Positions 1 to 64,000 of a stretch of DNA of 64,000 bases are shown one piece after another. Position 1 is the first letter of the stretch. Each line of letters starts with the position of its first letter. Made by a program: the position numbers and the translations under genes. The notes below the pieces were generated by a model that saw only the letters and a program-made list of their open reading frames with translations, was not told the origin of the DNA and ran no database searches. The DNA lies in the NCBI GenBank assembly GCA_015295835.1, contig DVEG01000003.1, positions 62,001 through 126,000 of the forward strand. The letters are read 5' to 3'. This stretch comes from Oscillatoriaceae cyanobacterium M7585_C2015_266 (GTDB taxonomy: Bacteria; Cyanobacteriota; Cyanobacteriia; Cyanobacteriales; Oscillatoriaceae).

Positions 1-2
1 GC

Positions 3-251
3 ACCATTATCGATTTATTTTCAGAACCAGAACTTGCACCACCAGCTCCCGCTCCTAAACGCGCTTTTACCCGCGCAAATCATCTTGCTTTTGATATCGA
101 TCCGCAGTTATTTGACAGTGCAGTAGAGATACTGCTAGAAAATAAAGTACCTATAGCTCATGGCCCCGTCAGCCGCCCCACGGGACGGGGAATTTACGTT
201 TATGATCCAGATAGCTTTATCATCGAGATTCGCTGCGATCGCTTGTCATAA
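3..251 (+). CDS. VOC (glyoxalase/bleomycin resistance) family protein, C-terminal part
   Basis: This is the 3' end of a gene that begins outside the window; about 82 codons are readable up to the TAA. A Pro/Ala-rich stretch (PAPAPK) is followed by the last beta-alpha-beta unit of a vicinal-oxygen-chelate fold. Near the end come the phrase GRGIYVYDPD and then FIIEIRC, the usual closing pattern of this family, in which the Glu of the last strand is often a metal ligand. Substrate and metal cannot be told from this fragment. It is on the same strand as the cryptochrome gene 84 bases downstream, but co-transcription is uncertain. Confidence 0.75.
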   Translation, partial: TIIDLFSEPELAPPAPAPKRAFTRANHLAFDIDPQLFDSAVEILLENKVPIAHGPVSRPTGRGIYVYDPDSFIIEIRCDRLS

Positions 252-335
252 CCATTTTAACACTTTCTGCAAACTTTCGGCAGTTTATGGCAAAATGTAA
301 ACAACTATAATATAAATTAATTCCCATAATCTGCC

Positions 336-1805
336 GTGACTGCCAATCGAATCATCATCTGGTATCGCAACGATCTACGGCTTCACGATCATGAGCCACT
401 ACAGCAAGCATTGAAAGCAAAAGCCCAAATCATCCCCCTTTATTGCTTTGATCCCAGACAATTTGGCAAAACTTCTTTTGGCTTTCCAAAAACCGGTGCT
501 TTTCGCGCCCAATTTCTACTTGAAAGTGTAGCTGACTTGCGCCAATCACTGCAAAAACTAGGAAGCAATCTTATCATCCGCCAAGGTTTACCTGAAGAAA
601 TTATACCACAACTAGCCAAACAATTAGAAGCCTCAGCCGTATATTATCACGCAGAAGTTACCTCAGAAGAATTACAAGTTGAAAAAGCATTAAACAAAGC
701 AATAACACCACTGAAAGTACATCTTAAATCATTCTGGGGACATACTCTTTATCATCCTGATAACTTACCTTTTGATATCGGCAATATTCCAGAACTTTTC
801 ACCAATTTTCGCAAACAAGTAGAGCAAACTTCAAGCGTCAAGCCAACTTTACCAACCCCCAATAGCCTGCCGCCACTACCGGATATAGATGCAGGAGCGC
901 TGCCACAAATTACAGATTTCGGAATTGAGCCTCCTGTGCAAGATAACCGAGCTGTATTAAAATTTAAAGGTGGAGAAACCGCTGCCTTATCTCGACTTCA
1001 GGATTATTTTTGGAAGCAAGACTTACTGAGAGTATACAAAGAAACCCGCAATGGGATGCTCGGCGCTAATTATTCTTCCAAATTTTCTCCGTGGCTGGCA
1101 TTGGGTTGTCTCTCGCCACGCTACATTTACGAGCAAGTTAAAAAGTACGAATCACAGCGGGTTAAAAACGATTCTACTTACTGGCTTATTTTCGAGCTGC
1201 TGTGGCGCGATTATTTCCGTTTCATCTGCGCCAAGCACGGAAACCGCATTTTTCGTATTTCCGGCTTGCAGGGAATTCCGATTCCCTGGAAGGAAGATTG
1301 GGAATTATTTAATATCTGGAAAGAAGGTAAAACTGGCTTTCCTTTAGTGGATGCCAATATGCGCGAACTCGCTGCAACTGGTTTTATGTCTAATCGAGGG
1401 CGGCAAAATGTAGCTAGTTTTCTTACTAAAAACCTGGGTATCAATTGGCAAATGGGGGCTGAATGGTTTGAGTCTTTACTGATTGATTATGATGTTTGCA
1501 GTAATTGGGGCAACTGGAATTATACCGCAGGCGTAGGCAATGACGCACGTGGTTTCCGATTTTTTAATATTATTAAGCAGTCTAAAGATTACGATCCTCA
1601 TGGCGAATACGTTAAATACTGGCTTCCAGAATTGGCAAAGCTTCCGGCATCAAAAGTTCACGAACCCTGGAAGCTTTTGCCCGTGGAACAAGAGCGTTTT
1701 GGCGTAAAAATAGGTGTGGATTATCCCCAAGCTGTGGTAGACTTGTTTAAGTCGGCTGAGTTGAATGAAAAAATTTACAACGCAGCTTTGAGACGGAAAA
1801 GGTAA
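336..1805 (+). CDS. cry: DASH-family cryptochrome (single-strand CPD photolyase type)
   Basis: A 489-residue flavoprotein of the photolyase/cryptochrome family, the usual length for cyanobacterial cry-DASH. The N-terminal antenna-binding alpha/beta domain opens with IIIWYRNDLRLHDHEPL. The FAD-binding helical domain holds WLALGCLSPRYIYEQ near residue 253 and TGFMSNRGRQNVASFL near residue 348, which is the DASH form of the FAD-contact loop. Family members bind FAD plus a folate antenna, repair cyclobutane dimers mainly in single-stranded DNA, and may act as light sensors. The start is GTG with no strong ribosome-binding site. A methyltransferase gene follows after 14 bases and is probably co-transcribed. 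The DASH assignment is firm; repair versus signalling role is not decided by sequence. Confidence 0.93.
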   Translation: MTANRIIIWYRNDLRLHDHEPLQQALKAKAQIIPLYCFDPRQFGKTSFGFPKTGAFRAQFLLESVADLRQSLQKLGSNLIIRQGLPEEIIPQLAKQLEASAVYYHAEVTSEELQVEKALNKAITPLKVHLKSFWGHTLYHPDNLPFDIGNIPELFTNFRKQVEQTSSVKPTLPTPNSLPPLPDIDAGALPQITDFGIEPPVQDNRAVLKFKGGETAALSRLQDYFWKQDLLRVYKETRNGMLGANYSSKFSPWLALGCLSPRYIYEQVKKYESQRVKNDSTYWLIFELLWRDYFRFICAKHGNRIFRISGLQGIPIPWKEDWELFNIWKEGKTGFPLVDANMRELAATGFMSNRGRQNVASFLTKNLGINWQMGAEWFESLLIDYDVCSNWGNWNYTAGVGNDARGFRFFNIIKQSKDYDPHGEYVKYWLPELAKLPASKVHEPWKLLPVEQERFGVKIGVDYPQAVVDLFKSAELNEKIYNAALRRKR

Positions 1806-1819
1806 TTTCGTATTTTAAG

Positions 1820-2446
1820 ATGAAAAATAATTCTCTAAATAGTAAAAAACAATTCTTTAACCGCTGGGCTTTGAATTACGATTCCCTCTTTCCCTCAGTC
1901 TTCTACCAAGCTATCCATCAGCGGCTACTCGACTATGTTACTCTGCCAGAAAAACCTAATGTACTCGATATCGGCTGCGGCACAGGTCGTCTGCTCGCTC
2001 GCCTGGCAACTGAGTTTCCTTCCCTGCGCGGCACGGGGATAGATTTTTCTGAGGAAATGATCCGTCAGGCACGCCTGAAAAAATGCGCTCGCCACCGCCC
2101 CCGCTTGATTTTCGTACAGGGAAATGCTGAAGCGCTTCCCTTCGTTGATGAGCAGTTTAATGCCGTTTTCAATACTATCAGTTTCCTACACTATCCAAAC
2201 CCCGAAAAAGTTTTCTCTGAAGTCAGTAGAGTGCTGCAACCAGGCGGGCAATTCTACTTAGTTGATTATGCACCCCGCTGGGAAACTAATCCGCAATTTT
2301 TCACCCTGACTCCGGGTGGCATCAGACTTTATAGCTCTCAAGTACGGGAACAATTCGGTAGGCAAGTGGGACTCAATTGTGTGGGACATTACTATCTTTT
2401 AGGGGCGATTTTGCTGTCAAAATTTACTAAAAAATTTGTAGATTGA
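1820..2446 (+). CDS. class I SAM-dependent methyltransferase
   Basis: A 208-residue Methyltransf_11-like enzyme. The SAM-binding motif I is VLDIGCGTGRLL (about residues 48-59), followed by the acidic strand-2 end GTGIDFSEEM and the motif FVQGNAEALPF typical of UbiE/Methyltransf_11 enzymes. The methyl acceptor cannot be inferred. The C-terminal third is short and carries a hydrophobic helix (YYLLGAILLSKF), so peripheral membrane association is possible. It sits 14 bases after cry, which suggests one transcript, but there is no known functional link. Confidence 0.85.
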   Translation: MKNNSLNSKKQFFNRWALNYDSLFPSVFYQAIHQRLLDYVTLPEKPNVLDIGCGTGRLLARLATEFPSLRGTGIDFSEEMIRQARLKKCARHRPRLIFVQGNAEALPFVDEQFNAVFNTISFLHYPNPEKVFSEVSRVLQPGGQFYLVDYAPRWETNPQFFTLTPGGIRLYSSQVREQFGRQVGLNCVGHYYLLGAILLSKFTKKFVD

Positions 2447-2545
2447 TATCAATATAAAATATTATAAAATTATTTATATTTTATCTCGAAGTTGGCTTTG
2501 AATAATTGACTGCCGCAATTGAGAAAGAAGTGCGAATGAGGTAAA

Positions 2546-2882
2546 ATGGTTGTTAATCGAAGCAAAAATTATCTTTCTCCAGAAGAATACCTGCAAGCAG
2601 AGGAGAAAAGTATTGTAAAACACGAATTGACGGGCAAGTATACGTGATAGGCGCGACGCTCAGGTTACTATTGCCGGAAACTTATTTACAATGTTGAAAA
2701 AGGAGTATGTGTTAATTAGTCAAAAGCGGCAGCGCGGGGAGTGTTTCCGTCGTAATGCTGAGGGGCAATGGGTTTTATATTCTTATAACCAGGGTTTGGA
2801 AGTTTATCTGGCTAGTGTGGATTTTCGTATTAGCATTAACGCTTTGTATCAAGCGATCGCTTGTTTTTTTTATTGTAGGTAG
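2546..2882 (+). pseudogene. Uma2-family endonuclease remnant, frameshifted and internally deleted
   Basis: The reading frame from ATG 2546 gives the typical Uma2 (DUF820) N-terminus with LSPEEYLQAEEKS and KHE, then stops at TGA after 33 codons. The adjacent frames continue the family pattern: DGQVYV, then DAQVTIAGNLFTMLKK. The central nuclease core is missing, because the text jumps to the C-terminal pattern YVLISQ, GQWVLYSYNQG and LEVYLASVDF, ending at 2882. At least two frame changes and one deletion of most of the domain are therefore present. It cannot make an active nuclease. Short fragments such as 2691-2882 are relics rather than separate genes. Confidence 0.82.
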
Positions 2883-2906
2883 TGCCGGAGGCGCAGTCAA
2901 TAATAA

Positions 2907-2958
2907 AAAACCCTATAAAAAGGGGAGCCAGATAACCCCAGGTAAAACCTAGGGTTTT
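2907..2958. terminator. nested inverted repeat between Uma2 remnant and acnB
   Basis: AAAACCCT (2907-2914) pairs with AGGGTTTT (2951-2958), and an inner GGGG (2922-2925) can pair with CCCC (2936-2939). It lies just downstream of the acnB stop on the minus strand, with A/T runs on both sides. This fits a transcription terminator for acnB, possibly working in both directions. Confidence 0.5.
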
Positions 2959-2969
2959 GCAGAGATAGA

Positions 2970-5579
2970 TTATCGCGCTCCAGCTTTAGGCATTGCCAAA
3001 ATATCCTCAATGCGAGGCATTTGTTCCACAGGAATAACGCGCCCTTCATCCTCAAAGCCGGGAATTTGATCGAAATTGAGATACCGATACAAATCCTCGG
3101 CAAAAGGATTAATCTTCCTTGTAACAATATCCATATATTCCTGCACCGTAGGAATCCGCCCAAGTATTGCACACACTGCTGCTAATTCTGCTGAACCGAG
3201 ATAAACGCGTGCGTCTTTGCCCATGCGGTTATTAAAATTGCGGGTAGAGGTTGAAAACACAGTAGCGCCATCTTTGACGCGGGCTTGGTTGCCCATACAT
3301 AGACTGCAGCCAGGGATTTCTGTGCGCGCACCAGCAGCTCCAAAAATGCTGTAGATTCCCTCTTGTTTGAGTTGGTGTTCGTCCATACGGGTAGGGGGAC
3401 AAATCCACAGACGCGTGCTGACTGGGGGTTCACCTTCTAGTACTTTAGCGGCGGCGCGGTAGTGTCCGATATTTGTCATGCAAGAGCCGATGAAAACTTC
3501 ATCGATGCGAGCGCCTGCCACTTCCGAGAGCAATTTGACATTATCAGGATCATTCGGTGCGGCAACAATCGGCTCTTTGATTTCATTCAAATCAATTTCG
3601 ATAATTTCTACATACTCGGCATCAGGATCAGCTTCCATAAGCACTGGATTTGCCAGCCACTCTTCCATTTTTGCCACGCGGCGCATAATCGTACGAGCGT
3701 CTTGATATCCCCGCGCCACCATATTTTTCAACAGCGCGACATTTGATCGCAGGTATTCGGAAACCGTTTCGACGCTAAGTTTAATAGTACAACCGGCACA
3801 AGAACGCTCTGCCGTGGCATCTGTGAGTTCAAAGGCTTGCTCGACTTTCAAGTTGGGCAGCCCTTCAATTTCCATAATTCGCCCGGAGAAGATATTTTTT
3901 TTGTTTTGCTTCTCAACTGTCAGCAATCCTTTTTGAATTGCCACATAGGGGATGGCATTAACCACATCCCGCAGAGTCACTCCTGGTTGCAATTCTCCTT
4001 TAAACCGTACCAGTACAGATTCCGGCATATTTATGGGCATGACGCCCATTGCTGCTGCAAATGCTACCAACCCTGAACCGGCAGGGAAAGAAATTCCCAG
4101 AGGGAAACGGGTGTGTGAGTCGCCGCCAGTTCCGACAGTATCGGGCAGTAACATGCGGTTGAGCCATGAGTGAATGATGCCGTCTCCTGGGCGGAGAACG
4201 ACGCCACCGCGTTCTCGCATGAAATCGGGGAGTTCGCGATGAACTTTGATATCAACGGGTTTGGGATAGGCGGCGGTGTGGCAGAAGCTTTGTAAGACTA
4301 AGTCGGCGCTAAATCCCAGACAGGCGAGTTCTTGAAGTTCGTCTCGCGTCATGGGGCCAGTAGTATCTTGGCTGCCGACGGTAGTCATAATTGGCTCGCA
4401 GGATGTGCCAGGGCGCACGCCTTTGAGTCCACAAGCTTGGCCGACGATTTTTTGTGCTAGGGTATAGCCTTTGCCGGTATCGACGGGCGAGCGCGGACGG
4501 ATGAAAATTGGGCTTGGTTCTAATCCCAAGGCGGCGCGAGTTTTATCAGTCAGCCCGCGACCTATTAGCAGAGGGATGCGTCCGCCGGCTCTTACTTCAT
4601 CGAGGATAGTGTCGGGTTTAAGGGTGAAGGTAGAGATAATTTCTCCAGCTTCGTTGGTAATTTCTCCTTTATAAGGATAAATGGTAATTGTCATGCCGGT
4701 TTCCATGCGAGTAACGTCGCATTCGATCGGCAGAGCGCCGGCGTCTTCGGCGGTGTTGAAAAAGATTGGAGCGATCGCGCCTCCTAATATATATCCCCCT
4801 CTACGCTTGTTTGGCACGTAGGGAATATCTTGCCCGATATGCCACAACAAAGAGTTAATTGCTGATTTGCGGCTCGAGCCGGTACCGACGACATCTCCAA
4901 CATAGGCGACTGGATGTCCTTTTTGTTTGAGTTCGGCAATGATTTGCAAGGCTCCTGGCATTCGGGATTCCAACATTGCCAGGGCGTGCAGAGGAATATC
5001 GGGGCGGGTTGTGGCGTGGGGGGCGGGAGAGAGATCGTCGGTGTTAGTTTCTCCGGGTACTTTGAAGACTGTTACGGTTATGGCTTCTGGCAGTTTGGGG
5101 CGGCTGATGAACCATTCGGCTGCTGCCCAAGAGTCTATTGTTTGTTTGGCGTAAGGGTTAATATCGGATAACTGTAGGATGTCGTTGAAGGCATCGAAGA
5201 CTAGTAGGGTTTTGCTTAGGGCGGTGGCGGCAGCAGCAGCGATTCCCGGCTCGTTGGATTTAAGTAGTTCTACGAGGGATTGTACGTTGTAACCTCCCAT
5301 CATTGTGCCCAGAAGTTCTACTGCTCCTTGGCGAGATATCAGGGGGCAATTGATTTCGCCTTTGGCAACGGCGGTGAGGAAGCCGGCTTTGATGTACGCG
5401 GCTGCGTCTACTCCCGGCGGTACGCGCTCGCGTAGCAATTCCAAAAGTGTTTCTTCTTCTCCGGCTGGCGGATTTTTCAGTAGTTCGCACAACTGCGAGG
5501 TTTGCTCTGCAGACAGTGGCAGGGGCGGAATGCCCATGGCTGCTCTCTCGGCTACGTGTTGGCGATAGGATTCCAGCAT
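2970..5579 (-). CDS. acnB: bifunctional aconitate hydratase 2 / 2-methylisocitrate dehydratase
   Basis: AcnB interconverts citrate and isocitrate in the TCA cycle using a [4Fe-4S] cluster. The protein starts with the helical HEAT-like domain ([15 protein letters not shown]), followed by the swivel domain and then the three aconitase domains. Cluster and active-site segments are clear: [13 protein letters not shown], the single-Cys loop [20 protein letters not shown], and CSLCMGN. The frame extends upstream to a TTG, but the ATG at 5579 gives 869 residues, close to the usual 865 or so, and a start like other AcnB proteins. It is transcribed alone. AcnB is the normal aconitase of cyanobacteria, so the call is firm. 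Confidence 0.97.
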
Positions 5580-5927
5580 TTTTGAACTCTCTTGAAAAGG
5601 TGTCAATTTTACAATTTTGTTGTTTGCTCTGCAACACTACTATAAACTGTCAACCTTTTTTGAGCTACAAATCCTGCTCTTGGCTATCTTCTGCTCTGCT
5701 TTGCCCTTACATCCAGACTGCCGAGATAGGGGAAAAGCCTGTTTTTTGTTTTATTACTACCCAGTTATAAATCTTGGCTAATCATTATGATGATCAAACA
5801 GGCGAGCAGCTGGGGTGGGGGGTATTGGGGGGTGTTGAAAAATTATGCGCTTTTTTTAATGGGAGCGTGCCGAAAGATTGCTAAAATAGGATATCAGCCC
5901 CTTTTCCCCGCCCCTACAAAGTCAATT
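5580..5927. other. intergenic region upstream of acnB
   Basis: About 350 bases between the acnB start and the end of the broken Uma2 gene. It should hold the acnB promoter, but I see no convincing -35/-10 pair. The part around 5810-5830 is G-rich. No coding frame in it looks real. Confidence 0.4.
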
Positions 5928-6651
5928 TCAAGTCAGATTAGTAGGATCGATTCCCATTTCCCGTAGTCGAGCTTCCAGTATTTGCAGGCGAGATTCTACT
6001 TGCTCGGCGTGTTGCCGCTCAGCAAGAGCGCGTTGCTCTGCCTCGACAGCCCGTTGCTCTGCCTCGACAGCCCGTTGCTCTAATTCTACAGGGGTTAAAA
6101 ACCGCATGCCATCGGGGCGATAGATGATAAGAGTGTCTGGAGTAAGTTCAAATCGGATGTTCAGTCGGGGACTTACCCACCCATTTATCTCTTCAATCAC
6201 TTCAAGTTCGGTGTTGCGACGAATCCAACCTGCTAAATCTATTTTTCCCGGATCATATAGGTAGTATTCCTCGACGCCATAGCGGTTGTAGAACTGCAAT
6301 TTTTTTGCCATTTCTGAGGAGCGGTTATTTGGGGATAAAATTTCAAACACTACCAGGGGGGGGGGAAATGTTGTTTTCTTCCCACTGTTTATAGGAGCCG
6401 CGTTTTCCTTTCGGTCGTCCGAAAGCTACCATAATGTCGGGAGCTTGACGGGTTTTATTGTCTCCTTGTATGGGATACCACAAGAGCTCACCTGCGACAA
6501 AAATATCGGGATTGGCAGCGAATATAATTTCTAAGTTTTCTTTAATAGTGACAATCCATTTAAATTTTTCAGTATTATCTGCCATTGGTTGCCCGTCACT
6601 TTCGGGGTAGATGATGTCTGAGGTTGCCTCCGCTTGCAGTTGCTGTACCAT
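5928..6651 (-). pseudogene. Uma2-family endonuclease, one frameshift in a poly-G tract
   Basis: Two overlapping frames together encode one full Uma2 (DUF820, PD-(D/E)XK-fold) protein. The upstream half starts at ATG 6651 and carries IFVAGELLWYP and APDIMVAFGRPKG with the catalytic-type Asp. The downstream half begins with FEILSPNNRSSEM and YNRYGVEEYYLYDP, followed by an Ala/Glu/Arg-rich tail (AVEAEQR repeats) that is probably a coiled coil. The join is a run of ten G at 6356-6365 (ten C on the coding strand). Nine would keep the frame (ISPPLVVFEI); ten gives a stop four codons later. The gene is otherwise intact, so this may be a recent mutation, a slippage switch or a sequencing error. Confidence 0.85.
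6031..6080. repeat. 21-bp tandem repeat inside the Uma2 tail
   Basis: The unit CGTTGCTCTGCCTCGACAGCC occurs at 6031-6051 and 6052-6072, with a partial third copy to 6080. It encodes the seven-residue repeat EQRAVEA on the minus strand. A seven-residue period suits a coiled coil, and repeat number may vary between strains. Confidence 0.9.
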
Positions 6652-6819
6652 TATGCAGTTCTCCAAGGCGTAAGTGCTGTTTTCAGTATAGCGGTTGTCT
6701 TAGGTTATTGCGGTAAAGAGATGCGTTAATTTAAAATTTTAGAATAAACAAAACCACTAGTTGTAGATAATAGGCAAAAGGTATTTATTTATTACCCATT
6801 GCCTATTAGCTATTTTATT

Positions 6820-8124
6820 TTACAAATCTCGGTGAGTAAAAGGTTTGGCATTCTTGCCGGAATAAGTGGTCACGATATGACCGTTGCCGGTAATTTGATA
6901 TTTATAAGTTACTAATCCTTCTAAACCAACAGGACCTCGCGGCGGCATTTTTTGGGTGCTGATTCCCACTTCTGCACCGAAACCGTAGCGGAAACCATCT
7001 GCAAAGCGAGTCGAGCAATTGTGAAAAACACCGGCTGCGTCAACTTGCCCAAGGAAGGTAGCAGCGGCAGCATTATCTTCAGTGACGATCGCCTCAGTGT
7101 GTTTGGAACCGTAATTCGTAATATGAGCGATCGCTTCTTCTAAAGAATCAACAATTTTAATTGCTAGAATTAAATCGCTGTATTCGGTTGCCCAGTCTTC
7201 CTCAGTAGCAACATTTGCAGATATAATTTCCCGCACCCGTTCATCTCCCCGCAATTCTACATTATGCGCTGATAGCGCTTCTGCAACTAAAGGCAAAAAT
7301 CTAGGCGCAATCTCGGAGTGAACCAGCAGGGTTTCTACCGCATTGCAGGCAGCGGGATACTGAGTTTTGGCATCGGTTACAATGGCGATCGCCTTATTTA
7401 TGTCAGCGGCTTTATCAATATAAATGTGACAAATTCCCTCGGCATGTCCCAGCACCGGAATGCGGGTATTTTCCTGTACGAATCGTACGAAAGAATTAGA
7501 GCCTCTCGGAATAATTAGATTGATGTATTCGTCTAATTTTAAAAGTTCGATAGTTTCCTCTCTGGTAGTCAATAATTGCACAGCTTTTGGAGAAACCGCT
7601 GTTTTTTCTAAACCTCGGTGAATTGCTTTTATTAATGCTTCGCACGAGCGCGCGGCTTCTTTACCACCTTTGAGGATGACGCCGTTACCTGATTTAATTG
7701 CTAGACTGGTAATTTGAATCAAGGCGTCGGGGCGGGCTTCAAAAATAACGCCTAAAACGCCTAAGGGGCAAGTCACGCGCTTGAGAATTAGTCCTTCATC
7801 TAGTTCCCGGTGAATTTGTATGTTTCCCACCGGCTCGGGGAGTTTGGCAACGTCGCGCACTCCGGCAATCGCAGTTTTTAGTTTCATTTCGTCTAGTTTA
7901 AGGCGATTGTAAAGCGGTTTGGCAATTCCTTCTACTTCGGCTGCTTTACAATCTGCTGCATTCGCCGCTAAGATATAGGCAGCATCTGTTTCTAAAGCAA
8001 CGGCAAGTGCTTCCAAAGCTTCGTTTTTTGCTTCTGATGGTAATAGGGCTAATTTGCCTGCCGCTTCCCTAGTTGCTTGAGCGAGCGCTACCAAGGAGCA
8101 AGAAGCAATCTGTAAACTGCTCAT
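6820..8124 (-). CDS. proA: glutamate-5-semialdehyde dehydrogenase (gamma-glutamyl phosphate reductase)
   Basis: ProA catalyses the NADPH-dependent reduction of gamma-glutamyl phosphate, the second step of proline synthesis, in the cytoplasm. The 434-residue protein has the full family length (usually 415-435). Visible motifs include the cofactor region [25 protein letters not shown], the catalytic cysteine in [13 protein letters not shown], and the C-terminal block [17 protein letters not shown]. The ATG at 8124 is followed directly by the expected N-terminal helix. There is no proB neighbour in this window, so it stands alone between a Uma2 relic and a divergent pilus-related gene. Confidence 0.96.
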
Positions 8125-8231
8125 GATTTTCTCTCAAACTAAATAATATAGCCACAATAGCCTTTTTTGCGCATCCTTTATTTTATCCCCTCCCGGCAAG
8201 CACGTCTATTTCAAAAAATCCGTTAAATTAC

Positions 8232-8252
8232 ACATTTTATTTTTTAAAATGT
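8232..8252. promoter_or_regulatory. palindrome, candidate operator
   Basis: ACATTTTA (8232-8239) and TAAAATGT (8245-8252) form a perfect 8-bp inverted repeat around a TTTTT spacer. It lies between the divergent proA and PilB-like genes, just upstream of a putative -35 element. It could bind a dimeric regulator of either gene. No known regulator consensus is claimed. Confidence 0.4.
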
Positions 8253-8256
8253 CACA

Positions 8257-8285
8257 TTAAATTGTATAGCAGGACATGATATAAT
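8257..8285 (+). promoter_or_regulatory. putative sigma-70-type promoter of the PilB-like gene
   Basis: A consensus -10 box TATAAT lies at 8280-8285. A weak -35 (TTAAAT, 8257-8262) sits 17 bases upstream. Transcription would start near 8292 and leave a leader of about 190 bases before the ATG at 8482. Confidence 0.45.
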
Positions 8286-8291
8286 TGACAC

Positions 8292-8481
8292 AATAATAGG
8301 GCTGTAAACCTATGTTGGAAATGCTGGCTGAAAAATAGCTAGCTGGGTGCATCTAAAAGCTTGCAAAGACTCCAGTATAACTGAGTCTGCCGAGGTGGTT
8401 GCCAAGCAGGGGAACTGGAGTGTAGAAACATTGCCAGGGTTGGGGAAAACAAGTTAATTTTAATTTAAATTAATTTAAAAT
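8292..8481 (+). other. long 5' leader with stable inverted repeat
   Basis: This non-coding stretch before the PilB-like gene contains ACTCCAGT (8369-8376) and ACTGGAGT (8414-8421), a perfect 8-bp inverted repeat with a 37-base, GC-richer loop. The composition differs from the AT-rich flanks, which suggests a structured RNA element. It matches no riboswitch family that I recognise. Confidence 0.35.
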
Positions 8482-10617
8482 ATGGATGAACAGACTAAAA
8501 AGACTTTTAATGTAGGGCGGGATGTACCCAGAGACTACGATACAGATTCAGATTTAGTAGAGTATCTGAAAGAAAAGCGCCGCGAAAGCATAAATAGTAG
8601 CCAGTTAGAGGAAGGGGCAAAAGGAGAAGAGGAAGAGAGAGAGAGTGATTTATTTTCTGACATAGAGATAGAAAAAGATTGGTTTAGCGAAGAGCGATCG
8701 CTTTTAAACCAGCCTGAAACTACTGCGAGTGAATCCAAGGATAATAATATCAAACCAAAAAAACTTTTTTCTGTTTTTCCCCTAAACTTTGACTTTTTCC
8801 AGAGAAGAAAAGCGAACGAAAAATCGCGGCGGGAGCAACAAGAAGCGCCGGGAGACTATGCCACTGTTTCAGAGGTGGAAAAAGACGAAGGCGAAACAGA
8901 TATGGCGCCAATAGCAAACCGAATTATAGAGATAGGTATAAGCGAGGGAGCAGATGAAATATACTTCGAGCCGCAGGCAGACAGTTTTATAATTCGCATG
9001 AGAAAAGACGGAATACTGCAAGAACCGTTAACCGAATTGCCGGAACAAATAACTTCAGAGCTGCTATTATTTTTGAAAAAGTTAGCGGAATTAGACAGAG
9101 AGAAAAAACAGGTACCGCAACAAGGCAGATTCAGTCAAATTTTTCAAGGGCGAAACCGCGACTTTTTACTCAGTACCTTACCAAGCCGCTACGGAGAGCG
9201 GGCGATATTGAAGATTTTAGGTAATGCAGAAATTGAGGGAGGTTTGGAAAATTTTATCTCTGATTCAGAAACCCTGCACGTGATTAGGAAAATAATCGCC
9301 CGCCCATATGGAATGATTTTAATAGTAGGGCCATCAGAATCGGGGAAAACAACAACGATTGCAGCAGCATTAGCAGAGCGTGCTAATCCGGGCACTAATA
9401 TTTTTACAGTAGAAGAGCCGATAGAATATAATTTGCCTGGAGTAATACAAGTAGAAGTCAAAGCAAATCAGGGGATGGACTTTGCCGCCACATTGCAGTC
9501 GGTACTGCGGGAAAAATCGGCAGCAATTTTTGTGGGAGATATTGGCAACCGAGCAACTGCTCAAATGAGTGTAGAGGCAGCTTTTGGGCGCTTGGTAATA
9601 GCAAGTTTGCAAGCGCCGGATGCAGCGGGAGCGATCGCTCGTTTAAAAGCAATGGGAATAGAACAGGAACTAATTGCCAACGTTGTCATTGGGATTATCA
9701 ACCAGCGGCTAGTGCGGCGGCTGTGTAAAGAATGTTGTATTCCTTACCAGCCAACAGCAGAGGAATTAACAGCTTTTGGTTTGTTTTCCAATACGGCGCG
9801 GGATATTGGGTTTTCTACCGTATACAAAGCGGCAACTATTCCACTAAAAGAACGCTCAGAGGCGCAGCGCAACGGCAAACTTTGCCCGCACTGTCATGGT
9901 GTAGGCTATTCTGGGCGAATTGGAGTGTTTGAAGTAATGCCGATAACCGAATCATTAAAATCAGCGATCGCGCGCGGCAGTTTTGCAGAAGAAAGCAAAA
10001 AAATTGCTGTAGAAGAAGGGATGACAACCCTATTCGATTATAGCTTAGATTTAGTATTAAAGGGAGAGACATCTTTTGAAGAATTCGAGCGAGTGATATT
10101 AGCTGAATCTCCCTTATCTTACCAGCTTCGCTATTCACGAAAATTGCGCGAACAAATAAAAAGCCCGCAACAGCAACTTCAGGAAATAAAGAGTTTACGA
10201 CAACGACTAGAGGAAGTCGAGAAAGAAAAAGAAAATCTGATGAAAGCATTAGAGAGACAGAAAGCAGAAATCAAGGAACAGAGAACGCTCGAAGTGTTTC
10301 AAGAGTTGTTAAAGATTCTCGATAGTTTCGAGAAGGCGAAAGGGCAAATAAAACTGAAAACAGAACGAGAAATAGCCATTCACAAGGGTTATCAAGGGAT
10401 TTACCGACAATTGGAAATAGCATTAAAAAATATCGGGATTTCAGTGATAGAAGTAGAAGGGAAAAAATTTAATCCTGAGCTACACGAAATAGTCGAGCAA
10501 GAAGTTACAGAAAAATATGCTCCGGGAACAGCGATCGCAGAAATAAGGAGGGGATATGTATTAGGCGATCGCGTTTTACGCCGTGCGCAGATAAAAATAG
10601 CAACGCGGGAGGAATAG
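8482..10617 (+). CDS. PilB/GspE-like secretion ATPase fused to a C-terminal GrpE domain
   Basis: A 711-residue fusion. Residues 1-150 are charged and low-complexity. About 155-550 match the PilB/GspE ATPase of type IV pilus and type II secretion systems: the Walker A variant GPSESGKTTT starts at 283, and the zinc-type cysteines are C415/C418/C419 and CPHC at 468-471, followed by GYSGRIGVFEVM. Some key residues differ: the Walker B region reads VGDIGN (usually GEIRD) near 353, and the His-box histidine (usually THTND) is replaced in SLQAPDAAGAIARL. A coiled coil at about 565-605 leads into a GrpE-type end with FNPELHEIVEQEV, PGT and RRGYVLGDRVLRRA. GrpE is the nucleotide-exchange factor of DnaK. 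Weakened hydrolysis and a chaperone-linked role are inferences; the fusion itself is plain in one uninterrupted frame. Confidence 0.88.
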   Translation: MDEQTKKTFNVGRDVPRDYDTDSDLVEYLKEKRRESINSSQLEEGAKGEEEERESDLFSDIEIEKDWFSEERSLLNQPETTASESKDNNIKPKKLFSVFPLNFDFFQRRKANEKSRREQQEAPGDYATVSEVEKDEGETDMAPIANRIIEIGISEGADEIYFEPQADSFIIRMRKDGILQEPLTELPEQITSELLLFLKKLAELDREKKQVPQQGRFSQIFQGRNRDFLLSTLPSRYGERAILKILGNAEIEGGLENFISDSETLHVIRKIIARPYGMILIVGPSESGKTTTIAAALAERANPGTNIFTVEEPIEYNLPGVIQVEVKANQGMDFAATLQSVLREKSAAIFVGDIGNRATAQMSVEAAFGRLVIASLQAPDAAGAIARLKAMGIEQELIANVVIGIINQRLVRRLCKECCIPYQPTAEELTAFGLFSNTARDIGFSTVYKAATIPLKERSEAQRNGKLCPHCHGVGYSGRIGVFEVMPITESLKSAIARGSFAEESKKIAVEEGMTTLFDYSLDLVLKGETSFEEFERVILAESPLSYQLRYSRKLREQIKSPQQQLQEIKSLRQRLEEVEKEKENLMKALERQKAEIKEQRTLEVFQELLKILDSFEKAKGQIKLKTEREIAIHKGYQGIYRQLEIALKNIGISVIEVEGKKFNPELHEIVEQEVTEKYAPGTAIAEIRRGYVLGDRVLRRAQIKIATREE

Positions 10618-10637
10618 AAAGCAAAATCACAAGCGCC

Positions 10638-10847
10638 ATGACAGAACTTAGACTGACTAAACCCGATTACCAGAGATTGGGTAATTACCAACAAATATCC
10701 GGAATTTACTCTCAGGGAGAATTAATCAGAATAAGTGATAGCATATATCATTCTTTATCGGGAGTAGGAGAGCAATTCCTACAGCCGGCACGCCGATTAC
10801 TTTCACTGGTACATTGCGCTCGTGCCGCGCACAAATGTGATTATTAA
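10638..10847 (+). CDS. small hypothetical protein downstream of the PilB-GrpE gene
   Basis: A 69-residue frame starts 20 bases after the PilB-GrpE stop and could be translated from the same transcript. The first 55 residues (from MTELRLTKPDYQRLGNY to QPARRLLSL) look protein-like. The last dozen (HCARAAHKCDY) look like random extension. I recognise no family. It may be a real small gene, a decayed one, or chance. Confidence 0.35.
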   Translation: MTELRLTKPDYQRLGNYQQISGIYSQGELIRISDSIYHSLSGVGEQFLQPARRLLSLVHCARAAHKCDY

Positions 10848-10883
10848 TACGGCGCTGCCTGAAGTTGTCTGTGTAGGTTATTG

Positions 10884-12110
10884 TTAGAATAGTAGCTGGG
10901 ATTGGGGGGTTGATGGATTAGGGGTATTTGTTGGCTGAATGGCAGGCGGGCAGTTAAAGATATTTCTCAGTTTTTCAGTGGCAGATTCTACTAATTTTCG
11001 GGAACCGTTTAAGTTGAGAATATTTTGAGTGTCGTCTGCGAGCGCTTCTAATCCCTTCCACGGGGGGAGAGAATTTTTCTTAGGAAAACAAAAGGCTTCT
11101 GCTTTTGATAGCGAGAAAGTGGCAGGGCGTTTTACTCCTAAACTGAATAAATAAGCTGCTGCTTGGCGGGCTGGTATTTTATTTGTAGAAATAGAGCGTG
11201 AAATTGTCTCTGATTCTACCTTCTCGACGGGGGCAATAAGGCTGACAACAATAGTACTGCCAACTCGCACGCCTTGCAAGCCACTGAATTGCAAAAGGTA
11301 ATTGATAATATTCTCTACTTGTTCGTTTTCAATATCGAGAGATATTTTTGCTTTTCGCCGCTCCGTCATCGCGTTATTTTGCAAGCGAGGTTCCTCGCGA
11401 AAAACTACCTTCATATCAATGGTATCGCCTAATAAATTCAGCACTTCTTCCAAGGGAACATCTCGCAATTGTAGCCGATTAATTTTCGTAGTTGTTCCCA
11501 GACGAATTGGAGCCGTTGGGGGAGCATTCAATGTTACAGTTGTTTCTCCGACTGAAAGCTCTACTTTTCCGGATAGGAGCGGCGATATACCGTTTTGGGG
11601 TATCACTTCTTTGCCATTAACTGTTACTTTTGAATCCGGTTGAATTGCATTTATATCTGTTCTTTTGCTTTCACTGTTTGTGCTTACTTGAAAGCTGAGG
11701 GCAATTCCTTTAGAATCTTGTCGGCTAATTTGGCTAACAGGTATACTCTCAGTGCCGCTTACGAGAATTAAAATACTATTTAGACTTCCCGGCATTACCG
11801 CAACGGAAGCAATTCCTGGCACAGGATTTTCTTTATAAAAACTGCTGCTTTCTGGTAAGCGCATTTGCATATTTTTTATTTCCACAGTCACGGTTTTGGC
11901 AAGATTAACAGTAAAAATTTCAGAAAGACGTTGAGGGCGATTATCATTGGATATTTCTAATACAATTTCAACCCCATTGTTGCCATTACTGATAGGATTG
12001 AGCTGCACGCCAGTTACAATAGCGATGCTCGCACGTACGGGAGAAGGCGCAACGACAATCGCCATACTTCCCACAACTACTGTACTCAATAATAAAAACG
12101 ATTTATTCAT
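10884..12110 (-). CDS. short PilQ-like protein: AMIN, N0 and N1 domains, no secretin barrel
   Basis: A 408-residue exported protein with a signal peptide ending near PVRASI. An AMIN domain (about 30-135; peptidoglycan or pole targeting in PilQ and AmiC) is followed by a linker. An N0/STN domain comes next (about 212-290; LQLRDVPLEEVLNLLGDTIDMKVVF, INYLLQFSGLQGVRVGSTIVV), and then an N1-like region with SRKLVESATEKLRNIF. A Pro/Thr/Asn tail ends the protein where a full PilQ would continue for 300 or more residues of beta-barrel. It therefore cannot form a pore alone. It may be a PilQ accessory protein, a periplasmic scaffold or a stable truncation. It is convergent with the PilB-GrpE gene and lies 43 bases downstream of the kinase gene on the same strand. 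Confidence 0.78.
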   Translation of the reverse strand: MNKSFLLLSTVVVGSMAIVVAPSPVRASIAIVTGVQLNPISNGNNGVEIVLEISNDNRPQRLSEIFTVNLAKTVTVEIKNMQMRLPESSSFYKENPVPGIASVAVMPGSLNSILILVSGTESIPVSQISRQDSKGIALSFQVSTNSESKRTDINAIQPDSKVTVNGKEVIPQNGISPLLSGKVELSVGETTVTLNAPPTAPIRLGTTTKINRLQLRDVPLEEVLNLLGDTIDMKVVFREEPRLQNNAMTERRKAKISLDIENEQVENIINYLLQFSGLQGVRVGSTIVVSLIAPVEKVESETISRSISTNKIPARQAAAYLFSLGVKRPATFSLSKAEAFCFPKKNSLPPWKGLEALADDTQNILNLNGSRKLVESATEKLRNIFNCPPAIQPTNTPNPSTPQSQLLF

Positions 12111-12153
12111 TTGTTTAAAAAATGCAAAATCAAGGAGTTCCGCAATATACTTA

Positions 12154-13971
12154 CTATAAGTTGCTTGGAATTGTCTTAAACCGCTCTGCTGAGCCTAAAG
12201 AATAATCATCTAAACTGAAATCTGCAAACGGCTTATTTACCAAACGCGAGCGCAGAGCTTCATCCAAAATAACCCCTTCAGATTTCTGCTTTACTCCTAT
12301 AATTATCAAACTCCTTTGATAGGAAGTTGCAGAGCGATCGCTCTGACAATCCTCTCCTATAAATTGCCCCAGATTTAACAAGCGATACCCTTTGACGCTG
12401 GCTACCTTTCCAAACAAACTTTTAGTTAAAAGCTGTATCTGTTTTGCCCTTTCAAATGCCCTGCGTTCCTCAACAGCCGGGTTCCCCTCACACGATGCTG
12501 TTCCGACAGAAATTATTTCCGTCGGGTTTTCCATAATCCTGTATATACCCTGTTCTTCCAGATAACTTTTTAATTCCTCAACATTAATTACTTTATCATT
12601 ATGTTCTATTTGATAACTGCTGCCAAATTTCCACTTATATTCTATCGACAAAATTGCTACATTAAATTCAGCGGTTCTACCTTTGCTATCCGTACCTTTC
12701 TCATAAGGAAAATAATCGATTTTACCTTTTCTTTGCGGGGCTTGCCCATATGCTCGTTTCACTCGCGGCAAGCACTCTTTAGACGAGGAATTCCAACATT
12801 TAATAGTCGGTTGCAGCACAGCTAAAGTTGTCAGACAAAATAAGGGCAGCAGCACCCCCAACAACACCAAAAGCGGAATTTTACTATTTTGCGGCTGAGA
12901 TTGTGTCGGCGGTGACGAGAAGAGATTGCGCAGTGTATCCCCAAGAAATATCCACCATGCTATTAGCGCTAATACTATCCACCAAAGGGGATATTTTTTT
13001 TCCTGGGAGGTTGGCTGCGGCAAGGGTTGCCATCTTTTCAGCCCGCCTACCACATTTACAGTTTCTGCTAATTCGATTTCTATTTCTCTGAGCCGCTGTA
13101 ACATTGCCTGAGTATTAGCAGGGCGTTTATCTATTTGCGGCTCCATCAGCCAATCGACAAAATCTAATACTAATGGCGAAATGTGAGAGGCATAAGGGCG
13201 CCAATTTAAAGTATCATTATGTGCATCGTACATATCTAAGGGGTACCGCCCTGTCATCAATTGCACGAAAGTGCGCCCCAATGCAAAGAAATCCGATTGC
13301 GGCACGGCTTGCCCATTAGCTTGTTCAGGTGGGGTATAACCGCGCGAAAAAATTGCTGTGAGCGGATTGCCGTTTTTGCGGGCTGCCATATAAGTATATG
13401 TCATTTCTCTTGCCGTGCCAAAATCAATTAACACCAATTGCCCGTTTTGTCTGAGCATGATGTTAGATGGCTTGATATCGCGGTGAAAATATTTATGACT
13501 GTGGATGAGATGTAAGATTTCTGTTAGTTGTTTTAACCAGGCGAGCGCTTGCTCTTGATTGATGGGGCGATTTCCCCGTTGCTGCAGCCATTCCTGCAAA
13601 TTTAGACCATCTATTTTTTCCATGACTATGCAGTGCAGCATAGGGCCATTTCGTGTAGAAAATGTAAAATATCCCTCTTCTTTGGGAATACCGGGATGGT
13701 TTAACTGCCCTAACACTACCGCTTCTTGCTGGAATAATTCGACGGCTTTAGAGTTTTCATTCAGTTCATCTTTGAGAACTTTGAGGATTTTGGGCACTCC
13801 TGCTTCTTCGACTTCGTAGATTTTGCCAAATCCGCTTTTATCACTTAGTATTTTCTTGACGCGGTATCTCCCGCCGATGAGCAATTCGGAACCGCAGCTC
13901 TGACAGAAGCGGTGATTGTTGTTAGCTGGGTTTTCGGGTTGTGGACATTTGGGGTTGATGCACAAGCTCAT
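12154..13971 (-). CDS. zinc-ribbon Ser/Thr protein kinase with two membrane segments and a C-terminal domain
   Basis: A 605-residue Hanks-type kinase. The N-terminal zinc ribbon has C4, C9, C23 and C26, a layout common in cyanobacterial SpkB-type kinases. The kinase domain (about 35-300) shows SGFGKIYEV (glycine loop), a catalytic Lys near 64, HRDIKPSNIM, IDFGTA and TPPEQ, so it should be active. Two hydrophobic segments follow (WWIVLALIAWWIFLG and IPLLVLLGVLLPLFCLTTLAVL). The last 220 residues carry ISVGTASCEG, EERRAFERAKQI and SYQRSLIIIGV, which resembles a domain seen in other cyanobacterial proteins and is loosely OmpA-like. Two membrane passes would place this domain back in the cytoplasm. 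Its target is unknown; the PilQ-like gene downstream may be in the same operon. Confidence 0.87.
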   Translation of the reverse strand: MSLCINPKCPQPENPANNNHRFCQSCGSELLIGGRYRVKKILSDKSGFGKIYEVEEAGVPKILKVLKDELNENSKAVELFQQEAVVLGQLNHPGIPKEEGYFTFSTRNGPMLHCIVMEKIDGLNLQEWLQQRGNRPINQEQALAWLKQLTEILHLIHSHKYFHRDIKPSNIMLRQNGQLVLIDFGTAREMTYTYMAARKNGNPLTAIFSRGYTPPEQANGQAVPQSDFFALGRTFVQLMTGRYPLDMYDAHNDTLNWRPYASHISPLVLDFVDWLMEPQIDKRPANTQAMLQRLREIEIELAETVNVVGGLKRWQPLPQPTSQEKKYPLWWIVLALIAWWIFLGDTLRNLFSSPPTQSQPQNSKIPLLVLLGVLLPLFCLTTLAVLQPTIKCWNSSSKECLPRVKRAYGQAPQRKGKIDYFPYEKGTDSKGRTAEFNVAILSIEYKWKFGSSYQIEHNDKVINVEELKSYLEEQGIYRIMENPTEIISVGTASCEGNPAVEERRAFERAKQIQLLTKSLFGKVASVKGYRLLNLGQFIGEDCQSDRSATSYQRSLIIIGVKQKSEGVILDEALRSRLVNKPFADFSLDDYSLGSAERFKTIPSNL

Positions 13972-14333
13972 AAGTGGCAGCAGGAGAATTTTAATCTTAT
14001 ATTATATTATAGAGGCAATTTCTGTATCAATACTTTATCTTAGCAGCTTGCTTCTGCACTGTAAACAAAGCATGCAGCTTTTTTATTCTCCTTTTAGACA
14101 TATGAAAGGAGTTGTTAATATGATAATAATTCCATTAACACTTGCAGCAGGTGATACAAAAAGACTCAATATATAATTAAATATAGTAATTGGCTAAACA
14201 TGGCCACTATCTCCTTAGCCCAAGTTTACCGTGAGATTAACAATTGCTGATCAGATAGTAGCGATCGCAGCACGGCGTACTGGCGCTTTTATCACTAAAA
14301 CGTTCACTTAGGGTGTATTACTGGAGGTAAGTA
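13972..14333. other. divergent intergenic region
   Basis: About 360 bases, mostly AT-rich, between the divergent kinase and lysozyme-chimera genes. A HIP1-type GCGATCGC lies near 14263. The only clear signal is a strong ribosome-binding site (GGAGGT, 14323-14328) just before the ATG at 14334. No RNA gene or coding frame stands out. Confidence 0.4.
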
Positions 14334-15323
14334 ATGTACGTCAAAAAACAACTGAACAGATATGAAGGCGCCAGAGATTTTGACAAGGAGTTGATAAAGT
14401 TATGGGTACAGCAAAAGGCTCCTCACAAACGTCGCCCTTGTTGGGTAATAGCTAGGCAGTTTCAGACTTTTGTGAGAAAGCCCTTAGCACAAGTGACGGC
14501 AGAAGATGTCAGGGCATTTGCGCTCGCCCACAAAGCCCTGGGCATTCCCCCGGAGCAAGCGTTTAAAAGGCTATTGGCAGTAAAGTCTCTACTGACATTT
14601 GGCTATCGCCTAGGGGTATTGCCAATTAATATTCCAGAAGATCAGTGGCCGAAAATACGTCGCAAAAAACGTCTTGTTAAGAAAAATCTTCGGCTTTCTT
14701 TCGGGTTGGGTTTGGGATTAGGGCTGTGTATTTTTGGAATTGCAGCCAGCGCTCCGAAACTTTTCGCTAACGCACAAAATTCATCCAATTTTAAAATAGA
14801 AAACTGGCAAGAATCGATGATGTCAGCAGAAATGCGACAATTATACGCCCAGACAGAAGCTGCCCTTGAAAATGCCAATGTTAAAGCCTTTCTCGATACA
14901 ATCGCATGGGCGGAAGGCACAGCGGGAACCGATGGCTACCGCACTAAATATACAGGCTCAAAATTTACAGATTACAGTACACATCCTGAGCGTGTACAGT
15001 GTGCTATCTCGAACGGTAGGCAACTTTGTTCTAACGCCGCTGGCAGATATCAATTTTTAAAGTCAACTTATGAACGGATAGCGCAAAAACTAGGATTGCG
15101 CGATTTCAGCCCGCGCTCGCAAGATCTGGCAGCTGTCGAGTTAATTCGTGAACAAGACGCCCTCGAAGATATTCAAAAAGGAAATATCAAAACTGCCTTT
15201 AAAAAAGTATCTCCCATTTGGGCACACATTGAAGGAGCTGGCTACGGGCAACCTGAGTATTCTTTAGAAAAATTAGAGGAAGTATATTGGCAAGAGCGAA
15301 AAAAATATAATAGCCGCCGGTGA
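14334..15323 (+). CDS. chimera: recombinase-type SAM-like domain, membrane helix, GH104 (lambda R-type) lysozyme
   Basis: A 329-residue protein of three parts. Residues about 10-105 match the core-binding (SAM-like) domain at the N-terminus of XerC/XerD-type tyrosine recombinases, with FVRKPLAQVTAEDVRAFA and AFKRLLAVKSLLTFGYRLG. The catalytic recombinase domain is absent. A basic cluster (RRKKRLVKKN) precedes one hydrophobic helix (about 121-140), which predicts the N-terminus inside and the C-terminus in the periplasm. Residues about 182-320 match the phage lambda endolysin R family (GH104): IAWAEGT with probable catalytic E194, DYSTHP, SNAAGRYQFL, DFSPRSQD and GAGYGQPEYS. A good ribosome-binding site supports the start. 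The muramidase call is firm; why a DNA-recombinase domain is attached is unknown. Confidence 0.85.
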   Translation: MYVKKQLNRYEGARDFDKELIKLWVQQKAPHKRRPCWVIARQFQTFVRKPLAQVTAEDVRAFALAHKALGIPPEQAFKRLLAVKSLLTFGYRLGVLPINIPEDQWPKIRRKKRLVKKNLRLSFGLGLGLGLCIFGIAASAPKLFANAQNSSNFKIENWQESMMSAEMRQLYAQTEAALENANVKAFLDTIAWAEGTAGTDGYRTKYTGSKFTDYSTHPERVQCAISNGRQLCSNAAGRYQFLKSTYERIAQKLGLRDFSPRSQDLAAVELIREQDALEDIQKGNIKTAFKKVSPIWAHIEGAGYGQPEYSLEKLEEVYWQERKKYNSRR

Positions 15324-15404
15324 TTATAAACTAATTAAATATATAAAAAAATTATGTTGAAAAATTTTTCTAAAATAAATTATTTAACGATGGGAATATT
15401 TTAA

Positions 15405-15806
15405 ATGTTACACAAGTATAAAATAGCTATTTTTTTATTTGTTTTAAATTGGGGAGCAAATTCAACAGCAATTGCCCAACAAGTTGATACGAAAACAAAT
15501 TGTAGTAGATATATTTATGCAGGGGCTACTTTAAACAGCGCCCATATTTTATCTACAAATGCCAATTTCAATAGAAATCCCATTACCATTATCGAAGCCA
15601 CAGGATCGAAATGGTTAGGACGGTTTTCTGACACGGATGAAGTGATAAGCGGGACAATATCAGGTTCGGATTTTTCCTTGCAAAGGAGTTTTAATAAACA
15701 AGTATGGAGAGGAACGTGTTACGGTGGATACAGTAGCGGAATTTCGGGACAAGTGAGCGATAGTAATGTGCCTTCCCTGTTGGGTTCGTTTACGATTTAT
15801 CCTTAA
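15405..15806 (+). CDS. secreted hypothetical protein
   Basis: A 133-residue protein with a clear signal peptide (hydrophobic core IAIFLFVLNW, likely cleavage after STAIAQ). The mature part has two cysteines (in TNCSRY and GTCYGG) that could form a disulfide, and alternating short strands (GSKWLGRF, ISGTISGSDFSLQRS, SGQVSDS) suggesting a small beta-sandwich or barrel. I recognise no family. It lies 81 bases after the lysozyme chimera on the same strand and may be a partner in the cell envelope. Confidence 0.65.
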   Translation: MLHKYKIAIFLFVLNWGANSTAIAQQVDTKTNCSRYIYAGATLNSAHILSTNANFNRNPITIIEATGSKWLGRFSDTDEVISGTISGSDFSLQRSFNKQVWRGTCYGGYSSGISGQVSDSNVPSLLGSFTIYP

Positions 15807-15834
15807 AATAATCATAGCAGCGAGAGCAAAATGA

Positions 15835-16884
15835 ATGAAAATTCACATATTACCGTTTACTATCCGCAAGCGTTTTGCCCTGAGGATAAGTCGCGGCACC
15901 ACTGCTTTTACTGAAAATATTTGGGTAAAAATAGAACACGAAGGGATTGAAGGATGGGGAGAAGCTTCTCCTTTTTCTACGGGAGGCACTTGCCAAACAA
16001 CCGCAACTATTCTTGCGGCTTTGAAGCAAATCGCGCCAGTTTTGGAAAAATTCCATCCATGCGAGCGCCAACAGATAGAGCAACTTTTGACAGAATCTAG
16101 AAATAACTTTCCTTCAGCAGCCCGCGCCGCCATTGATACCGCTTTGCATGACTGGTTGGGTAAAAAAGTTGGTTTGCCCCTGTGGCAGATGTGGGGGCTT
16201 AATCGCAGCCGCATCACCCCGACATCTCTCACAGTCGGTATCAATACACCAGAAGGCGCTAGAAAAAGGGTGAGGGATTGGGCACAAGTCACCGACGTGC
16301 AATTTTTGAAAGTAAAACTCGGTTCACCCGACGGTATAGAAGCCGATTGCGCTATGATGGAAGCGGTAATCGCCGAAGCACCTGCCAACACAAAATTTAG
16401 TGTAGATGCCAATGGGGGTTGGAATTTGGAAGATGCGGCGATGATGTGCCAGTGGCTAGGCGAGCGCGGTATTGTTTATGTAGAACAGCCCCTACCGCCG
16501 GGAGAGGAGGAATACTTACCAGCCCTAAAAGCGCGCTCGCCCGTTCCCATTTTTGTCGATGAAAGCTGCTTCACCAGTCACGATATTCCCTACTTAGCCG
16601 AGCGCGTCAGCGGTGTCAATATCAAACTGATGAAAGCCGGCGGTTTAAGCGAAGTTACCCGCATCATCCATACAGCCAGAGCCTGCGGGCTGTCGGTAAT
16701 GTTCGGCTGCTATTCTGATAGTTCTTTAGCGAATACTGCAATGGCTCAACTCGCCCCCTTAGCCGACTATTTAGATTTAGACAGCCACCTAAATCTATTA
16801 GATGATCCTTTCACCGGGGCTACTCTAGAGAATGGCTGTCTGCTGCCGAATGATTTACCAGGATTGGGGGTAATTAAAAATTAA
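15835..16884 (+). CDS. dgcA: dipeptide epimerase / N-acetyl-D-glutamate racemase (enolase superfamily)
   Basis: A 349-residue muconate-lactonizing-type enolase enzyme. The general bases are K159 and K161 in FLKVKLGS and the Lys of NIKLMKAGG. The metal ligands are the Asp of FSVDANGGWN, the Glu of YVEQPLP and the Asp of FVDES. Homologs are annotated L-Ala-D/L-Glu epimerase (peptidoglycan recycling). However, the gene 5 bases downstream is a DUF1611 protein, and this pair matches DgcA/DgcN, in which DgcN acetylates D-glutamate and DgcA racemises N-acetyl-D-glutamate to the L form. The enzyme class is certain; the choice between the two substrates rests on the neighbour. Confidence 0.85.
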   Translation: MKIHILPFTIRKRFALRISRGTTAFTENIWVKIEHEGIEGWGEASPFSTGGTCQTTATILAALKQIAPVLEKFHPCERQQIEQLLTESRNNFPSAARAAIDTALHDWLGKKVGLPLWQMWGLNRSRITPTSLTVGINTPEGARKRVRDWAQVTDVQFLKVKLGSPDGIEADCAMMEAVIAEAPANTKFSVDANGGWNLEDAAMMCQWLGERGIVYVEQPLPPGEEEYLPALKARSPVPIFVDESCFTSHDIPYLAERVSGVNIKLMKAGGLSEVTRIIHTARACGLSVMFGCYSDSSLANTAMAQLAPLADYLDLDSHLNLLDDPFTGATLENGCLLPNDLPGLGVIKN

Positions 16885-16888
16885 TTTT

Positions 16889-17935
16889 ATGCTTAAATCT
16901 CACCATCGAGTGGCTATTTTAATGCACGAGGGCATAAAAGGCACCTCAGGGAAAACCGGTTTGGCACTGCTGCGCTTCAGCGAAGCTTCGATAGTAGCAG
17001 TTATCGATCGCTACTGTGCTGGTGAATCATTGTCAGAATTAACCAAAATTCCCCGTCAGGTGCCGATTGTTGCTTCGGTACAGGAGGCATTGGCTTATAA
17101 TCCGAACGTTTTAGCAATCGGTATTGCGCCTTCGGGTGGAGCTCTACCGGCAGAGTGGCTGGCGGAAGTCAAACAAGCAGTGGCGGCTGGGCTGTCGGTG
17201 GCGAATGGCTTGCACACCCACCTATCGCAGGATGAGGAATTTCGGGAGTTGCTGAGGGAGGGGCAATGGATTTGGGATATACGCCGAGAGCCGTCTCGAC
17301 TAGCGATCGCTTCAGCCAAAGCCCGCGAACTTGCTTGCAAGCGCGTTTTAACTGTGGGTACTGATATGAGCGTGGGCAAGATGTCGGCTAGTATTGTTTT
17401 AAATCAGGCATCTCTGCAGCGCGGCTTGCGCTCTAAGTTCTTGGCAACCGGGCAAACTGGTTTGATGATTGCTGGGGATGGAATTGCTCTTGATGCGGTG
17501 CGGGTGGATTTTGCTGCTGGGGCGGTGGAACAAATGGTGATGCAGTTTGGAAGCAATCGCGACATTCTCCATATCGAAGGGCAAGGTTCTCTCCTGCACC
17601 CTGGTTCTACGGCAACCCTGCCGCTGCTGCGCGGCTCTCAACCGACTCACTTAGTGCTTGTACATAGAGCTGGTCAATCTCACATTCGCCACCATCCCCA
17701 CGTTCCGATTCCGCCCTTGCCGGCGGTGATTGAGCTTTACGAGGCGGTAGCGGCTGCTGCGGGGGCGCTTTATCCTGCACGAGTAGTGGCGATCGCTTTA
17801 AATACGCACCATCTAGAGGAAAGCGAAGCCCTCGATGCCATCACTCAAGTCCAAGCAGAAACCGGGCTACCCTGTACCGACGTCGTGCGTTTTGGCGGCG
17901 AGGAGATTTTAGAAGCTATTTTAGCCACTGACTAA
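16889..17935 (+). CDS. dgcN: DUF1611 protein, probable D-glutamate N-acetyltransferase
   Basis: A 348-residue DUF1611 protein starting 5 bases after the epimerase, so the two are almost surely co-translated. The N-terminal Rossmann-like part has VAILMHEG and VLAIGIAPSGG. The C-terminal part is a P-loop-like domain with VGTDMSVGKMSASI (near residue 156), then TGQTGLMIAGDG and HIEGQGSLLHPG. DgcN of marine bacteria, from the same family, acetylates D-glutamate as the first step of its breakdown. Older annotations call the family an ATPase or EBNA-1 nuclear protein-like, without evidence. Function here is inferred from family and operon. Confidence 0.78.
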   Translation: MLKSHHRVAILMHEGIKGTSGKTGLALLRFSEASIVAVIDRYCAGESLSELTKIPRQVPIVASVQEALAYNPNVLAIGIAPSGGALPAEWLAEVKQAVAAGLSVANGLHTHLSQDEEFRELLREGQWIWDIRREPSRLAIASAKARELACKRVLTVGTDMSVGKMSASIVLNQASLQRGLRSKFLATGQTGLMIAGDGIALDAVRVDFAAGAVEQMVMQFGSNRDILHIEGQGSLLHPGSTATLPLLRGSQPTHLVLVHRAGQSHIRHHPHVPIPPLPAVIELYEAVAAAAGALYPARVVAIALNTHHLEESEALDAITQVQAETGLPCTDVVRFGGEEILEAILATD

Positions 17936-18013
17936 ACTGCTTACTTAGCTTATCACTATTCTGAATTCTTTTTTATTTTTTAGCAAACCGCCTTGATTTT
18001 TTTAGTGCCGATT

Positions 18014-18403
18014 TCAAGTCAGGGTTTCCGGACAATACCCTAATCCTTTAACAAACTGGCGGCGGAATTCTTCTATTTGATTACGCTCAGGCTGCCCGTG
18101 ACAAACAACCACCACTTGATAGTGACGCATCACCTCCACTGGAGACTGTCCGTTTTCCAAGCTCCACAGCGCCATTTGTAAGCGAATACCTGGAATGTAT
18201 GGTATTCCTATTTCATTCATAAACGCTCGCAAGTTACCCTCATAAGGTTGAGCCAGCTTTTGCTTCATTTTCACCCGTACCACCCAGCCGTCAATTTGAT
18301 GAATAACACTCATAAAACTCACGGGCAGATGACAAGCTGAATGCAGGTATTCAGCGAGCCTCAATGTCAGACTGGCATTAGCAATGTAATATATATATTC
18401 CAT
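18014..18403 (-). CDS. hypothetical protein
   Basis: A 129-residue, probably soluble protein with an ATG start at 18403. It has mixed helix and strand (MEYIYYIANASLTLRLAEYL, VVRVKMKQKL, VEVMRHYQVVVVCHG) and no signal peptide or membrane helix. I recognise no domain. Codon use and composition look genuine, and it is convergent with dgcN. The end LGYCPETLT is hydrophilic. No function is proposed. Confidence 0.6.
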   Translation of the reverse strand: MEYIYYIANASLTLRLAEYLHSACHLPVSFMSVIHQIDGWVVRVKMKQKLAQPYEGNLRAFMNEIGIPYIPGIRLQMALWSLENGQSPVEVMRHYQVVVVCHGQPERNQIEEFRRQFVKGLGYCPETLT

Positions 18404-18670
18404 TATCTTAGAGTTCCTTGATTGGTTACTGCTTTATTTTCTTGGAAAGTGACAGATTGCGACTACGGAAAAAGCCCCGATGTTTTACAAAACAATTTCT
18501 TAATGTACCGCAAAATTACCAGTGCAAATCTGAGTAAGATAACAGAATAACTGCGATTACTCCAGACTGTGATTTTACGGAACCCTTTTTAGGGCTAAAG
18601 GTGGCCAAGTAATAGTTTTCACCTTCCTGAGCGGTCGAAACAGTTCATTTTTGCTAGAGGAGTTTCAACC

Positions 18671-19816
18671 TTGTCAAATATTAATCCTACCTCTAAAGAC
18701 TCATCTAGATCAAGTTTCTCTGAAGCCGATAGTGATTACGAGCGAAAATTAGTAGCTTATGACTACGAATTGCCGCCGGAGCGGATTGCTCAGAATCCAG
18801 TAGTGCCAAGAGATAGTGCCCGCTTACTGGTAGTTGAAACAGCCACTCGCCACTCCCATCACATTTTTCGTGACTTGCCCGATTTGCTACAGCCTGGGGA
18901 TTTGTTAGTATTTAACAATACTAAGGTTATCCCAGCACGACTGAAAGGTCGTAAATCGACAGGCGCACCTGTGGAGGTGCTGCTGCTGGAGGAGCGAGAG
19001 GAAAACTTTTGGCTGGCTTTGGTGAAACCAGGCAAGCGTTTGAAAGTAGGATCAGAAATTTTATTTGCAAGTCCAAAATCAGAATTTTCGCCTGGAGAGC
19101 AAGAATTTGTTCTCAGAGCGAAGGTTGTAGCAGTAGATAAAGCCACAGGCGGCAGGTTTATTAAGTTTTATGTGCCGGAAGGCACTCTAGTAGTACAATT
19201 GCTAGAGAAATTTGGCCAAATACCCTTGCCGCCCTATATCAAAGCGTCTGAAGCGCTGCCGGAGCAGTATCAAACTGTTTATGCCGAAAAACCTGGAGCA
19301 GTAGCGGCTCCAACTGCTGGGCTGCACTTTACTGAGGAGTTATTGGCGCGGTTGCGCTCGCGAGGAATAAATTTAGCATTCGTGACGCTGCACATTGGAG
19401 TAGGAACATTTCGAGCAGTAGAGGTTGAAGATGTGACAACTCACAAGATGCACGAAGAATGGGTTGAGGTGCCTGCTACTGTCGTCGAGCAAATCCGTCA
19501 GACGAAAGAGCGGGGCGGGCGGGTAATTGCGGTGGGCACTACAGTAGTGCGCTCCTTAGAAGCGGCTGCCACTAACGGGCAGTTAATGCCTTTCTGTGGC
19601 AAGACTGATTTATTTATTTATCCCGGCTATCAGTGGCGCGTCGTCGAGGGGTTGATTACCAATTTTCACTTGCCCCGCTCCAGTTTGTTAATGTTGGTTA
19701 GTGCTTTTGTGGGAAGAAAGCGCTTGCTAGCTTTGTATCAGGAAGCGATCGTACTTGCATATCGCTTCTATTCTTTTGGCGATGCCATGCTGATTTTGCC
19801 TGCAGCCCGCATCTAG
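18671..19816 (+). CDS. queA: S-adenosylmethionine:tRNA ribosyltransferase-isomerase
   Basis: QueA transfers and isomerises the ribosyl part of SAM onto 7-aminomethyl-7-deazaguanine in tRNA, giving epoxyqueuosine. The 381-residue protein shows AYDYELPPERIAQNP near the N-terminus, LVFNNTKVIPARLKG, AAPTAGLHFTEELL, VTLHIGVGTFRAVEVED, HKMHEEW and the C-terminal ITNFHLPRSSLLMLVSAF. The start is TTG, preceded by AGAGGAG at a good distance. This gives about 25 hydrophilic residues before the family's usual first residue, so a later start is possible. It is monocistronic, with a small hairpin after the stop. Confidence 0.96.
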   Translation: MSNINPTSKDSSRSSFSEADSDYERKLVAYDYELPPERIAQNPVVPRDSARLLVVETATRHSHHIFRDLPDLLQPGDLLVFNNTKVIPARLKGRKSTGAPVEVLLLEEREENFWLALVKPGKRLKVGSEILFASPKSEFSPGEQEFVLRAKVVAVDKATGGRFIKFYVPEGTLVVQLLEKFGQIPLPPYIKASEALPEQYQTVYAEKPGAVAAPTAGLHFTEELLARLRSRGINLAFVTLHIGVGTFRAVEVEDVTTHKMHEEWVEVPATVVEQIRQTKERGGRVIAVGTTVVRSLEAAATNGQLMPFCGKTDLFIYPGYQWRVVEGLITNFHLPRSSLLMLVSAFVGRKRLLALYQEAIVLAYRFYSFGDAMLILPAARI

Positions 19817-19885
19817 CCCTTTTCTTTCAGCAACTGCCTATTACCCTGTGCTTGCTTAGAGTAAGAGGAGAGGAGAGAGTGTGGG

Positions 19886-19906
19886 AGAGCAATAAGCTCT
19901 ATTTTT
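19886..19906 (+). terminator. putative terminator after queA
   Basis: AGAGC (19886-19890) and GCTCT (19896-19900) form a short hairpin with an AATAA loop, followed by ATTTTT. It lies between the convergent queA and rpmF genes. The stem is only 5 bp, so termination strength is uncertain. Confidence 0.4.
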
Positions 19907-19955
19907 CCATACTCCACGCTCTACACTCCACAATCGAGACTCTATGCTTCTTCTG

Positions 19956-20129
19956 TTATTTTTCCTCCTCCTCCTCTTCATCAGAGGGATAAACAAAAGT
20001 AGAACGCCCTGTCAAAATTGACTTGCCCAAGCTGAGGGCTTTTTGGGCTTGCAGCGCTGCCTTGCGCTTCCAGGTAGCTTTGCGCTTATCCCGTTTCGAT
20101 TTCGATGTTTTCTTCTTTGGAACCGCCAT
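19956..20129 (-). CDS. rpmF: 50S ribosomal protein L32
   Basis: A 57-residue basic protein starting [18 protein letters not shown], the classical L32 N-terminus, with [19 protein letters not shown] and [11 protein letters not shown]. The C-terminus is an acidic tail (DEEEEEEK) as in many cyanobacterial L32 proteins. The zinc-binding cysteine pairs found in some bacterial L32 are absent, which is normal for cyanobacteria. The start at 20129 gives a conventional N-terminus. It lies 60 bases upstream of the membrane-anchored hypothetical protein's stop codon and is probably transcribed on its own. Confidence 0.95.
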
Positions 20130-20189
20130 GATCGCGTAAATTCATACTTTTTGACAATCTTATTATTATACGGCAGTTAGCTACTCTGA

Positions 20190-20702
20190 TTACAAAAAAG
20201 AAGATTGGGAAACGACAAGAGTTGATTTGTTATCAGGTTGTCTATTGGCAGGTGGATTATCAGGTTGTCTGTTAGCGGGTGGATTGGCTGGTTGAGCTTC
20301 GCTGGCTTGAGTTTTATCCAACCCTAAAAGGGTTTTAGATGTCGGATAATATTTAGCCCAATACTGGGGATCGGGGCGGTTTCTCCACTGGGAGCGACTA
20401 ACTTCTAAGGTGAGAAGGGGTGCGAGCGCACCTTTATTTTCACCTACCACAAAGATTAAAACTTCGCTGACTAATAAATCGGTGTCGAAGCTTCGCTGGG
20501 CTGCCGCTCTAGCAACTGTTCTGGCTCGACGCATTAGGCTGTCGTAAGTTTCGCTGGCTTCGCGCTCGATAGAAAGGTTAATCCGAGCAGTATAGGCACG
20601 AACGAATTGGGGGGCTAGCCCGCTTTCTAGTAACCACATGCCTACTCCCAATCCCAGCACTGCCGCCAAACTTATCGATATCATGCCTTGTCGCTTTTGC
20701 AT
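20190..20702 (-). CDS. membrane-anchored hypothetical protein with a Pro/Asn repeat tail
   Basis: A 170-residue protein with one N-terminal hydrophobic segment (ISLAAVLGLGVGMWLL), which is either a signal anchor or an uncleaved signal. The middle (SIEREASETYDSLMRRARTVARAAAQRSF, then LLVSEVLIFVVGENKG) is helix then strand and looks like a compact periplasmic domain. A tail with two copies of PANRQPDNP follows, produced by a 27-bp DNA repeat. It lies 51 bases downstream of the sensor kinase gene on the same strand, so both may be one transcript. No family is recognised. Confidence 0.65.
   Translation of the reverse strand: MQKRQGMISISLAAVLGLGVGMWLLESGLAPQFVRAYTARINLSIEREASETYDSLMRRARTVARAAAQRSFDTDLLVSEVLIFVVGENKGALAPLLTLEVSRSQWRNRPDPQYWAKYYPTSKTLLGLDKTQASEAQPANPPANRQPDNPPANRQPDNKSTLVVSQSSFL
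20230..20283. repeat. 27-bp tandem repeat, two copies
   Basis: TTATCAGGTTGTCT begins each copy (20230-20256 and 20257-20283). The copies differ at a few bases. They encode the nine-residue PANRQPDNP repeat in the tail of the overlapping protein, which may vary in copy number among strains. Confidence 0.85.
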
Positions 20703-20753
20703 AAGTCCTGCCTTTTATATAGGATTGAGGAGAGGGTAGCGTACTCTCTTATT

Positions 20754-22775
20754 TTAGCTGCAATTATTTACAATACTTGGGGCATTCAGCGGCAAGTTAA
20801 GCTTGAAATAGGTTTGACTTGTTGTACTTGCAACTTCAATACTTCCTCCCATCTCTTCCGTCAATTTCTGCACCACTGCCAATCCTAATCCCGTTCCCCC
20901 CTGTTGCCAGCGATTGGCTTTGGGAATGCGGTAAAACTTATTAAAAATTTGCTGTAATTCCTCTGGTGGAATTTCTACGCCGGTATTAGTGAAGCTCAAG
21001 TATACGCGCTCGTCTTCGCTGCGAGCTTTAATAATTATTTTTTCGCCAGACGGAGTATATTTACAGGCATTGGTGAGCAACTCTGTCAAGATACGTTTGA
21101 AAATAAAAGGATTGCCAACCAATGCGGGCAAATCTCCAGGCATGTCGAGCAGGAGTTCTTGCTGTTTTTTCTGAGTTTGCTGTTGAAAAGATTGCACGAT
21201 TTTAGGTAATACGTGCGGTAGATCGATAATACCCTTCGCCCAGCGGTTCGATTTAGAATCGAACTTTTGTAAGTCGAGTAAGTCTTCGATTAAGCGAATC
21301 TCTCGCTCGCATTCGTTGCGTACTATTTGAAAGTAACGAGCTACTTTGCTTCTTTCCTCCTCTGGTTTGGAAAATTCAGCGAAAAAAGCCCTTTCTTGAT
21401 TAAGAGCGATCGCCAGCATTTGCAGAGCCATTTTCATATTTGCCAAAGGCGTTCGTAATTCGTGGGAAATAGTGCTAAGGAAATCATCTTTAAGGAGATT
21501 AAGTCGGGTGAATTCTTCGACTTGAAGTTTTTCGGCTTGGTAGAGTCGGGCTTGACGAATAGCAAGCGCACACTGAGAAGCAACCAACTGCACCAATTGT
21601 ATCTCTATCTCACTAAACTTTTCCTCTGCCGACTTGAACAACCACAGATCTCCGATAATTTCTTTGTCGTAGAAAATCGGATACGCCAGAATAGCCGACG
21701 GTTTTTGATTTGGGTTAAGGATGCATTCACAAAATTGAAAATGTTGACCTTGCAGCAGTTGGCGATACAGTTCTGGATTATCAGACATTTGTACCACCTG
21801 CCCTAGGGAGGTGCGCGACGAAGTCGTGTATTCAGAGCAAATGATTGCAGTTTTTTTTTCAGGGCTATAAATTGCACTATTACATGTTTTAAGCGATAGC
21901 GCTATGCCCAATTCCTGCACTACTGTTTGCAAAATTTGATTTTCATCCAGGCTGTCTCGCAGTTTGTTGCTAATACGTTTGAGTATCGTTTCAAAATTGA
22001 GTTTAAATAATTGAGCCGTGTGCTCTTCAATTTGATATTCGAGAGCGGCATTAAGTTTCTGTACTGTGTCAAAGAGTTGATCCTGCTGAATAGCGATTTC
22101 TACCAATCCTGCTACCGAGCTAATCGCATCTATTTCAAAAGATTTCCACTTTCTGGTACAACTGCACTGATGTACCACCATCAGTCCCCACAAATTTGAA
22201 GAATGAGAAAAAAAGCAGGAATAAGGAAAAGAATTCTGCCAGTTATTCGCGTTGTTTGCTGCTTCTTTTTCATCCCTGACAATCAGGGGCACGACTAACA
22301 TGGATTTTATATTAAAAAACTCTAAAAGTTTGATGCGTTCTTCTGCCATATCAGCAGTGCGGATATTTTCGATCGCCTGAATGTGACCTAAGCAATAATC
22401 CTCCAGACTGTTTTCATTAACAGCGCCAAATTCTCGCATCACAAATCCTAGCATAGACAAACATCCTGCCGCCGCTGATTCGGCAACCACTGAGCCTACT
22501 TGCTCTGTTGACAGGCGGTAAATCAGCACTCGATCTGCTTGCAGAAATTGACGCACTTCGGCTACAATTTTTTTCAGACACTCTTTCAAATTTAGAAATT
22601 GGCGCACATACTGACTGACGGCAGTCATCAGCTGAGCTTGTTCTGCTTTCTGCCTCATATCTATTTCGGCATGTAGGCGAAAATCTATTTCTTCTTTTAG
22701 TTGTTGATTCGCCGCTTGTAAGAAAGCAATTAATTCTCGCTCTGGAGTTTGGCATTCAGTCAGTTGCATTTCCAT
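20754..22775 (-). CDS. two-GAF sensor histidine kinase
   Basis: A 673-residue soluble kinase. An N-terminal coiled helix (about 10-50) leads into a phytochrome-like GAF domain (about 50-230; FLQADRVLIYRLS, YCLGHIQAIENIRTADM, MLVVPLIVRD). The usual bilin-binding Cys-His is missing, so this GAF probably does not carry a chromophore. A second GAF (about 275-420) contains AILAYPIFYDKEIIGDLWL. The HisKA box is FLSTISHELRTPLANM with the phosphorylated His near residue 438, followed by an HATPase domain (LLTNACKYTP, GTGLGLAVVQKL). The N and G boxes are intact, so it should be active. No response regulator is adjacent; the nearest is at 23.7 kb on the same strand. Confidence 0.9.
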   Translation of the reverse strand: MEMQLTECQTPERELIAFLQAANQQLKEEIDFRLHAEIDMRQKAEQAQLMTAVSQYVRQFLNLKECLKKIVAEVRQFLQADRVLIYRLSTEQVGSVVAESAAAGCLSMLGFVMREFGAVNENSLEDYCLGHIQAIENIRTADMAEERIKLLEFFNIKSMLVVPLIVRDEKEAANNANNWQNSFPYSCFFSHSSNLWGLMVVHQCSCTRKWKSFEIDAISSVAGLVEIAIQQDQLFDTVQKLNAALEYQIEEHTAQLFKLNFETILKRISNKLRDSLDENQILQTVVQELGIALSLKTCNSAIYSPEKKTAIICSEYTTSSRTSLGQVVQMSDNPELYRQLLQGQHFQFCECILNPNQKPSAILAYPIFYDKEIIGDLWLFKSAEEKFSEIEIQLVQLVASQCALAIRQARLYQAEKLQVEEFTRLNLLKDDFLSTISHELRTPLANMKMALQMLAIALNQERAFFAEFSKPEEERSKVARYFQIVRNECEREIRLIEDLLDLQKFDSKSNRWAKGIIDLPHVLPKIVQSFQQQTQKKQQELLLDMPGDLPALVGNPFIFKRILTELLTNACKYTPSGEKIIIKARSEDERVYLSFTNTGVEIPPEELQQIFNKFYRIPKANRWQQGGTGLGLAVVQKLTEEMGGSIEVASTTSQTYFKLNLPLNAPSIVNNCS

Positions 22776-23313
22776 TTTTGCGCCTCAGGGGGGAAAAGCA
22801 AATCGATGCTTGCTAAGCAATTTATTTCATTGCCAGAAAAGTTAGGCAAACTCAGCTTTTCTCACTCTGAGTTTCCTATCTTCTTTAAGGTAGAGCAAAA
22901 ATGTGAAAAACTTGTGAAGAAATAGTGATTTTTTTATATAATTTATTGCTGTCGAGCTAGCTTATATGTATGTTGACGGGCGTCGAGGGTTTGTAGCTGA
23001 CTATTGTTATTTTATTTTTGAAAGATATTTATAAAAAAATAGGAAGCGATCGCGCTTTTATGTAATTATTTTAATATGGCGATCGCCTCCTTTTAATCCA
23101 TGCATATTGAAATCAATTTTGCCGTTACTTAAACTCCTGTACAATCAGATTTAAAAAATTTATATGAAAAATTCGCGATTGATACGGCTATGAGTGCGGT
23201 TAAGTTTAAACAGGTGCTCGCCCGAACTCAACCTATTACCAATCTCTTATAGGAGGGTAAATTCACGCCAATTAAATAACTAGAGCGCGTTGGTGCAGTC
23301 AAGCACGAAGCGC
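22776..23313. other. intergenic region, no gene seen
   Basis: About 540 bases, AT-rich. Two HIP1 octamers lie close together (23046-23053 and 23079-23086). A short frame of about 20 codons near 23190 lacks supporting features. It should contain the promoter for the two-GAF kinase. Confidence 0.4.
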
Positions 23314-23556
23314 CTAAAAAATCGTCAGCTCTTTAGGCTGACACTGATAAATTTGCACAGAAATACCTTCTGCCGCCTCGGCTTCCAAATCTTCAACGTA
23401 ACCAGAACGGGCCATTTCTGCTTCTTTAGCGCTCATAAAAGGGCCAAAATAGTAAGTACACTTAGGATTAGTCGTGACAATGTGTACCCACCAAGCTAAG
23501 CCCACCTGCTCTAAGCCAGAGGTAAAAGCATCTTCAATAATATTTGCCAGCTTCAT
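23314..23556 (-). CDS. DUF1816 domain protein
   Basis: An 80-residue protein of the cyanobacteria-specific DUF1816 family, recognisable by GLAWWVHIVTTNPKCTYYFG, the Pro-Phe-Met-Ser loop (FMSAKEAEMARSGY) and the ending of acidic helix plus strand (VEDLEAEAAEG, ISVQIYQCQP). The ATG at 23556 with GGAG upstream is preferred to the TTG five codons earlier. Some family members are associated with phycobilisomes by genome context, but no biochemical role is established. It lies between two sensor kinase loci on the same strand and may be separately transcribed. Confidence 0.82.
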   Translation of the reverse strand: MKLANIIEDAFTSGLEQVGLAWWVHIVTTNPKCTYYFGPFMSAKEAEMARSGYVEDLEAEAAEGISVQIYQCQPKELTIF

Positions 23557-23738
23557 GGGGAGAATCTCCAAAGGATTGAGTTGAATTATTGAGCCGATAA
23601 ATTCTCATTGATTCGAGGAGTGAGCGGACTCTCTTCTCTTTAAAAGTTAGATCAAAAACGTAAAAAACAGGTAAAGGAAGAGAAAATTGTCCACAAAAGC
23701 TGACATTTAACAGTTGCAAGCGGTGTGGGCTTCTGCTC

Positions 23739-24122
23739 TCAGATATCTTTCCAGCCTAACACCTCAGCCACCTGATTTGCTAATTTCATCGGATCAAAAG
23801 GCTTGGCAATAATCCCGGCTACGCCCAGTTCAGCAAACCGCTGCTGATCAGTCGCATGTACCTTAGCCGTTAACAAAATCACAGGAATATGCTGGATACT
23901 GCTCCGGCGTTGCATCTGGGCAAAGGTAGCAGGACCGTCCATATCTGGCATCATCACGTCTAACAAAATTGCATCCGGCTGCTCGGCTTCAGCTTTGGCA
24001 ATGCCTTCGCTGCCGGAACTTGCTGTCAAAACTTCCCAACCTCCAACCATTTCTAGGCTGAGCTGAGCTACTTCTCGAATATCTTCTTCATCATCAATTA
24101 CTAAAATGCGCTTGGCTGTCAC
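23739..24122 (-). CDS. CheY-like single-domain response regulator
   Basis: A 127-residue receiver domain with no output domain. The acidic pocket is D10/D11, the phosphorylated residue is D55 (ILLDVMMPDMDG), and the conserved Thr and Lys are T85 (ILLTAK) and K107 (AKPFD). The GTG start overlaps the stop of the upstream 1255-residue kinase by four bases (GTGA), a sign of translational coupling. It is very probably the cognate regulator of that kinase, acting through protein contacts rather than DNA binding. Confidence 0.93.
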   Translation of the reverse strand: MTAKRILVIDDEEDIREVAQLSLEMVGGWEVLTASSGSEGIAKAEAEQPDAILLDVMMPDMDGPATFAQMQRRSSIQHIPVILLTAKVHATDQQRFAELGVAGIIAKPFDPMKLANQVAEVLGWKDI

Positions 24123-27100
24123 AATTTGCTTCTACCTCCTGCCTGGTGCCGGTTTTGAGATGCGCTCGCGGGTGTCGAACTCTCCACCTCCTGCTTAACT
24201 AATGGCAGAGTGAAGTAAAAAGTGCTGCCTTCACCGGGAATACTTTCAGCCCAAATCTGCCCGCCGTGTTGCTGTACAATACTACGACAGATAGATAACC
24301 CCAAACCAGTGCCGCCGTGAAGTCGGGCGTCTGAGGAATCCACTTGTTGAAAGCGTTCAAAAATACTCTCTAACTTGTCTGCTGGAATGCCTCGCCCGCG
24401 ATCGCGTACAGCAATTAGCAATAACCTTTGTGTATTCAAAGTGGTATCAGCAGTAGTTTCAGAGCGTGTGGGAATTGAAAGCTGCTCGCTGCTCTCAGGG
24501 ATTTCCCAAACTTTACCGCTCAGCCAAACGGTACTCCCTGCATAAGAAAATTTTATAGCATTACTGAGTAAATTTGTCAAAGTCTGAATAATCCGATCTG
24601 GATCGGCCCACACTTGGACACTGATGGGCTGGACGCTGAGGGTGATATTGGCTTTTTCAGCCATTGCCCGCATAGTATCGACAGCTTGTAACATTAAGTC
24701 GGCGGCGTTACAAATGCGCTTTTCGAGTATCGCTTTTCCCGACTGAATCCTATCTAGGTCTAAAATATCATTAATCAAGCGCACTAAACGGTCAGTATTA
24801 TTAACAGCTATTTCTAACATACGCTGGGCTTTTTCGGGTTGGGATTTTAAAATCCCTGATGCTAGCAATCCCATCGCTCCCCTTATTGAAGTCAGCGGCG
24901 TGCGCAGTTCATGACTAACAATCGAAATAAATTCATCTTTCATTCGCTCTACAGCTAGGCGCTCGGTAATATCTTTAAATGTCACCACTGCTCCTACAAT
25001 TTTATCTTGTTCTAAAATTGGCGTGCTTACATATTCAACTGGAAAACTGCTGCCATCTTTTCGCCAAAATACTTCATTAGTAACATGGTGTACAGAACCG
25101 TCTTGTAGAGAAGCGTGAATCGGACACATTTCTTGGGGGTAGGGGGTTTTATCAGAGCGGGAATGGTGCAAAAAAGAGTGCATGGATTGACCTAGTAATT
25201 CTTTGATATCGTAGCCGAACATTCTTGATGCCGCTGGATTGACAAAAGTAATTTTTCCCTCTTCGTCTAAACCGCAAATTCCTTCTCCGGCAGAGTTTAA
25301 AATTAATTCGTTTTGATGGCGCAGACGTTCTAGAGCGGCTTCAATGCGATGGCGAGCGCTAATATCCCTAGTAATCGTAGAAACGCCGATTATTCTCCCT
25401 GCTGCATCCTGAATTGGAGAAATCGTCATCGCTACGTCAATTTTTTGCCCGTCTTTTCTTAGTCGAACTGTTTCGTAATGCTCCAAACGCCCTCCCTGTT
25501 TAATTCTTTCCAGAATTTGCCCCAATTCGTCTCTGCGCTCAGGCGGTACTAAAATTGAACTTGATTGCCCCTTCATCTCTACAGCCGAATATCCATAAAT
25601 TTTTTCCGCTCCCGAATTCCAACTAATAATAACCCCCTCTAACGTCGTGCCTATGATCGCATCGTCTGAGGCTTCTACAATCGACGCTAAGCGCATTAAT
25701 TCTTTCTCTACCCGCTTACGCTCAGTAATATCCCGCCCCAAAACCACTAATCCTTTTCGTGCACGATTCATGTAAAATAGCGGCACTTTAATAACGTCGT
25801 AAATTTTCACAGTACCATCCGGTTGTGGAATCACTTCTTCCGTGCGACAAAGCGTGCCCTTTTGCCAAGCTTTTTCGTCGGTTTGTTCGCAAGTTAAAAA
25901 AGCATCTCGATAAAAACTCCTCACACTCGCTAACTGAGAATCTTTCAAGCCACGATACTTTACTCCCTCTAATTGGAAAAGTTCTAGGATAGCCTGATTA
26001 GCTTCCAACCAACGCCCCTCTCCATCTTTAAAACAAATAATATCTGGCGTAGCATTAATTAATGTCCGCAACTGCTCCTCGCTTGCTCGCAGTGCCGCCT
26101 CTATTCGCGCTCTTTGGCGTATTTCTTCCTGTAATTTCTCATTCGTTGCCATTAGTTGTCTAGTGCGCGCCTCTACTAATTCTTCAAGCTGAAAACGATA
26201 TCGCCGCAGGGCTTCTTCCATGCGCTTTCGCTCAGTGAGATCTCGGATAACGATAAGTACTGCAGGTTGCGATCGATAAGTAAAAGGGGTAGCCGCCCAT
26301 TCTATTTTTATTTCTTTCCCATCGAGGCGCAATAGTTTTTGTTCTTCAAAAGGTGCAGTTTGTTTTTCCGCACACTGTAAAGGCAGAAAATCTGTTATCC
26401 GACTACCTACTATTTGTTGTGGGTTTTCTGCTCCTAAAATTTTTGCTCCTGCTGTATTAATCAATACAATAATACCTTGACTATGAACAATAATCCCTTC
26501 TGGAGATAATTCTACTAGCCGTCGATAACGTTCTTCACTTTCTCGCAGTGCGGATAAAGCGCGGTGACATTCTTGTCGGGCACGTAAGGCAATAATACCA
26601 TAGGCAATATCAAATGCTAATTCTTCTAGCAAAGCTATTTCTGAAGTATCGAATACATCTGATTCAGCAGCGTAAATAGTCAATACACCTAATATTTCGC
26701 CTTCTCCGCTTGTTGAAGTATTCTGAAGCGGCAAGGCAATTATGGTATTGCAATTTACAGCTCTGCAAGGTTTGCCTGTGCGAATTGCTGTTTCAGCCAA
26801 AAGGATACTGGTAGGCGTAAAATAATCATGCTGCTCTTCTGCCAAGGGAGTGATTCCTGACTGGGCAATTAATTTGAGGCGACTTTCTTGTGCTTCTATT
26901 TTACCAATCCAGCAAGCTCGATATTTGCCGATTTCTACGATAATCCGACAGATATCTTGTAGCAATTCGGATTCTTCGCAGAAGCGTATCATTGCTTGGT
27001 TGCAGGCACAGATAGTTCTGAGAGCGCGGTTGACTTTGCAGAGTTCTTCTTCGATTTGTTTGTGATCGCTTAAATTGTGGATAATCACCGAATAACCCAC

Positions 27101-27886
27101 TTGCTCTCCTAGCTTATCGTGCAGAGCTGCTAGTTGCATGTTTGCCCAGAATTGTGTTCCATCTTTGCGGATACGAATTCCTTCGTCTTCGCATTGCCCA
27201 GCTTTATCTACAAGTTGCAATTCTTGTTCTGGTTTACCAGAGACAATATCGCTTTCTGGGTAAAAACAAGAAAAATGGCACCCGATTATTTCGTCGGCTG
27301 TGTAGCCCATTATTCTTTCTGCCCCTACATTCCAGCTCACTACTTTCCCAGAATTATCTAGCATGAAGATAGCATAATCTCTGACACCTTCAACAAGCAA
27401 CCGGAAATGTTCTTCACTTTGCTGTAATAATGATTTCTGATTTTTCTCTGCGGTTTCTAAAGAAATGTAACGACGTGATAGGAGAGTTTCTATCCGCCAT
27501 GTCAGCTCTTTGATATTTATGGGATTAAAAATTATGTCATCTGCTAGCTCTCTATGCTGTGATAATATTATTGTTTCTGAGCGCCGCAGTAGCAGTAATA
27601 TGGGTAAGAAAATTTTACTTTTTTTCTTTTGGATTAGTAGCCAGTTTTTGTATCTTTCAAAAGCTGATTTATCTGCTATTACTATGTCAAAATTATTATA
27701 ATCTTCTATATTATTATCTCCTAAAAATGAAATCCGATTCTTCCTTAATTTTTTTTTAGGCTCTGCTTTTTCTAATTTTAGGTTTAGCAATATTGTGTAT
27801 TTACACCCCAGCTTTTTGCATAGCATTTGGCGGTTTTTTTCTTTGTCTAACAGTAGCAAAATGCGTTTAATTTCTTCTGTTCTCAT
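24119..27886 (-). CDS. multi-PAS/GAF sensor histidine kinase with a pseudo-receiver
   Basis: A 1255-residue cytoplasmic kinase. Residues about 1-135 look like a receiver without a clear phosphorylation Asp (ILLLLDKEKN, FDIVIADKS, DDIIFNPIN). A PAS domain (about 155-280), a GAF (about 290-445), and four more PAS domains follow (about 450-570, 610-735, 735-855 and 860-985), several with PAC closings such as ITERKR. The HisKA box is FISIVSHELRTPLTSI with His near 992. The ATPase domain has LLSNAIKFSY, VRDRGRGIPADK and GTGLGLSICRSI. There is no membrane helix. The PAS ligands are unknown; the absence of a Cys-containing LOV or bilin motif argues against a simple photoreceptor. It forms an operon with the regulator downstream. 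Confidence 0.93.
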   Translation of the reverse strand: MRTEEIKRILLLLDKEKNRQMLCKKLGCKYTILLNLKLEKAEPKKKLRKNRISFLGDNNIEDYNNFDIVIADKSAFERYKNWLLIQKKKSKIFLPILLLLRRSETIILSQHRELADDIIFNPINIKELTWRIETLLSRRYISLETAEKNQKSLLQQSEEHFRLLVEGVRDYAIFMLDNSGKVVSWNVGAERIMGYTADEIIGCHFSCFYPESDIVSGKPEQELQLVDKAGQCEDEGIRIRKDGTQFWANMQLAALHDKLGEQVGYSVIIHNLSDHKQIEEELCKVNRALRTICACNQAMIRFCEESELLQDICRIIVEIGKYRACWIGKIEAQESRLKLIAQSGITPLAEEQHDYFTPTSILLAETAIRTGKPCRAVNCNTIIALPLQNTSTSGEGEILGVLTIYAAESDVFDTSEIALLEELAFDIAYGIIALRARQECHRALSALRESEERYRRLVELSPEGIIVHSQGIIVLINTAGAKILGAENPQQIVGSRITDFLPLQCAEKQTAPFEEQKLLRLDGKEIKIEWAATPFTYRSQPAVLIVIRDLTERKRMEEALRRYRFQLEELVEARTRQLMATNEKLQEEIRQRARIEAALRASEEQLRTLINATPDIICFKDGEGRWLEANQAILELFQLEGVKYRGLKDSQLASVRSFYRDAFLTCEQTDEKAWQKGTLCRTEEVIPQPDGTVKIYDVIKVPLFYMNRARKGLVVLGRDITERKRVEKELMRLASIVEASDDAIIGTTLEGVIISWNSGAEKIYGYSAVEMKGQSSSILVPPERRDELGQILERIKQGGRLEHYETVRLRKDGQKIDVAMTISPIQDAAGRIIGVSTITRDISARHRIEAALERLRHQNELILNSAGEGICGLDEEGKITFVNPAASRMFGYDIKELLGQSMHSFLHHSRSDKTPYPQEMCPIHASLQDGSVHHVTNEVFWRKDGSSFPVEYVSTPILEQDKIVGAVVTFKDITERLAVERMKDEFISIVSHELRTPLTSIRGAMGLLASGILKSQPEKAQRMLEIAVNNTDRLVRLINDILDLDRIQSGKAILEKRICNAADLMLQAVDTMRAMAEKANITLSVQPISVQVWADPDRIIQTLTNLLSNAIKFSYAGSTVWLSGKVWEIPESSEQLSIPTRSETTADTTLNTQRLLLIAVRDRGRGIPADKLESIFERFQQVDSSDARLHGGTGLGLSICRSIVQQHGGQIWAESIPGEGSTFYFTLPLVKQEVESSTPASASQNRHQAGGRSKL

Positions 27887-27958
27887 TATACATATAACCC
27901 TTAAAAATGCTGTTAAAAATTATTATTTTTTTATGAAAAAATAGGATAGAAGAGTAAT

Positions 27959-30364
27959 TTAAGTAGGTGAAAAATACACTACGCGATCGCCTCCTTCTAA
28001 TTTAGCCTGGGAAAGTGCTGAGTCAGCATTGAGGTACAGTGTTTGTATTTCTGAACCATCTTGAGGATATTCTACCACTCCGGCACTAAAACTGACATAA
28101 AATTGTTGCCCGCTTGCAGCCAAAAACAATTGCTTGCGCCAGTTTTGGAGAAAATCTGTCAACCGCTTGATGCCACTTTCTTTACTCATACCGTACATGC
28201 CGACTACAAACTCTTCCCCACCCCAGCGGGCTACGATATCTTGACTGTTGAACATCTGCATCAAAAGTTTTCCAAAGTGGCGCAATACATTGTCTCCCGC
28301 CACATGACCATACAAATCATTCACTTGCTTGAAATGATCCAAATCCAGAAGCGCAAAACACAGGGGTTGAGTATAGCAGTCAGCCTGATGCAATAATTGA
28401 GCCAAGTCTTGAAGCGATTTGTAGCGATTAGCAACTCCGGTGAGAGCATCGGTTTCCATCCAATTGCGGAGTAGTTGAGTGCGTTCCAAACAGTTAAGGA
28501 GACGAGTGATTAGTTCAGAGCCAATAATCGGCTTGCTAACATAATCATCAGCACCGCAGGTAAAGATTTGATGCACTATATCTGCATCAGTGTGGTGGGT
28601 GAGAAACAGTATCGGTAGATTATTCCAGATTTGGTGATTGCGTACTTTTTGACAGAGTTCAATGCTGTTGACAGCAGACATCTGCATATCTAAAATTAAG
28701 ATATCTGGTAAATAGCTTTTAAGAGTTTCCCAAAATAGATTTGCATCTTCTAAAGTAATAATCTTGAAGCCCCTGGGTTTGAGTAAAGTTTGGATAGTAG
28801 CAAGGGTTTGGATATCCTCGTCAAGAATAAGGATTTTAGTTTGATTGGTTTGACAGCGTCGTAATATGTTGTATAATAGATTTATTACTATAGTGGGAGA
28901 GACTGGCTTTCGCAAAAAAGTGCGACTCCCACGTCTAGCGGTTTCTAGTTGGTAAGCGAAGTAGTCTTTATCGGAGAGTACTAGTACTGGAATTGGCGGT
29001 ATTTGTTTACTAAGGTGGTTGAGAAGTGATATACCTTTTTCAGCAGTTTCAGGGTAGGAGAGATCGAGTAAGACGGCATCGACTGGGTGAGTTTTGAGTA
29101 CTTCTAAAGCTGCAGATGTGAGACTGGTTTTTACTTTCAAGCCGGCTGCTATACCCTGGGCTACTAATTTTTCTGTTAGTTCTGAATCGTTATCTATAAC
29201 TAGAAGAATTGTGGGTTGTGTACAAGGGGCTAGTGTCGTCTCATCTGGTTGAATGTTTGCGCGCATTTGCTGAATTAATTTTTGCAATTCAGGGGCTTGC
29301 TCCGGCGTTAAAAATTCTGCTTGTAAAAGATGCTCGATTTGGCGAGCGATTTCTGAGCCAAGGGCAAAACCAAAAGTTCCTAAACAGCCTGCTAGTTTGT
29401 GGACTTCTGAAATGGCTTTTGTTTTCAGTTCACTGTTGAGGGTGCCTGCAGATAGGGCAGCGATCGCTGTTTCTACTATATCCATCCGCCTTATAACCGG
29501 CTCTTTAAAACGCTCCCACAGTTGCTTGAGGGAAGTTTTGAAATTGTCATACTTAGTATTTTTGGTTTCCGAAGGCGGCAAGACGCAGACATTCGTGGAC
29601 TTACTCTGGTCCTCTGCTTGCAGATTTAGCTCTTTTGGGGCTGATGGCACGCCAGCGATACTGAAAGCCTGACTTTTGCTAGGTGGAGTAGTTTGTGGCT
29701 TAAGACGATAGCCCAATCCGTAAACTGTTTCGATTAAATCCGTAGGAGCCCCAGCCATTTTTAATTTTTGCCGCAAACCCTTTATGTGGGCTCTGACAGT
29801 TTCTTCCGAAGGCGGTTCTTCAAAAGACCAAAGTTGTTCAAGGATAGCGCTGCTACTAAAAACCCGGCTACTGTTGCGCATGAATAGTTCTAGAAGACTG
29901 TATTCTTTGGGAGTCAAGTGCAGAAGTTGCTTACCATAAGTTACTTCGCAGGTACTTGGATCGAGGTGTAGCTCGCCCCATTCTAGCACTGGCGGCAAAG
30001 AAGAACCCCCTCGTCGTAGCAGAGCACGAATGCGGGCAACTAATTCCTGGGGATCGAAGGGTTTAACTACATAGTCGTCGGCGCCGGCGTCAAAGCCTAT
30101 AACTTTATCGTCGCTGCTGTTGCGGCAAGTGAGCAGGAGAATGGGCATGGTTAGACGGCGCGCTCGCAGACGACGGCAGAGAGTAATGCCGTCTAAATGC
30201 GGCAGTACTACATCGAGGACGATTAAATCATAGGTAAATGCCTCAGCCAGTTCCCAACCCTTTTGGCCATCGGAAGCCACATCTAGGGTGTGATGTTGTT
30301 CTGCTAAGACATTTAAGAGCATTCTCGCGATCGCTTCATCATCCTCTACCAGTAAAATTTTCAT
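27959..30364 (-). CDS. multidomain response regulator: REC, winged helix, Hpt, REC, REC, GGDEF
   Basis: An 801-residue protein. REC1 (1-120) has the phosphorylated Asp D51 (LIVLDVVLPHLDG). An OmpR/PhoB-type DNA-binding domain follows (about 128-222; LTPKEYSLLELFM, VRAHIKGLRQKL, GLGYRL). An Hpt-like domain (about 270-360) has the His in SEVHKLAGCLGTFGF. REC2 (about 385-505; AVLLDLSYP) and REC3 (about 512-630; ILILDMQMS) come next. The C-terminal GGDEF domain (about 640-800) has an intact active site, ARWGGEEF, so diguanylate cyclase activity is likely. The product-inhibition site (usually RxxD) reads NSQD, so feedback inhibition is probably lost. Combining DNA binding and c-di-GMP synthesis in one chain is uncommon. 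It lies 72 bases upstream of the 1255-residue kinase on the same strand, possibly one regulon. Confidence 0.92.
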   Translation of the reverse strand: MKILLVEDDEAIARMLLNVLAEQHHTLDVASDGQKGWELAEAFTYDLIVLDVVLPHLDGITLCRRLRARRLTMPILLLTCRNSSDDKVIGFDAGADDYVVKPFDPQELVARIRALLRRGGSSLPPVLEWGELHLDPSTCEVTYGKQLLHLTPKEYSLLELFMRNSSRVFSSSAILEQLWSFEEPPSEETVRAHIKGLRQKLKMAGAPTDLIETVYGLGYRLKPQTTPPSKSQAFSIAGVPSAPKELNLQAEDQSKSTNVCVLPPSETKNTKYDNFKTSLKQLWERFKEPVIRRMDIVETAIAALSAGTLNSELKTKAISEVHKLAGCLGTFGFALGSEIARQIEHLLQAEFLTPEQAPELQKLIQQMRANIQPDETTLAPCTQPTILLVIDNDSELTEKLVAQGIAAGLKVKTSLTSAALEVLKTHPVDAVLLDLSYPETAEKGISLLNHLSKQIPPIPVLVLSDKDYFAYQLETARRGSRTFLRKPVSPTIVINLLYNILRRCQTNQTKILILDEDIQTLATIQTLLKPRGFKIITLEDANLFWETLKSYLPDILILDMQMSAVNSIELCQKVRNHQIWNNLPILFLTHHTDADIVHQIFTCGADDYVSKPIIGSELITRLLNCLERTQLLRNWMETDALTGVANRYKSLQDLAQLLHQADCYTQPLCFALLDLDHFKQVNDLYGHVAGDNVLRHFGKLLMQMFNSQDIVARWGGEEFVVGMYGMSKESGIKRLTDFLQNWRKQLFLAASGQQFYVSFSAGVVEYPQDGSEIQTLYLNADSALSQAKLEGGDRVVYFSPT

Positions 30365-30464
30365 TGCCGAAATCTATGAAAGCATTTTCAGAGTGAGAAA
30401 GGGTTTGGATTCGAACGCCCTCCTGACAACCCGTCTGGGTTTCGGGGTTTTCCTTGGCTCTAGT

Positions 30465-30692
30465 TTACTCTGACTTTTTTGTCTGGATTGAATTTCTTTG
30501 TGCCGCTTTTTCGGCTGTTTTTTGTTTGATAAATTGTTTGAGCGCGGCTCGGCGATTTGCCATAAAGCGGTTCCAGAAACCTGGAAATAGGTCGTCCATT
30601 GTTTTGGCGATCGCCCATACTTCTATGGCCATTGTCTTGTTAAACAATTGATCCGAGCTTTTGAGGGCTTCGAGCCATTTTTCAGAATTCAT
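30465..30692 (-). CDS. small conserved-looking hypothetical protein
   Basis: A 75-residue, helix-rich and basic protein (FPGFWNRFMANRRAALKQFI, then KQKTAEKAAQRN). There is no signal peptide or membrane helix. The ATG at 30692 is followed by a plausible N-terminal helix (SEKWLEALKSSDQLFNK). Composition fits a real cyanobacterial gene, but I assign no family or function. Confidence 0.6.
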   Translation of the reverse strand: MNSEKWLEALKSSDQLFNKTMAIEVWAIAKTMDDLFPGFWNRFMANRRAALKQFIKQKTAEKAAQRNSIQTKKSE

Positions 30693-31006
30693 GGCAGAGA
30701 GGGTTCTTTGTTTTACAAGCAGAAACTTAGTCTGCTTAATTATAGGTTAGAAGCAAATTTCTGCCCTCTAACATATTTTTTTTGGCAGCCAAAATGCTTC
30801 TTATTTTTAGAATGCCCTTTGGCAGCCGGAAATTGATGTTGATTTTTTCAACTACTCTCTTTTAGTTTTAACATTAGCTTCTGCTAGCAGACTTATTGCT
30901 ACTCACAGAATGTAAGATAACTCCTCACTAATTAAAAAATATAAAAAGCGTACTTTACATTTATTCATTGTTATAAATTGTTATAATTTTAGACTTACCT
31001 TAGATA
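30693..31006. other. divergent intergenic region
   Basis: About 310 AT-rich bases between the small hypothetical gene and the DUF3352 gene. Promoters for both must lie here, but no strong -35/-10 pair is obvious. No coding frame or RNA fold was seen. Confidence 0.35.
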
Positions 31007-32734
31007 ATGGCTGATAAATCGTGCTTAATTGCTGCCATGAAGCCTAGATCATTTTTTACATTCTTAGCAATCGTCGTAGTAATACTGCTGTCAATAGCCA
31101 GCGGTATTTTATTGTGGCTAATAGCAAACACTCCACTTTCGCGGCAAACTACCCAGACAGCAACTCCAGTAGCCACTATATTTGTACCCTCTACTGCCCC
31201 TGCCTTTGCCTCGCTACTGGTGAATCCAGAAGAGTTAGAAGCGTACCAGCGCGTAGTAGTAGCCCCGCAATCGCGGCGGTTTGTGCACGCCTATTTCTCT
31301 GAAATCAAAAAAAGATTACTTGCCAAGACGGATCTAAACTATGAGCGGGATATCCAACCCTGGCTGGGAGATGAAATTTCCCTCGCTTGTACTACTATCG
31401 ACATAGATCGCGATCCAGACAACGGTAGACAGCCAGGTTATTTACTAGCGCTCGCTACTAAAAACAAACAGCGTAGTCAGGAATTTCTGGACTTATTCTG
31501 GAGCTCACAGGCACTCGCAGGCTCGGATGTGACATTTGAAACCTATAAAGGTGCAACCATAATTTATAACAAAACTGCCGACAATAACTGGGTTGCCACC
31601 ACATTTATAACCAGCCCGGTTGCCGGCGAACAATTTGTTCTGTTTGCCAATCACCCGAAAGTACTGCGCGATGCCATCAATAACGTGCAAGTGCCCTCTT
31701 TAAGTTTACAGAATTCTAGTGCTTATCAATCGGCTGTGCAACAGTTAACACAGCCCAAAATTGCACTAGGGTTTATCAACATTCCTCAAATAGCTGCCTG
31801 GAGCGGGATAGAATCTTTCCTTGCTAATAGCCAAGGAAAAGATCAAATAGCGCTCGCCTTTTCCCTAACTGAGGGCGGATTGCTAGCCGAAACCGCCTTA
31901 ATAGCCGACTGGAATAGTACCAACTCCCTTGTGCCGCCCTTATTATCCTATCCAGTACAGACATTAAAATACCTGCCAACGACGAGTGTATTAGCAGTAG
32001 CAGGGATTAACTTGCAGCAGATGTGGAGCGAAATAGCTGCAGGGCTAGCCAACAACGATCCACTTGCTCAGTTATTTAACCAACTTCTTGCCGACATAGG
32101 CGCTCCCTGGGGGCTAGATTTACCCAAAGATATTTTTAGTTGGGTGCAGGGAGAATATGCTCTAGCTTTGCTGCCCCGTGTAGAAGCGGCAGCCGGCGAG
32201 GATTTCGATTGGATATTTGTAGCGCAGCGCTCGCCTGAAGCTTTGCAGGGAATTGAACATCTTGATGTGCTTGCCCAGCAGCAAGGTTTTAGTACTGGAG
32301 CTTTCAAACTGGGAGAGCGGGAGATTTTTGCATGGACTAAACTTTCAGCACCTGATGCTGCCGAGAAAGCTGACAGTTTCAGTGAACTTACGGCTCGGGT
32401 GTTTGGTGTTCGCGCTTCTGTGGGTGATTACGATATTTTTACTTCTTCGATTCAGGCGATGGCAGCTGCGCTCGCCGCCTCTGAGGTTGGTTCCTTGTCT
32501 GATACAGTTAATTTCCGCCAGGCTATTTCTGTTTTGCCCAGCCCAAATTACGGGTATGTCTATCTTGATTTTAAGGCTGCAGAGAGAATTATAGAACGCC
32601 GTTTTCCCTTATTTAAGTTTTTGCAAGCATCTAGCCAGTTAATTGTGGAGCGTTTACGGGCGATTGCTATTACCAGCACTGGTAGTGAAGCCGGAGTTCG
32701 CCGCGCCGAACTTTTCCTGGGATTAGGCTTGTAA
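31007..32734 (+). CDS. DUF3352 protein, membrane-anchored
   Basis: A 575-residue protein with one N-terminal transmembrane segment (FLAIVVVILLSIASGILLWL) and a large extracytoplasmic domain of the cyanobacterial DUF3352 type. Typical phrases are FVPSTAPAFASLLVNPEEL, DLNYERDIQPWLGDEISLA and FETYKGATIIY. The ATG at 31037 (MKPRSFF) is an equally good start and removes ten residues. The function of the family is unknown; it is conserved in cyanobacteria and has no catalytic motif I can see. It is transcribed alone. Confidence 0.85.
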   Translation: MADKSCLIAAMKPRSFFTFLAIVVVILLSIASGILLWLIANTPLSRQTTQTATPVATIFVPSTAPAFASLLVNPEELEAYQRVVVAPQSRRFVHAYFSEIKKRLLAKTDLNYERDIQPWLGDEISLACTTIDIDRDPDNGRQPGYLLALATKNKQRSQEFLDLFWSSQALAGSDVTFETYKGATIIYNKTADNNWVATTFITSPVAGEQFVLFANHPKVLRDAINNVQVPSLSLQNSSAYQSAVQQLTQPKIALGFINIPQIAAWSGIESFLANSQGKDQIALAFSLTEGGLLAETALIADWNSTNSLVPPLLSYPVQTLKYLPTTSVLAVAGINLQQMWSEIAAGLANNDPLAQLFNQLLADIGAPWGLDLPKDIFSWVQGEYALALLPRVEAAAGEDFDWIFVAQRSPEALQGIEHLDVLAQQQGFSTGAFKLGEREIFAWTKLSAPDAAEKADSFSELTARVFGVRASVGDYDIFTSSIQAMAAALAASEVGSLSDTVNFRQAISVLPSPNYGYVYLDFKAAERIIERRFPLFKFLQASSQLIVERLRAIAITSTGSEAGVRRAELFLGLGL

Positions 32735-32902
32735 CCTCAAATAGTGAGAAGTGAGGAAGACTTCTCCCTTCTTCCTTCTCGCTTTACTAGCTTTAATTTA
32801 TCAACAAAATCACGAATATAATTTTAGGGGATGGAGTATGGAGGATTAGTTATTAGCCATTTCATCCATACCATCAGCCCCAGAGCAAGAGAAAAAATCG
32901 AG

Positions 32903-35416
32903 CTAAGCCGTTAATTCTTGTTCGACAAAAGTCTGAATCCGGTGGCGATAAGTCCTCAAAGTATTATCCACCCATTCTGGATCATTACTATTAGCATAGA
33001 TATGGACAAGAGGTTCACCGGCGTCAGGTAAAATCAAAACCCAGTTGTCATTATGGCGATCGCAAATTTTAACCCCATCGATAAGTTCCAAACATTCAGT
33101 AGGGTGAATTTCGACGAGATGACGCATGAGAGCACCTTTCACCGTCCAAGGGCAGCGCAGAGTATAACTTTTATGGAAAACCCGAGGCAATTCGTCGCGG
33201 ATTTGTCCGAGCGAGCGCTCCTGTAGCGTCAGCATCTCAATTAACTTTGCAATACAGAACATTGCATCAAAACCGGGATGCAGTTGCGGGAAAATAAACC
33301 CCATCTCACCACTGCCGCCGAGTACAACATTAGGATTAGAGTGACAAGCCTCCATTAAAGCAGTAGGATTTGCCTTAGTGCGAATCACCCTACCATCGTG
33401 ACGACGAGCAATTTGCTCCACCGCCGAAGAAGCGTGCACTGGTACCACAACAGTTCCTCTGGGATTCGCCGTCAAAATCATCTGCACCAAAACTGCAGTA
33501 AGCGTTTCCCCGCGAATCATATCACCCGACTCATCCACGAGAATCATTTGCTCGCCATTAGCCGATACCTGCACGCCAAAATTAGCCTTAAGCGCCTCCA
33601 CAACATGCCCAAGTTGCACTAGCAAATTTTCCCGTTCTTCACTAGAAGGAGGTACCTGATTGAGACTAGCATTAAGTACCACAGCATCGCAGCCAAACTT
33701 AGCCAACAGTTGCGGCAGTATCGCGCCTGATACAGCATAAACGTAGTCGATTACGACTTTAGCGTGGCTGTGGCGAATCGCCTCAACTTTAAGATTTTTT
33801 TCAAAAGCAGTACTATAAAGATCGTAAATTTGGCTGGGGTAAGCCATATTACCGATTTCATCAATTTGCGCCCGCCGGAAATCCTCTTTAAAATAAGCCC
33901 CCTCAATTTTTTTCTCACGAGCCTTAGAGATATTAATCCCCTGCTCATCGTAAAATTCAATCAGTAGAGAATCATGGCGGTTGGGATGTACACGAACGTG
34001 GATCCCTCCGGCTACAGATAAAGTAGGAGCGACAGCGCGTGAAATAGGAATAGGGGTAGCTTGTAAATTTTGAACATGAGTGCCTACAGACATCAAACCA
34101 GAAATTAAAGAGCGAGAAACCATGCGGGAAATATTGCGCTGATCGCGAGAAACAGAGACAACAGAACCCGGCTTCAAAGTAGAGCCGAAAGCCGCCCCCA
34201 ACTTAACAGCAAATTCTGGAGTAATATCGATATTAGCCAGACCAGAAACACCGCGTTGTCCGAAGAGATTACGCTGAGCAGCATTGCCCCAGATTAAATT
34301 AACATTCAGAGTAGCGCCGGCTTCGATCTGCTTACTGGGCCACACACGCACATTAGGGCTAATTTGCGCCTCTTCACCCACAGTAGAGAGAGAACCCAAG
34401 ACTGCTCCTTCCAGAACATGAGCTCGGCGATCAATACGTACGCCTCTGGCGGCAATGCAGGCTTGTAAGTTAGCTTCTTCGCCGATAATAGAACCATTCC
34501 AGATAATCGGGCGTTTAAGATCCGCGTCAGCGCCGATAGTAACATTGTCGCCGATAACAGTACCCGCCTCAATCAGAACGCGAGGGCCAATGCGACAGTT
34601 ATTACCAATTAAGACAGGAGATTGGATATCAGCGGTAGGATCGATATAAGTGTTTTCGCCAACCCAAATACCGGGAGAGCGCTCCTCGTAGCTAAAATCA
34701 AGTTTAACTTTTCGGTAGAGTCCGTCATATTGGGCGTCGCGATAGGCTTCTAAGTGGCCTACATCGCACCAATATCCGTCTGCGATATAACCGTAAATAG
34801 GTTCACCTTTTTCCAGCAGCAAAGGAAAAAGGTCTTTGGAAAAGTCGCTTTCTTGATTGGGAGGCAAGTATTCGAGGACTTCAGGATCTAAAATGTAGAT
34901 GCCGGTATTGACGGTATCGGAAAAAATCTCGCTGGTAGAAGGTTTTTCTAAAAAACGACGGATGCGACATTCTTTATCGGTAATGACGACGCCGAATTCA
35001 AGTGGGTTGGAAACGCGAGTGAGGATAATCGTTGCTTTTGACTTTTTTTGTTTGTGAAATTTAATAGCTTCGCTGAGGTTAAAATCAGTAATGCTGTCGC
35101 CGCTGATTACTAAGAAAGTGCGCTCAAGAAGTTCGGCAATGTTCTTGACACAACCGGCGGTGCCGAGAGGCTGATCTTCTTCGACTGCATAAGTCATCTG
35201 CACGCCAAATTCGCTCCCGTCTTGGAAATAGTCCCGCATTACGTCTGGCAGGTAGTGTAGGGTGGCAATAATTTCTGTAATGTTGTGTCTTCTGAGAAGA
35301 TTAATGATATGCTCGGCAATAGGACGATTGAGAATGGGCACCATCGGTTTAGGCAGATCGCAAGTCAAGGGCCTCAATCGCGTTCCTGAGCCTCCAGCCA
35401 TCAGCACTGCTCGCAT
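32903..35416 (-). CDS. sugar-nucleotide pyrophosphorylase fused to a phosphomannomutase-like domain
   Basis: An 837-residue fusion found widely in cyanobacteria and annotated mannose-1-phosphate guanylyltransferase/phosphomannomutase. The nucleotidyltransferase (about 1-235) has the signature MAGGSGTRLRPLT, PKPMVPI, and VISGDSITD. A left-handed beta-helix of hexapeptide repeats (about 250-380; NTYIDPTADIQSPVLIG) follows, then an alpha-D-phosphohexomutase-like region (about 385-830). In that region the catalytic serine loop (usually TASHNP) reads HVRVHPNRHD with no Ser, and the metal loop (usually DxDxDR) reads VDESGDMIRG. The mutase half is therefore probably inactive or changed. The first half should supply an activated sugar for envelope glycans. 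Confidence 0.88.
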   Translation of the reverse strand: MRAVLMAGGSGTRLRPLTCDLPKPMVPILNRPIAEHIINLLRRHNITEIIATLHYLPDVMRDYFQDGSEFGVQMTYAVEEDQPLGTAGCVKNIAELLERTFLVISGDSITDFNLSEAIKFHKQKKSKATIILTRVSNPLEFGVVITDKECRIRRFLEKPSTSEIFSDTVNTGIYILDPEVLEYLPPNQESDFSKDLFPLLLEKGEPIYGYIADGYWCDVGHLEAYRDAQYDGLYRKVKLDFSYEERSPGIWVGENTYIDPTADIQSPVLIGNNCRIGPRVLIEAGTVIGDNVTIGADADLKRPIIWNGSIIGEEANLQACIAARGVRIDRRAHVLEGAVLGSLSTVGEEAQISPNVRVWPSKQIEAGATLNVNLIWGNAAQRNLFGQRGVSGLANIDITPEFAVKLGAAFGSTLKPGSVVSVSRDQRNISRMVSRSLISGLMSVGTHVQNLQATPIPISRAVAPTLSVAGGIHVRVHPNRHDSLLIEFYDEQGINISKAREKKIEGAYFKEDFRRAQIDEIGNMAYPSQIYDLYSTAFEKNLKVEAIRHSHAKVVIDYVYAVSGAILPQLLAKFGCDAVVLNASLNQVPPSSEERENLLVQLGHVVEALKANFGVQVSANGEQMILVDESGDMIRGETLTAVLVQMILTANPRGTVVVPVHASSAVEQIARRHDGRVIRTKANPTALMEACHSNPNVVLGGSGEMGFIFPQLHPGFDAMFCIAKLIEMLTLQERSLGQIRDELPRVFHKSYTLRCPWTVKGALMRHLVEIHPTECLELIDGVKICDRHNDNWVLILPDAGEPLVHIYANSNDPEWVDNTLRTYRHRIQTFVEQELTA

Positions 35417-35598
35417 AAGTCCTCCTTGAATATTTGGACGCTTCTTGTATTGTGGCGGATTCTGGGCGTCGGCTTGTTTGTTTTTTATTTTTGGTTAAAT
35501 CCTATAATTTAGCGCTATAATATTATCAATAGTTAAGAAACTCTAGACAAAACAAACTGTAAAGGCTAAGTTGAAGTGCCAGCGCTAGTCAGGGCAGA

Positions 35599-35615
35599 GG
35601 CGGTATAACTCCGCC
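35599..35615. promoter_or_regulatory. GC-rich hairpin before the small membrane-protein gene
   Basis: GGCGG (35599-35603) and CCGCC (35611-35615) form a short stem within an otherwise AT-rich spacer. It may be part of a leader RNA or a weak terminator. Evidence is limited to the base pairing. Confidence 0.25.
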
Positions 35616-35693
35616 CCAATGTAGCGCTCCTGTCTTTTAGGAAGATGGCAAACTTCAGCAGCAAGTGTATAGAAAGTTGTAGGGGAGTCAAAC

Positions 35694-35888
35694 GTGCAAG
35701 TTCTAATAATTGTAGCTTTGTTAGCCGGATATGGATTGGGAATCTGGAAATTCTGGCAAGGGTTTGAACGAACAAATTTTGAGCAGACTTTGTCTAATCG
35801 GCTAAAATTGTCACTGCTGTGGCCTATTCTGTGGGTGGGGAATGAAAGTTATCGCAAGAATTTTAGAAGAGCTCTGAAAGGGCGATAG
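35694..35888 (+). CDS. small conserved cyanobacterial membrane protein
   Basis: A 64-residue protein starting at GTG 35694, preceded by a good AGGGGAG. The N-terminal hydrophobic segment is VLIIVALLAGYGLGIW, followed by KFWQGFERTNF, LKLSLLWPILWVGNESY and RKNFRRALKGR. I recall near-identical layouts in other cyanobacteria, where the function is unknown. The second hydrophobic stretch may form an additional membrane contact. It precedes cobK but is separated by 67 bases. Confidence 0.8.
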   Translation: MQVLIIVALLAGYGLGIWKFWQGFERTNFEQTLSNRLKLSLLWPILWVGNESYRKNFRRALKGR

Positions 35889-35955
35889 GCGATCGCATTT
35901 CAAAAGTGGGCTGCGGGTAAACTGCAAGTATAGGGTGCTACATACATAGTTTACT

Positions 35956-36789
35956 ATGCCTCAAACCCCATGCCCAATTTACAATTCTCGCCGTATTTGG
36001 TTAATTGGCGGCACGAGCGAAAGCGCCCTCATAGCAGAAGCGCTCGCTCACGAAACAGAGCTTTCATGTATCATTACAGTCACCACAGAAGCAGCTAAAA
36101 AATTATACCCAAAAAACCCCCTACTAGAGGTATGGGTAGGAAAATTAGATATAGAAAATATAGGAAAATTCTTACAAGAACAACAAATAGCAGCAATTTT
36201 AGACGCCTCACATCCTCATGCTGCAGAAATTTCTAAATTAGCGATCGCTACAGCCGCTCAATACCAAATCCCCTATCTGCGTTATGAACGCCCTCCCGCA
36301 ATCACCCCATCCCCAAATCCCGGCAAAACCAACGAAAATATTATTCAAATAGACAGCTTCGAGACACTGGTTGCAGGGGATTTTTTAACACAACAGCGAG
36401 TCTTACTAACAATAGGATATCGTTTTTTATCTCTGTTTCGCCCGTGGCAAGAAAAAGCTACCTTATTTGCTCGTATTCTTCCCTCTCTAACAGCCTTAGA
36501 AGCAGCATTAAATGCCGGATTTACAAGCGATCGCTTAATAGCAATCCGCCCGCCGATATCAATCGAATTAGAAAGAGCTTTATGGCAGCAGTGGCAAATC
36601 TCAATGGTAGTAACAAAGGCATCTGGAAAAGCAGGAGGAGAAGATATTAAAAGAGTGCTTGCTGCTGAGTTAGGCAAGTCTTTAATTATAATTAAACGCC
36701 CGCCCGTCAAATACCCAAAGCAAACTAGCAATATAGCAGATGTTTTAGAATTTTTGAAAGGTCCCTGTATTTCTAATTTTCTGAGATAA
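35956..36789 (+). CDS. cobK: precorrin-6A/cobalt-precorrin-6A reductase
   Basis: A 277-residue CobK/CbiJ enzyme that reduces precorrin-6A with NADPH during corrin ring (cobalamin) synthesis. Family features are the N-terminal RRIWLIGGTSESALIAEAL, ILDASHPHAAEISKLA, IPYLRYERP, and VVTKASGKAGGEDIKRVLA near the C-terminus. The length is slightly above the usual 245-260 because of a short N-terminal extension. No other cobalamin gene is in the window, so it is detached from its pathway neighbours. Confidence 0.93.
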   Translation: MPQTPCPIYNSRRIWLIGGTSESALIAEALAHETELSCIITVTTEAAKKLYPKNPLLEVWVGKLDIENIGKFLQEQQIAAILDASHPHAAEISKLAIATAAQYQIPYLRYERPPAITPSPNPGKTNENIIQIDSFETLVAGDFLTQQRVLLTIGYRFLSLFRPWQEKATLFARILPSLTALEAALNAGFTSDRLIAIRPPISIELERALWQQWQISMVVTKASGKAGGEDIKRVLAAELGKSLIIIKRPPVKYPKQTSNIADVLEFLKGPCISNFLR

Positions 36790-36894
36790 TTTCCCATTTT
36801 AGGCCACGGTATTTTCAAATTTGAGTTTCAAGCATGTTGCGATCGCTTATGCTTAACTATTCGTTATTTTCTTTTCTTACATCCTACTACCTCT

Positions 36895-37164
36895 TCAAAA
36901 AACTTGATTCCATTCTTTCACATCATATTCAGTCCAGATGCCGTTTTGCCAATAAGGATCTGCTTCTACTAAACGCCGAACTGTCGCTTCATCTTCCGCT
37001 TCGTAGATAGCAAAAATTTTAGTTAAATCTTTTGTAGGTCCGCAAGCAATCAAAATTCCCTTCTCTTTTTGCTTCGCTAGCCCTTCGAGATGAGCTTGTC
37101 GATAAGGTGCGCGTTTTTCTATAACATTCTCGCAGTAACTTCCCCACATTATATATTTAGGCAT
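36895..37164 (-). CDS. YciI-like (YCII-related) protein
   Basis: An 89-residue ferredoxin-fold protein: IMWGSYCENVIEKRAPYRQAHL (conserved Arg and His region), then a Gly-Pro loop (IACGPTKD), FAIYEAEDEATVRRLVEADPY, and VKEWNQVF at the end. Family members are dimeric and have a conserved His-Asp pair proposed for catalysis; the true reaction is mostly unknown. It is convergent with cobK. Confidence 0.87.
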   Translation of the reverse strand: MPKYIMWGSYCENVIEKRAPYRQAHLEGLAKQKEKGILIACGPTKDLTKIFAIYEAEDEATVRRLVEADPYWQNGIWTEYDVKEWNQVF

Positions 37165-37324
37165 ATTCTGAGCGATTTAGGTGTGTATTTTTTAAGCTCT
37201 TACGTTCTTGAGAAAATTTTACCAAAAAAATATTTTAAAGCCGTTTTCCAAAACAATACCACAGAAATACCAAAAATTGTCAATAGCCTATACTAAAAGT
37301 AGTATAAGCAAGCAGTGGAGAAAG

Positions 37325-38632
37325 ATGGACATGGCACCAGATCCACTTATAGTGCGGGCGGTGGAACAGCTTGGCTATAGGGTTACCGTAGGCGACGTTG
37401 CCGCCAAAGCAGGAATAGACGTCAATCTAGCCGAGCGAGGATTATTAGCCCTGGCTTCCGATGTAGGCGCTCATTTGCAAGTAACGGAAAGCGGCGATGT
37501 TGCTTATCTGTTTCCAAAAAACTTGCGGGGAATTATTCGCAATAAATATTTGCAATTGCGACTAAAGGAATGGTGGGAAAAAGTCTGGCGGGTTTTATTT
37601 TATCTGATTCGTATTTCCTTCGGTATTGTCTTGCTGATTTCTCTTGTCCTGATTTTTGTAAGTATTTTTATAATTGTCATTGCTACCAATCAAAACAGAG
37701 AAGATAGTAACTACAATCATTCCGGCAACGGCTGGATATTTGTGCCTAACTACTTCCGGTTTGATCTGGATTGGTTCTGGTTTTTATCTTGGGATTATGA
37801 GACGCCTTACCAGCGACAGCAGCGCTCTAAATCTGCGGATGGCAAGCGCTCGCAAATGAGCTTTTTGGAGGCAGTTTTTTCATTCCTTTTCGGAGACGGT
37901 GATCCAAATTGGAATCTAGAAGAAAGACGCTGGCAGGCAATCGCCGCCATCATTCGCAAAAACAAAGGAGCCGTCGTTGCCGAACAAATCGCCCCCTATC
38001 TTGACAATGTAGGGAGCGGATATGCGAATAAATTTGAGGAATACATGCTTCCCGTACTTGCCCGATTTAATGGGCATCCCGAAGTTAGTCCCGAAGGGCA
38101 ACTCATCTATCATTTTCCCGACTTGCAAACCACCGCAAAAACCAACAGCCCGCAAGAAGCCGTACCATCTTTCTTACGCGAATATAATTGGCGTTTTAGT
38201 CAGGCTAAATCTAGTCAACTCATCCTCGCTGCTGGTTTAGGTGTTCTTAATTTTGTTAGTGGTTTAGTGCTCGGTTCTCTGTTAAAAGGAGATATTGCTG
38301 AAGAATTGGGAGGTTTAGTAGCTTTTGTTGCCTGGATTTACCCCGTACTTATTGGTTACGGCACAGCTTTTCTAGTAGTGCCCTTAGTTAGGTATTTTTG
38401 GATTCAGTGGCGAAATAGCCAAATTGAAGCCCGCAATCAAATCAGAAAGAAGCGGGCGAATGTATTAATTAAACCCAGGGCTACTTTAAAGAAGAAAATC
38501 GAATTTGCTCGCCAATTTGCCGCTGAAAAAGTTATCGATAGCCAAAATTTGGCTTACACTACTGAAACCGATTTGTTAGAGCAAGAAATTGAGCGAATCC
38601 AAAGGCTCAACAGCGGCGATGAAAAAAATTAA
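37325..38632 (+). CDS. multi-pass membrane protein with an N-terminal helical domain
   Basis: A 435-residue protein if started at ATG 37325, which has a GGAG-type site upstream; an upstream TTG (37208) adds 39 unconvincing residues. The soluble N-terminus (VRAVEQLGYRVTVGDVAAKAGIDVNLAERGLLALA) looks like a helix-turn-helix or winged-helix fold. A hydrophobic region follows (VLFYLIRISFGIVLLISLVLIFVSIFIIVIA), then a long cytoplasmic part, and two more membrane helices (about LILAAGLGVLNFVSGLVLG and VAFVAWIYPVLIGYGTAFLVVP). It resembles a family shared by cyanobacteria and plant plastids (related to Arabidopsis At5g03900, from memory and unverified). Its role is unknown. Confidence 0.72.
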   Translation: MDMAPDPLIVRAVEQLGYRVTVGDVAAKAGIDVNLAERGLLALASDVGAHLQVTESGDVAYLFPKNLRGIIRNKYLQLRLKEWWEKVWRVLFYLIRISFGIVLLISLVLIFVSIFIIVIATNQNREDSNYNHSGNGWIFVPNYFRFDLDWFWFLSWDYETPYQRQQRSKSADGKRSQMSFLEAVFSFLFGDGDPNWNLEERRWQAIAAIIRKNKGAVVAEQIAPYLDNVGSGYANKFEEYMLPVLARFNGHPEVSPEGQLIYHFPDLQTTAKTNSPQEAVPSFLREYNWRFSQAKSSQLILAAGLGVLNFVSGLVLGSLLKGDIAEELGGLVAFVAWIYPVLIGYGTAFLVVPLVRYFWIQWRNSQIEARNQIRKKRANVLIKPRATLKKKIEFARQFAAEKVIDSQNLAYTTETDLLEQEIERIQRLNSGDEKN

Positions 38633-38661
38633 TTTAACTAAAAAATAAAAAAACATTGAGT

Positions 38662-38708
38662 GGGTGATTGGTAAAAAAAAAGATTATTTTTATTTTTACC
38701 TTTCACCC
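38662..38708. terminator. bidirectional terminator between convergent genes
   Basis: GGGTGA (38662-38667) pairs with TCACCC (38703-38708), and the inner GGTAAAAA pairs with TTTTTACC (38693-38700), giving a long stem with A and T runs. It lies exactly between the membrane-protein gene and the convergent SpoIID gene and can serve both. Confidence 0.7.
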
Positions 38709-38719
38709 CTGAGCATTTT

Positions 38720-39895
38720 CTAATATTTAATCTTTGCTAAAGAAGCGCCACGATAATAGTGAGCCAAAATCGACGTGTAAGGGACTCCATACTGAGCCAG
38801 TTTGTAAGCACCCCACTGACTCATACCCACGGCATGGCCAAAACCATATCCGTCGATTATAAAAGAACTGGGAATTTTAGCAGCACCTTTGCTACCGGCT
38901 AGCACACCTTGAGGAAACACCCGGAAACGGGTACTTCTCAGCCCCAGGGCATCGCGCAAATCATTACCGCTAATAATACGAGTGCCAGCATCTCCCACCA
39001 CTTTCATACTGATAATGCTGCCACGTGGCGTAGTGCGCTCCGGCGTCATAGAGATAATCCTGCCCACTCCGGAAATACGGCGACTGAGTTCATTGTTAGA
39101 AAAAGTTTTCCGCCACTGATAACCTGGCGTGCCCATATCGTAATCAGGAACGCCACGCAAGTAAGGTAAGGCTTCCATCCAGACATCTTCGACATTTTCT
39201 GTGTGCCCGCCTGATGCCGAGTGGAAAGCTGCAAGAATGATTTGGCCATTGTAGGTGAGGACTTGACCCGCTGTTGCATTGACAGCGGCGTAGGTGCCGG
39301 GGGATTCTGTGGCGATACCTTTGTAAACTTGCCATCCCTGGGAGTCGCCGAGATCATAGATTCTATTGCCGCTTTTTTGACGTTCATACAGGGCATAAGT
39401 ACGGGCAGCGACGGCTTGCGCCTTGAGGGCTTCTTGGGGCCAATCTCCGGCCATTTCAGCGCCGAGGACACTGTATAGATATTGTTCTAAATCGACAAAA
39501 TTGACTGCGGTGATTCCTTTGCTAGTGGGTACTAGGAGGGCGCGCCCACGATACCAGCGATCGCCAATAAATACAAAACCATCGCCCTTCGGTTCGAGCC
39601 AAATTTGGCCAGCCAGCCATTTGGAAATAGCGATTTTGCCACCTCGTAGTTCAGCGGAAAAACCATTCAAACCCGCCAGTTCTCCTAAAATCTGACTTGC
39701 ACCGTTACGAACTATCGCGTTAGTCGAACTGCCAACTTTAATTTTATTCACTCCTTCCTCAATGGCCACTCGCAATTCTATGGCCAGAGTTGGTCCCGTT
39801 AGGGCAAGCCACAGCAGCGCTCCGTGAGCTTTTACCCATTTCAACGACTGTAAGATTTTTAAAAGTATAGAGGTAGAAAAAAATCTGGCTATCAT
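38720..39895 (-). CDS. SpoIID/LytB domain protein (amidase-enhancer family)
   Basis: A 391-residue exported protein, with a signal-like segment near residues 20-45 (HGALLWLALTGPTLA). The SpoIID core shows AQAVAARTYALY, then AFHSASGGHTENVEDVW, GVPDYD, and GYGFGHAVGMSQWGAYKLAQYG, all family marks. SpoIID of Bacillus is a lytic transglycosylase of peptidoglycan; cyanobacterial relatives probably also modify the wall. The catalytic-type Glu of the HTENVEDVW segment is present. It is transcribed alone and convergent with the membrane-protein gene. Confidence 0.9.
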   Translation of the reverse strand: MIARFFSTSILLKILQSLKWVKAHGALLWLALTGPTLAIELRVAIEEGVNKIKVGSSTNAIVRNGASQILGELAGLNGFSAELRGGKIAISKWLAGQIWLEPKGDGFVFIGDRWYRGRALLVPTSKGITAVNFVDLEQYLYSVLGAEMAGDWPQEALKAQAVAARTYALYERQKSGNRIYDLGDSQGWQVYKGIATESPGTYAAVNATAGQVLTYNGQIILAAFHSASGGHTENVEDVWMEALPYLRGVPDYDMGTPGYQWRKTFSNNELSRRISGVGRIISMTPERTTPRGSIISMKVVGDAGTRIISGNDLRDALGLRSTRFRVFPQGVLAGSKGAAKIPSSFIIDGYGFGHAVGMSQWGAYKLAQYGVPYTSILAHYYRGASLAKIKY

Positions 39896-40269
39896 GCCTC
39901 GTTCACTTTCTCACATCAAAAAGCTGGGATGTACAAACATTGAGTGTGATTGTACTCCCTGGGATTGCTTTTAATATCTTATGAAAGCTGATGAAAGATC
40001 GATTTTGACACGCCAAGCTATCCTATTTTTACAAGCCTGGAAGGACAAATAGGGCGAGCGCGCTCCCTGATAAAATATAAAAATATAAAAATCTACTAAT
40101 TCACAGCCAAGTTTTCTAAACTGGAATAAACCAGCTGCTCATAGCTAGGGGCTAGTGCCACCTTCAGATCAACTTTCCGAAAAAAAAGTAGGCTGGATAA
40201 AATAAACCCAAGAGATAATCGAATAAAACTGGCTCAGACCACCAGGGTAACACGGCAGGGTAGTATATT
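39896..40269. other. intergenic region upstream of the pot operon
   Basis: About 370 bases, AT-rich, between the divergent SpoIID and potA genes. It includes a GCGAGCGC octamer near 40055. It must hold the pot promoter, but no strong consensus boxes are seen, and no ribosome-binding site is evident just before the potA ATG. Confidence 0.4.
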
Positions 40270-41400
40270 ATGTTTCAGACTGCTACGCACAATCAAGGAA
40301 CTACGGCAAATGATGTCACGTTTGACGTAGAACTACGCAAAGTTTTTAAAGTCTTTAACGGGGAAACCGCTGTCAGAGGTCTTGATCTAGAAATCCGTCG
40401 GGGTGAATTCTTTAGCATTCTCGGCCCTTCCGGCTGTGGCAAAACCACTACATTGCGAATGATCGCTGGATTTGATACACCCTCCGCCGGCGAAGTGACA
40501 ATTCTGGGCCAGTTAATGACCCACATACCGCCCTATCGGCGACCCGTCAATACCGTGTTTCAAAGCTATGCCCTGTTCAATCACCTGACTGTCTGGGATA
40601 ACATCGCCTTCGGACTAAGAATTAAACGGCTAGGCAAAGCAGAAATTGAGGAGCGTGTCCGAGAAGTTATCAAGCTCGTGAAAATGGAAAAATTTGCTAG
40701 CCGCTACCCCGCACAACTCTCCGGAGGTCAACAGCAGCGGGTGGCTTTAGCACGGGCACTGGTGAACCGCCCCGCAGTACTGTTGCTCGATGAACCCCTT
40801 GGTGCCTTGGACTTGAAGCTGCGCAAAGAAATGCAGGTAGAACTTTCTAATCTCCATCAGGATGTGGGTTTGACTTTTATCATGGTTACCCACGACCAAG
40901 AAGAGGCCCTGTCTATGTCTGATCGCATAGGGGTGATGAATGAAGGACGTATCGACCAAATTGGCACCCCCAGTCAGATCTATGAACGCCCTCAAACCGC
41001 TTTCGTTGCCCGCTTTATAGGAGATATAAATCAATTTAAAGGTCGCGTTGAAAATCACGACAATTACAGTCTGCTGGTGGTTACTGAAAATAAGCTTAAA
41101 ATAGTGGTGCAGTCGTCAGAATCTCTCAGTCACATTAGCAAAGGTGACTCTGTAACTGTTAATGTACGTCCAGAAAAAATTCAATTGAGTCTGTATCCGC
41201 CTTCTATATCGGTAAACTGTTTTGAAGGCCGCCTGAAACAGGCAATGTACAAAGGTACTCACATTCAATATATGGTGACTTTGATATCGGGAGATACGAT
41301 TACTGTAACTCAACCAAATACTGTTGGCAACGCTCCCGATCCTCACACTCCTATTTATGCTTTTTGGGAACCTTCAAACTGTCTGGCACTGACAGCATGA
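40270..41400 (+). CDS. potA: spermidine/putrescine ABC transporter ATP-binding protein
   Basis: A 376-residue ATPase of the polyamine importer. The ABC domain (about 18-250) has Walker A GPSGCGKTTT, the Q-loop with FQSYALF, signature LSGGQQQRVALARAL, Walker B LLLDEPLGALD and the switch His in MVTHDQEEAL. A TOBE-type domain (about 280-370) follows, as in PotA. It heads potADBC, a typical complete set, though cyanobacterial systems of this kind may also carry other cationic compounds. Confidence 0.95.
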   Translation: MFQTATHNQGTTANDVTFDVELRKVFKVFNGETAVRGLDLEIRRGEFFSILGPSGCGKTTTLRMIAGFDTPSAGEVTILGQLMTHIPPYRRPVNTVFQSYALFNHLTVWDNIAFGLRIKRLGKAEIEERVREVIKLVKMEKFASRYPAQLSGGQQQRVALARALVNRPAVLLLDEPLGALDLKLRKEMQVELSNLHQDVGLTFIMVTHDQEEALSMSDRIGVMNEGRIDQIGTPSQIYERPQTAFVARFIGDINQFKGRVENHDNYSLLVVTENKLKIVVQSSESLSHISKGDSVTVNVRPEKIQLSLYPPSISVNCFEGRLKQAMYKGTHIQYMVTLISGDTITVTQPNTVGNAPDPHTPIYAFWEPSNCLALTA

Positions 41401-41612
41401 AAAACAAAATTGATAAATATAATTAAGGGTTGAAGATGGTAAGCAGAAAAAGAGTAGAAATGTTAGTTGAAATAAACTGATATGGCGCTCGCTCACCTAC
41501 TGCTACTAGAAAAAAATAAAAATAAAAGTAAAAGATTTGTAACAATACCAAAACTAGAGAACTGCAGCTCTAAGAAAATTAAATTATTAAAAATTAAAAT
41601 AATATTCTGGGC

Positions 41613-42770
41613 TTGCTAAACTCTATACTCTCAACCCTAAAATCTACAGTGCCTCCCACAAACAAACAGAAAACTCGCATCCATCCAACACGGCGTCAGT
41701 TCATTAAAGCGTCAGCAGCAGCTCTATCAGGAATGGCGCTTAGTAGCTGCGGCTGGAGACTAGCTGAGGTGCAATCATCCCCTGGACCGTTGCCGCCAAC
41801 TAAAATGTACATATATACTTGGGCGGGCTATACAGATAACGAATTACTCAAAAACTTTTCTGAACAAACCGGCATCGAAGTCATCGCTGACGTGTTCGAG
41901 TCAAATGAAGAAATGCTCGCCAAAATTCAGGCAGGCGGGGGCGGTGCCTACAGCGTTATCTATCCGTCTGACTATACCGTCAGAAAAATGGTAGAGCTGA
42001 ATATCCTCCATGAAATAGATCACACCCGTCTGCCTGTGATCAAACAGCTTTTCGAGCAATTCCAAAATCCATCCTATGATCCAGGCAACCGCCACAGTGT
42101 GCCCATCAGTTGGGGAACTACAGGCTTGATTTACAACACTGAAAAACTAAAAGAATTTCCAGAAGACTGGGACTATCTTTGGAAAAACAAGCAAGTTCTA
42201 TCGCGGCGGATGACTTTGCTAAATGATCCCAGGGAAGTGATAGGGGCAGCGCTGCGGATGTTAGGATATTCATATAACTCGGAAAATCCTCAAGAAATAA
42301 AAGCAGCTTACGAGCAATTAACAGAACTTAAACCGGCGATCGCCTCCTTCACCTCCGACGGCTGGCGCCCTCAAATTCTCGCAGGTGACTTACTCGTCGC
42401 CATGTGCTACTCCTCAGATGCTAATGAAATTATCTCAGAAAGCGAAAATTTACAGTACGCCCTGCCCAGTAGCGGCTCCTCCCTGTGGACAGATACCCTC
42501 GTCATCCCTAAATTTGCCCCTAATGTCGAAGGTGCCTATGCCTGGATTAATTTCGTCCTCCAGCCCAGCGTCGCCGCTGAACTATGCAAGCGCTTGAGTT
42601 TCGCACCACCAACTTATACCGCCTTCAATCTGCTGCCAGAAGAAATTCAAAAAAATCCAAGCTTATTCCCACCAGAAAAAGCTCTGGAAAAATGCGAGCG
42701 TCTCTCCCCCTTACCGCCAAAGGTTACTGAAATATATGATCGCTTCTGGACACAACTCACCAGCAGCTAA
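41613..42770 (+). CDS. potD: polyamine ABC transporter substrate-binding protein
   Basis: A 385-residue periplasmic binding protein of the PotD/PotF type. The N-terminus has a twin-arginine motif (TRRQFIKASAAAL) and a lipobox with C46 (ALSSC), so it is probably a lipoprotein exported folded. The core begins MYIYTWAGYTDNELLKNF and includes ISWGTTGLIYNTE and WIPKFAP-like WTDTLVIPKFAPN. The start is TTG at 41613 without a good ribosome-binding site, but the signal region requires it. The order A-D-B-C differs from the E. coli order A-B-C-D. The gap to potA is 212 bases, so an internal promoter is possible. Confidence 0.93.
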   Translation: MLNSILSTLKSTVPPTNKQKTRIHPTRRQFIKASAAALSGMALSSCGWRLAEVQSSPGPLPPTKMYIYTWAGYTDNELLKNFSEQTGIEVIADVFESNEEMLAKIQAGGGGAYSVIYPSDYTVRKMVELNILHEIDHTRLPVIKQLFEQFQNPSYDPGNRHSVPISWGTTGLIYNTEKLKEFPEDWDYLWKNKQVLSRRMTLLNDPREVIGAALRMLGYSYNSENPQEIKAAYEQLTELKPAIASFTSDGWRPQILAGDLLVAMCYSSDANEIISESENLQYALPSSGSSLWTDTLVIPKFAPNVEGAYAWINFVLQPSVAAELCKRLSFAPPTYTAFNLLPEEIQKNPSLFPPEKALEKCERLSPLPPKVTEIYDRFWTQLTSS

Positions 42771-42809
42771 ACCAGTTTCTTTAAAATTAAAAAAAATATT
42801 AATAAGTCG

Positions 42810-43718
42810 ATGACTATCTCTACCAAAACTACTCCTCCCGCTACCTCCAATTACCAGTCTGACTTGAAACGGCTAGGGTCAAAATTACTAGGACCACTGG
42901 TATTGCTTGGTCCCGCTGGGCTTTGGTTGTTCTTGTTGCTCGTTATCCCTACTTTAGTAATTTTCGAGCTGAGTTTGGTGCCGAATATTAAACCAGGAGA
43001 GCTGGTTATTCCATCAGGGATAGATAATTACCTGCGGGTGTTTGAACCAATTAAGCTACAGGTGATGGGGCGATCGCTATTTTTTTCTATCGGCACCACC
43101 ATCCTCTGTTTGCTCCTCGGTTTCCCAGTAGCTTACTGGATTGCCCTCCTCACACCCCCACGCTGGCGAAATTTGCTCTTACTCGGTTTCGTTTTACCCT
43201 TGTGGACTTCCTCCCTACTCCGCTCCTACGCTTGGATTACAATTTTACGCCCTACAGGAGTACTCAATACTATCCTCACTAGCATCGGGCTCCCCCCCCT
43301 CGATATCCTCAACCGCAGTTCGGCGGTGTTGATTGGCATGAGCTACAGTTATCTTCCTTATATGGTATTGATACTATACGCTTCTTTGGAAAAACTTGAT
43401 AAACGTTTGCTAGAAGCAGCAGCTGACTTGGGAGCAAATCCAGTCCAAACTTTCTGGAAAGTAACAGTGCCACAAACTATGCCCGGTATTGCTGCCGGCT
43501 CGCTGTTGGTATTTATCAATGTTATGGGCGATTTCGTCGATCCGGAATTGCTCGGAGGCGCTTCTAGTATGACTGTAGCCCGCTTGATTTATAATCAGTT
43601 TCTAGGACCTACTCAGAATTGGGGATTTGGTTCGGCTCTGAGTATGGTTTTGATTATGTTTGTTAGTATTGCGATCGCCCTTTTGATTCGTTTTGGCGAA
43701 GCTACACCTAAACGCTGA
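42810..43718 (+). CDS. potB: polyamine ABC transporter permease
   Basis: A 302-residue inner-membrane permease with six predicted helices, starting GPLVLLGPAGLWLFLLLVIPTLVIF. The EAA loop that contacts PotA is present: LEAAADLGANPVQTFWKVTVPQTMPGI. Other marks are SLLRSYAWITILRPTGVLN and NVMGDFVDPELLGG. It begins 39 bases after potD, supporting one operon. Confidence 0.95.
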   Translation: MTISTKTTPPATSNYQSDLKRLGSKLLGPLVLLGPAGLWLFLLLVIPTLVIFELSLVPNIKPGELVIPSGIDNYLRVFEPIKLQVMGRSLFFSIGTTILCLLLGFPVAYWIALLTPPRWRNLLLLGFVLPLWTSSLLRSYAWITILRPTGVLNTILTSIGLPPLDILNRSSAVLIGMSYSYLPYMVLILYASLEKLDKRLLEAAADLGANPVQTFWKVTVPQTMPGIAAGSLLVFINVMGDFVDPELLGGASSMTVARLIYNQFLGPTQNWGFGSALSMVLIMFVSIAIALLIRFGEATPKR

Positions 43719-43871
43719 ATCGTACACATACAAAATTTAAAACTACCCTAAAATCCTGCTTTTAAACTCAAATAATATACCAGCACCTCACAGAATGAAA
43801 ATTTAATATTAATATAAAATTTTTAAGATAAAAAAATATTATTTGAACGCGATCGCTACAGGTGAATTTCA

Positions 43872-44717
43872 ATGATAGAAACGGCGAGCAATCAACAGGA
43901 GGAAATCCCGGAAGCTATGTTGCATTCCAAACCTAAACTAAATATTTCTTGGCAGGCAATATTTTCTTTGCTCATGTACATTTTCATGTACCTTCCCATC
44001 TTAGTACTAGCATTTTATAGCTTCAACGCTTCTCGCTTTAGCGCCGGTTGGGAAGGATTTACCCTCGATTGGTATGTCAAACTATTTAGCGATACACGCA
44101 TTTTAAAGGCACTACAAAATAGTTTGACAGTTGCATTTTCTGCAGTCGCTATCTCAGCCGTATTAGGCACTCTTATGGCAGTCGGCTTAAGCAAATATCG
44201 ATTTCCCGGAAAAAGTTTATATTTGGGGATGTCTTACCTGCCTTTGATTGTACCAGATATTGCTATAGCTGTCGCCACCCTTGTTTTTCTCGCCGCTATG
44301 CAGATTCGCTTAAGTCTGTGGACAATTGTTGCAGCTCATGTTGTTTTCTGTATTGCATATATTGGTTTGGTAGTTTCCACGCGCCTCGCTGATTTAAATC
44401 CTTATTTAGAAGAAGCAGCTCTCGATTTAGGAGCTACACCAGTGGAAGCATTTTTTAAAGTATTACTACCACAATTGATGCCAGGAATTATTTCCGGATG
44501 TCTTCTGGCATTTGTACTTAGTATGGATGATTTTTTAATTGCAAGCTTCACTGCTGGAACGGGCGCAACAACGCTACCAATGGAAATATTCAGCCGTATC
44601 CGTACAGGGGTAAAACCAGATATTAATGCTCTCAGTGTCATTTTAATGTTGACATCAGGGAGTTTGGCATTTGTAGCAGAATATCTACGCTATAGAGGCG
44701 AACAAAAGCGGAGTTAA
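43872..44717 (+). CDS. potC: polyamine ABC transporter permease
   Basis: A 281-residue permease, the partner of PotB. It starts with a polar N-terminus, then YIFMYLPILVLAFYSFNASR. It has the EAA loop LEEAALDLGATPVEAFFKVLLPQLMPG and the C-terminal LSMDDFLIASFTAG typical of PotC. It lies 153 bases after potB, with a HIP1 octamer in the gap, and is followed by a strong hairpin that ends the operon. Confidence 0.95.
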   Translation: MIETASNQQEEIPEAMLHSKPKLNISWQAIFSLLMYIFMYLPILVLAFYSFNASRFSAGWEGFTLDWYVKLFSDTRILKALQNSLTVAFSAVAISAVLGTLMAVGLSKYRFPGKSLYLGMSYLPLIVPDIAIAVATLVFLAAMQIRLSLWTIVAAHVVFCIAYIGLVVSTRLADLNPYLEEAALDLGATPVEAFFKVLLPQLMPGIISGCLLAFVLSMDDFLIASFTAGTGATTLPMEIFSRIRTGVKPDINALSVILMLTSGSLAFVAEYLRYRGEQKRS

Positions 44718-44730
44718 TCTATTAAAAATG

Positions 44731-44758
44731 AAAAAAGGAGGCTAAGCCCCCTTTTTTT
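44731..44758. terminator. rho-independent terminator after potC
   Basis: AAAAAAGGAGGC (44731-44742) pairs with GCCCCCTTTTTT across a TAA loop, with one mismatch, and ends in seven T. It serves the potADBC operon and, because of its symmetric A and T runs, probably also the convergent DUF1517 gene. Confidence 0.85.
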
Positions 44759-44777
44759 GCAATTTTTTTGCAAAAAG

Positions 44778-45728
44778 TTATACCAATTTCAGATTCGGAT
44801 ATTCCGCTAGCATATCGTCAGTGGTGAGGGTATCGCCAGCAGCTTGCGGCGACCACAGCACTTCAAATGCCATCAGGCGATCGCTAGAAATACTACCAAT
44901 TTGACGCAAAGCTTGCCGCAAATCCTCCGTATTGTTAATTTCCGGCAACTCCATCTTGCCTTGCATTGCCACCAGAAGCGTTACGACAATATATTCGTTG
45001 GCTTTTTCAGTCAAAACCAGCTCATGCGAAACTTTCCCTTTACCCTCCGCCCCCGGCGGGGAAACTTTAACATCTGTTTGCCGGAGTTGGTTATTGACAT
45101 TAAAGAGGGTTTCTTCTGCAAATTTACTACGTTCCGCTAGCGAAAGTTGATTAAACTTAGCTTCTGCAGCCTGCAAGTGAGTTTGATAGGCTTCAGCCGC
45201 AGCATAAACCCAATATTCGGGATGGCGCAATAGGGCTAGAGAAGCTTCTTGGAGCACGAAAGCGCGCCCCTCTGGCGAACCAGTATCGGCTCTGCGGGCG
45301 AGTTCGTTAAGTTCCGCTTGTAAATAGCGAGCTTGGGCAAGTAATCCGACTTGTACTTTGGCAACAGAAACCGTAGGATTGGTATATTCGAGTTCGTCAG
45401 AAAATTCGCTAGAAGAGCGAAAACTTTGGACTATAAAGTTAGCGATCGCAATAAAAATCAAGATTGAAAATACACCGCCAAATCCGCCACCCCAGAATAA
45501 GGGAATCAGGAAAGGAAAACCAAAACCCCCGCCACCTGGGTAATAACCTCCGCCGTAGCCGCCTGGAGAATAACTACGTGGAGATGAGTAGGAGCGGCTG
45601 GGTATATTAAACGAACCTCCACCGATGCGCCCGCCTGTGCGAGCAGCCAGGGCTGAATCGGCGTGGCTGAAGGCTAGAATGAAAATTAGCGCCAGAGCCA
45701 ACAAGGATTTAAAAACTTTTTTACCCAT
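44778..45728 (-). CDS. DUF1517 membrane protein
   Basis: A 316-residue protein with a signal peptide (LALALIFILAFSHADSALAA). A Gly/Tyr/Ser-rich stretch (about 30-75; repeats such as YGGGYYPGGGG) is followed by a membrane segment (VFSILIFIAIANFIVQSF). The cytoplasmic or stromal-type C-terminal domain (about 100-315) contains VSVAKVQVGLLAQARYLQAEL and HELVLTEKANEYIVVTLLVA. This is the layout of DUF1517, found in cyanobacteria and plastids, with no established function. It is convergent with potC. Confidence 0.86.
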   Translation of the reverse strand: MGKKVFKSLLALALIFILAFSHADSALAARTGGRIGGGSFNIPSRSYSSPRSYSPGGYGGGYYPGGGGFGFPFLIPLFWGGGFGGVFSILIFIAIANFIVQSFRSSSEFSDELEYTNPTVSVAKVQVGLLAQARYLQAELNELARRADTGSPEGRAFVLQEASLALLRHPEYWVYAAAEAYQTHLQAAEAKFNQLSLAERSKFAEETLFNVNNQLRQTDVKVSPPGAEGKGKVSHELVLTEKANEYIVVTLLVAMQGKMELPEINNTEDLRQALRQIGSISSDRLMAFEVLWSPQAAGDTLTTDDMLAEYPNLKLV

Positions 45729-45932
45729 GAGTAATGTTCCTAATTCATCTCGTTAAAGATTTATGGGGTTATTTCCCACTCTGACAACAGCACCAGTCAA
45801 GCACCAGCTTTTTGCTTTGATGCTTAGTGGGGCACACTTTTAATTTATCGCTTTTCCCTTACAATAGGGAGGCTTCCCAGAGAATATAATCGGGCGAGAT
45901 TTCCGTACTTTTGGAAAAGAAACAGTTTTTCC

Positions 45933-46154
45933 TTAACCGCCGCCTACAATTGTGACAATTTCTAAGCGATCGCCTGCTTTTACTCGTGTTTTTTCCCAAA
46001 ATTGACGGTGCAGAATTTCTCCATTATATTCTACCGCCACTAAACGCGGATTCATCCCCAACATTTCCAATAAAGCAGGCAGTGAGGTTTGCGGCGGGCA
46101 AGTACGGGCTTCGCCATTTACTTGCAGGGTGATGGTTTCTGTATTGTTTGTCAT
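45933..46154 (-). CDS. thiS: thiamine biosynthesis sulfur carrier protein
   Basis: A 73-residue ubiquitin-like protein ending in the required Gly-Gly (EIVTIVGGG). It carries the thiocarboxylate sulfur for the thiazole of thiamine. Other marks are ITLQVNGEAR and RLVAVEYNGEILHR. The frame extends upstream to a TTG (46196), but ATG 46154 gives the usual ThiS length. It lies 92 bases downstream of thiE, so the two are likely one transcript, though in cyanobacteria thiS is often fused or next to thiO. Confidence 0.92.
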   Translation of the reverse strand: MTNNTETITLQVNGEARTCPPQTSLPALLEMLGMNPRLVAVEYNGEILHRQFWEKTRVKAGDRLEIVTIVGGG

Positions 46155-46246
46155 AAGTTTAGAAATAGTATTTTTTAGAAACCGAGCTATTAGCAAAAGA
46201 GTACTTCAAAGAAAAAGAAGAAAAAGAAAAGAATTATTTAGAGAGC

Positions 46247-47326
46247 TTAGCTGTTGTTAGCACTCTTCAAAGAGCGAAGCATTTGAAAGCGCGTTATTTG
46301 GGAGACAAAATATTGACATACCAAAGTAGGCTGTTCAGCTTCCATGATAGCTCGCACTACCGCCACTCTTTCGGCTCCGGCAGCAAGTACTTCATTGATA
46401 TTGCTCATGTCAATACCCCCGATGGCAAACCAGGGAAGTGGCGACTGCCGGGCGGCATAGGTGACATAATCAAAGCCGGCAGCCGGTTTATTGGGTTTTG
46501 TCGGGGTAGGGAAAACTGGGCCAACGCCGATGTAGTCAGCTCCTTCAGCGATCGCGCGCTGCATTTCCTCTGGATTGGTAGTCGAGCGTCCAATAATTTT
46601 GTGTGGACCAAGTAATTGGCGCGCTAGGGCGAAAGGAATGTCTTGTTGTCCTAGGTGTACTCCGTCAGCATCGACAGCAATGGCCAAATCCACTCTGTCA
46701 TTCATAATAAACAGCGCGCCGTAGCGGTGGCAAAGCTGACGCAGTTTGCAGCCATTTTCAATTCGCTGCGCATCTTCTGCGGTTTTGTCCCGATACTGGA
46801 CAATATTTACCCCGCCTTCTAGAGCGGCTTCTACGATTTCAAATAAGTTTTCGCTCTCGGATGTTATTAGATAAAGACGCGCTCGCAAAAGTTTTTGCTG
46901 CCGCTGATAAGCAAGTAAATTACTTTCTAAAACATAAACTCTATAGCGCATCTGCTTGCAAGCCACTCCCATATCGGGATGGTATAACTTGCCGTACTCC
47001 TCCAAAACCCTAAGCGCCTCTTCTACACGGCTGAAATTCGCTTGCAACACATGCTGCAAACTCATCCGCGTCTCTTCCCCAGGATGCGTTAGTTCTGTTC
47101 CCGGATCTCCCGGAGTATCCCGCGCTGCTCGCAATTCTGATCCATGCCAACGGGCCAATTCTTGGCGCATTTGTTTACATTCAGCCGAGAGTTCAGCACT
47201 TTCCAGCCCGAAACGGCACCACTCCTCAATAATTCTTAACCCTTCCCGGGCTCTGTCTAAATTGGCGTCTAAAATGCGACAAACTACTGGTTGTGCTGGT
47301 TTATTCCAGCTATCTTTATCTCCCAT
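46247..47326 (-). CDS. thiE: thiamine phosphate synthase with cyanobacterial N-terminal domain
   Basis: A 359-residue enzyme joining HMP-pyrophosphate and thiazole phosphate to thiamine phosphate. Residues about 1-145 are an extra helical domain (CRILDANLDRAREGLRIIEEWCRFG, VLQANFSRVEEALRVLEEY) seen in cyanobacterial and some other ThiE proteins. The TIM-barrel part (about 148-350) shows RLYLITSE, NIVQYRDKTA, FIMNDRVDLAIAVDADGVHLGQQDIP, IIGRSTTNPEEM, YIGVGPVFPTPTKP and FAIGGID. All phosphate-binding segments are intact. No TPP riboswitch is seen upstream. Confidence 0.96.
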   Translation of the reverse strand: MGDKDSWNKPAQPVVCRILDANLDRAREGLRIIEEWCRFGLESAELSAECKQMRQELARWHGSELRAARDTPGDPGTELTHPGEETRMSLQHVLQANFSRVEEALRVLEEYGKLYHPDMGVACKQMRYRVYVLESNLLAYQRQQKLLRARLYLITSESENLFEIVEAALEGGVNIVQYRDKTAEDAQRIENGCKLRQLCHRYGALFIMNDRVDLAIAVDADGVHLGQQDIPFALARQLLGPHKIIGRSTTNPEEMQRAIAEGADYIGVGPVFPTPTKPNKPAAGFDYVTYAARQSPLPWFAIGGIDMSNINEVLAAGAERVAVVRAIMEAEQPTLVCQYFVSQITRFQMLRSLKSANNS

Positions 47327-47618
47327 TGGAACACCCTCATTAATTTTTAATCCTAATAGCCATCCGCCGCCTGCCTTTTGGAGCCAGTTTATCCCTGGTG
47401 TAAAAAAAATGCGATAACAAAAGGATGCTGCATCACTTGGCTTTTCCAGCCACGGTAATACATTGTTTTCTAAGTCCGAACCTCCCCTGAGCCTGAAAAA
47501 ATAATTACCGGACTATAATTTTACACTTGGCTTAAGTTTTGTCCTAACTGTCTTATTTTAAGTGGGTGCAAGTTCATCAAAAATTGGTTAGAGTTAAAAC
47601 CACCGTTGGAGGAAAGTT

Positions 47619-49295
47619 GTGAGTTCAAATTACTGCCGCACCTTTGAAAAAACCAAGACTGCCCTTTCTGCGCAGTCTTTGCTTAGTTATTGCCTACGTT
47701 CAAAAATGTTTCGGCTGGGAGGGCGAGCAGGAATAGCGATCGCTATCCTGATGTGGCTGTGCCTTGGTTCAGCAAGCGCGGCAACTAGCCCAGAAATGCC
47801 TACAGGTGAAACTATACCAATAGCCCAGGCATCGCCGAGCAAAAAATTATATGTCAATCCTAATACCGGCAGCGATACGGGCGATGGAAGCGAGCGCGCT
47901 CCCTTTCGAACTATCACCCAAGCGTTAAATGCAGCAGAGCAGAACACTGTTATTCTACTTGCACCTGGCACCTATAGCGCTCAGACTGGGGAAACTTTTC
48001 CCATCAAACTCAAACCCGGAGTAACAATACAGGGCGATCCCAGTACCAAAGGGCAGAGAATTTCAATTGTTGGCGGCGGATACTTCCTAAGCCCCACCTT
48101 TGCCACTCAAGATATTACAATTCTCGGAGCCGATGGCGCCACCCTCAGCGGCGTCACCGTCACCAATCCCAATGATCGCGGCTACGGGCTGTGGATTGAA
48201 TCTTCTAGCCCCACCATCACAGACAGCACCTTTATCGGCAGCACCCACGACGGTATTTCTATAGTTGGCAACAGTGCCCCAGTAATTCGCGGTAATTATT
48301 TTTCTCGCAATGGGGCTAACGGCATGACCATCTATGGCACCTCAAAACCCCAAGTCGAACAAAATACATTTGAAAACACAGGATACGCTATCAATATTAA
48401 CCAAAGTGCTGCACCGGTACTGTCGGGAAATATAATAATCCGCAATCGTGCCGGGGTACTTGTGCAAGCCAATGGGCGACCTGTTCTACGTAATAATAAA
48501 ATAGAAGGCAATCAGCAAGACGGAGTTGTGGCTATTTCACAAGCTCAGCCAGACTTAGGGAGGGCAGAGCAGCCTGGCGGCAATATCATCCGCAACAACG
48601 GTCAATATGATATTAATGCCAAGGCAACCACTCAGATTATACCTGTCTACGGCAATCAGCTCTCTAATCGCACTCTAGGTCGTTTGGATTTTACCGGGCG
48701 GGTTAGTGTTGCCCCCCCACCTGTGGAAATACGCCCAGTGCCGAAGCCGATTATTGCTAGTCCCCCTCCCCGGCAACCGGCTGCTGTTACGCCGCCACCA
48801 CTGCCCCGCAACAATTCGTCAGTTAGTGCTAGTAATTTTCCCCGCCTGAATATTCCTACGGATAATAGACCAATTCCTATCCCGGTTCCTCCTCCGGAAA
48901 CCAGTTCTCCGTCACCGACTAGCGGTACAGTATCCTCAGAAATATCGCCTCCTGCGAATGTGCTGCCAGTTCCCAGCACCAATATTCCAGGGGGCAGCGC
49001 TCGCCCCCCTCTCCGCAGCCCGCTTCCTTCTAATCTCGGTCCCGCAGTGGGTGAGCCGCCGCCACCGCCTGCGGGTGCTGTAGCTAAAGGTTTACGCTAC
49101 CGCGTGATCGTGGAGGTAAATGGCGAGCGCGAACAGGCTCGCGTGCGCAGACTAGCTCCCGAAGCGTTTGTTACAGTCATTGATGGGCAAACAGTGATGC
49201 AGGCGGGTATGTTTAGCGAGCGCAATAATGCTCTAGAATTGCTCCAAATGTTGCAAAGTAACGGTTTGAAAGCTTCTTTGCAGGAGCTACAATAA
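47619..49295 (+). CDS. DUF1565 right-handed beta-helix protein with a SPOR-like C-terminus
   Basis: A 558-residue exported protein. A GTG start at 47619 follows a good GGAGGAAAG. A long N-terminus leads into a signal segment (IAIAILMWLCLGSASAA). DUF1565 (about 80-330) begins LYVNPNTGSDTGDGS and continues as a parallel beta-helix with repeats like APVIRGNYFSRNGANG and RPVLRNNKIEGNQQDG. A Pro/Ser-rich linker (about 355-485) precedes a small C-terminal domain (YRVIVEVNG, VMQAGMFSERNNALELLQML) resembling SPOR, which binds denuded peptidoglycan. It may bind or modify surface polysaccharide; no catalytic site is evident. Confidence 0.85.
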   Translation: MSSNYCRTFEKTKTALSAQSLLSYCLRSKMFRLGGRAGIAIAILMWLCLGSASAATSPEMPTGETIPIAQASPSKKLYVNPNTGSDTGDGSERAPFRTITQALNAAEQNTVILLAPGTYSAQTGETFPIKLKPGVTIQGDPSTKGQRISIVGGGYFLSPTFATQDITILGADGATLSGVTVTNPNDRGYGLWIESSSPTITDSTFIGSTHDGISIVGNSAPVIRGNYFSRNGANGMTIYGTSKPQVEQNTFENTGYAININQSAAPVLSGNIIIRNRAGVLVQANGRPVLRNNKIEGNQQDGVVAISQAQPDLGRAEQPGGNIIRNNGQYDINAKATTQIIPVYGNQLSNRTLGRLDFTGRVSVAPPPVEIRPVPKPIIASPPPRQPAAVTPPPLPRNNSSVSASNFPRLNIPTDNRPIPIPVPPPETSSPSPTSGTVSSEISPPANVLPVPSTNIPGGSARPPLRSPLPSNLGPAVGEPPPPPAGAVAKGLRYRVIVEVNGEREQARVRRLAPEAFVTVIDGQTVMQAGMFSERNNALELLQMLQSNGLKASLQELQ

Positions 49296-49330
49296 TTTTA
49301 CTTTAGCATAAAACTTCTATCTGGCAGTAA

Positions 49331-49392
49331 GCAAAAGAAAAGGGCAAAGGAAAAAGGGTTTTTTATTTGTCTCTTTTCTTTTTGCTTTTTTT
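49331..49392. terminator. terminator between convergent genes
   Basis: GCAAAAGAAAAG (49331-49342) pairs imperfectly with CTTTTCTTTTTGC (49373-49385), followed by seven T. It lies between the DUF1565 gene and the convergent nuclease-like gene. The stem is A/T-rich, so efficiency is uncertain. Confidence 0.55.
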
Positions 49393-49446
49393 ATATTTTG
49401 GGGTATGAAAGAGCTTTTCTAGAAAGGCCAACCTCTTTCTTACCAA

Positions 49447-50592
49447 TCAATTTGCTTTTATTTGCAGAACCACCCAATCAAATGTTTCTAGAACTTGGGT
49501 TAGTGTTTCCTCGTCGAGCAAGGTAGATAAACGAATGCTTGGCAATCTCCGCTCTGTTCGATCAGCAGGAAGTGCTAAACCGATGGAACTTAATCGCCCT
49601 CGCAGTTCTTGCCAATTCTCCTCAGAATCAAAAGGAGCGTTGGAGGCATAAGAACTTGATGATATTTCCAAGTAGCCAGATATGCCAATTCTGAAAAGCT
49701 CCAGGGATTTTCTCGATTTTTGAGCCAGCTTTGCTGCAAAGCCGCCGTAAGTATCTCCCGTCACCCACTGGATTTCTAATTCCGGGTATTTGTTTTCTAC
49801 CCATTTATGGATTTTTCTAGCAATTTCTGCTTCATCTCTGCCCCGTCTGGCTTTCATTTCTTCAAAAAATGATATTTCGTCCCACCGCCGCCTTTCTCTC
49901 GTCGCGCTGGCTTTCTTCTGCGTTGCTTCTGCGGTTTGACCTATGACTCTGGGCACTAGGGTTTGTAGCCCATCTTCGCTGACGTACTGTTTGATTTCTA
50001 CTGCAACTACCTCTGCTGGATCCATCTGTTCGTTGAGGAATTCTATGACTCGTCGCAGTTCGCTACTGACTTCATCTGAGACAAAGACTAAACGAATTTT
50101 GCCTGCTTGCAGGTTAGTTTTGACTTTTTGCCAAAATTGCTCCTCTTCTGCATCCGTGCCCAGAAATTTTTCAAAAACCTGTTCGGGATCGCGCCCTTGT
50201 TCACGACAGTTAGCTTCAAATTGGGTGATGATTGATTCCATAGGCCAGTATACTAGGACGTTGGCGGCGTAGTCGAGCATTTCTCCGATAATTTCTCGGC
50301 GGATGCGGCTGTCGCTGCTGCGTCTGACTTCTACTAGCGTTGGAATTGCATCTTGGTCGAGGAATAAGTGAGCGAGCGCCCATCGCCCGCTTCCTTCTTC
50401 TTCTAAATTTGTTGTAATTTCTCGCGAAATCAATAGCCACCTTCTAGGTGTTGCCCTATCTATTTGATCTCCCGCTAATAGCTGCGGATATTTTTCTAGT
50501 AGTTCTTGCAGCCTATCTTCTGTTTCGTAGGCTTGTTCTGTCATTTCTACAAGCCTGTCGTCATCCTGAATTAGATAAATTCCTCCACTCAT
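49447..50592 (-). CDS. hypothetical protein with a PD-(D/E)XK nuclease-like region
   Basis: A 381-residue soluble protein. The N-terminal third holds EDRLQELLEKYPQLLAGD and IPTLVEVRRSSDSRIRREIIGEMLDYAAN, the pattern of NucS/PD-(D/E)XK-type proteins in which (D/E)xK sits before a helix with LDYA. Here the expected Lys is Arg (EVRR), so activity is not assured. The middle has EVVAVEIKQYV, a second candidate ExK. The C-terminal 130 residues (ELFRIGISGYLEI) look alpha/beta. There is no methyltransferase or helicase partner nearby, so it is not an obvious restriction system. Defence or repair roles are guesses. Confidence 0.6.
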   Translation of the reverse strand: MSGGIYLIQDDDRLVEMTEQAYETEDRLQELLEKYPQLLAGDQIDRATPRRWLLISREITTNLEEEGSGRWALAHLFLDQDAIPTLVEVRRSSDSRIRREIIGEMLDYAANVLVYWPMESIITQFEANCREQGRDPEQVFEKFLGTDAEEEQFWQKVKTNLQAGKIRLVFVSDEVSSELRRVIEFLNEQMDPAEVVAVEIKQYVSEDGLQTLVPRVIGQTAEATQKKASATRERRRWDEISFFEEMKARRGRDEAEIARKIHKWVENKYPELEIQWVTGDTYGGFAAKLAQKSRKSLELFRIGISGYLEISSSSYASNAPFDSEENWQELRGRLSSIGLALPADRTERRLPSIRLSTLLDEETLTQVLETFDWVVLQIKAN

Positions 50593-50826
50593 CTAAATCC
50601 TCTTTCCCCTCGCTTTCTATTACTTTCTCTACTCTTCTTAGATTTTTTATTTTTTTAATTAGACTACTATTTTTCTTTCCAACCCAACTATTTCCAGAAT
50701 TTTCAAAAATAACAATAATATTTTACTTTTATATGAAAAGATAGTTTTAGAAAAAAATTAACAACTATATACTCGACATAATAGTTTGAGATTTTCAGTC
50801 ATTTTAAATCTAAAATAGAAAGTAGC

Positions 50827-51690
50827 CTAAATTCTGCCCTCGAACACGCGAACTGCGGGGCCAGTCATGTAAAGCCGTTCATCTGTAGCAGACCATTCAA
50901 TTTCCAGACAGCCGCCGGGAAGCTCAACCGTAGCAAGGCGATCGCACCTTCCTGTCAAAACAGCAGCCACAAGAGAAGCACAGGCACCAGTCCCACAAGC
51001 CAGTGTAGCACCAGCCCCCCTTTCCCACACCCGCATTTTCAAGTAATTCCGGCGAATCACTTGAACAAATTCTGTATTAGTTCGCTTAGGAAAGACTGGG
51101 TGATGTTCAAACTGAGGGCCAATAACTTCTAAAGGAATCGCCGCCACATCATCTACAAAAATAATGCAGTGAGGATTACCCATACTCACACAAGTTACCA
51201 ACCAAGACTTACCGGCGATTTCCAAAGGTTCTTCGATAACTTGGTGCTCGCCCGCTACGAGGGTAGTGGGAATCTCAGCAGCAAGCAATCGCGGCGTGCC
51301 CATATCCACCCTTACCTGCCCATCGGCACGCAATTGTGGCACTATCATCCCTGCCAAAGTGTGAATTTTATAGTAGACAGAGTCAGAAGTTTGTTTCTGC
51401 GGCGTGTTGGCAGGCGGTGCCCCCAAATCAGCCAGGAACTTGGCCAAACAGCGGATACCATTGCCGCACATTTCCGGTTCGGAGCCGTCGGAGTTAAAAA
51501 TCCGCATCGAGTAATCGCTGCCGTTTTTTCCGGGCAAAGCAAAAATCACGCCATCAGCGCCGATACCAAAATGGCGAGCGCACAGTTTTACCGCCTCTTT
51601 TGGCGTTAGTACTGGTTCAGATGAGGCGCGATTGTCAATCAAAATAAAATCATTGCCGAGTCCATGATACTTTGTAAACTCAATAGCCAT
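50827..51690 (-). CDS. dapF: diaminopimelate epimerase
   Basis: A 287-residue enzyme that converts LL- to meso-diaminopimelate for lysine and peptidoglycan. Both catalytic cysteines are present, in [13 protein letters not shown] and [27 protein letters not shown] begins the protein and [21 protein letters not shown] and ERGAGAT complete the family marks. It is divergent from hfq, sharing a spacer of 193 bases. Confidence 0.97.
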
Positions 51691-51883
51691 TCAATACTCC
51701 GCCTTCAGTTATAGGATAGGGATAAAGCAGGCACCCCTACTAAATGTGATATTCTATCTGAATCGGTGGGGTAGAAGCACGAACGAATCCACCAGCAGCA
51801 TTTCGCCCACTCGCCAGAGTTGAGCCTATAATCGCCTGAAGTTTCCAAAGCAAGTAAAATCTCCTATAGCAATTTTTCTGATT

Positions 51884-52096
51884 ATGACCACCTTCAATAC
51901 AGGGTTGCCCAGCATTCGTCAAATTCAGGCACTGATTAAAGATAAAAAACAAGTCGAGATCAAGCTAGTTACCGCCGATTTATTAGAAGGCCAAATCCGC
52001 TGGCAAGACGAAAATTGTATTTGTTTGGTGGATGCAAACAATCAGTCCACATTTCTATGTTGGCAAGGGATTGTTTACATCAAACCCAAATCTTAA
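51884..52096 (+). CDS. hfq: cyanobacterial Hfq RNA-binding protein
   Basis: A 70-residue Sm-like protein of the divergent cyanobacterial type (FNTGLPSIRQIQALIKDKKQ, VEIKLVTADLLEGQIRWQDENC and FLCWQGIVYIKP). Cyanobacterial Hfq lacks some RNA-binding residues of the enterobacterial protein and is known in Synechocystis to bind the C-terminus of pilus ATPase PilB1 and to be needed for motility. That makes the PilB-like protein at 8.5 kb a possible partner. It is transcribed alone, divergent from dapF. Confidence 0.93.
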   Translation: MTTFNTGLPSIRQIQALIKDKKQVEIKLVTADLLEGQIRWQDENCICLVDANNQSTFLCWQGIVYIKPKS

Positions 52097-52100
52097 AGTG

Positions 52101-54422
52101 TTATAACTGATCATTGCTGAATGGTTGCGACACCGAGTCACTGGCAAAAACTTTTTCCACGGGAAGAGGCAAAATCGAGAGTTCGTCTGAGGGAAGAAGC
52201 CAGTGACGTGCGGCATTAAGTGCTTGCAAGCCGCCACACAAAAGTAAGCGATCGCCCGCTTGCAAATCCGTGTTTTCGTCGGGAAAGCGAATAAATTTCC
52301 CCTCCCGCCGAATAGCCTGTACCACAACCTCTTGTTGCCGAAGCAAATCGAGTTCCCCCAGAGTTTTGCCGACGGCAGGGCTTTTATCCGGGATAGTCAA
52401 CCACTGGCAAGAAGAACTTTCCGGCGGAATAGCGACTTCCCCTTTTGCCAGTTGCTCAAAAGCTGCTAATTCTTCGGATTCTCCCACCACCAAGAGGCGA
52501 TCGTCCGCATACAGAGTTGTTTGCGGATCGGGATAATCAATTTCTTCTCCCGAAGAGCGCCTAATTGCCATCAAACTCACACCGCTGAGACGTCGCAAAT
52601 CCGTTTCTTCTAACGTCATGCCAGCCAGGGGAGAATTCTGTGGTAGAGAATACCAACGACTATTAAGATCTTGTGCCGCCGCCTGCAACTCCCGCGAAAT
52701 TGTTTCAGCTGAACGCTCCGGGCGGAAAACCATATAGTGGCGGTTGCGGATTTGCGTTGCTTGTCGCTGAATCGCACTGTTAGACAATCCCATTCCTGCA
52801 AGCAAGTGCGCCGACAGTTCTAAACTCGCCTCAAATTCCGGCTGTACAACTTCTCGCGCACCTAAATGGTAAAGTAGTTCGATGTCTTGATCTCGTGTAG
52901 CTCGGACGACAACATCTAAATCGGGAGCTAGCTCTAAGGCGCGTTTGAGGCAGAGGCGGCTGCTCATTGGATCGGGTAGAGCGATCGCCATTGCCCGCGC
53001 CTTATCCACACCAGCAGTCTGCAAAACGTGCAAGCTCGCTCCATTACCATAGACATAAGCCACCCCCGCTTCTCTCAGCTGCTGAATCCGACTCTCCGAC
53101 TGATCAATAACCACCACCGGCAGTCCATGTTCTTGTAGTAGTTTTACTAAATTACGACCTACTCGCCCGTAACCGACAATGACAACGTGATTTTTTAAAG
53201 GTGCGGGAGTAGAAACTTCTATAGGCACCTCTGCGTTATTGAGATATTTATTTAGCCATGGCAATTCTAAGAGTTTTGGTACCGTGCGCAAGACAAAAGG
53301 GGTCAGCACCAGTGTCACTGCCGTTGTACCTGCAATTAATAAGTAAACCCGCCGTGAAACTATCCCTAGAGACTGTCCCGCACTAGCTAGCACAAAGGAA
53401 AATTCCCCAATTTGCGCCAGCCCCACCCCGGCAATAAAAGCCGTTTTCAGCGGATAGCGAAATGCCCTGACAATCGGCGTTACGATCAAGAACTTGCCTA
53501 GCCAAACTATGGCTACCAGCCCCAGAATTAGTTCTAGATTTTTCCACAAGAATAAGGGGTCAATCAACATCCCCACCGAGACAAAAAACAAGGCGGCAAA
53601 GATATCCCGCACTGGCTCGACGTAAGTTAAGGTTTGATCGGCGTATTCTACTTCTGAAATCATCAAACCGGCGACAAATGCCCCCATCTCGATAGAAAAG
53701 CCTAACTGATTTGTTAGCAGGGCAATACCTAAACACAGGGCTACGACTCCCAACAAAAATAGTTCTCGGCTCTCTGTTTTTGCAAGAAATCTTAGTAAAG
53801 GTGGGATTGCCCAAATACCAACAGTGATCGCTCCCGCCGCAAATATCCCAATCCGCAGCAATGATTCCCCCACTGCCAGATAGAGGGCTTCTGCTGGTTG
53901 GTTGAGGGCTGGCAGCACTGCCATCATCAGCCCTAGGGCTAAATCCTGTACAATCAATATTCCCAGCATTACTTGCCCGTGGGGTGTGGAGGTTTCGTTT
54001 CTTTCCATCAAGCATTTGAGTACGACTGCAGTAGAAGATAAGGAGAGAATCGCTCCCAAAAATACTCCCTGTGCTGGTGAAGACACCCATCCCATGCCGA
54101 CGGATACTACAGTCGTGACTATAATAGTTAGGGTTATTTGCAGCCCGCCTCCCCCCAAACTGATTTTTTTTACCTTATTGAGTTCTGCAAAGGAAAACTC
54201 TACACCTAGGGCAAATAACAGGAAGGCTACTCCGAATTGCGCCAGGGTTTCGACTTGGACTAATTCTTTGATTAGTCCCAGCCCCGTAGGACCTACAATC
54301 ATGCCTCCCAGCAAGTAGCCCAGCAAAACAGGCTGTCTCAGAATCGCCGCCAACAGTCCACCTGCGGCGGCTGCAGCGAGAACTGTTACTAAGTCTATGA
54401 TTAGGCGAAAGTCTTCTTGCAC
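52101..54422 (-). CDS. Kef-type cation:proton antiporter with TrkA-N and TrkA-C domains
   Basis: A 773-residue CPA2-family transporter, GTG start. About 12 membrane helices (1-390) include LLGYLLGGMIVGPTGLGLI, FLLFALGVEFSFAEL and SIEMGAFVAGLMIS. A TrkA-N NAD-binding domain (about 405-530) begins HVVIVGYGRVGRNLVKLL. Two TrkA-C domains follow (about 590-670 and 680-760), each with repeated patterns such as SPLAGMTLEETDLRR and SPAVGKTLGELDLLR. It probably exchanges K+ or Na+ for H+, gated by nucleotide. The stop lies 5 bases from the convergent hfq stop. Confidence 0.92.
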   Translation of the reverse strand: MQEDFRLIIDLVTVLAAAAAGGLLAAILRQPVLLGYLLGGMIVGPTGLGLIKELVQVETLAQFGVAFLLFALGVEFSFAELNKVKKISLGGGGLQITLTIIVTTVVSVGMGWVSSPAQGVFLGAILSLSSTAVVLKCLMERNETSTPHGQVMLGILIVQDLALGLMMAVLPALNQPAEALYLAVGESLLRIGIFAAGAITVGIWAIPPLLRFLAKTESRELFLLGVVALCLGIALLTNQLGFSIEMGAFVAGLMISEVEYADQTLTYVEPVRDIFAALFFVSVGMLIDPLFLWKNLELILGLVAIVWLGKFLIVTPIVRAFRYPLKTAFIAGVGLAQIGEFSFVLASAGQSLGIVSRRVYLLIAGTTAVTLVLTPFVLRTVPKLLELPWLNKYLNNAEVPIEVSTPAPLKNHVVIVGYGRVGRNLVKLLQEHGLPVVVIDQSESRIQQLREAGVAYVYGNGASLHVLQTAGVDKARAMAIALPDPMSSRLCLKRALELAPDLDVVVRATRDQDIELLYHLGAREVVQPEFEASLELSAHLLAGMGLSNSAIQRQATQIRNRHYMVFRPERSAETISRELQAAAQDLNSRWYSLPQNSPLAGMTLEETDLRRLSGVSLMAIRRSSGEEIDYPDPQTTLYADDRLLVVGESEELAAFEQLAKGEVAIPPESSSCQWLTIPDKSPAVGKTLGELDLLRQQEVVVQAIRREGKFIRFPDENTDLQAGDRLLLCGGLQALNAARHWLLPSDELSILPLPVEKVFASDSVSQPFSNDQL

Positions 54423-54819
54423 GGCTTTTATGAGACAAATGTTAAGTTATATTATCCTAACTCAGAAATTTATTTTAGTTTTAGTTAGTTTTAGTTGACG
54501 CGGCAGCTTCCGGCTATAATAAAATTATATTTTTTGTTGAAAAATTTAAAAATTAGTAATTCAAAAATTTTAGGTGATATATTTTAGTATAAAAAACAAA
54601 TAAACTAGAACTTTCAATCCTTTCATGATAGGTCATAATGTGGAGATACAACACAAATTTCAAGAATTAGTATTTATTATATAATATAGTTTAGCTAAAG
54701 CTATATATGCGAATTAATTTATTTCAAGTATTTTATTTATTTTATCTGGAAAAAGCAGGAGTTTATAAGAAAATTATGCCAACCATAAGCTATCAGTCAA
54801 TAACCATAAGGAGAATTGC
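54423..54819. other. AT-rich divergent intergenic region
   Basis: About 400 bases, very AT-rich, between the antiporter and M23 peptidase genes. The repeated motif AACCATAAG occurs twice near 54780-54810, the second copy leading into an AAGGAG ribosome-binding site. No coding frame or RNA gene is seen. Confidence 0.4.
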
Positions 54820-55740
54820 ATGACGAACGCATTCCACTTAGCTACCGAGGAGTTGCTTAGTTTAATTTTCAAAGAAACTAGGTTTCTGAGAACGAGAATC
54901 GGTTTGACGGCAAGCATGGCGGCAGTGCTGATAGGCTGGGCTGCCGAAGCGCGCTCGCTACAGGTAAAATTATCACCAACAGATGCCCAGCTTGGCGATA
55001 CTATCTCAGTAATAATACAAGTTGACACCCCCGAAACGGAGAATCCACAGGTTTTGATGCATCAAAAAACCTACCCCGCTTTTCCCATCGGGCAAAATCG
55101 CTTTCGCGCTCTCCTGCCCACGACACCTCTTGATCGCCCAGGAACATGGCAAATCCAAGTAATTGCAGAAGGAAAACAGCAGCAATTAACAGTAAGGGTA
55201 AAAGATCGCTACTTTCCTACTCAATCTATTTGGTTGCCCCCCGGTAAAGACGAAGATATCAGCGATTACGAATTCGATATCGTAGACAACTTCAAAAAAT
55301 TACAAACTCCTGAAAAATTCTGGAATGGGCCATTTTTGCGCCCTAACTCTGGAGAAATCACCACCGTTTATGGTGTCCGACGCTATTATAATGGCAAATT
55401 TGCCGAAGACTATTACCATCGTGGCGTAGATTATGCCGGTGCTTATGGTTCACCGGTTATCGCACCAGCAGCGGGTCGCGTCGCCTTAGTCGGACGCGAA
55501 TCGGAGGGATTCAAAGTTCACGGCAACTGTGTCGGCATCGATCACGGTCACGGTGTCCTTAGTATTTTTTTGCATATGAGTCGTATTGACGTGAAGGAAG
55601 GGGATTTTGTCAAAGCCGGTCAAGTTATTGGCACTTTGGGAAATACCGGGGCATCAACTGGACCTCATCTGCACTGGGGTTTGTATGTAAATGGTAAGTC
55701 CGTGGATCCAGTGCCCTGGCGATATCAGGGATTTGAATAG
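54820..55740 (+). CDS. M23-family metallopeptidase (LytM type)
   Basis: A 306-residue exported protein. A hydrophobic segment (GLTASMAAVLIGWAAEARS) serves as signal or anchor. An Ig-like domain (about 48-130; VKLSPTDAQLGDTISVIIQVD) precedes the LytM domain (about 180-305). Zinc ligands are in YHRGVDYAG (His, Asp) and HLHWG (His); the catalytic His is in IFLHMSRID. All required residues are present, so it should cleave peptidoglycan cross-links. It is transcribed alone and followed by a clear terminator. Confidence 0.93.
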   Translation: MTNAFHLATEELLSLIFKETRFLRTRIGLTASMAAVLIGWAAEARSLQVKLSPTDAQLGDTISVIIQVDTPETENPQVLMHQKTYPAFPIGQNRFRALLPTTPLDRPGTWQIQVIAEGKQQQLTVRVKDRYFPTQSIWLPPGKDEDISDYEFDIVDNFKKLQTPEKFWNGPFLRPNSGEITTVYGVRRYYNGKFAEDYYHRGVDYAGAYGSPVIAPAAGRVALVGRESEGFKVHGNCVGIDHGHGVLSIFLHMSRIDVKEGDFVKAGQVIGTLGNTGASTGPHLHWGLYVNGKSVDPVPWRYQGFE

Positions 55741-55758
55741 TAGCCTTGTGAAAGTTGT

Positions 55759-55796
55759 GGGGTAAAAGGCTAGAATAGTCTTACCCCCGTTTTTTT
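55759..55796 (+). terminator. rho-independent terminator after the M23 peptidase gene
   Basis: GGGGTAA (55759-55765) pairs perfectly with TTACCCC (55781-55787), followed by CG and seven T. Stem, loop and T-run are typical. Confidence 0.85.
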
Positions 55797-55943
55797 AAAC
55801 TTTACTAGCAGCCACCAACCTATAATAGCCTATTTATCGGGGTTTTAGAGAAATTCAGGGTAATAAAAAGCGCTATAAGTGCAAGTAAATTTCCTGTAAA
55901 CTGTCTCCGGCGGCGACGGGTTTATACCTACGAGGTCTTTGTT

Positions 55944-56495
55944 ATGAGTATTGAAAAGATTGTCGAACAGGCATTGCAGGATGGTTATCTAACGCCAGCT
56001 ATGGAAGCCGAGGTAGGACGTATTTGCAATACGGCTTCTGAATTGTCTATCGAAGAATATATGGCCCTTGATCGCCTGATGGGGGCGCTATTAACCGGCG
56101 AAGTCGTAGTCTTGCCGCGCAAGCAGTTTATTAATGTTATGGAAGAATTGGTACTTTCTGAGGCGATCGCTAGGGTAGCAGAAATAGAAGCCACTAGCGA
56201 CAAAACCCTTGATGTCGGAGATATCGCCGCTTACGCCCTTAACCGCCTCCCGCCCCTATATGCCACCACCGAAGAAGGTGCCAACTATCAACGAGCGCGC
56301 GCTAAAGAACAACTCCAGGATTTAATTACTCAGCAAGTAAATAACGCGATCGCCCGCTATCTTGATCGTCCCGATTTCTACCCCGAACGCCAAGCCCTCG
56401 GCAAATCCTCTGGCAACGAACTTCTCTCCCAAGTCAGTAGCCTCCTGCAAACTTACGCCGGTCAATTTGAACAAAAACCCAAAAACCTTCGCTGA
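55944..56495 (+). CDS. ComFB family protein
   Basis: A 183-residue protein with the ComFB core (about 60-130): INVMEELVLSEAIARVAEIE, then VGDIAAYALNRLPPLYATTEEGANYQR. The family is named after a Bacillus competence gene and has recently been described in cyanobacteria as a cyclic-dinucleotide receptor linked to motility and competence. The N-terminal 50 residues (MSIEKIVEQALQDGYLTPAM, SIEEYMALDRLMGALLTG) are a common cyanobacterial extension. It stands alone upstream of ilvC. Confidence 0.9.
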   Translation: MSIEKIVEQALQDGYLTPAMEAEVGRICNTASELSIEEYMALDRLMGALLTGEVVVLPRKQFINVMEELVLSEAIARVAEIEATSDKTLDVGDIAAYALNRLPPLYATTEEGANYQRARAKEQLQDLITQQVNNAIARYLDRPDFYPERQALGKSSGNELLSQVSSLLQTYAGQFEQKPKNLR

Positions 56496-56590
56496 AATTA
56501 ACCCCTCAACTCTAACTTAATTAAAATTAAAATATTTTAATTTAAGCTCTCTAAACCAAAGAGGTTGCTTTTGTATTTCTTAGCAGCTAA

Positions 56591-57637
<1,047 letters not shown>

Positions 57638-57713
57638 AAATAACTACAAATTGGGCATTAGGGAAAAAGTAATTCACCCTGTCAGAACGCCCTATGCCCT
57701 ATACTCCAGGAGC

Positions 57714-57950
57714 TCACTTTTTAGCTGGTTGGGGTTTTTCTTGTTGCTCGATCGCCTCTTTCGTTCTATCACTTGGATTTTTGGGTTTCCAGTTGGGAAT
57801 TAAACTAACTACAAATTTTGTCAGAGAAGTGCGGGTGTTGAGGCTGTTTGTTTTCATCGGTTCGGGAAGAACGCGATCGCCAATCCCAACAAACAGCCCG
57901 AATAGAACTAAGAAAACTATAGAAAGTGTCTTTAATGTACGAAGACTCAT
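57714..57950 (-). CDS. small membrane-anchored hypothetical protein
   Basis: A 78-residue protein starting at ATG 57950 (an upstream GTG adds three residues). One N-terminal hydrophobic segment (LSIVFLVLFGLFVGIG) is followed by VVSLIPNWKPKNP and a charged Lys/Glu/Gln tail. The pattern suggests a single-pass membrane protein with a soluble tail. No family is recognised. It lies between the convergent ilvC and the divergent EndoU gene. Confidence 0.6.
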   Translation of the reverse strand: MSLRTLKTLSIVFLVLFGLFVGIGDRVLPEPMKTNSLNTRTSLTKFVVSLIPNWKPKNPSDRTKEAIEQQEKPQPAKK

Positions 57951-57999
57951 ATCTGACACCTGGATTGACCTTGCTACCCAGTTTTAGTATAGCCTATCT

Positions 58000-58872
58000 A
58001 TGAAGGATTATCGGAAAAACCAGCCTTTCCGGTGGACAGTTTACAAACTAATTATCCTCTTTCTGTCTCTAAATATCATTTCCAGCACCAGCCTGAACGC
58101 AATAGAGCAGAAAACTACATTTCCTCCTATAAAAGCAACCCAAAAAACCAATACCCCTTTACTGCCTTTTTTTGACACTGATAACAATCCAGTCACCATC
58201 CGTATTCCTGCCAATCAGAAAGTAGATATGACACCGCCGCCGCCCACATTAAATGCCTTTGATCGCGCCGTCCTAAAAACCTGTGGGCCATTTGGCGGCC
58301 GCGTCAACTCCGAAAGTTTCAAACAGCTTTTTGCCCTACATCCTGATATCTTGCGTCAAATCAAACAAGCTGTCGGCGGAAGCCTATATCCAAATCGTAA
58401 TAGCGACAGCGACTTTCTCGAAGATTTAACAGCTATCTGGTTCAACCGCCGAGGCTTTGAACATATTTTTTGCGGAAAAATATCTGGAGAAAACAAAATT
58501 AGCGGTTTGCATTTTGCTGCCAGATATATACAATTACAAAACGAAGGAATAGGCGGACGCATACCTAATAATTCTAAACGAGAAGAAGCTATTCCCGGTG
58601 TAGTTTATACTGTTGGCGTAGAAATCAAAAAAGATAATATTTCTGTACGAGATAGTCACAAAAGCTACCCCTATGTCAGCAATGCTGCTGAAATTATTAT
58701 CGATGCAACTAAAGCTTTTAAAGCTCAAAAAAATACTGAAGGTGCCTGCATTTATAATGTTTTAGATAAAGACACTGGAAAATCATACCCAGCTATTTTT
58801 GTAAAAGATAGCAGCGGTATTATAACATTCTATCCTGATGTAACACCCAAAGGCTACCCTTGTAAGAATTAG
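58000..58872 (+). CDS. secreted EndoU-type RNase
   Basis: A 290-residue protein with an N-terminal signal (LIILFLSLNIISSTSLNA). The C-terminal half (about 140-285) matches bacterial EndoU nucleases: RRGFEHIFCGKI with H155, ISGLHFAARYIQLQ with H171, then GVVYTVGVEI and KSYPAIFVKD. The EndoU fold cleaves RNA after uridine and is used as a toxin by contact-dependent inhibition and polymorphic systems. No immunity gene is obvious; the divergent membrane protein at 57.7 kb is adjacent but has no sign of being one. It could also be a housekeeping exported nuclease. Confidence 0.8.
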   Translation: MKDYRKNQPFRWTVYKLIILFLSLNIISSTSLNAIEQKTTFPPIKATQKTNTPLLPFFDTDNNPVTIRIPANQKVDMTPPPPTLNAFDRAVLKTCGPFGGRVNSESFKQLFALHPDILRQIKQAVGGSLYPNRNSDSDFLEDLTAIWFNRRGFEHIFCGKISGENKISGLHFAARYIQLQNEGIGGRIPNNSKREEAIPGVVYTVGVEIKKDNISVRDSHKSYPYVSNAAEIIIDATKAFKAQKNTEGACIYNVLDKDTGKSYPAIFVKDSSGIITFYPDVTPKGYPCKN

Positions 58873-58883
58873 CCCTGGGGAAG

Positions 58884-58909
58884 CGATTTTTAAAAGAATC
58901 GGGTTTTTT
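58884..58909 (+). terminator. terminator after the EndoU gene
   Basis: CGATT (58884-58888) pairs with AATCG (58897-58901), with additional T-A pairs inside, followed by GG and six T. It ends the EndoU transcript between convergent genes. Confidence 0.65.
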
Positions 58910-58926
58910 AATATAGATAGAAAAAA

Positions 58927-60333
58927 TTAGATAGCAAAAGCTGGACGTTTTCCACTCCAGGGTTTTGCCGCTTCAATCTGCGCCGCAAGAGAAAGGAGAG
59001 TAGCTTCTGCTGCCGGTTTGCCAACCAGTTGAATTCCTACCGGTAAACCGTTGCTATCAATTCCCCCAGGAAGAGCAATCGATGGCTGCCCGCTGGCATT
59101 AAATGGCGGAGAGGGAGCAATCCAATTAATTATTTTTGACATTATTTCTTCAGGGCTTAAAGAAGCCCATTCGCCGACACGGATAGTAGGGTGCATGTAA
59201 ACAGGTAGCACTAGCACGTCGAAATTGTCAAAAAATGCGACAATTTCTCTAGCGATCGCCTGCATTTTATAAACAGCACGCAGGTAATCACCAGCCGAAC
59301 CCGTTGTTTCTAAAAGCCAGCGGGTAAATTTTTCTAACAAAGGGGCAGGTATACCAGACGCCCCCACCCCTGCTTGCCAAACGACTTTAAAAGGCTCAAT
59401 TAGAGCCGTGAAATCTAGGCAAGTCGGTTCAATCAAATGACCCATATTTTCTAGCAGCTTCACCGTATCTAAAACTGCTTGTTGACAAACAGGTGCAGCG
59501 TCACCAATTGGCGAAATATTGATTGCAAAAGCAATGCGCAACTTGCCTGGATTTTGGCAAGTAGCCTCTAAAAATGAAATATCCGGCTCGGGCAACCAGT
59601 AGGGATCGCCTGTAACATAGCCATTGAGAACATCTAGCAAAGCAGCGGCGTCAGCCACGGTGCGAGTAAGTGGGCCACTGGTAACGATTCCGCTTTGAAA
59701 ATCCCCCACTGGCGCGTTAGATATTCGCCCCCGAGAAGGCTTTAGCCCCACGATTCCACAACAAGAAGCAGGACCTCGAATTGAACCGCCGCCATCCGAG
59801 CCCTGAGCAACTGGGCATAATCCCGCTGCTACAGCAGCTGCTGCACCACCGCTGGAACCGCCGGGGGTATAATCGAGATTCCAGGGATTGCGGGCAGGCG
59901 GGAAGCCTTCGGGTTCGGTATAGGGAAGCGCACCCACTTGAGATGTTGCTGTTTTGCCGAGAATGACAAAACCGGCGTGTTTGAGCCGCATGGCGCTGGC
60001 GTCGTCGTGACTAGCGATTTGATCACGTAGTGCTGCTACGCCGTAGCTGCAGGGGAGAGAGGCAACGGGGTTGAGATCTTTGATTGCTATCGGTACGCCG
60101 AAGAAGGGAGGTAAACTGGCGGGCTCGCTGGTGGCGGCGAGTTGCTCGGTTTTGCAGCGGGCATCAGCGAGCGCGCTTTCAGCAGCAACGTGAAAATAGC
60201 TGCCCAGTTGAGGATCTAATCGCTGGATGCGTTCTAGGTAAAGTTCGACTAATTCTAGGGGGGAGATTTGTTTGCGGCGAATTAGTTGAGCTTGTTCTAA
60301 TGCTGGTGTAAAGGCTAAGTCTGTTGGATTCAT
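58927..60333 (-). CDS. amidase-signature enzyme
   Basis: A 468-residue amidase. The Ser-cisSer-Lys triad is visible: the Lys in VPIAIKDLNPV, and the serines in GGSSGGAAAAVAAG and GSDGGGSIRGPASCCGIVGLKPSRGRIS. The C-terminal VGIQLVGKPAAEATLLSLA is typical. It is not clearly GatA, since gatB/gatC are absent and the GatA-specific pattern is weak. The substrate is unknown; candidates are small amides or nitrile-derived compounds. Confidence 0.9.
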   Translation of the reverse strand: MNPTDLAFTPALEQAQLIRRKQISPLELVELYLERIQRLDPQLGSYFHVAAESALADARCKTEQLAATSEPASLPPFFGVPIAIKDLNPVASLPCSYGVAALRDQIASHDDASAMRLKHAGFVILGKTATSQVGALPYTEPEGFPPARNPWNLDYTPGGSSGGAAAAVAAGLCPVAQGSDGGGSIRGPASCCGIVGLKPSRGRISNAPVGDFQSGIVTSGPLTRTVADAAALLDVLNGYVTGDPYWLPEPDISFLEATCQNPGKLRIAFAINISPIGDAAPVCQQAVLDTVKLLENMGHLIEPTCLDFTALIEPFKVVWQAGVGASGIPAPLLEKFTRWLLETTGSAGDYLRAVYKMQAIAREIVAFFDNFDVLVLPVYMHPTIRVGEWASLSPEEIMSKIINWIAPSPPFNASGQPSIALPGGIDSNGLPVGIQLVGKPAAEATLLSLAAQIEAAKPWSGKRPAFAI

Positions 60334-60481
60334 GTTTGAGGAAAATGCGATCGCTTTTTTTTATTGAAACTTTTGTGTAATTATGCCGATTGTTATTTCT
60401 TCCTTTAAATTTCAGGAGCAGGAAGCGACATGGCTATGCCCTCCCCCTGTTTTCCTGAATTTCCTGAAATTAATAAAGCTG

Positions 60482-61312
60482 CTAAACTTTCGAGCGATCG
60501 GTCAAAATTTCATAACCGGTTTCCGTCACCAACACCGTATGCTCAAACTGCGCCGAGAGCGAATTATCCACCGTCACTGCTGTCCACTTGTCAGCCAGTG
60601 TGCGTGTGCGTTTAGAACCGGCATTGACTATCGGCTCGATCGCTATTGTCATGCCGGCGCGGAGTTTGACATTGGGTAGTTCACGGGTACGGAAATTGAA
60701 TACTGAGGGTTCTTCGTGCAGATTACGCCCTACGCCGTGCCCTGTGAAGTCTTCGACTACTACAAAACCATTGGCTTCCACGTGATCTTGAATCGCACCG
60801 GCAATATCGAGCAGGTAATTCCCTGCTTTTACTTGTTCAATGCCTTTGTATAGGGCTTCTTCTGCCACGCGAATTAATTTTGCTGCCTCTTTTGTTACCT
60901 CGCCGATGCCTATGGTGATGCAGGAGTCGCCGTGAAAACCTTCGTAATAGGCTCCTGTGTCTACTTTTAAGACATCCCCTGTCTTAATCACTTTTTTGCG
61001 ACTGGGTATGCCGTGTACGACTTCATTATTAATGCAGGCGCAGATAGAGGCGGGAAATCCGTGATAGCCTTTAAAGCTGGGAGTTGCTCCCATTTCGCGG
61101 ATGCGCTTTTCAGCGTAAGCATCCAAGTCTGCGGTAGTCATTCCCGGCTCAACTATTTGGGAAATTTCTTTGAGTACTGTTGCGACAATTTTTGCCGCCT
61201 GCCGCATGATTTCTATTTCCCGCTGTGATTTGATCTCTATGCCACGACGCTCCTGCTTTTTGACGCGAGGAGGCTGGGGCGCTTTGGTAAGGAGATTGCC
61301 GAGAATGTTCAT
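60482..61312 (-). CDS. map: methionine aminopeptidase, type I
   Basis: A 276-residue enzyme removing the initiator Met. The metal ligands are the two Asp of [18 protein letters not shown], the His of [13 protein letters not shown], and the two Glu in IAIEPIV and FEHTVLV. A 25-residue basic N-terminus ([17 protein letters not shown]) precedes the catalytic core; such short extensions with SH3-binding-like prolines occur in other cyanobacterial Map proteins. No regulatory element was seen. Confidence 0.96.
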
Positions 61313-62048
61313 TTTATGAATGCCTGTATAAGTGGTTTGCTTGGTTGGTTTCTCAACTGGACTCAGCAGTTATCGCTAGTCCGACGATTTATATTTTAGC
61401 TGCTGTGTATTTTTCCTTTTTTTAATTAAGTTAACAGATTTTGGTGATCTTGTGCCGACGGTTGTATAATGCTTGTTTTTTGTTTTATATTGCATTGTTT
61501 TGACTACTACAGGCAGGCGTAAAGGTATTTTTTTTAATCTTTTATAAATAAATAAAATTTTGCTTTTTTAACGTAAAAATCTCTACCACATAAGGCTTTT
61601 TCAATAAGCGCGCTGTTTACTAATTAGCGAATATAAAAATGTAAAATCAAGTTTATATTTGTAATAACGATTTAAAATGCTTAAAAATATGCCAGCCGAT
61701 AGGTTTTGTTGGTTCTAATTTACTGAAAATGATTTTCTCCCCCATTTCGGCTGTGGATTGTGCCAAAATAAGGCCCGGGCGGGCGATCGCTCGTTTCGTT
61801 ACCTTAACATAGATACCAACAATCGAACTGTCGAGCGCTTATTGATAGCAAATATCTTGTCTAGCGTTCGCTTTTACTTTCAACCGCTGAGATTGGCCCA
61901 TAATTGGGCAATATTGGCATCGACATTGCGATCGCTTCTATCAAGGGCCGATAATTGGCTAAATAGCAGCAAAAAACGAGCAAAAAAATTCAAAAAACCT
62001 CTTGCATTTCAGAACATTTGTGCTAGTATGTATAGTTGTAGGTTAAAT
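61313..62048. other. long intergenic region upstream of tRNA-Tyr
   Basis: About 740 bases, AT-rich, between map and tRNA-Tyr. Two HIP1 octamers are visible (near 61782 and 61929). A 113-codon frame runs into the tRNA and is not credible. The only functional signal is the tRNA promoter near 62002. Confidence 0.45.
62002..62029 (+). promoter_or_regulatory. putative promoter of tRNA-Tyr
   Basis: TTGCAT (62002-62007) and TAGTAT (62024-62029), 16 bases apart, resemble sigma-70-type -35 and -10 boxes. The predicted start is 10-15 bases before the tRNA. Confidence 0.5.
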
Positions 62049-62133
62049 GGGTCGGTGCCCGAGTGGTTAATGGGGGCGGACTGTAAATCCGCTGGCTAAG
62101 CCTACGCTAGTTCGAATCTAGCCCGGCCCACCA
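62049..62133 (+). tRNA. tRNA-Tyr (anticodon GTA)
   Basis: An 85-base tRNA with a long variable arm, as in bacterial tRNA-Tyr. The acceptor stem GGGTCGG pairs with CCGGCCC (one T-G pair), CCA is encoded at 62131-62133, and the T loop is GTTCGAATC. The anticodon GTA lies in CTGTAAA. Confidence 0.97.
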
Positions 62134-62456
62134 TTGGAGGAGCCAAATCAAAGTGTTGCAGAGGCAACCCTAGCAGCTTACTCTAATGAGTATTGAATCG
62201 ATAGATCAATACTTTGAGCCTACAAAAAAATTAAGGTTATCCTATTTTTAGTAGTTTCCTGATATAATCAGCTTACAACCAACAAGCGGTGAAAGACCCG
62301 CACAGTGAGCCAAAAAATAGCATCGATGCTGACCAAGTGTTAGCGTTAACAAAAGAGGCATCTTGGCAGTGCCCTTACCGGTTTCGTTAGAAATCGCGTA
62401 AAAATCCCCCTAGTTAAGCAGGAGGGAGTGCCAATAAAAGTGAGAAAAGATAACAT
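62134..62456 (+). other. inter-tRNA spacer with a promoter-like box and possible small RNA
   Basis: About 320 bases between tRNA-Tyr and tRNA-Thr. A perfect TATAAT lies near 62265-62270 inside CCTGATATAATCAGC. The following 170 bases are GC-richer than the surroundings, with short complementary segments. It may be only the leader of tRNA-Thr. No known RNA family was recognised. Confidence 0.35.
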
Positions 62457-62528
62457 GCCCGTGTAGCTCAGTGGTAGAGCACACCCTTGGTAAGGGTGAG
62501 GTCTCGAGTTCAATCCTCGTCACGGGCT
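62457..62528 (+). tRNA. tRNA-Thr (anticodon GGT)
   Basis: A 72-base tRNA. The acceptor GCCCGTG pairs with CACGGGC, the D arm is GCTCAGTGGTAGAGC, the anticodon stem-loop is ACCCTTGGTAAGGGT, and the T arm contains GTTCAATC. CCA is not encoded. Confidence 0.97.
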
Positions 62529-62560
62529 TTTGATTTTTTTTTTGAAGACTTAGGAAAAAC

Positions 62561-62591
62561 AAAAAGACGACACGGAGGATTACCCGTGTCG
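62561..62591 (-). terminator. terminator for the minus-strand tRNA-Arg
   Basis: On the minus strand, CGACACGG and CCGTGTCG (62584-62591 and 62568-62575) form a perfect 8-bp stem, followed by a T-rich run. It lies 24 bases beyond the 3' end of tRNA-Arg. Confidence 0.85.
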
Positions 62592-62614
62592 GGGTTGGGT
62601 TGAAGTTAGCTAAG

Positions 62615-62689
62615 CCCCCCAGGTAGGACTCGAACCTACGACTCTCGGTTTAGAAAACCGATGCTCTAATCCGGCTGAGCTACTGGAGG
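62615..62689 (-). tRNA. tRNA-Arg (anticodon TCT)
   Basis: A 75-base tRNA on the minus strand. The acceptor CCTCCAG pairs with CTGGGGG (one T-G pair). The anticodon loop in GGTTTTCTAAACC gives TCT, and the T arm holds GTTCGAGTC. CCA is not encoded. Confidence 0.97.
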
Positions 62690-63155
62690 AAAAGATAACG
62701 CGTCAGCGACTGAATGAGCGCGGGTTGCGCTTGACCCACAGGACATCAGTTTTGATTCAGACTACTGATGTATTATAGCTAAATTTTAACATAAGTGCGC
62801 AGACTGAAGCAAGAGATAAGGCCTAAATTTATTTTTTTTCTCCTGCGTGCAAGTGATTTCAGGATAAGGGTACACTAAAAATCAGATAATTGGGAATAAA
62901 CTAAAAGAGGAAGCTGAGTTTTAGTTTCCGATTTACTTGACATTACTTGACTAAATTGTCGAGTTTTGCTGGGAGCAAGAGGCCAAAGTCAGGAGTTTTT
63001 ACCGGAAATCCGGATAAGGATAGCTTTGCCTTAAGAGTCGGATAAACTACGATATACGCTTCGGTTCTGGGGGTGAGAAGGGGTTAGTTACTTTCTAACC
63101 GACAAAAGTTGAATATAACAATTGCATAGAGATATGTATAACTCTTAAGGGAATA
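62690..63155. other. intergenic region, no gene seen
   Basis: About 465 bases upstream of tRNA-Arg. It should hold the tRNA-Arg promoter. A small hairpin (GGTTAG 63082-63087 with CTAACC 63095-63100) is the only structure noted. No frame looks coding. Confidence 0.35.
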
Positions 63156-63374
63156 TTATACCTCAAATATAGTCATATCTCTTAGAATATCCTCAGTGGT
63201 TCTTAGGAGGTAATAAAGAGTGGAGTAAAATTGAATTTCCTGAGTGGGTAAAGAAACTCCCCGGCCACCCAACCGCAGATGCGGGGGCGTATCCAGTGCT
63301 TGGTTAACGATATGCATAACAAGGTAGCCTGTTTCTTGGTGAAATAACCAAACGACGGTAGGCAGCGATCGCAT
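63156..63374 (-). CDS. possible small hypothetical protein
   Basis: A 72-residue frame from ATG 63374 (inside a HIP1 octamer). The C-terminal part (ALDTPPHLRLGGRGVSLPTQ, EIQFYSTLYYLLRTTEDILRDM) looks like real protein. The frame extends further upstream, but that part is antisense to a transposase remnant and is unlikely to be translated. It may be a fragment of an older gene cut by the insertion element. No family is recognised. Confidence 0.35.
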   Translation of the reverse strand: MRSLPTVVWLFHQETGYLVMHIVNQALDTPPHLRLGGRGVSLPTQEIQFYSTLYYLLRTTEDILRDMTIFEV

Positions 63375-63407
63375 ATATTGATTATGGCGCAGCGCACCTA
63401 CAACCAA

Positions 63408-63602
63408 CAAATGACGCAACGGCAAAATGTCTTGGTGGTAAGGTGTAATAAAGCCTATATTTCTAAAACTTGTCCAGTTTGTGGGCGGGTACACCAAAAC
63501 TTAGGAGGGGCTAAAGTTTGCAAATGCTCCTGCAGCACTCTGCGCACCCAGAGATTCTCACAGCGCTCGAAATATTTTGTTTCGAGCTAAAGCTGGCAAC
63601 AG
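63408..63602 (+). pseudogene. TnpB (IS200/IS605-type) C-terminal remnant
   Basis: The frame contains the TnpB zinc-finger region: AYISKTCPVCGRVHQNLGGAKVCKC. In intact members a second Cys pair and RDxNGARNI follow. Here the frame shifts after KCSC, and the neighbouring frame continues with APRDSHSARNILFRAKAGNS, the usual end of the family. The RuvC-like N-terminal domain is absent, so this is a dead fragment of an insertion element. Confidence 0.8.
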
Positions 63603-63606
63603 CCAG

Positions 63607-63626
63607 GACCATCTGTGAGGATGGTC
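63607..63626. repeat. hairpin at the end of the TnpB remnant
   Basis: GACCATC (63607-63613) and GATGGTC (63620-63626) form a perfect 7-bp stem with a TGTGAG loop directly after the TnpB frame. IS200/IS605 elements carry subterminal hairpins at their right ends, so this is probably the old element end. A terminator is an alternative. Confidence 0.55.
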
Positions 63627-63703
63627 TTGCTATACTTTCGTCAGATTTAGTCAGTAATGACTAGATTTGATGAGGTTAAATGTTGCACATAAATGGCATT
63701 GTC

Positions 63704-64000
63704 ATGTTTATTCTTAAACGGCAGGATGTTGAGATTTCAAGCATTCAACACCCCAAAACTGGCCAGCAAGTTCCAATTCTTAATTACCAGGGACAGACCT
63801 TTCGCTTAATCAGCGTATTCAGCGCCAAGCAAGAAGAAGAAGCAAAAGCCTTCTGGCGGGATCTGACTGACAACCGTGGAAAAGCTTGCGTGTTGCTAGA
63901 AGAGCCAGATCGATACAGTGTCTGGGGTAAAATCCGAATCGAGCAGATTAGTGAGGAACCCCAAGGGGGCGGTGTTGCAGCGGCTCCTTTTTATACCCAA
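63704..64000 (+). CDS. conserved-looking hypothetical protein, N-terminal part
   Basis: The frame runs off the window end with 99 codons visible. The ATG at 63704 (MFILKRQDVEISS) is preferred; an in-frame ATG at 63680 would add eight residues. It reads as soluble protein with PKTGQQVPILNYQGQTFRLI, AKQEEEAKAFWRDLTDNRGKA, and VLLEEPDRYSVWGKIRIEQI. I recall similar cyanobacterial proteins of unknown function, but no domain name is certain. Confidence 0.7.
   Translation, partial: MFILKRQDVEISSIQHPKTGQQVPILNYQGQTFRLISVFSAKQEEEAKAFWRDLTDNRGKACVLLEEPDRYSVWGKIRIEQISEEPQGGGVAAAPFYTQ

Follow-up and report, generated by a model that had tools for sequence, protein, structure and literature searches.

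In the window, by which we mean the whole stretch of 64,000 nucleotides that was analyzed, a single chromosomal gene reads as a fusion of the core-binding (CB) domain of a tyrosine recombinase, a basic stretch, one hydrophobic helix and a GH104 lysozyme domain. Judged by its recurrence among genomes, this is a conserved gene of one group of filamentous cyanobacteria and no oddity of one assembly. The explanation we favor, with a probability of roughly 0.43, is that it encodes a domesticated, vertically kept, membrane-bound peptidoglycan-cutting enzyme whose CB domain would grip DNA and position the lysozyme. Bacteria must place wall cutting relative to their DNA, and usually do so through chains of indirect adaptors. 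If the favored explanation is true, a possible DNA binder inside the membrane and a wall cutter outside it would make a very short link from DNA to wall, built from two parts of selfish elements. The gene also illustrates domestication clearly, with the recombinase fold kept, the catalytic half lost, and the remainder held by selection across three families. The hosts include Microcoleus and Trichodesmium, filaments of ecological importance, and little is understood of how these divide and fragment. A search of the titles and abstract openings of open-licence PMC papers finds no description of this architecture, and in the same literature no paper treating glycoside hydrolase family 104 together with cyanobacteria.

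Layout of the gene

The earlier note had read one uninterrupted frame here and had named its parts in order, and it was right on both counts: the ATG-started frame has no inner stop, is preceded by a Shine-Dalgarno site, and carries the CB domain, basic stretch, membrane helix and GH104 domain in that order (Table 1). A GGAG/GAGG-type site stands before the aligned start in 10 of the 16 members compared, the window's included; among these 16 it is not found in five members from Okeania/Trichodesmium or in L053.

Table 1. Features of the fusion gene, in window positions, with the basis for each
Feature	Residues	Positions	Strand	Basis and remarks
Shine-Dalgarno site GGAGG		14323..14327	+	6 nt upstream of the ATG; read from the sequence
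Whole fusion gene	329 aa + stop	14334..15323	+	homologs align over the full length
Tyrosine-recombinase core-binding (CB, SAM-like) domain, four helices, catalytic half absent	13-96	14370..14621	+	Pfam matches of relatives, profiles, predicted fold
Basic stretch ahead of the membrane helix	97-120	14622..14693	+	the 20 residues preceding the helix sum to a charge of +7; low pLDDT from 114
Membrane helix or signal anchor	121-139	14694..14750	+	mean hydropathy 1.9 over 19 residues
Variable linker, predicted periplasmic	140-170	14751..14843	+	low pLDDT to 161; dN/dS over 97-179 is higher than in the other two parts
GH104 lysozyme / lytic transglycosylase domain	171-325	14844..15308	+	sequence and fold similarity to lambda R
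Glu194 codon	194	14913..14915	+	aligned with lambda R Glu19; invariant in 26/26 fusions
Cys223 to Cys232, possible disulfide	223-232	15000..15029	+	invariant in 26/26 fusions

The N-terminal domain

The earlier note called the N-terminal half a XerC/D-type SAM-like domain without its catalytic partner. Searched as a single sequence, this half has no NCBIfam match and only sub-cut-off Pfam matches to unrelated families, so the call could not be confirmed from that sequence alone. It is the relatives, the profiles and the predicted fold that bear it out. Five relatives' N-domains were scanned with Pfam, and 4 of the 5 match PF13495 (Phage_int_SAM_4) at E = 0.011 or better, three of them below the cut-off; L006 is above it at E = 5.1e-8 and also passes PF02899 (6e-5), and the N-domain of L005 has no Pfam match. 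hhalign joins 8 fusion N-domains to 3 full recombinases with a probability of 99.4 and E = 1.7e-21 over 89 columns, which together with the relatives' matches places the N-terminal half in the SAM-like family of integrases. When 40 genomes are searched with this half, the matches are the same fusion plus weaker ones in frames that are mostly of about 300 aa; two of the latter (L017 and L018) have by Pfam the PF00589 catalytic domain behind a SAM-like N-terminal domain.

A profile of the N-domain run with hmmsearch against PDB sequences gives a weak integrase match (5c6k, E = 0.16), so that a comparison of folds was needed. The AlphaFold2 model, made from 26 sequences, has four helices at 13-92 with pLDDT mostly about 90; overall its mean pLDDT is 75.6 and its pTM 0.52, with 114-161 poor and the lysozyme mostly confident. 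The predicted N-domain matches XerD (1a0p) with Z = 11.7 and an rmsd of 1.6 over 82 residues, XerA (5hxy) with Z = 11.6, and the isolated integrase N-domains 3nrw and 2kiw with Z = 10.3 and 10.0, scores at which (below about 13) helical bundles may by themselves reflect a common arrangement, and hence it is the sequence profiles that carry the call. Homology to the recombinases stops at the end of their core-binding domain, before the catalytic domain, and Pfam finds no PF00589 domain, with its R-H-R-Y residues, in the window protein. By profile and predicted fold, then, we identify the N-terminal part as a tyrosine-recombinase core-binding domain whose catalytic half is gone.

The lysozyme domain

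Phmmer aligns residues 181-314 to lambda lysozyme with E = 8e-28 for 3d3d and 8.6e-28 for 1am7, and the match to the endolysin family phrog_90 is at E = 3e-42. The modeled lysozyme matches 3d3d with Z = 18.2 over 146 residues, and Foldseek gives E = 3.2e-7 with TMt 0.79. The proposal of a GH104 lysozyme with E194 as its likely catalytic residue holds up well, since Glu194 aligns with lambda R Glu19, which we take to be the catalytic residue there, and wall cutting by this domain is likely on the strength of these matches. In phage lambda, R belongs to a lysis cassette and is a small, free protein. The fusion shares its fold and sequence family but differs in being chromosomal, in standing behind a membrane helix, and in having both a CB domain and a pair of cysteines.

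That pair, Cys223 and Cys232, is present in 16 of 16 chosen GH104 domains and absent from lambda R in the alignment. An invariant pair would suit an oxidizing compartment. In a wider set of GH104 proteins, a looser script scores it in 29 of 44, having also missed it in L015, for which the match coordinates are too short; it is missing in at least 14 of the 44, so we treat it as weak evidence for the periplasm. Some of the GH104 proteins without the pair carry a hydrophobic segment.

The linker and the predicted topology

The segment at 121-139 has a charge of +7 in the 20 residues before it and +1 in the 20 after. When the 26 fusions are aligned, the 19 consecutive residues of highest hydropathy between the two domains average 1.19 to 2.81; the 20 residues ahead of it carry +3 or more in 25 of the 26, and the 20 behind it range from -3 to +3. 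From this simple measure of hydropathy and flank charge we infer with good support that the N-domain is cytoplasmic and the lysozyme periplasmic, as had been predicted earlier. The orientation thus agrees with that prediction; whether the protein stays in one piece is a matter that the A-x-A triplet at residues 145-147, after the helix, keeps in play. A triplet of this kind, in the helix or no more than 12 residues after it, occurs in 6 of the 26 fusions, the window's among them, and is missing under the strict pattern in the other 20; looser small-x-small triplets in the same span occur in all 26.

Distribution and genomic setting

An earlier scan of contigs with the window protein alone returned no matches. 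A scan with the fusion alignment, using two patterns, gives 76 loci, which are no census of GH104 because both patterns come from the lysozyme part; several of these named loci are from the same genomes as some in our numbered set. The CB and GH104 domains are in one frame at 43 of the 76 and split over two frames at 2, and the remaining 31 have GH104 without CB. By the record names, the hosts are Microcoleus, Tychonema, Kamptonema, Oscillatoria, Laspinema, Lyngbya, Hydrocoleum, Okeania, Trichodesmium and several further cyanobacteria. A metagenome-assembled genome (MAG) labelled Richelia also carries the fusion, and groups with Microcoleus in the lysozyme tree.

Far from being confined to this assembly, the fusion is found in dozens of other genomes, and the profile and homolog searches with both halves show the architecture conserved in three families of cyanobacteria. 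All 8 genomes of the window's own family (f1) have it, as do 43 of 61 in family f2 (41 in one frame and 2 split) and 8 of 14 in family f9. Within f2, it is in 27 of 29 genomes of genus g5, 5 of 5 of g184 and 7 of 7 of g185 (including the 2 split), and is not found in the sister genera g55 (0/10) and g183 (0/2). This absence from some sister genera indicates that the gene is not generally required. In a sample drawn across the order, whose reading covered the recombinase-like matches that came with the loci, 13 of 120 genomes have the fusion, all of them in f1, f2 and f9.

In viral contigs there are 15 matching loci, and in each of them the match is confined to the lysozyme part. None of the 561 matching phage records covers 80% or more of the fusion query, and none of the 130 matching plasmid records covers 80% of it. 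The ten window neighbors that were scanned encode an aldehyde dehydrogenase, a PilB-GrpE protein, a protein kinase, an MR_MLE protein (DgcA-like), a DUF1611 protein (DgcN-like), QueA, a histidine kinase, a weak STN match below the cut-off, and two proteins without a family; no lysis gene, holin/spanin or phage gene is found among these ten. Earlier, a domesticated phage module had been suggested. Domestication fits a conserved chromosomal gene that has lost the catalytic half of its recombinase and is under purifying selection. The phage part of that suggestion does not fare as well, given the lack of a whole-length match in the phage records, the lysozyme-only viral loci and the absence of lysis genes from the scanned neighborhood.

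Some neighbor families recur within groups of loci, and no gene neighborhood common to all groups is found. Directly 3′ of the window gene, at 15405-17935 (+), are a 133-aa protein without a family and then the DgcA-like and DgcN-like genes, matching at 6.6e-61 and 2.2e-73, scores that in both cases fall short of the curated cut-offs. These two neighbors may point to muropeptide metabolism; the gene order with DgcA/DgcN is not common to the relatives compared.

The two split copies are in Trichodesmium MAGs, R02 (L097, near 8301-8311) and R04 (L098, near 6168-6178), and in both the fusion is divided in the linker into two overlapping frames at a place adjoining a run of A. A real break, an error of assembly or slippage could each account for the split.

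Selection and origin of the two halves

Pairwise dN/dS was computed for 42 fusions, made up of 38 of the 43 named one-frame copies, 3 others and the window's, using pairs with dS of 0.02-1, which are not independent of each other. The N-domain has a median of 0.29 (284 pairs), the linker 0.41 (282) and the lysozyme 0.14 (285). The N-domain is therefore preserved, though more loosely than the enzyme, and we read the CB domain as being under purifying selection. Some Okeania pairs have N-domain values of 0.9-2.0 at very low dS, and constraint on the N-domain may be relaxed in that genus.

To see what has been kept, we compare 26 fusions with 16 recombinase frames of at least 200 aa, leaving out duplicates and one 128-aa fragment; 15 of the 16 have the H-x-x-R-H motif, and two were checked with Pfam. 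W24, F43, S85 and L86 are identical in all 16 recombinases and all 26 fusions, and K84 is in 16 of 16 and 17 of 26. T32 (15/16 in recombinases), Y36 (15/16) and T75 (14/16) are mostly replaced in the fusions, Q33 goes from 12 of 16 to 6 of 26, and N99 from 16 of 16 to 6 of 26. Polar residues at such places presumably touch DNA in Cre and XerD. Over residues 14-96 the median net charge is +8 in the 26 fusions (-1 to +11), versus +3.5 in the 16 recombinases (0 to +7); among the fusion N-domains, one from Okeania is at -1, and one from Hydrocoleum and one from a Microcoleaceae MAG are at +3. The four-helix SAM-like domain thus has the profile and fold of XerD 1a0p, XerA 5hxy, 3nrw and 2kiw, and departs from the tyrosine recombinases in having no catalytic domain, mostly changed polar residues, more basic charge and a membrane helix joined to it. 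Our reading is of a folded domain that was kept while it would have lost the recombinase-typical contacts and gained a basic surface, or else found a new partner that is not DNA.

In the N-domain tree, 20 fusions fall on one side of a branch from the 16 recombinases with support of 98/95, and this fits a single capture of the CB domain. The lysozyme trees say less. In a careful tree built from 37 rows, the 20 lysozymes of the fusions all lie on one side of a branch, but its support is just 54/12. A quick tree of 101 rows separates the five of the window's group from the remaining 47, and one lineage may thus have exchanged its lysozyme half later on. A common origin of the lysozyme halves is compatible with these trees, which support it weakly and do not settle it.

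Parallel membrane-anchored fusions

In two other families, with one genome per family compared (G025 and G033), there are proteins (L015 and L016) in which a truncated IS6-type transposase is followed by a membrane helix and GH104. DNA binding by IS6 transposases lies in their N-terminal part. L015 and L016 are 40% identical, and their transposase parts match PF13610 above the cut-off at 3.6e-12 and 6e-11, with the match ending about mid-domain. Where all 21 of the cyanobacterial IS6-type transposases compared have the first Asp of the DDE triad, L015 and L016 have V. They resemble the window protein in that part of a dead mobile-element enzyme stands before a membrane helix and GH104, but their N-terminal part is unrelated to the CB domain and they are seen in 2 genomes only. 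Their lysozymes are far from the window's in the 101-row tree, where their long branch may be misplaced. Among the matches listed for the class sample of 291 genomes, where G025 and G033 themselves do not appear, transposases and lysozymes stand separately and no further transposase-GH104 fusion is found. A third arrangement is L116 of Leptolyngbya sp. Heron Island J, where a single frame encodes an AAA_35 ATPase domain (6e-36) ahead of a membrane helix and a GH104 domain. Across the CB, transposase and AAA_35 fusions, the plan of a cytoplasmic domain, a helix and GH104 recurs in cyanobacteria, and twice, by the domain matches, it was the DNA-handling section of some mobile element that was added.

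The architecture of L173 (G277) looks the same as that of L116. Other combinations include L181 (G248, 532-2415), a secreted-looking protein with a caspase domain (PF00656, 2.4e-37), GH104 and an M23 peptidase (2.4e-31), and L172 (G214), L182 (G124) and L096, in which GH104 and an M23 peptidase follow an N-terminal hydrophobic segment; L172 has a trypsin-like domain as well.

What the fusion may do

With the N-domain in the cytoplasm and the lysozyme in the periplasm, the enzyme would cut glycan strands next to the inner membrane, and the cytoplasm-facing N-domain would position or restrain it. The CB domain would grip DNA with more positive charge and without the usual contact pattern of a recombinase, so that the lysozyme would be concentrated at, or restrained to, the membrane beside the nucleoid. 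A plausible use is a localized opening of the wall in cross-wall formation or trichome separation. DNA is favored as the partner because a DNA-binding fold was captured, because it became more basic, and because the transposase fusions run parallel to it; set against this are the several recombinase-typical polar residues lost between the 16 recombinases and the 26 fusions, and the positive charge might instead help in contact with the membrane or in setting the topology. That the CB domain still grips DNA is plausible, with moderate support, and the comparison suggests that DNA helps to place wall cutting. The coupling to chromosome position or septum formation that the earlier note proposed is conjectural. 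A bolder version, that a chromosome-to-wall device was built at least twice from unrelated parts, the CB domain and the N-terminal part of an IS6 transposase, with the position of DNA dictating where peptidoglycan is opened, is tentative and on balance we doubt it.

The main rival to a DNA partner is a role as a protein scaffold. The CB domain would then have been exapted as a cytoplasmic knob for protein interaction, binding no DNA, which fixes the N-terminus inside and brings the lysozyme to a complex for division, pili or gliding. The replacement of T32, Q33, Y36, T75 and N99 while the core residues stay is what such a change would leave behind, and SpmX, whose muramidase we take to be of another lysozyme family, is a precedent. 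In Caulobacter and Asticcacaulis, SpmX is a membrane protein with a muramidase domain that is used for positioning, its muramidase being N-terminal, with a two-pass membrane domain at the other end and no recombinase domain (PMC4460556). Yet the positive charge of the fusion N-domains rose rather than faded, and part of an unrelated DNA-handling enzyme of a mobile element was captured in parallel, and we regard the scaffold as possible but rather unlikely. A different proposal starts from the hosts. Microcoleus, Trichodesmium, Hydrocoleum and Lyngbya belong to a clade described as separating its filaments by necridial cells (PMC3858816), and this overlap hints at a possible link to necridial trichome breakage. 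The lysozyme is of the lambda endolysin type, and it might be held back until a cell is sacrificed, then open its wall. As a self-lysis device, however, the enzyme evolves slowly (the lysozyme dN/dS of 0.14), and no holin, trigger or antagonist is recognized among the ten window neighbors scanned; we think this improbable.

Cleavage by signal peptidase would make the lysozyme a secreted enzyme, with the CB domain as a long leader or a separate membrane-bound piece. The A-x-A of the window protein and the looser triplets of all 26 fusions would allow it, but the strict triplet is missing in most of the fusions, the N-domain is under selection as a fold, and exported proteins typically have just a short part ahead of their signal, all of which leaves this reading with about one chance in ten at best in our estimation. 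A chance read-through or a decaying prophage remnant might be thought of from the mobile-element look of both halves and from the two named Trichodesmium copies that are split. It is contradicted by conservation over three families under purifying selection, the start signal precedes the N-domain, and the whole fusion is absent from every matching phage or plasmid record, so we consider it barely credible.

Minor observations

G003, a genome of the window's family, has five more short GH104 proteins, in frames of 200-214 aa on contigs C36, C38, C49, C53 and C73, each with an N-terminal hydrophobic segment. Elsewhere in the window, at 8482-10617 (+), a PilB/GspE-type secretion ATPase (PF00437, residues 140-537, 3e-74) and GrpE (PF01025, residues 555-707, 4.8e-33) are joined in one frame. 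A search of 25 genomes with an E threshold of 1e-60 matches this frame in 24, and the GrpE part is matched only in the window's own genome, which has a separate PilB-like gene on contig C8.
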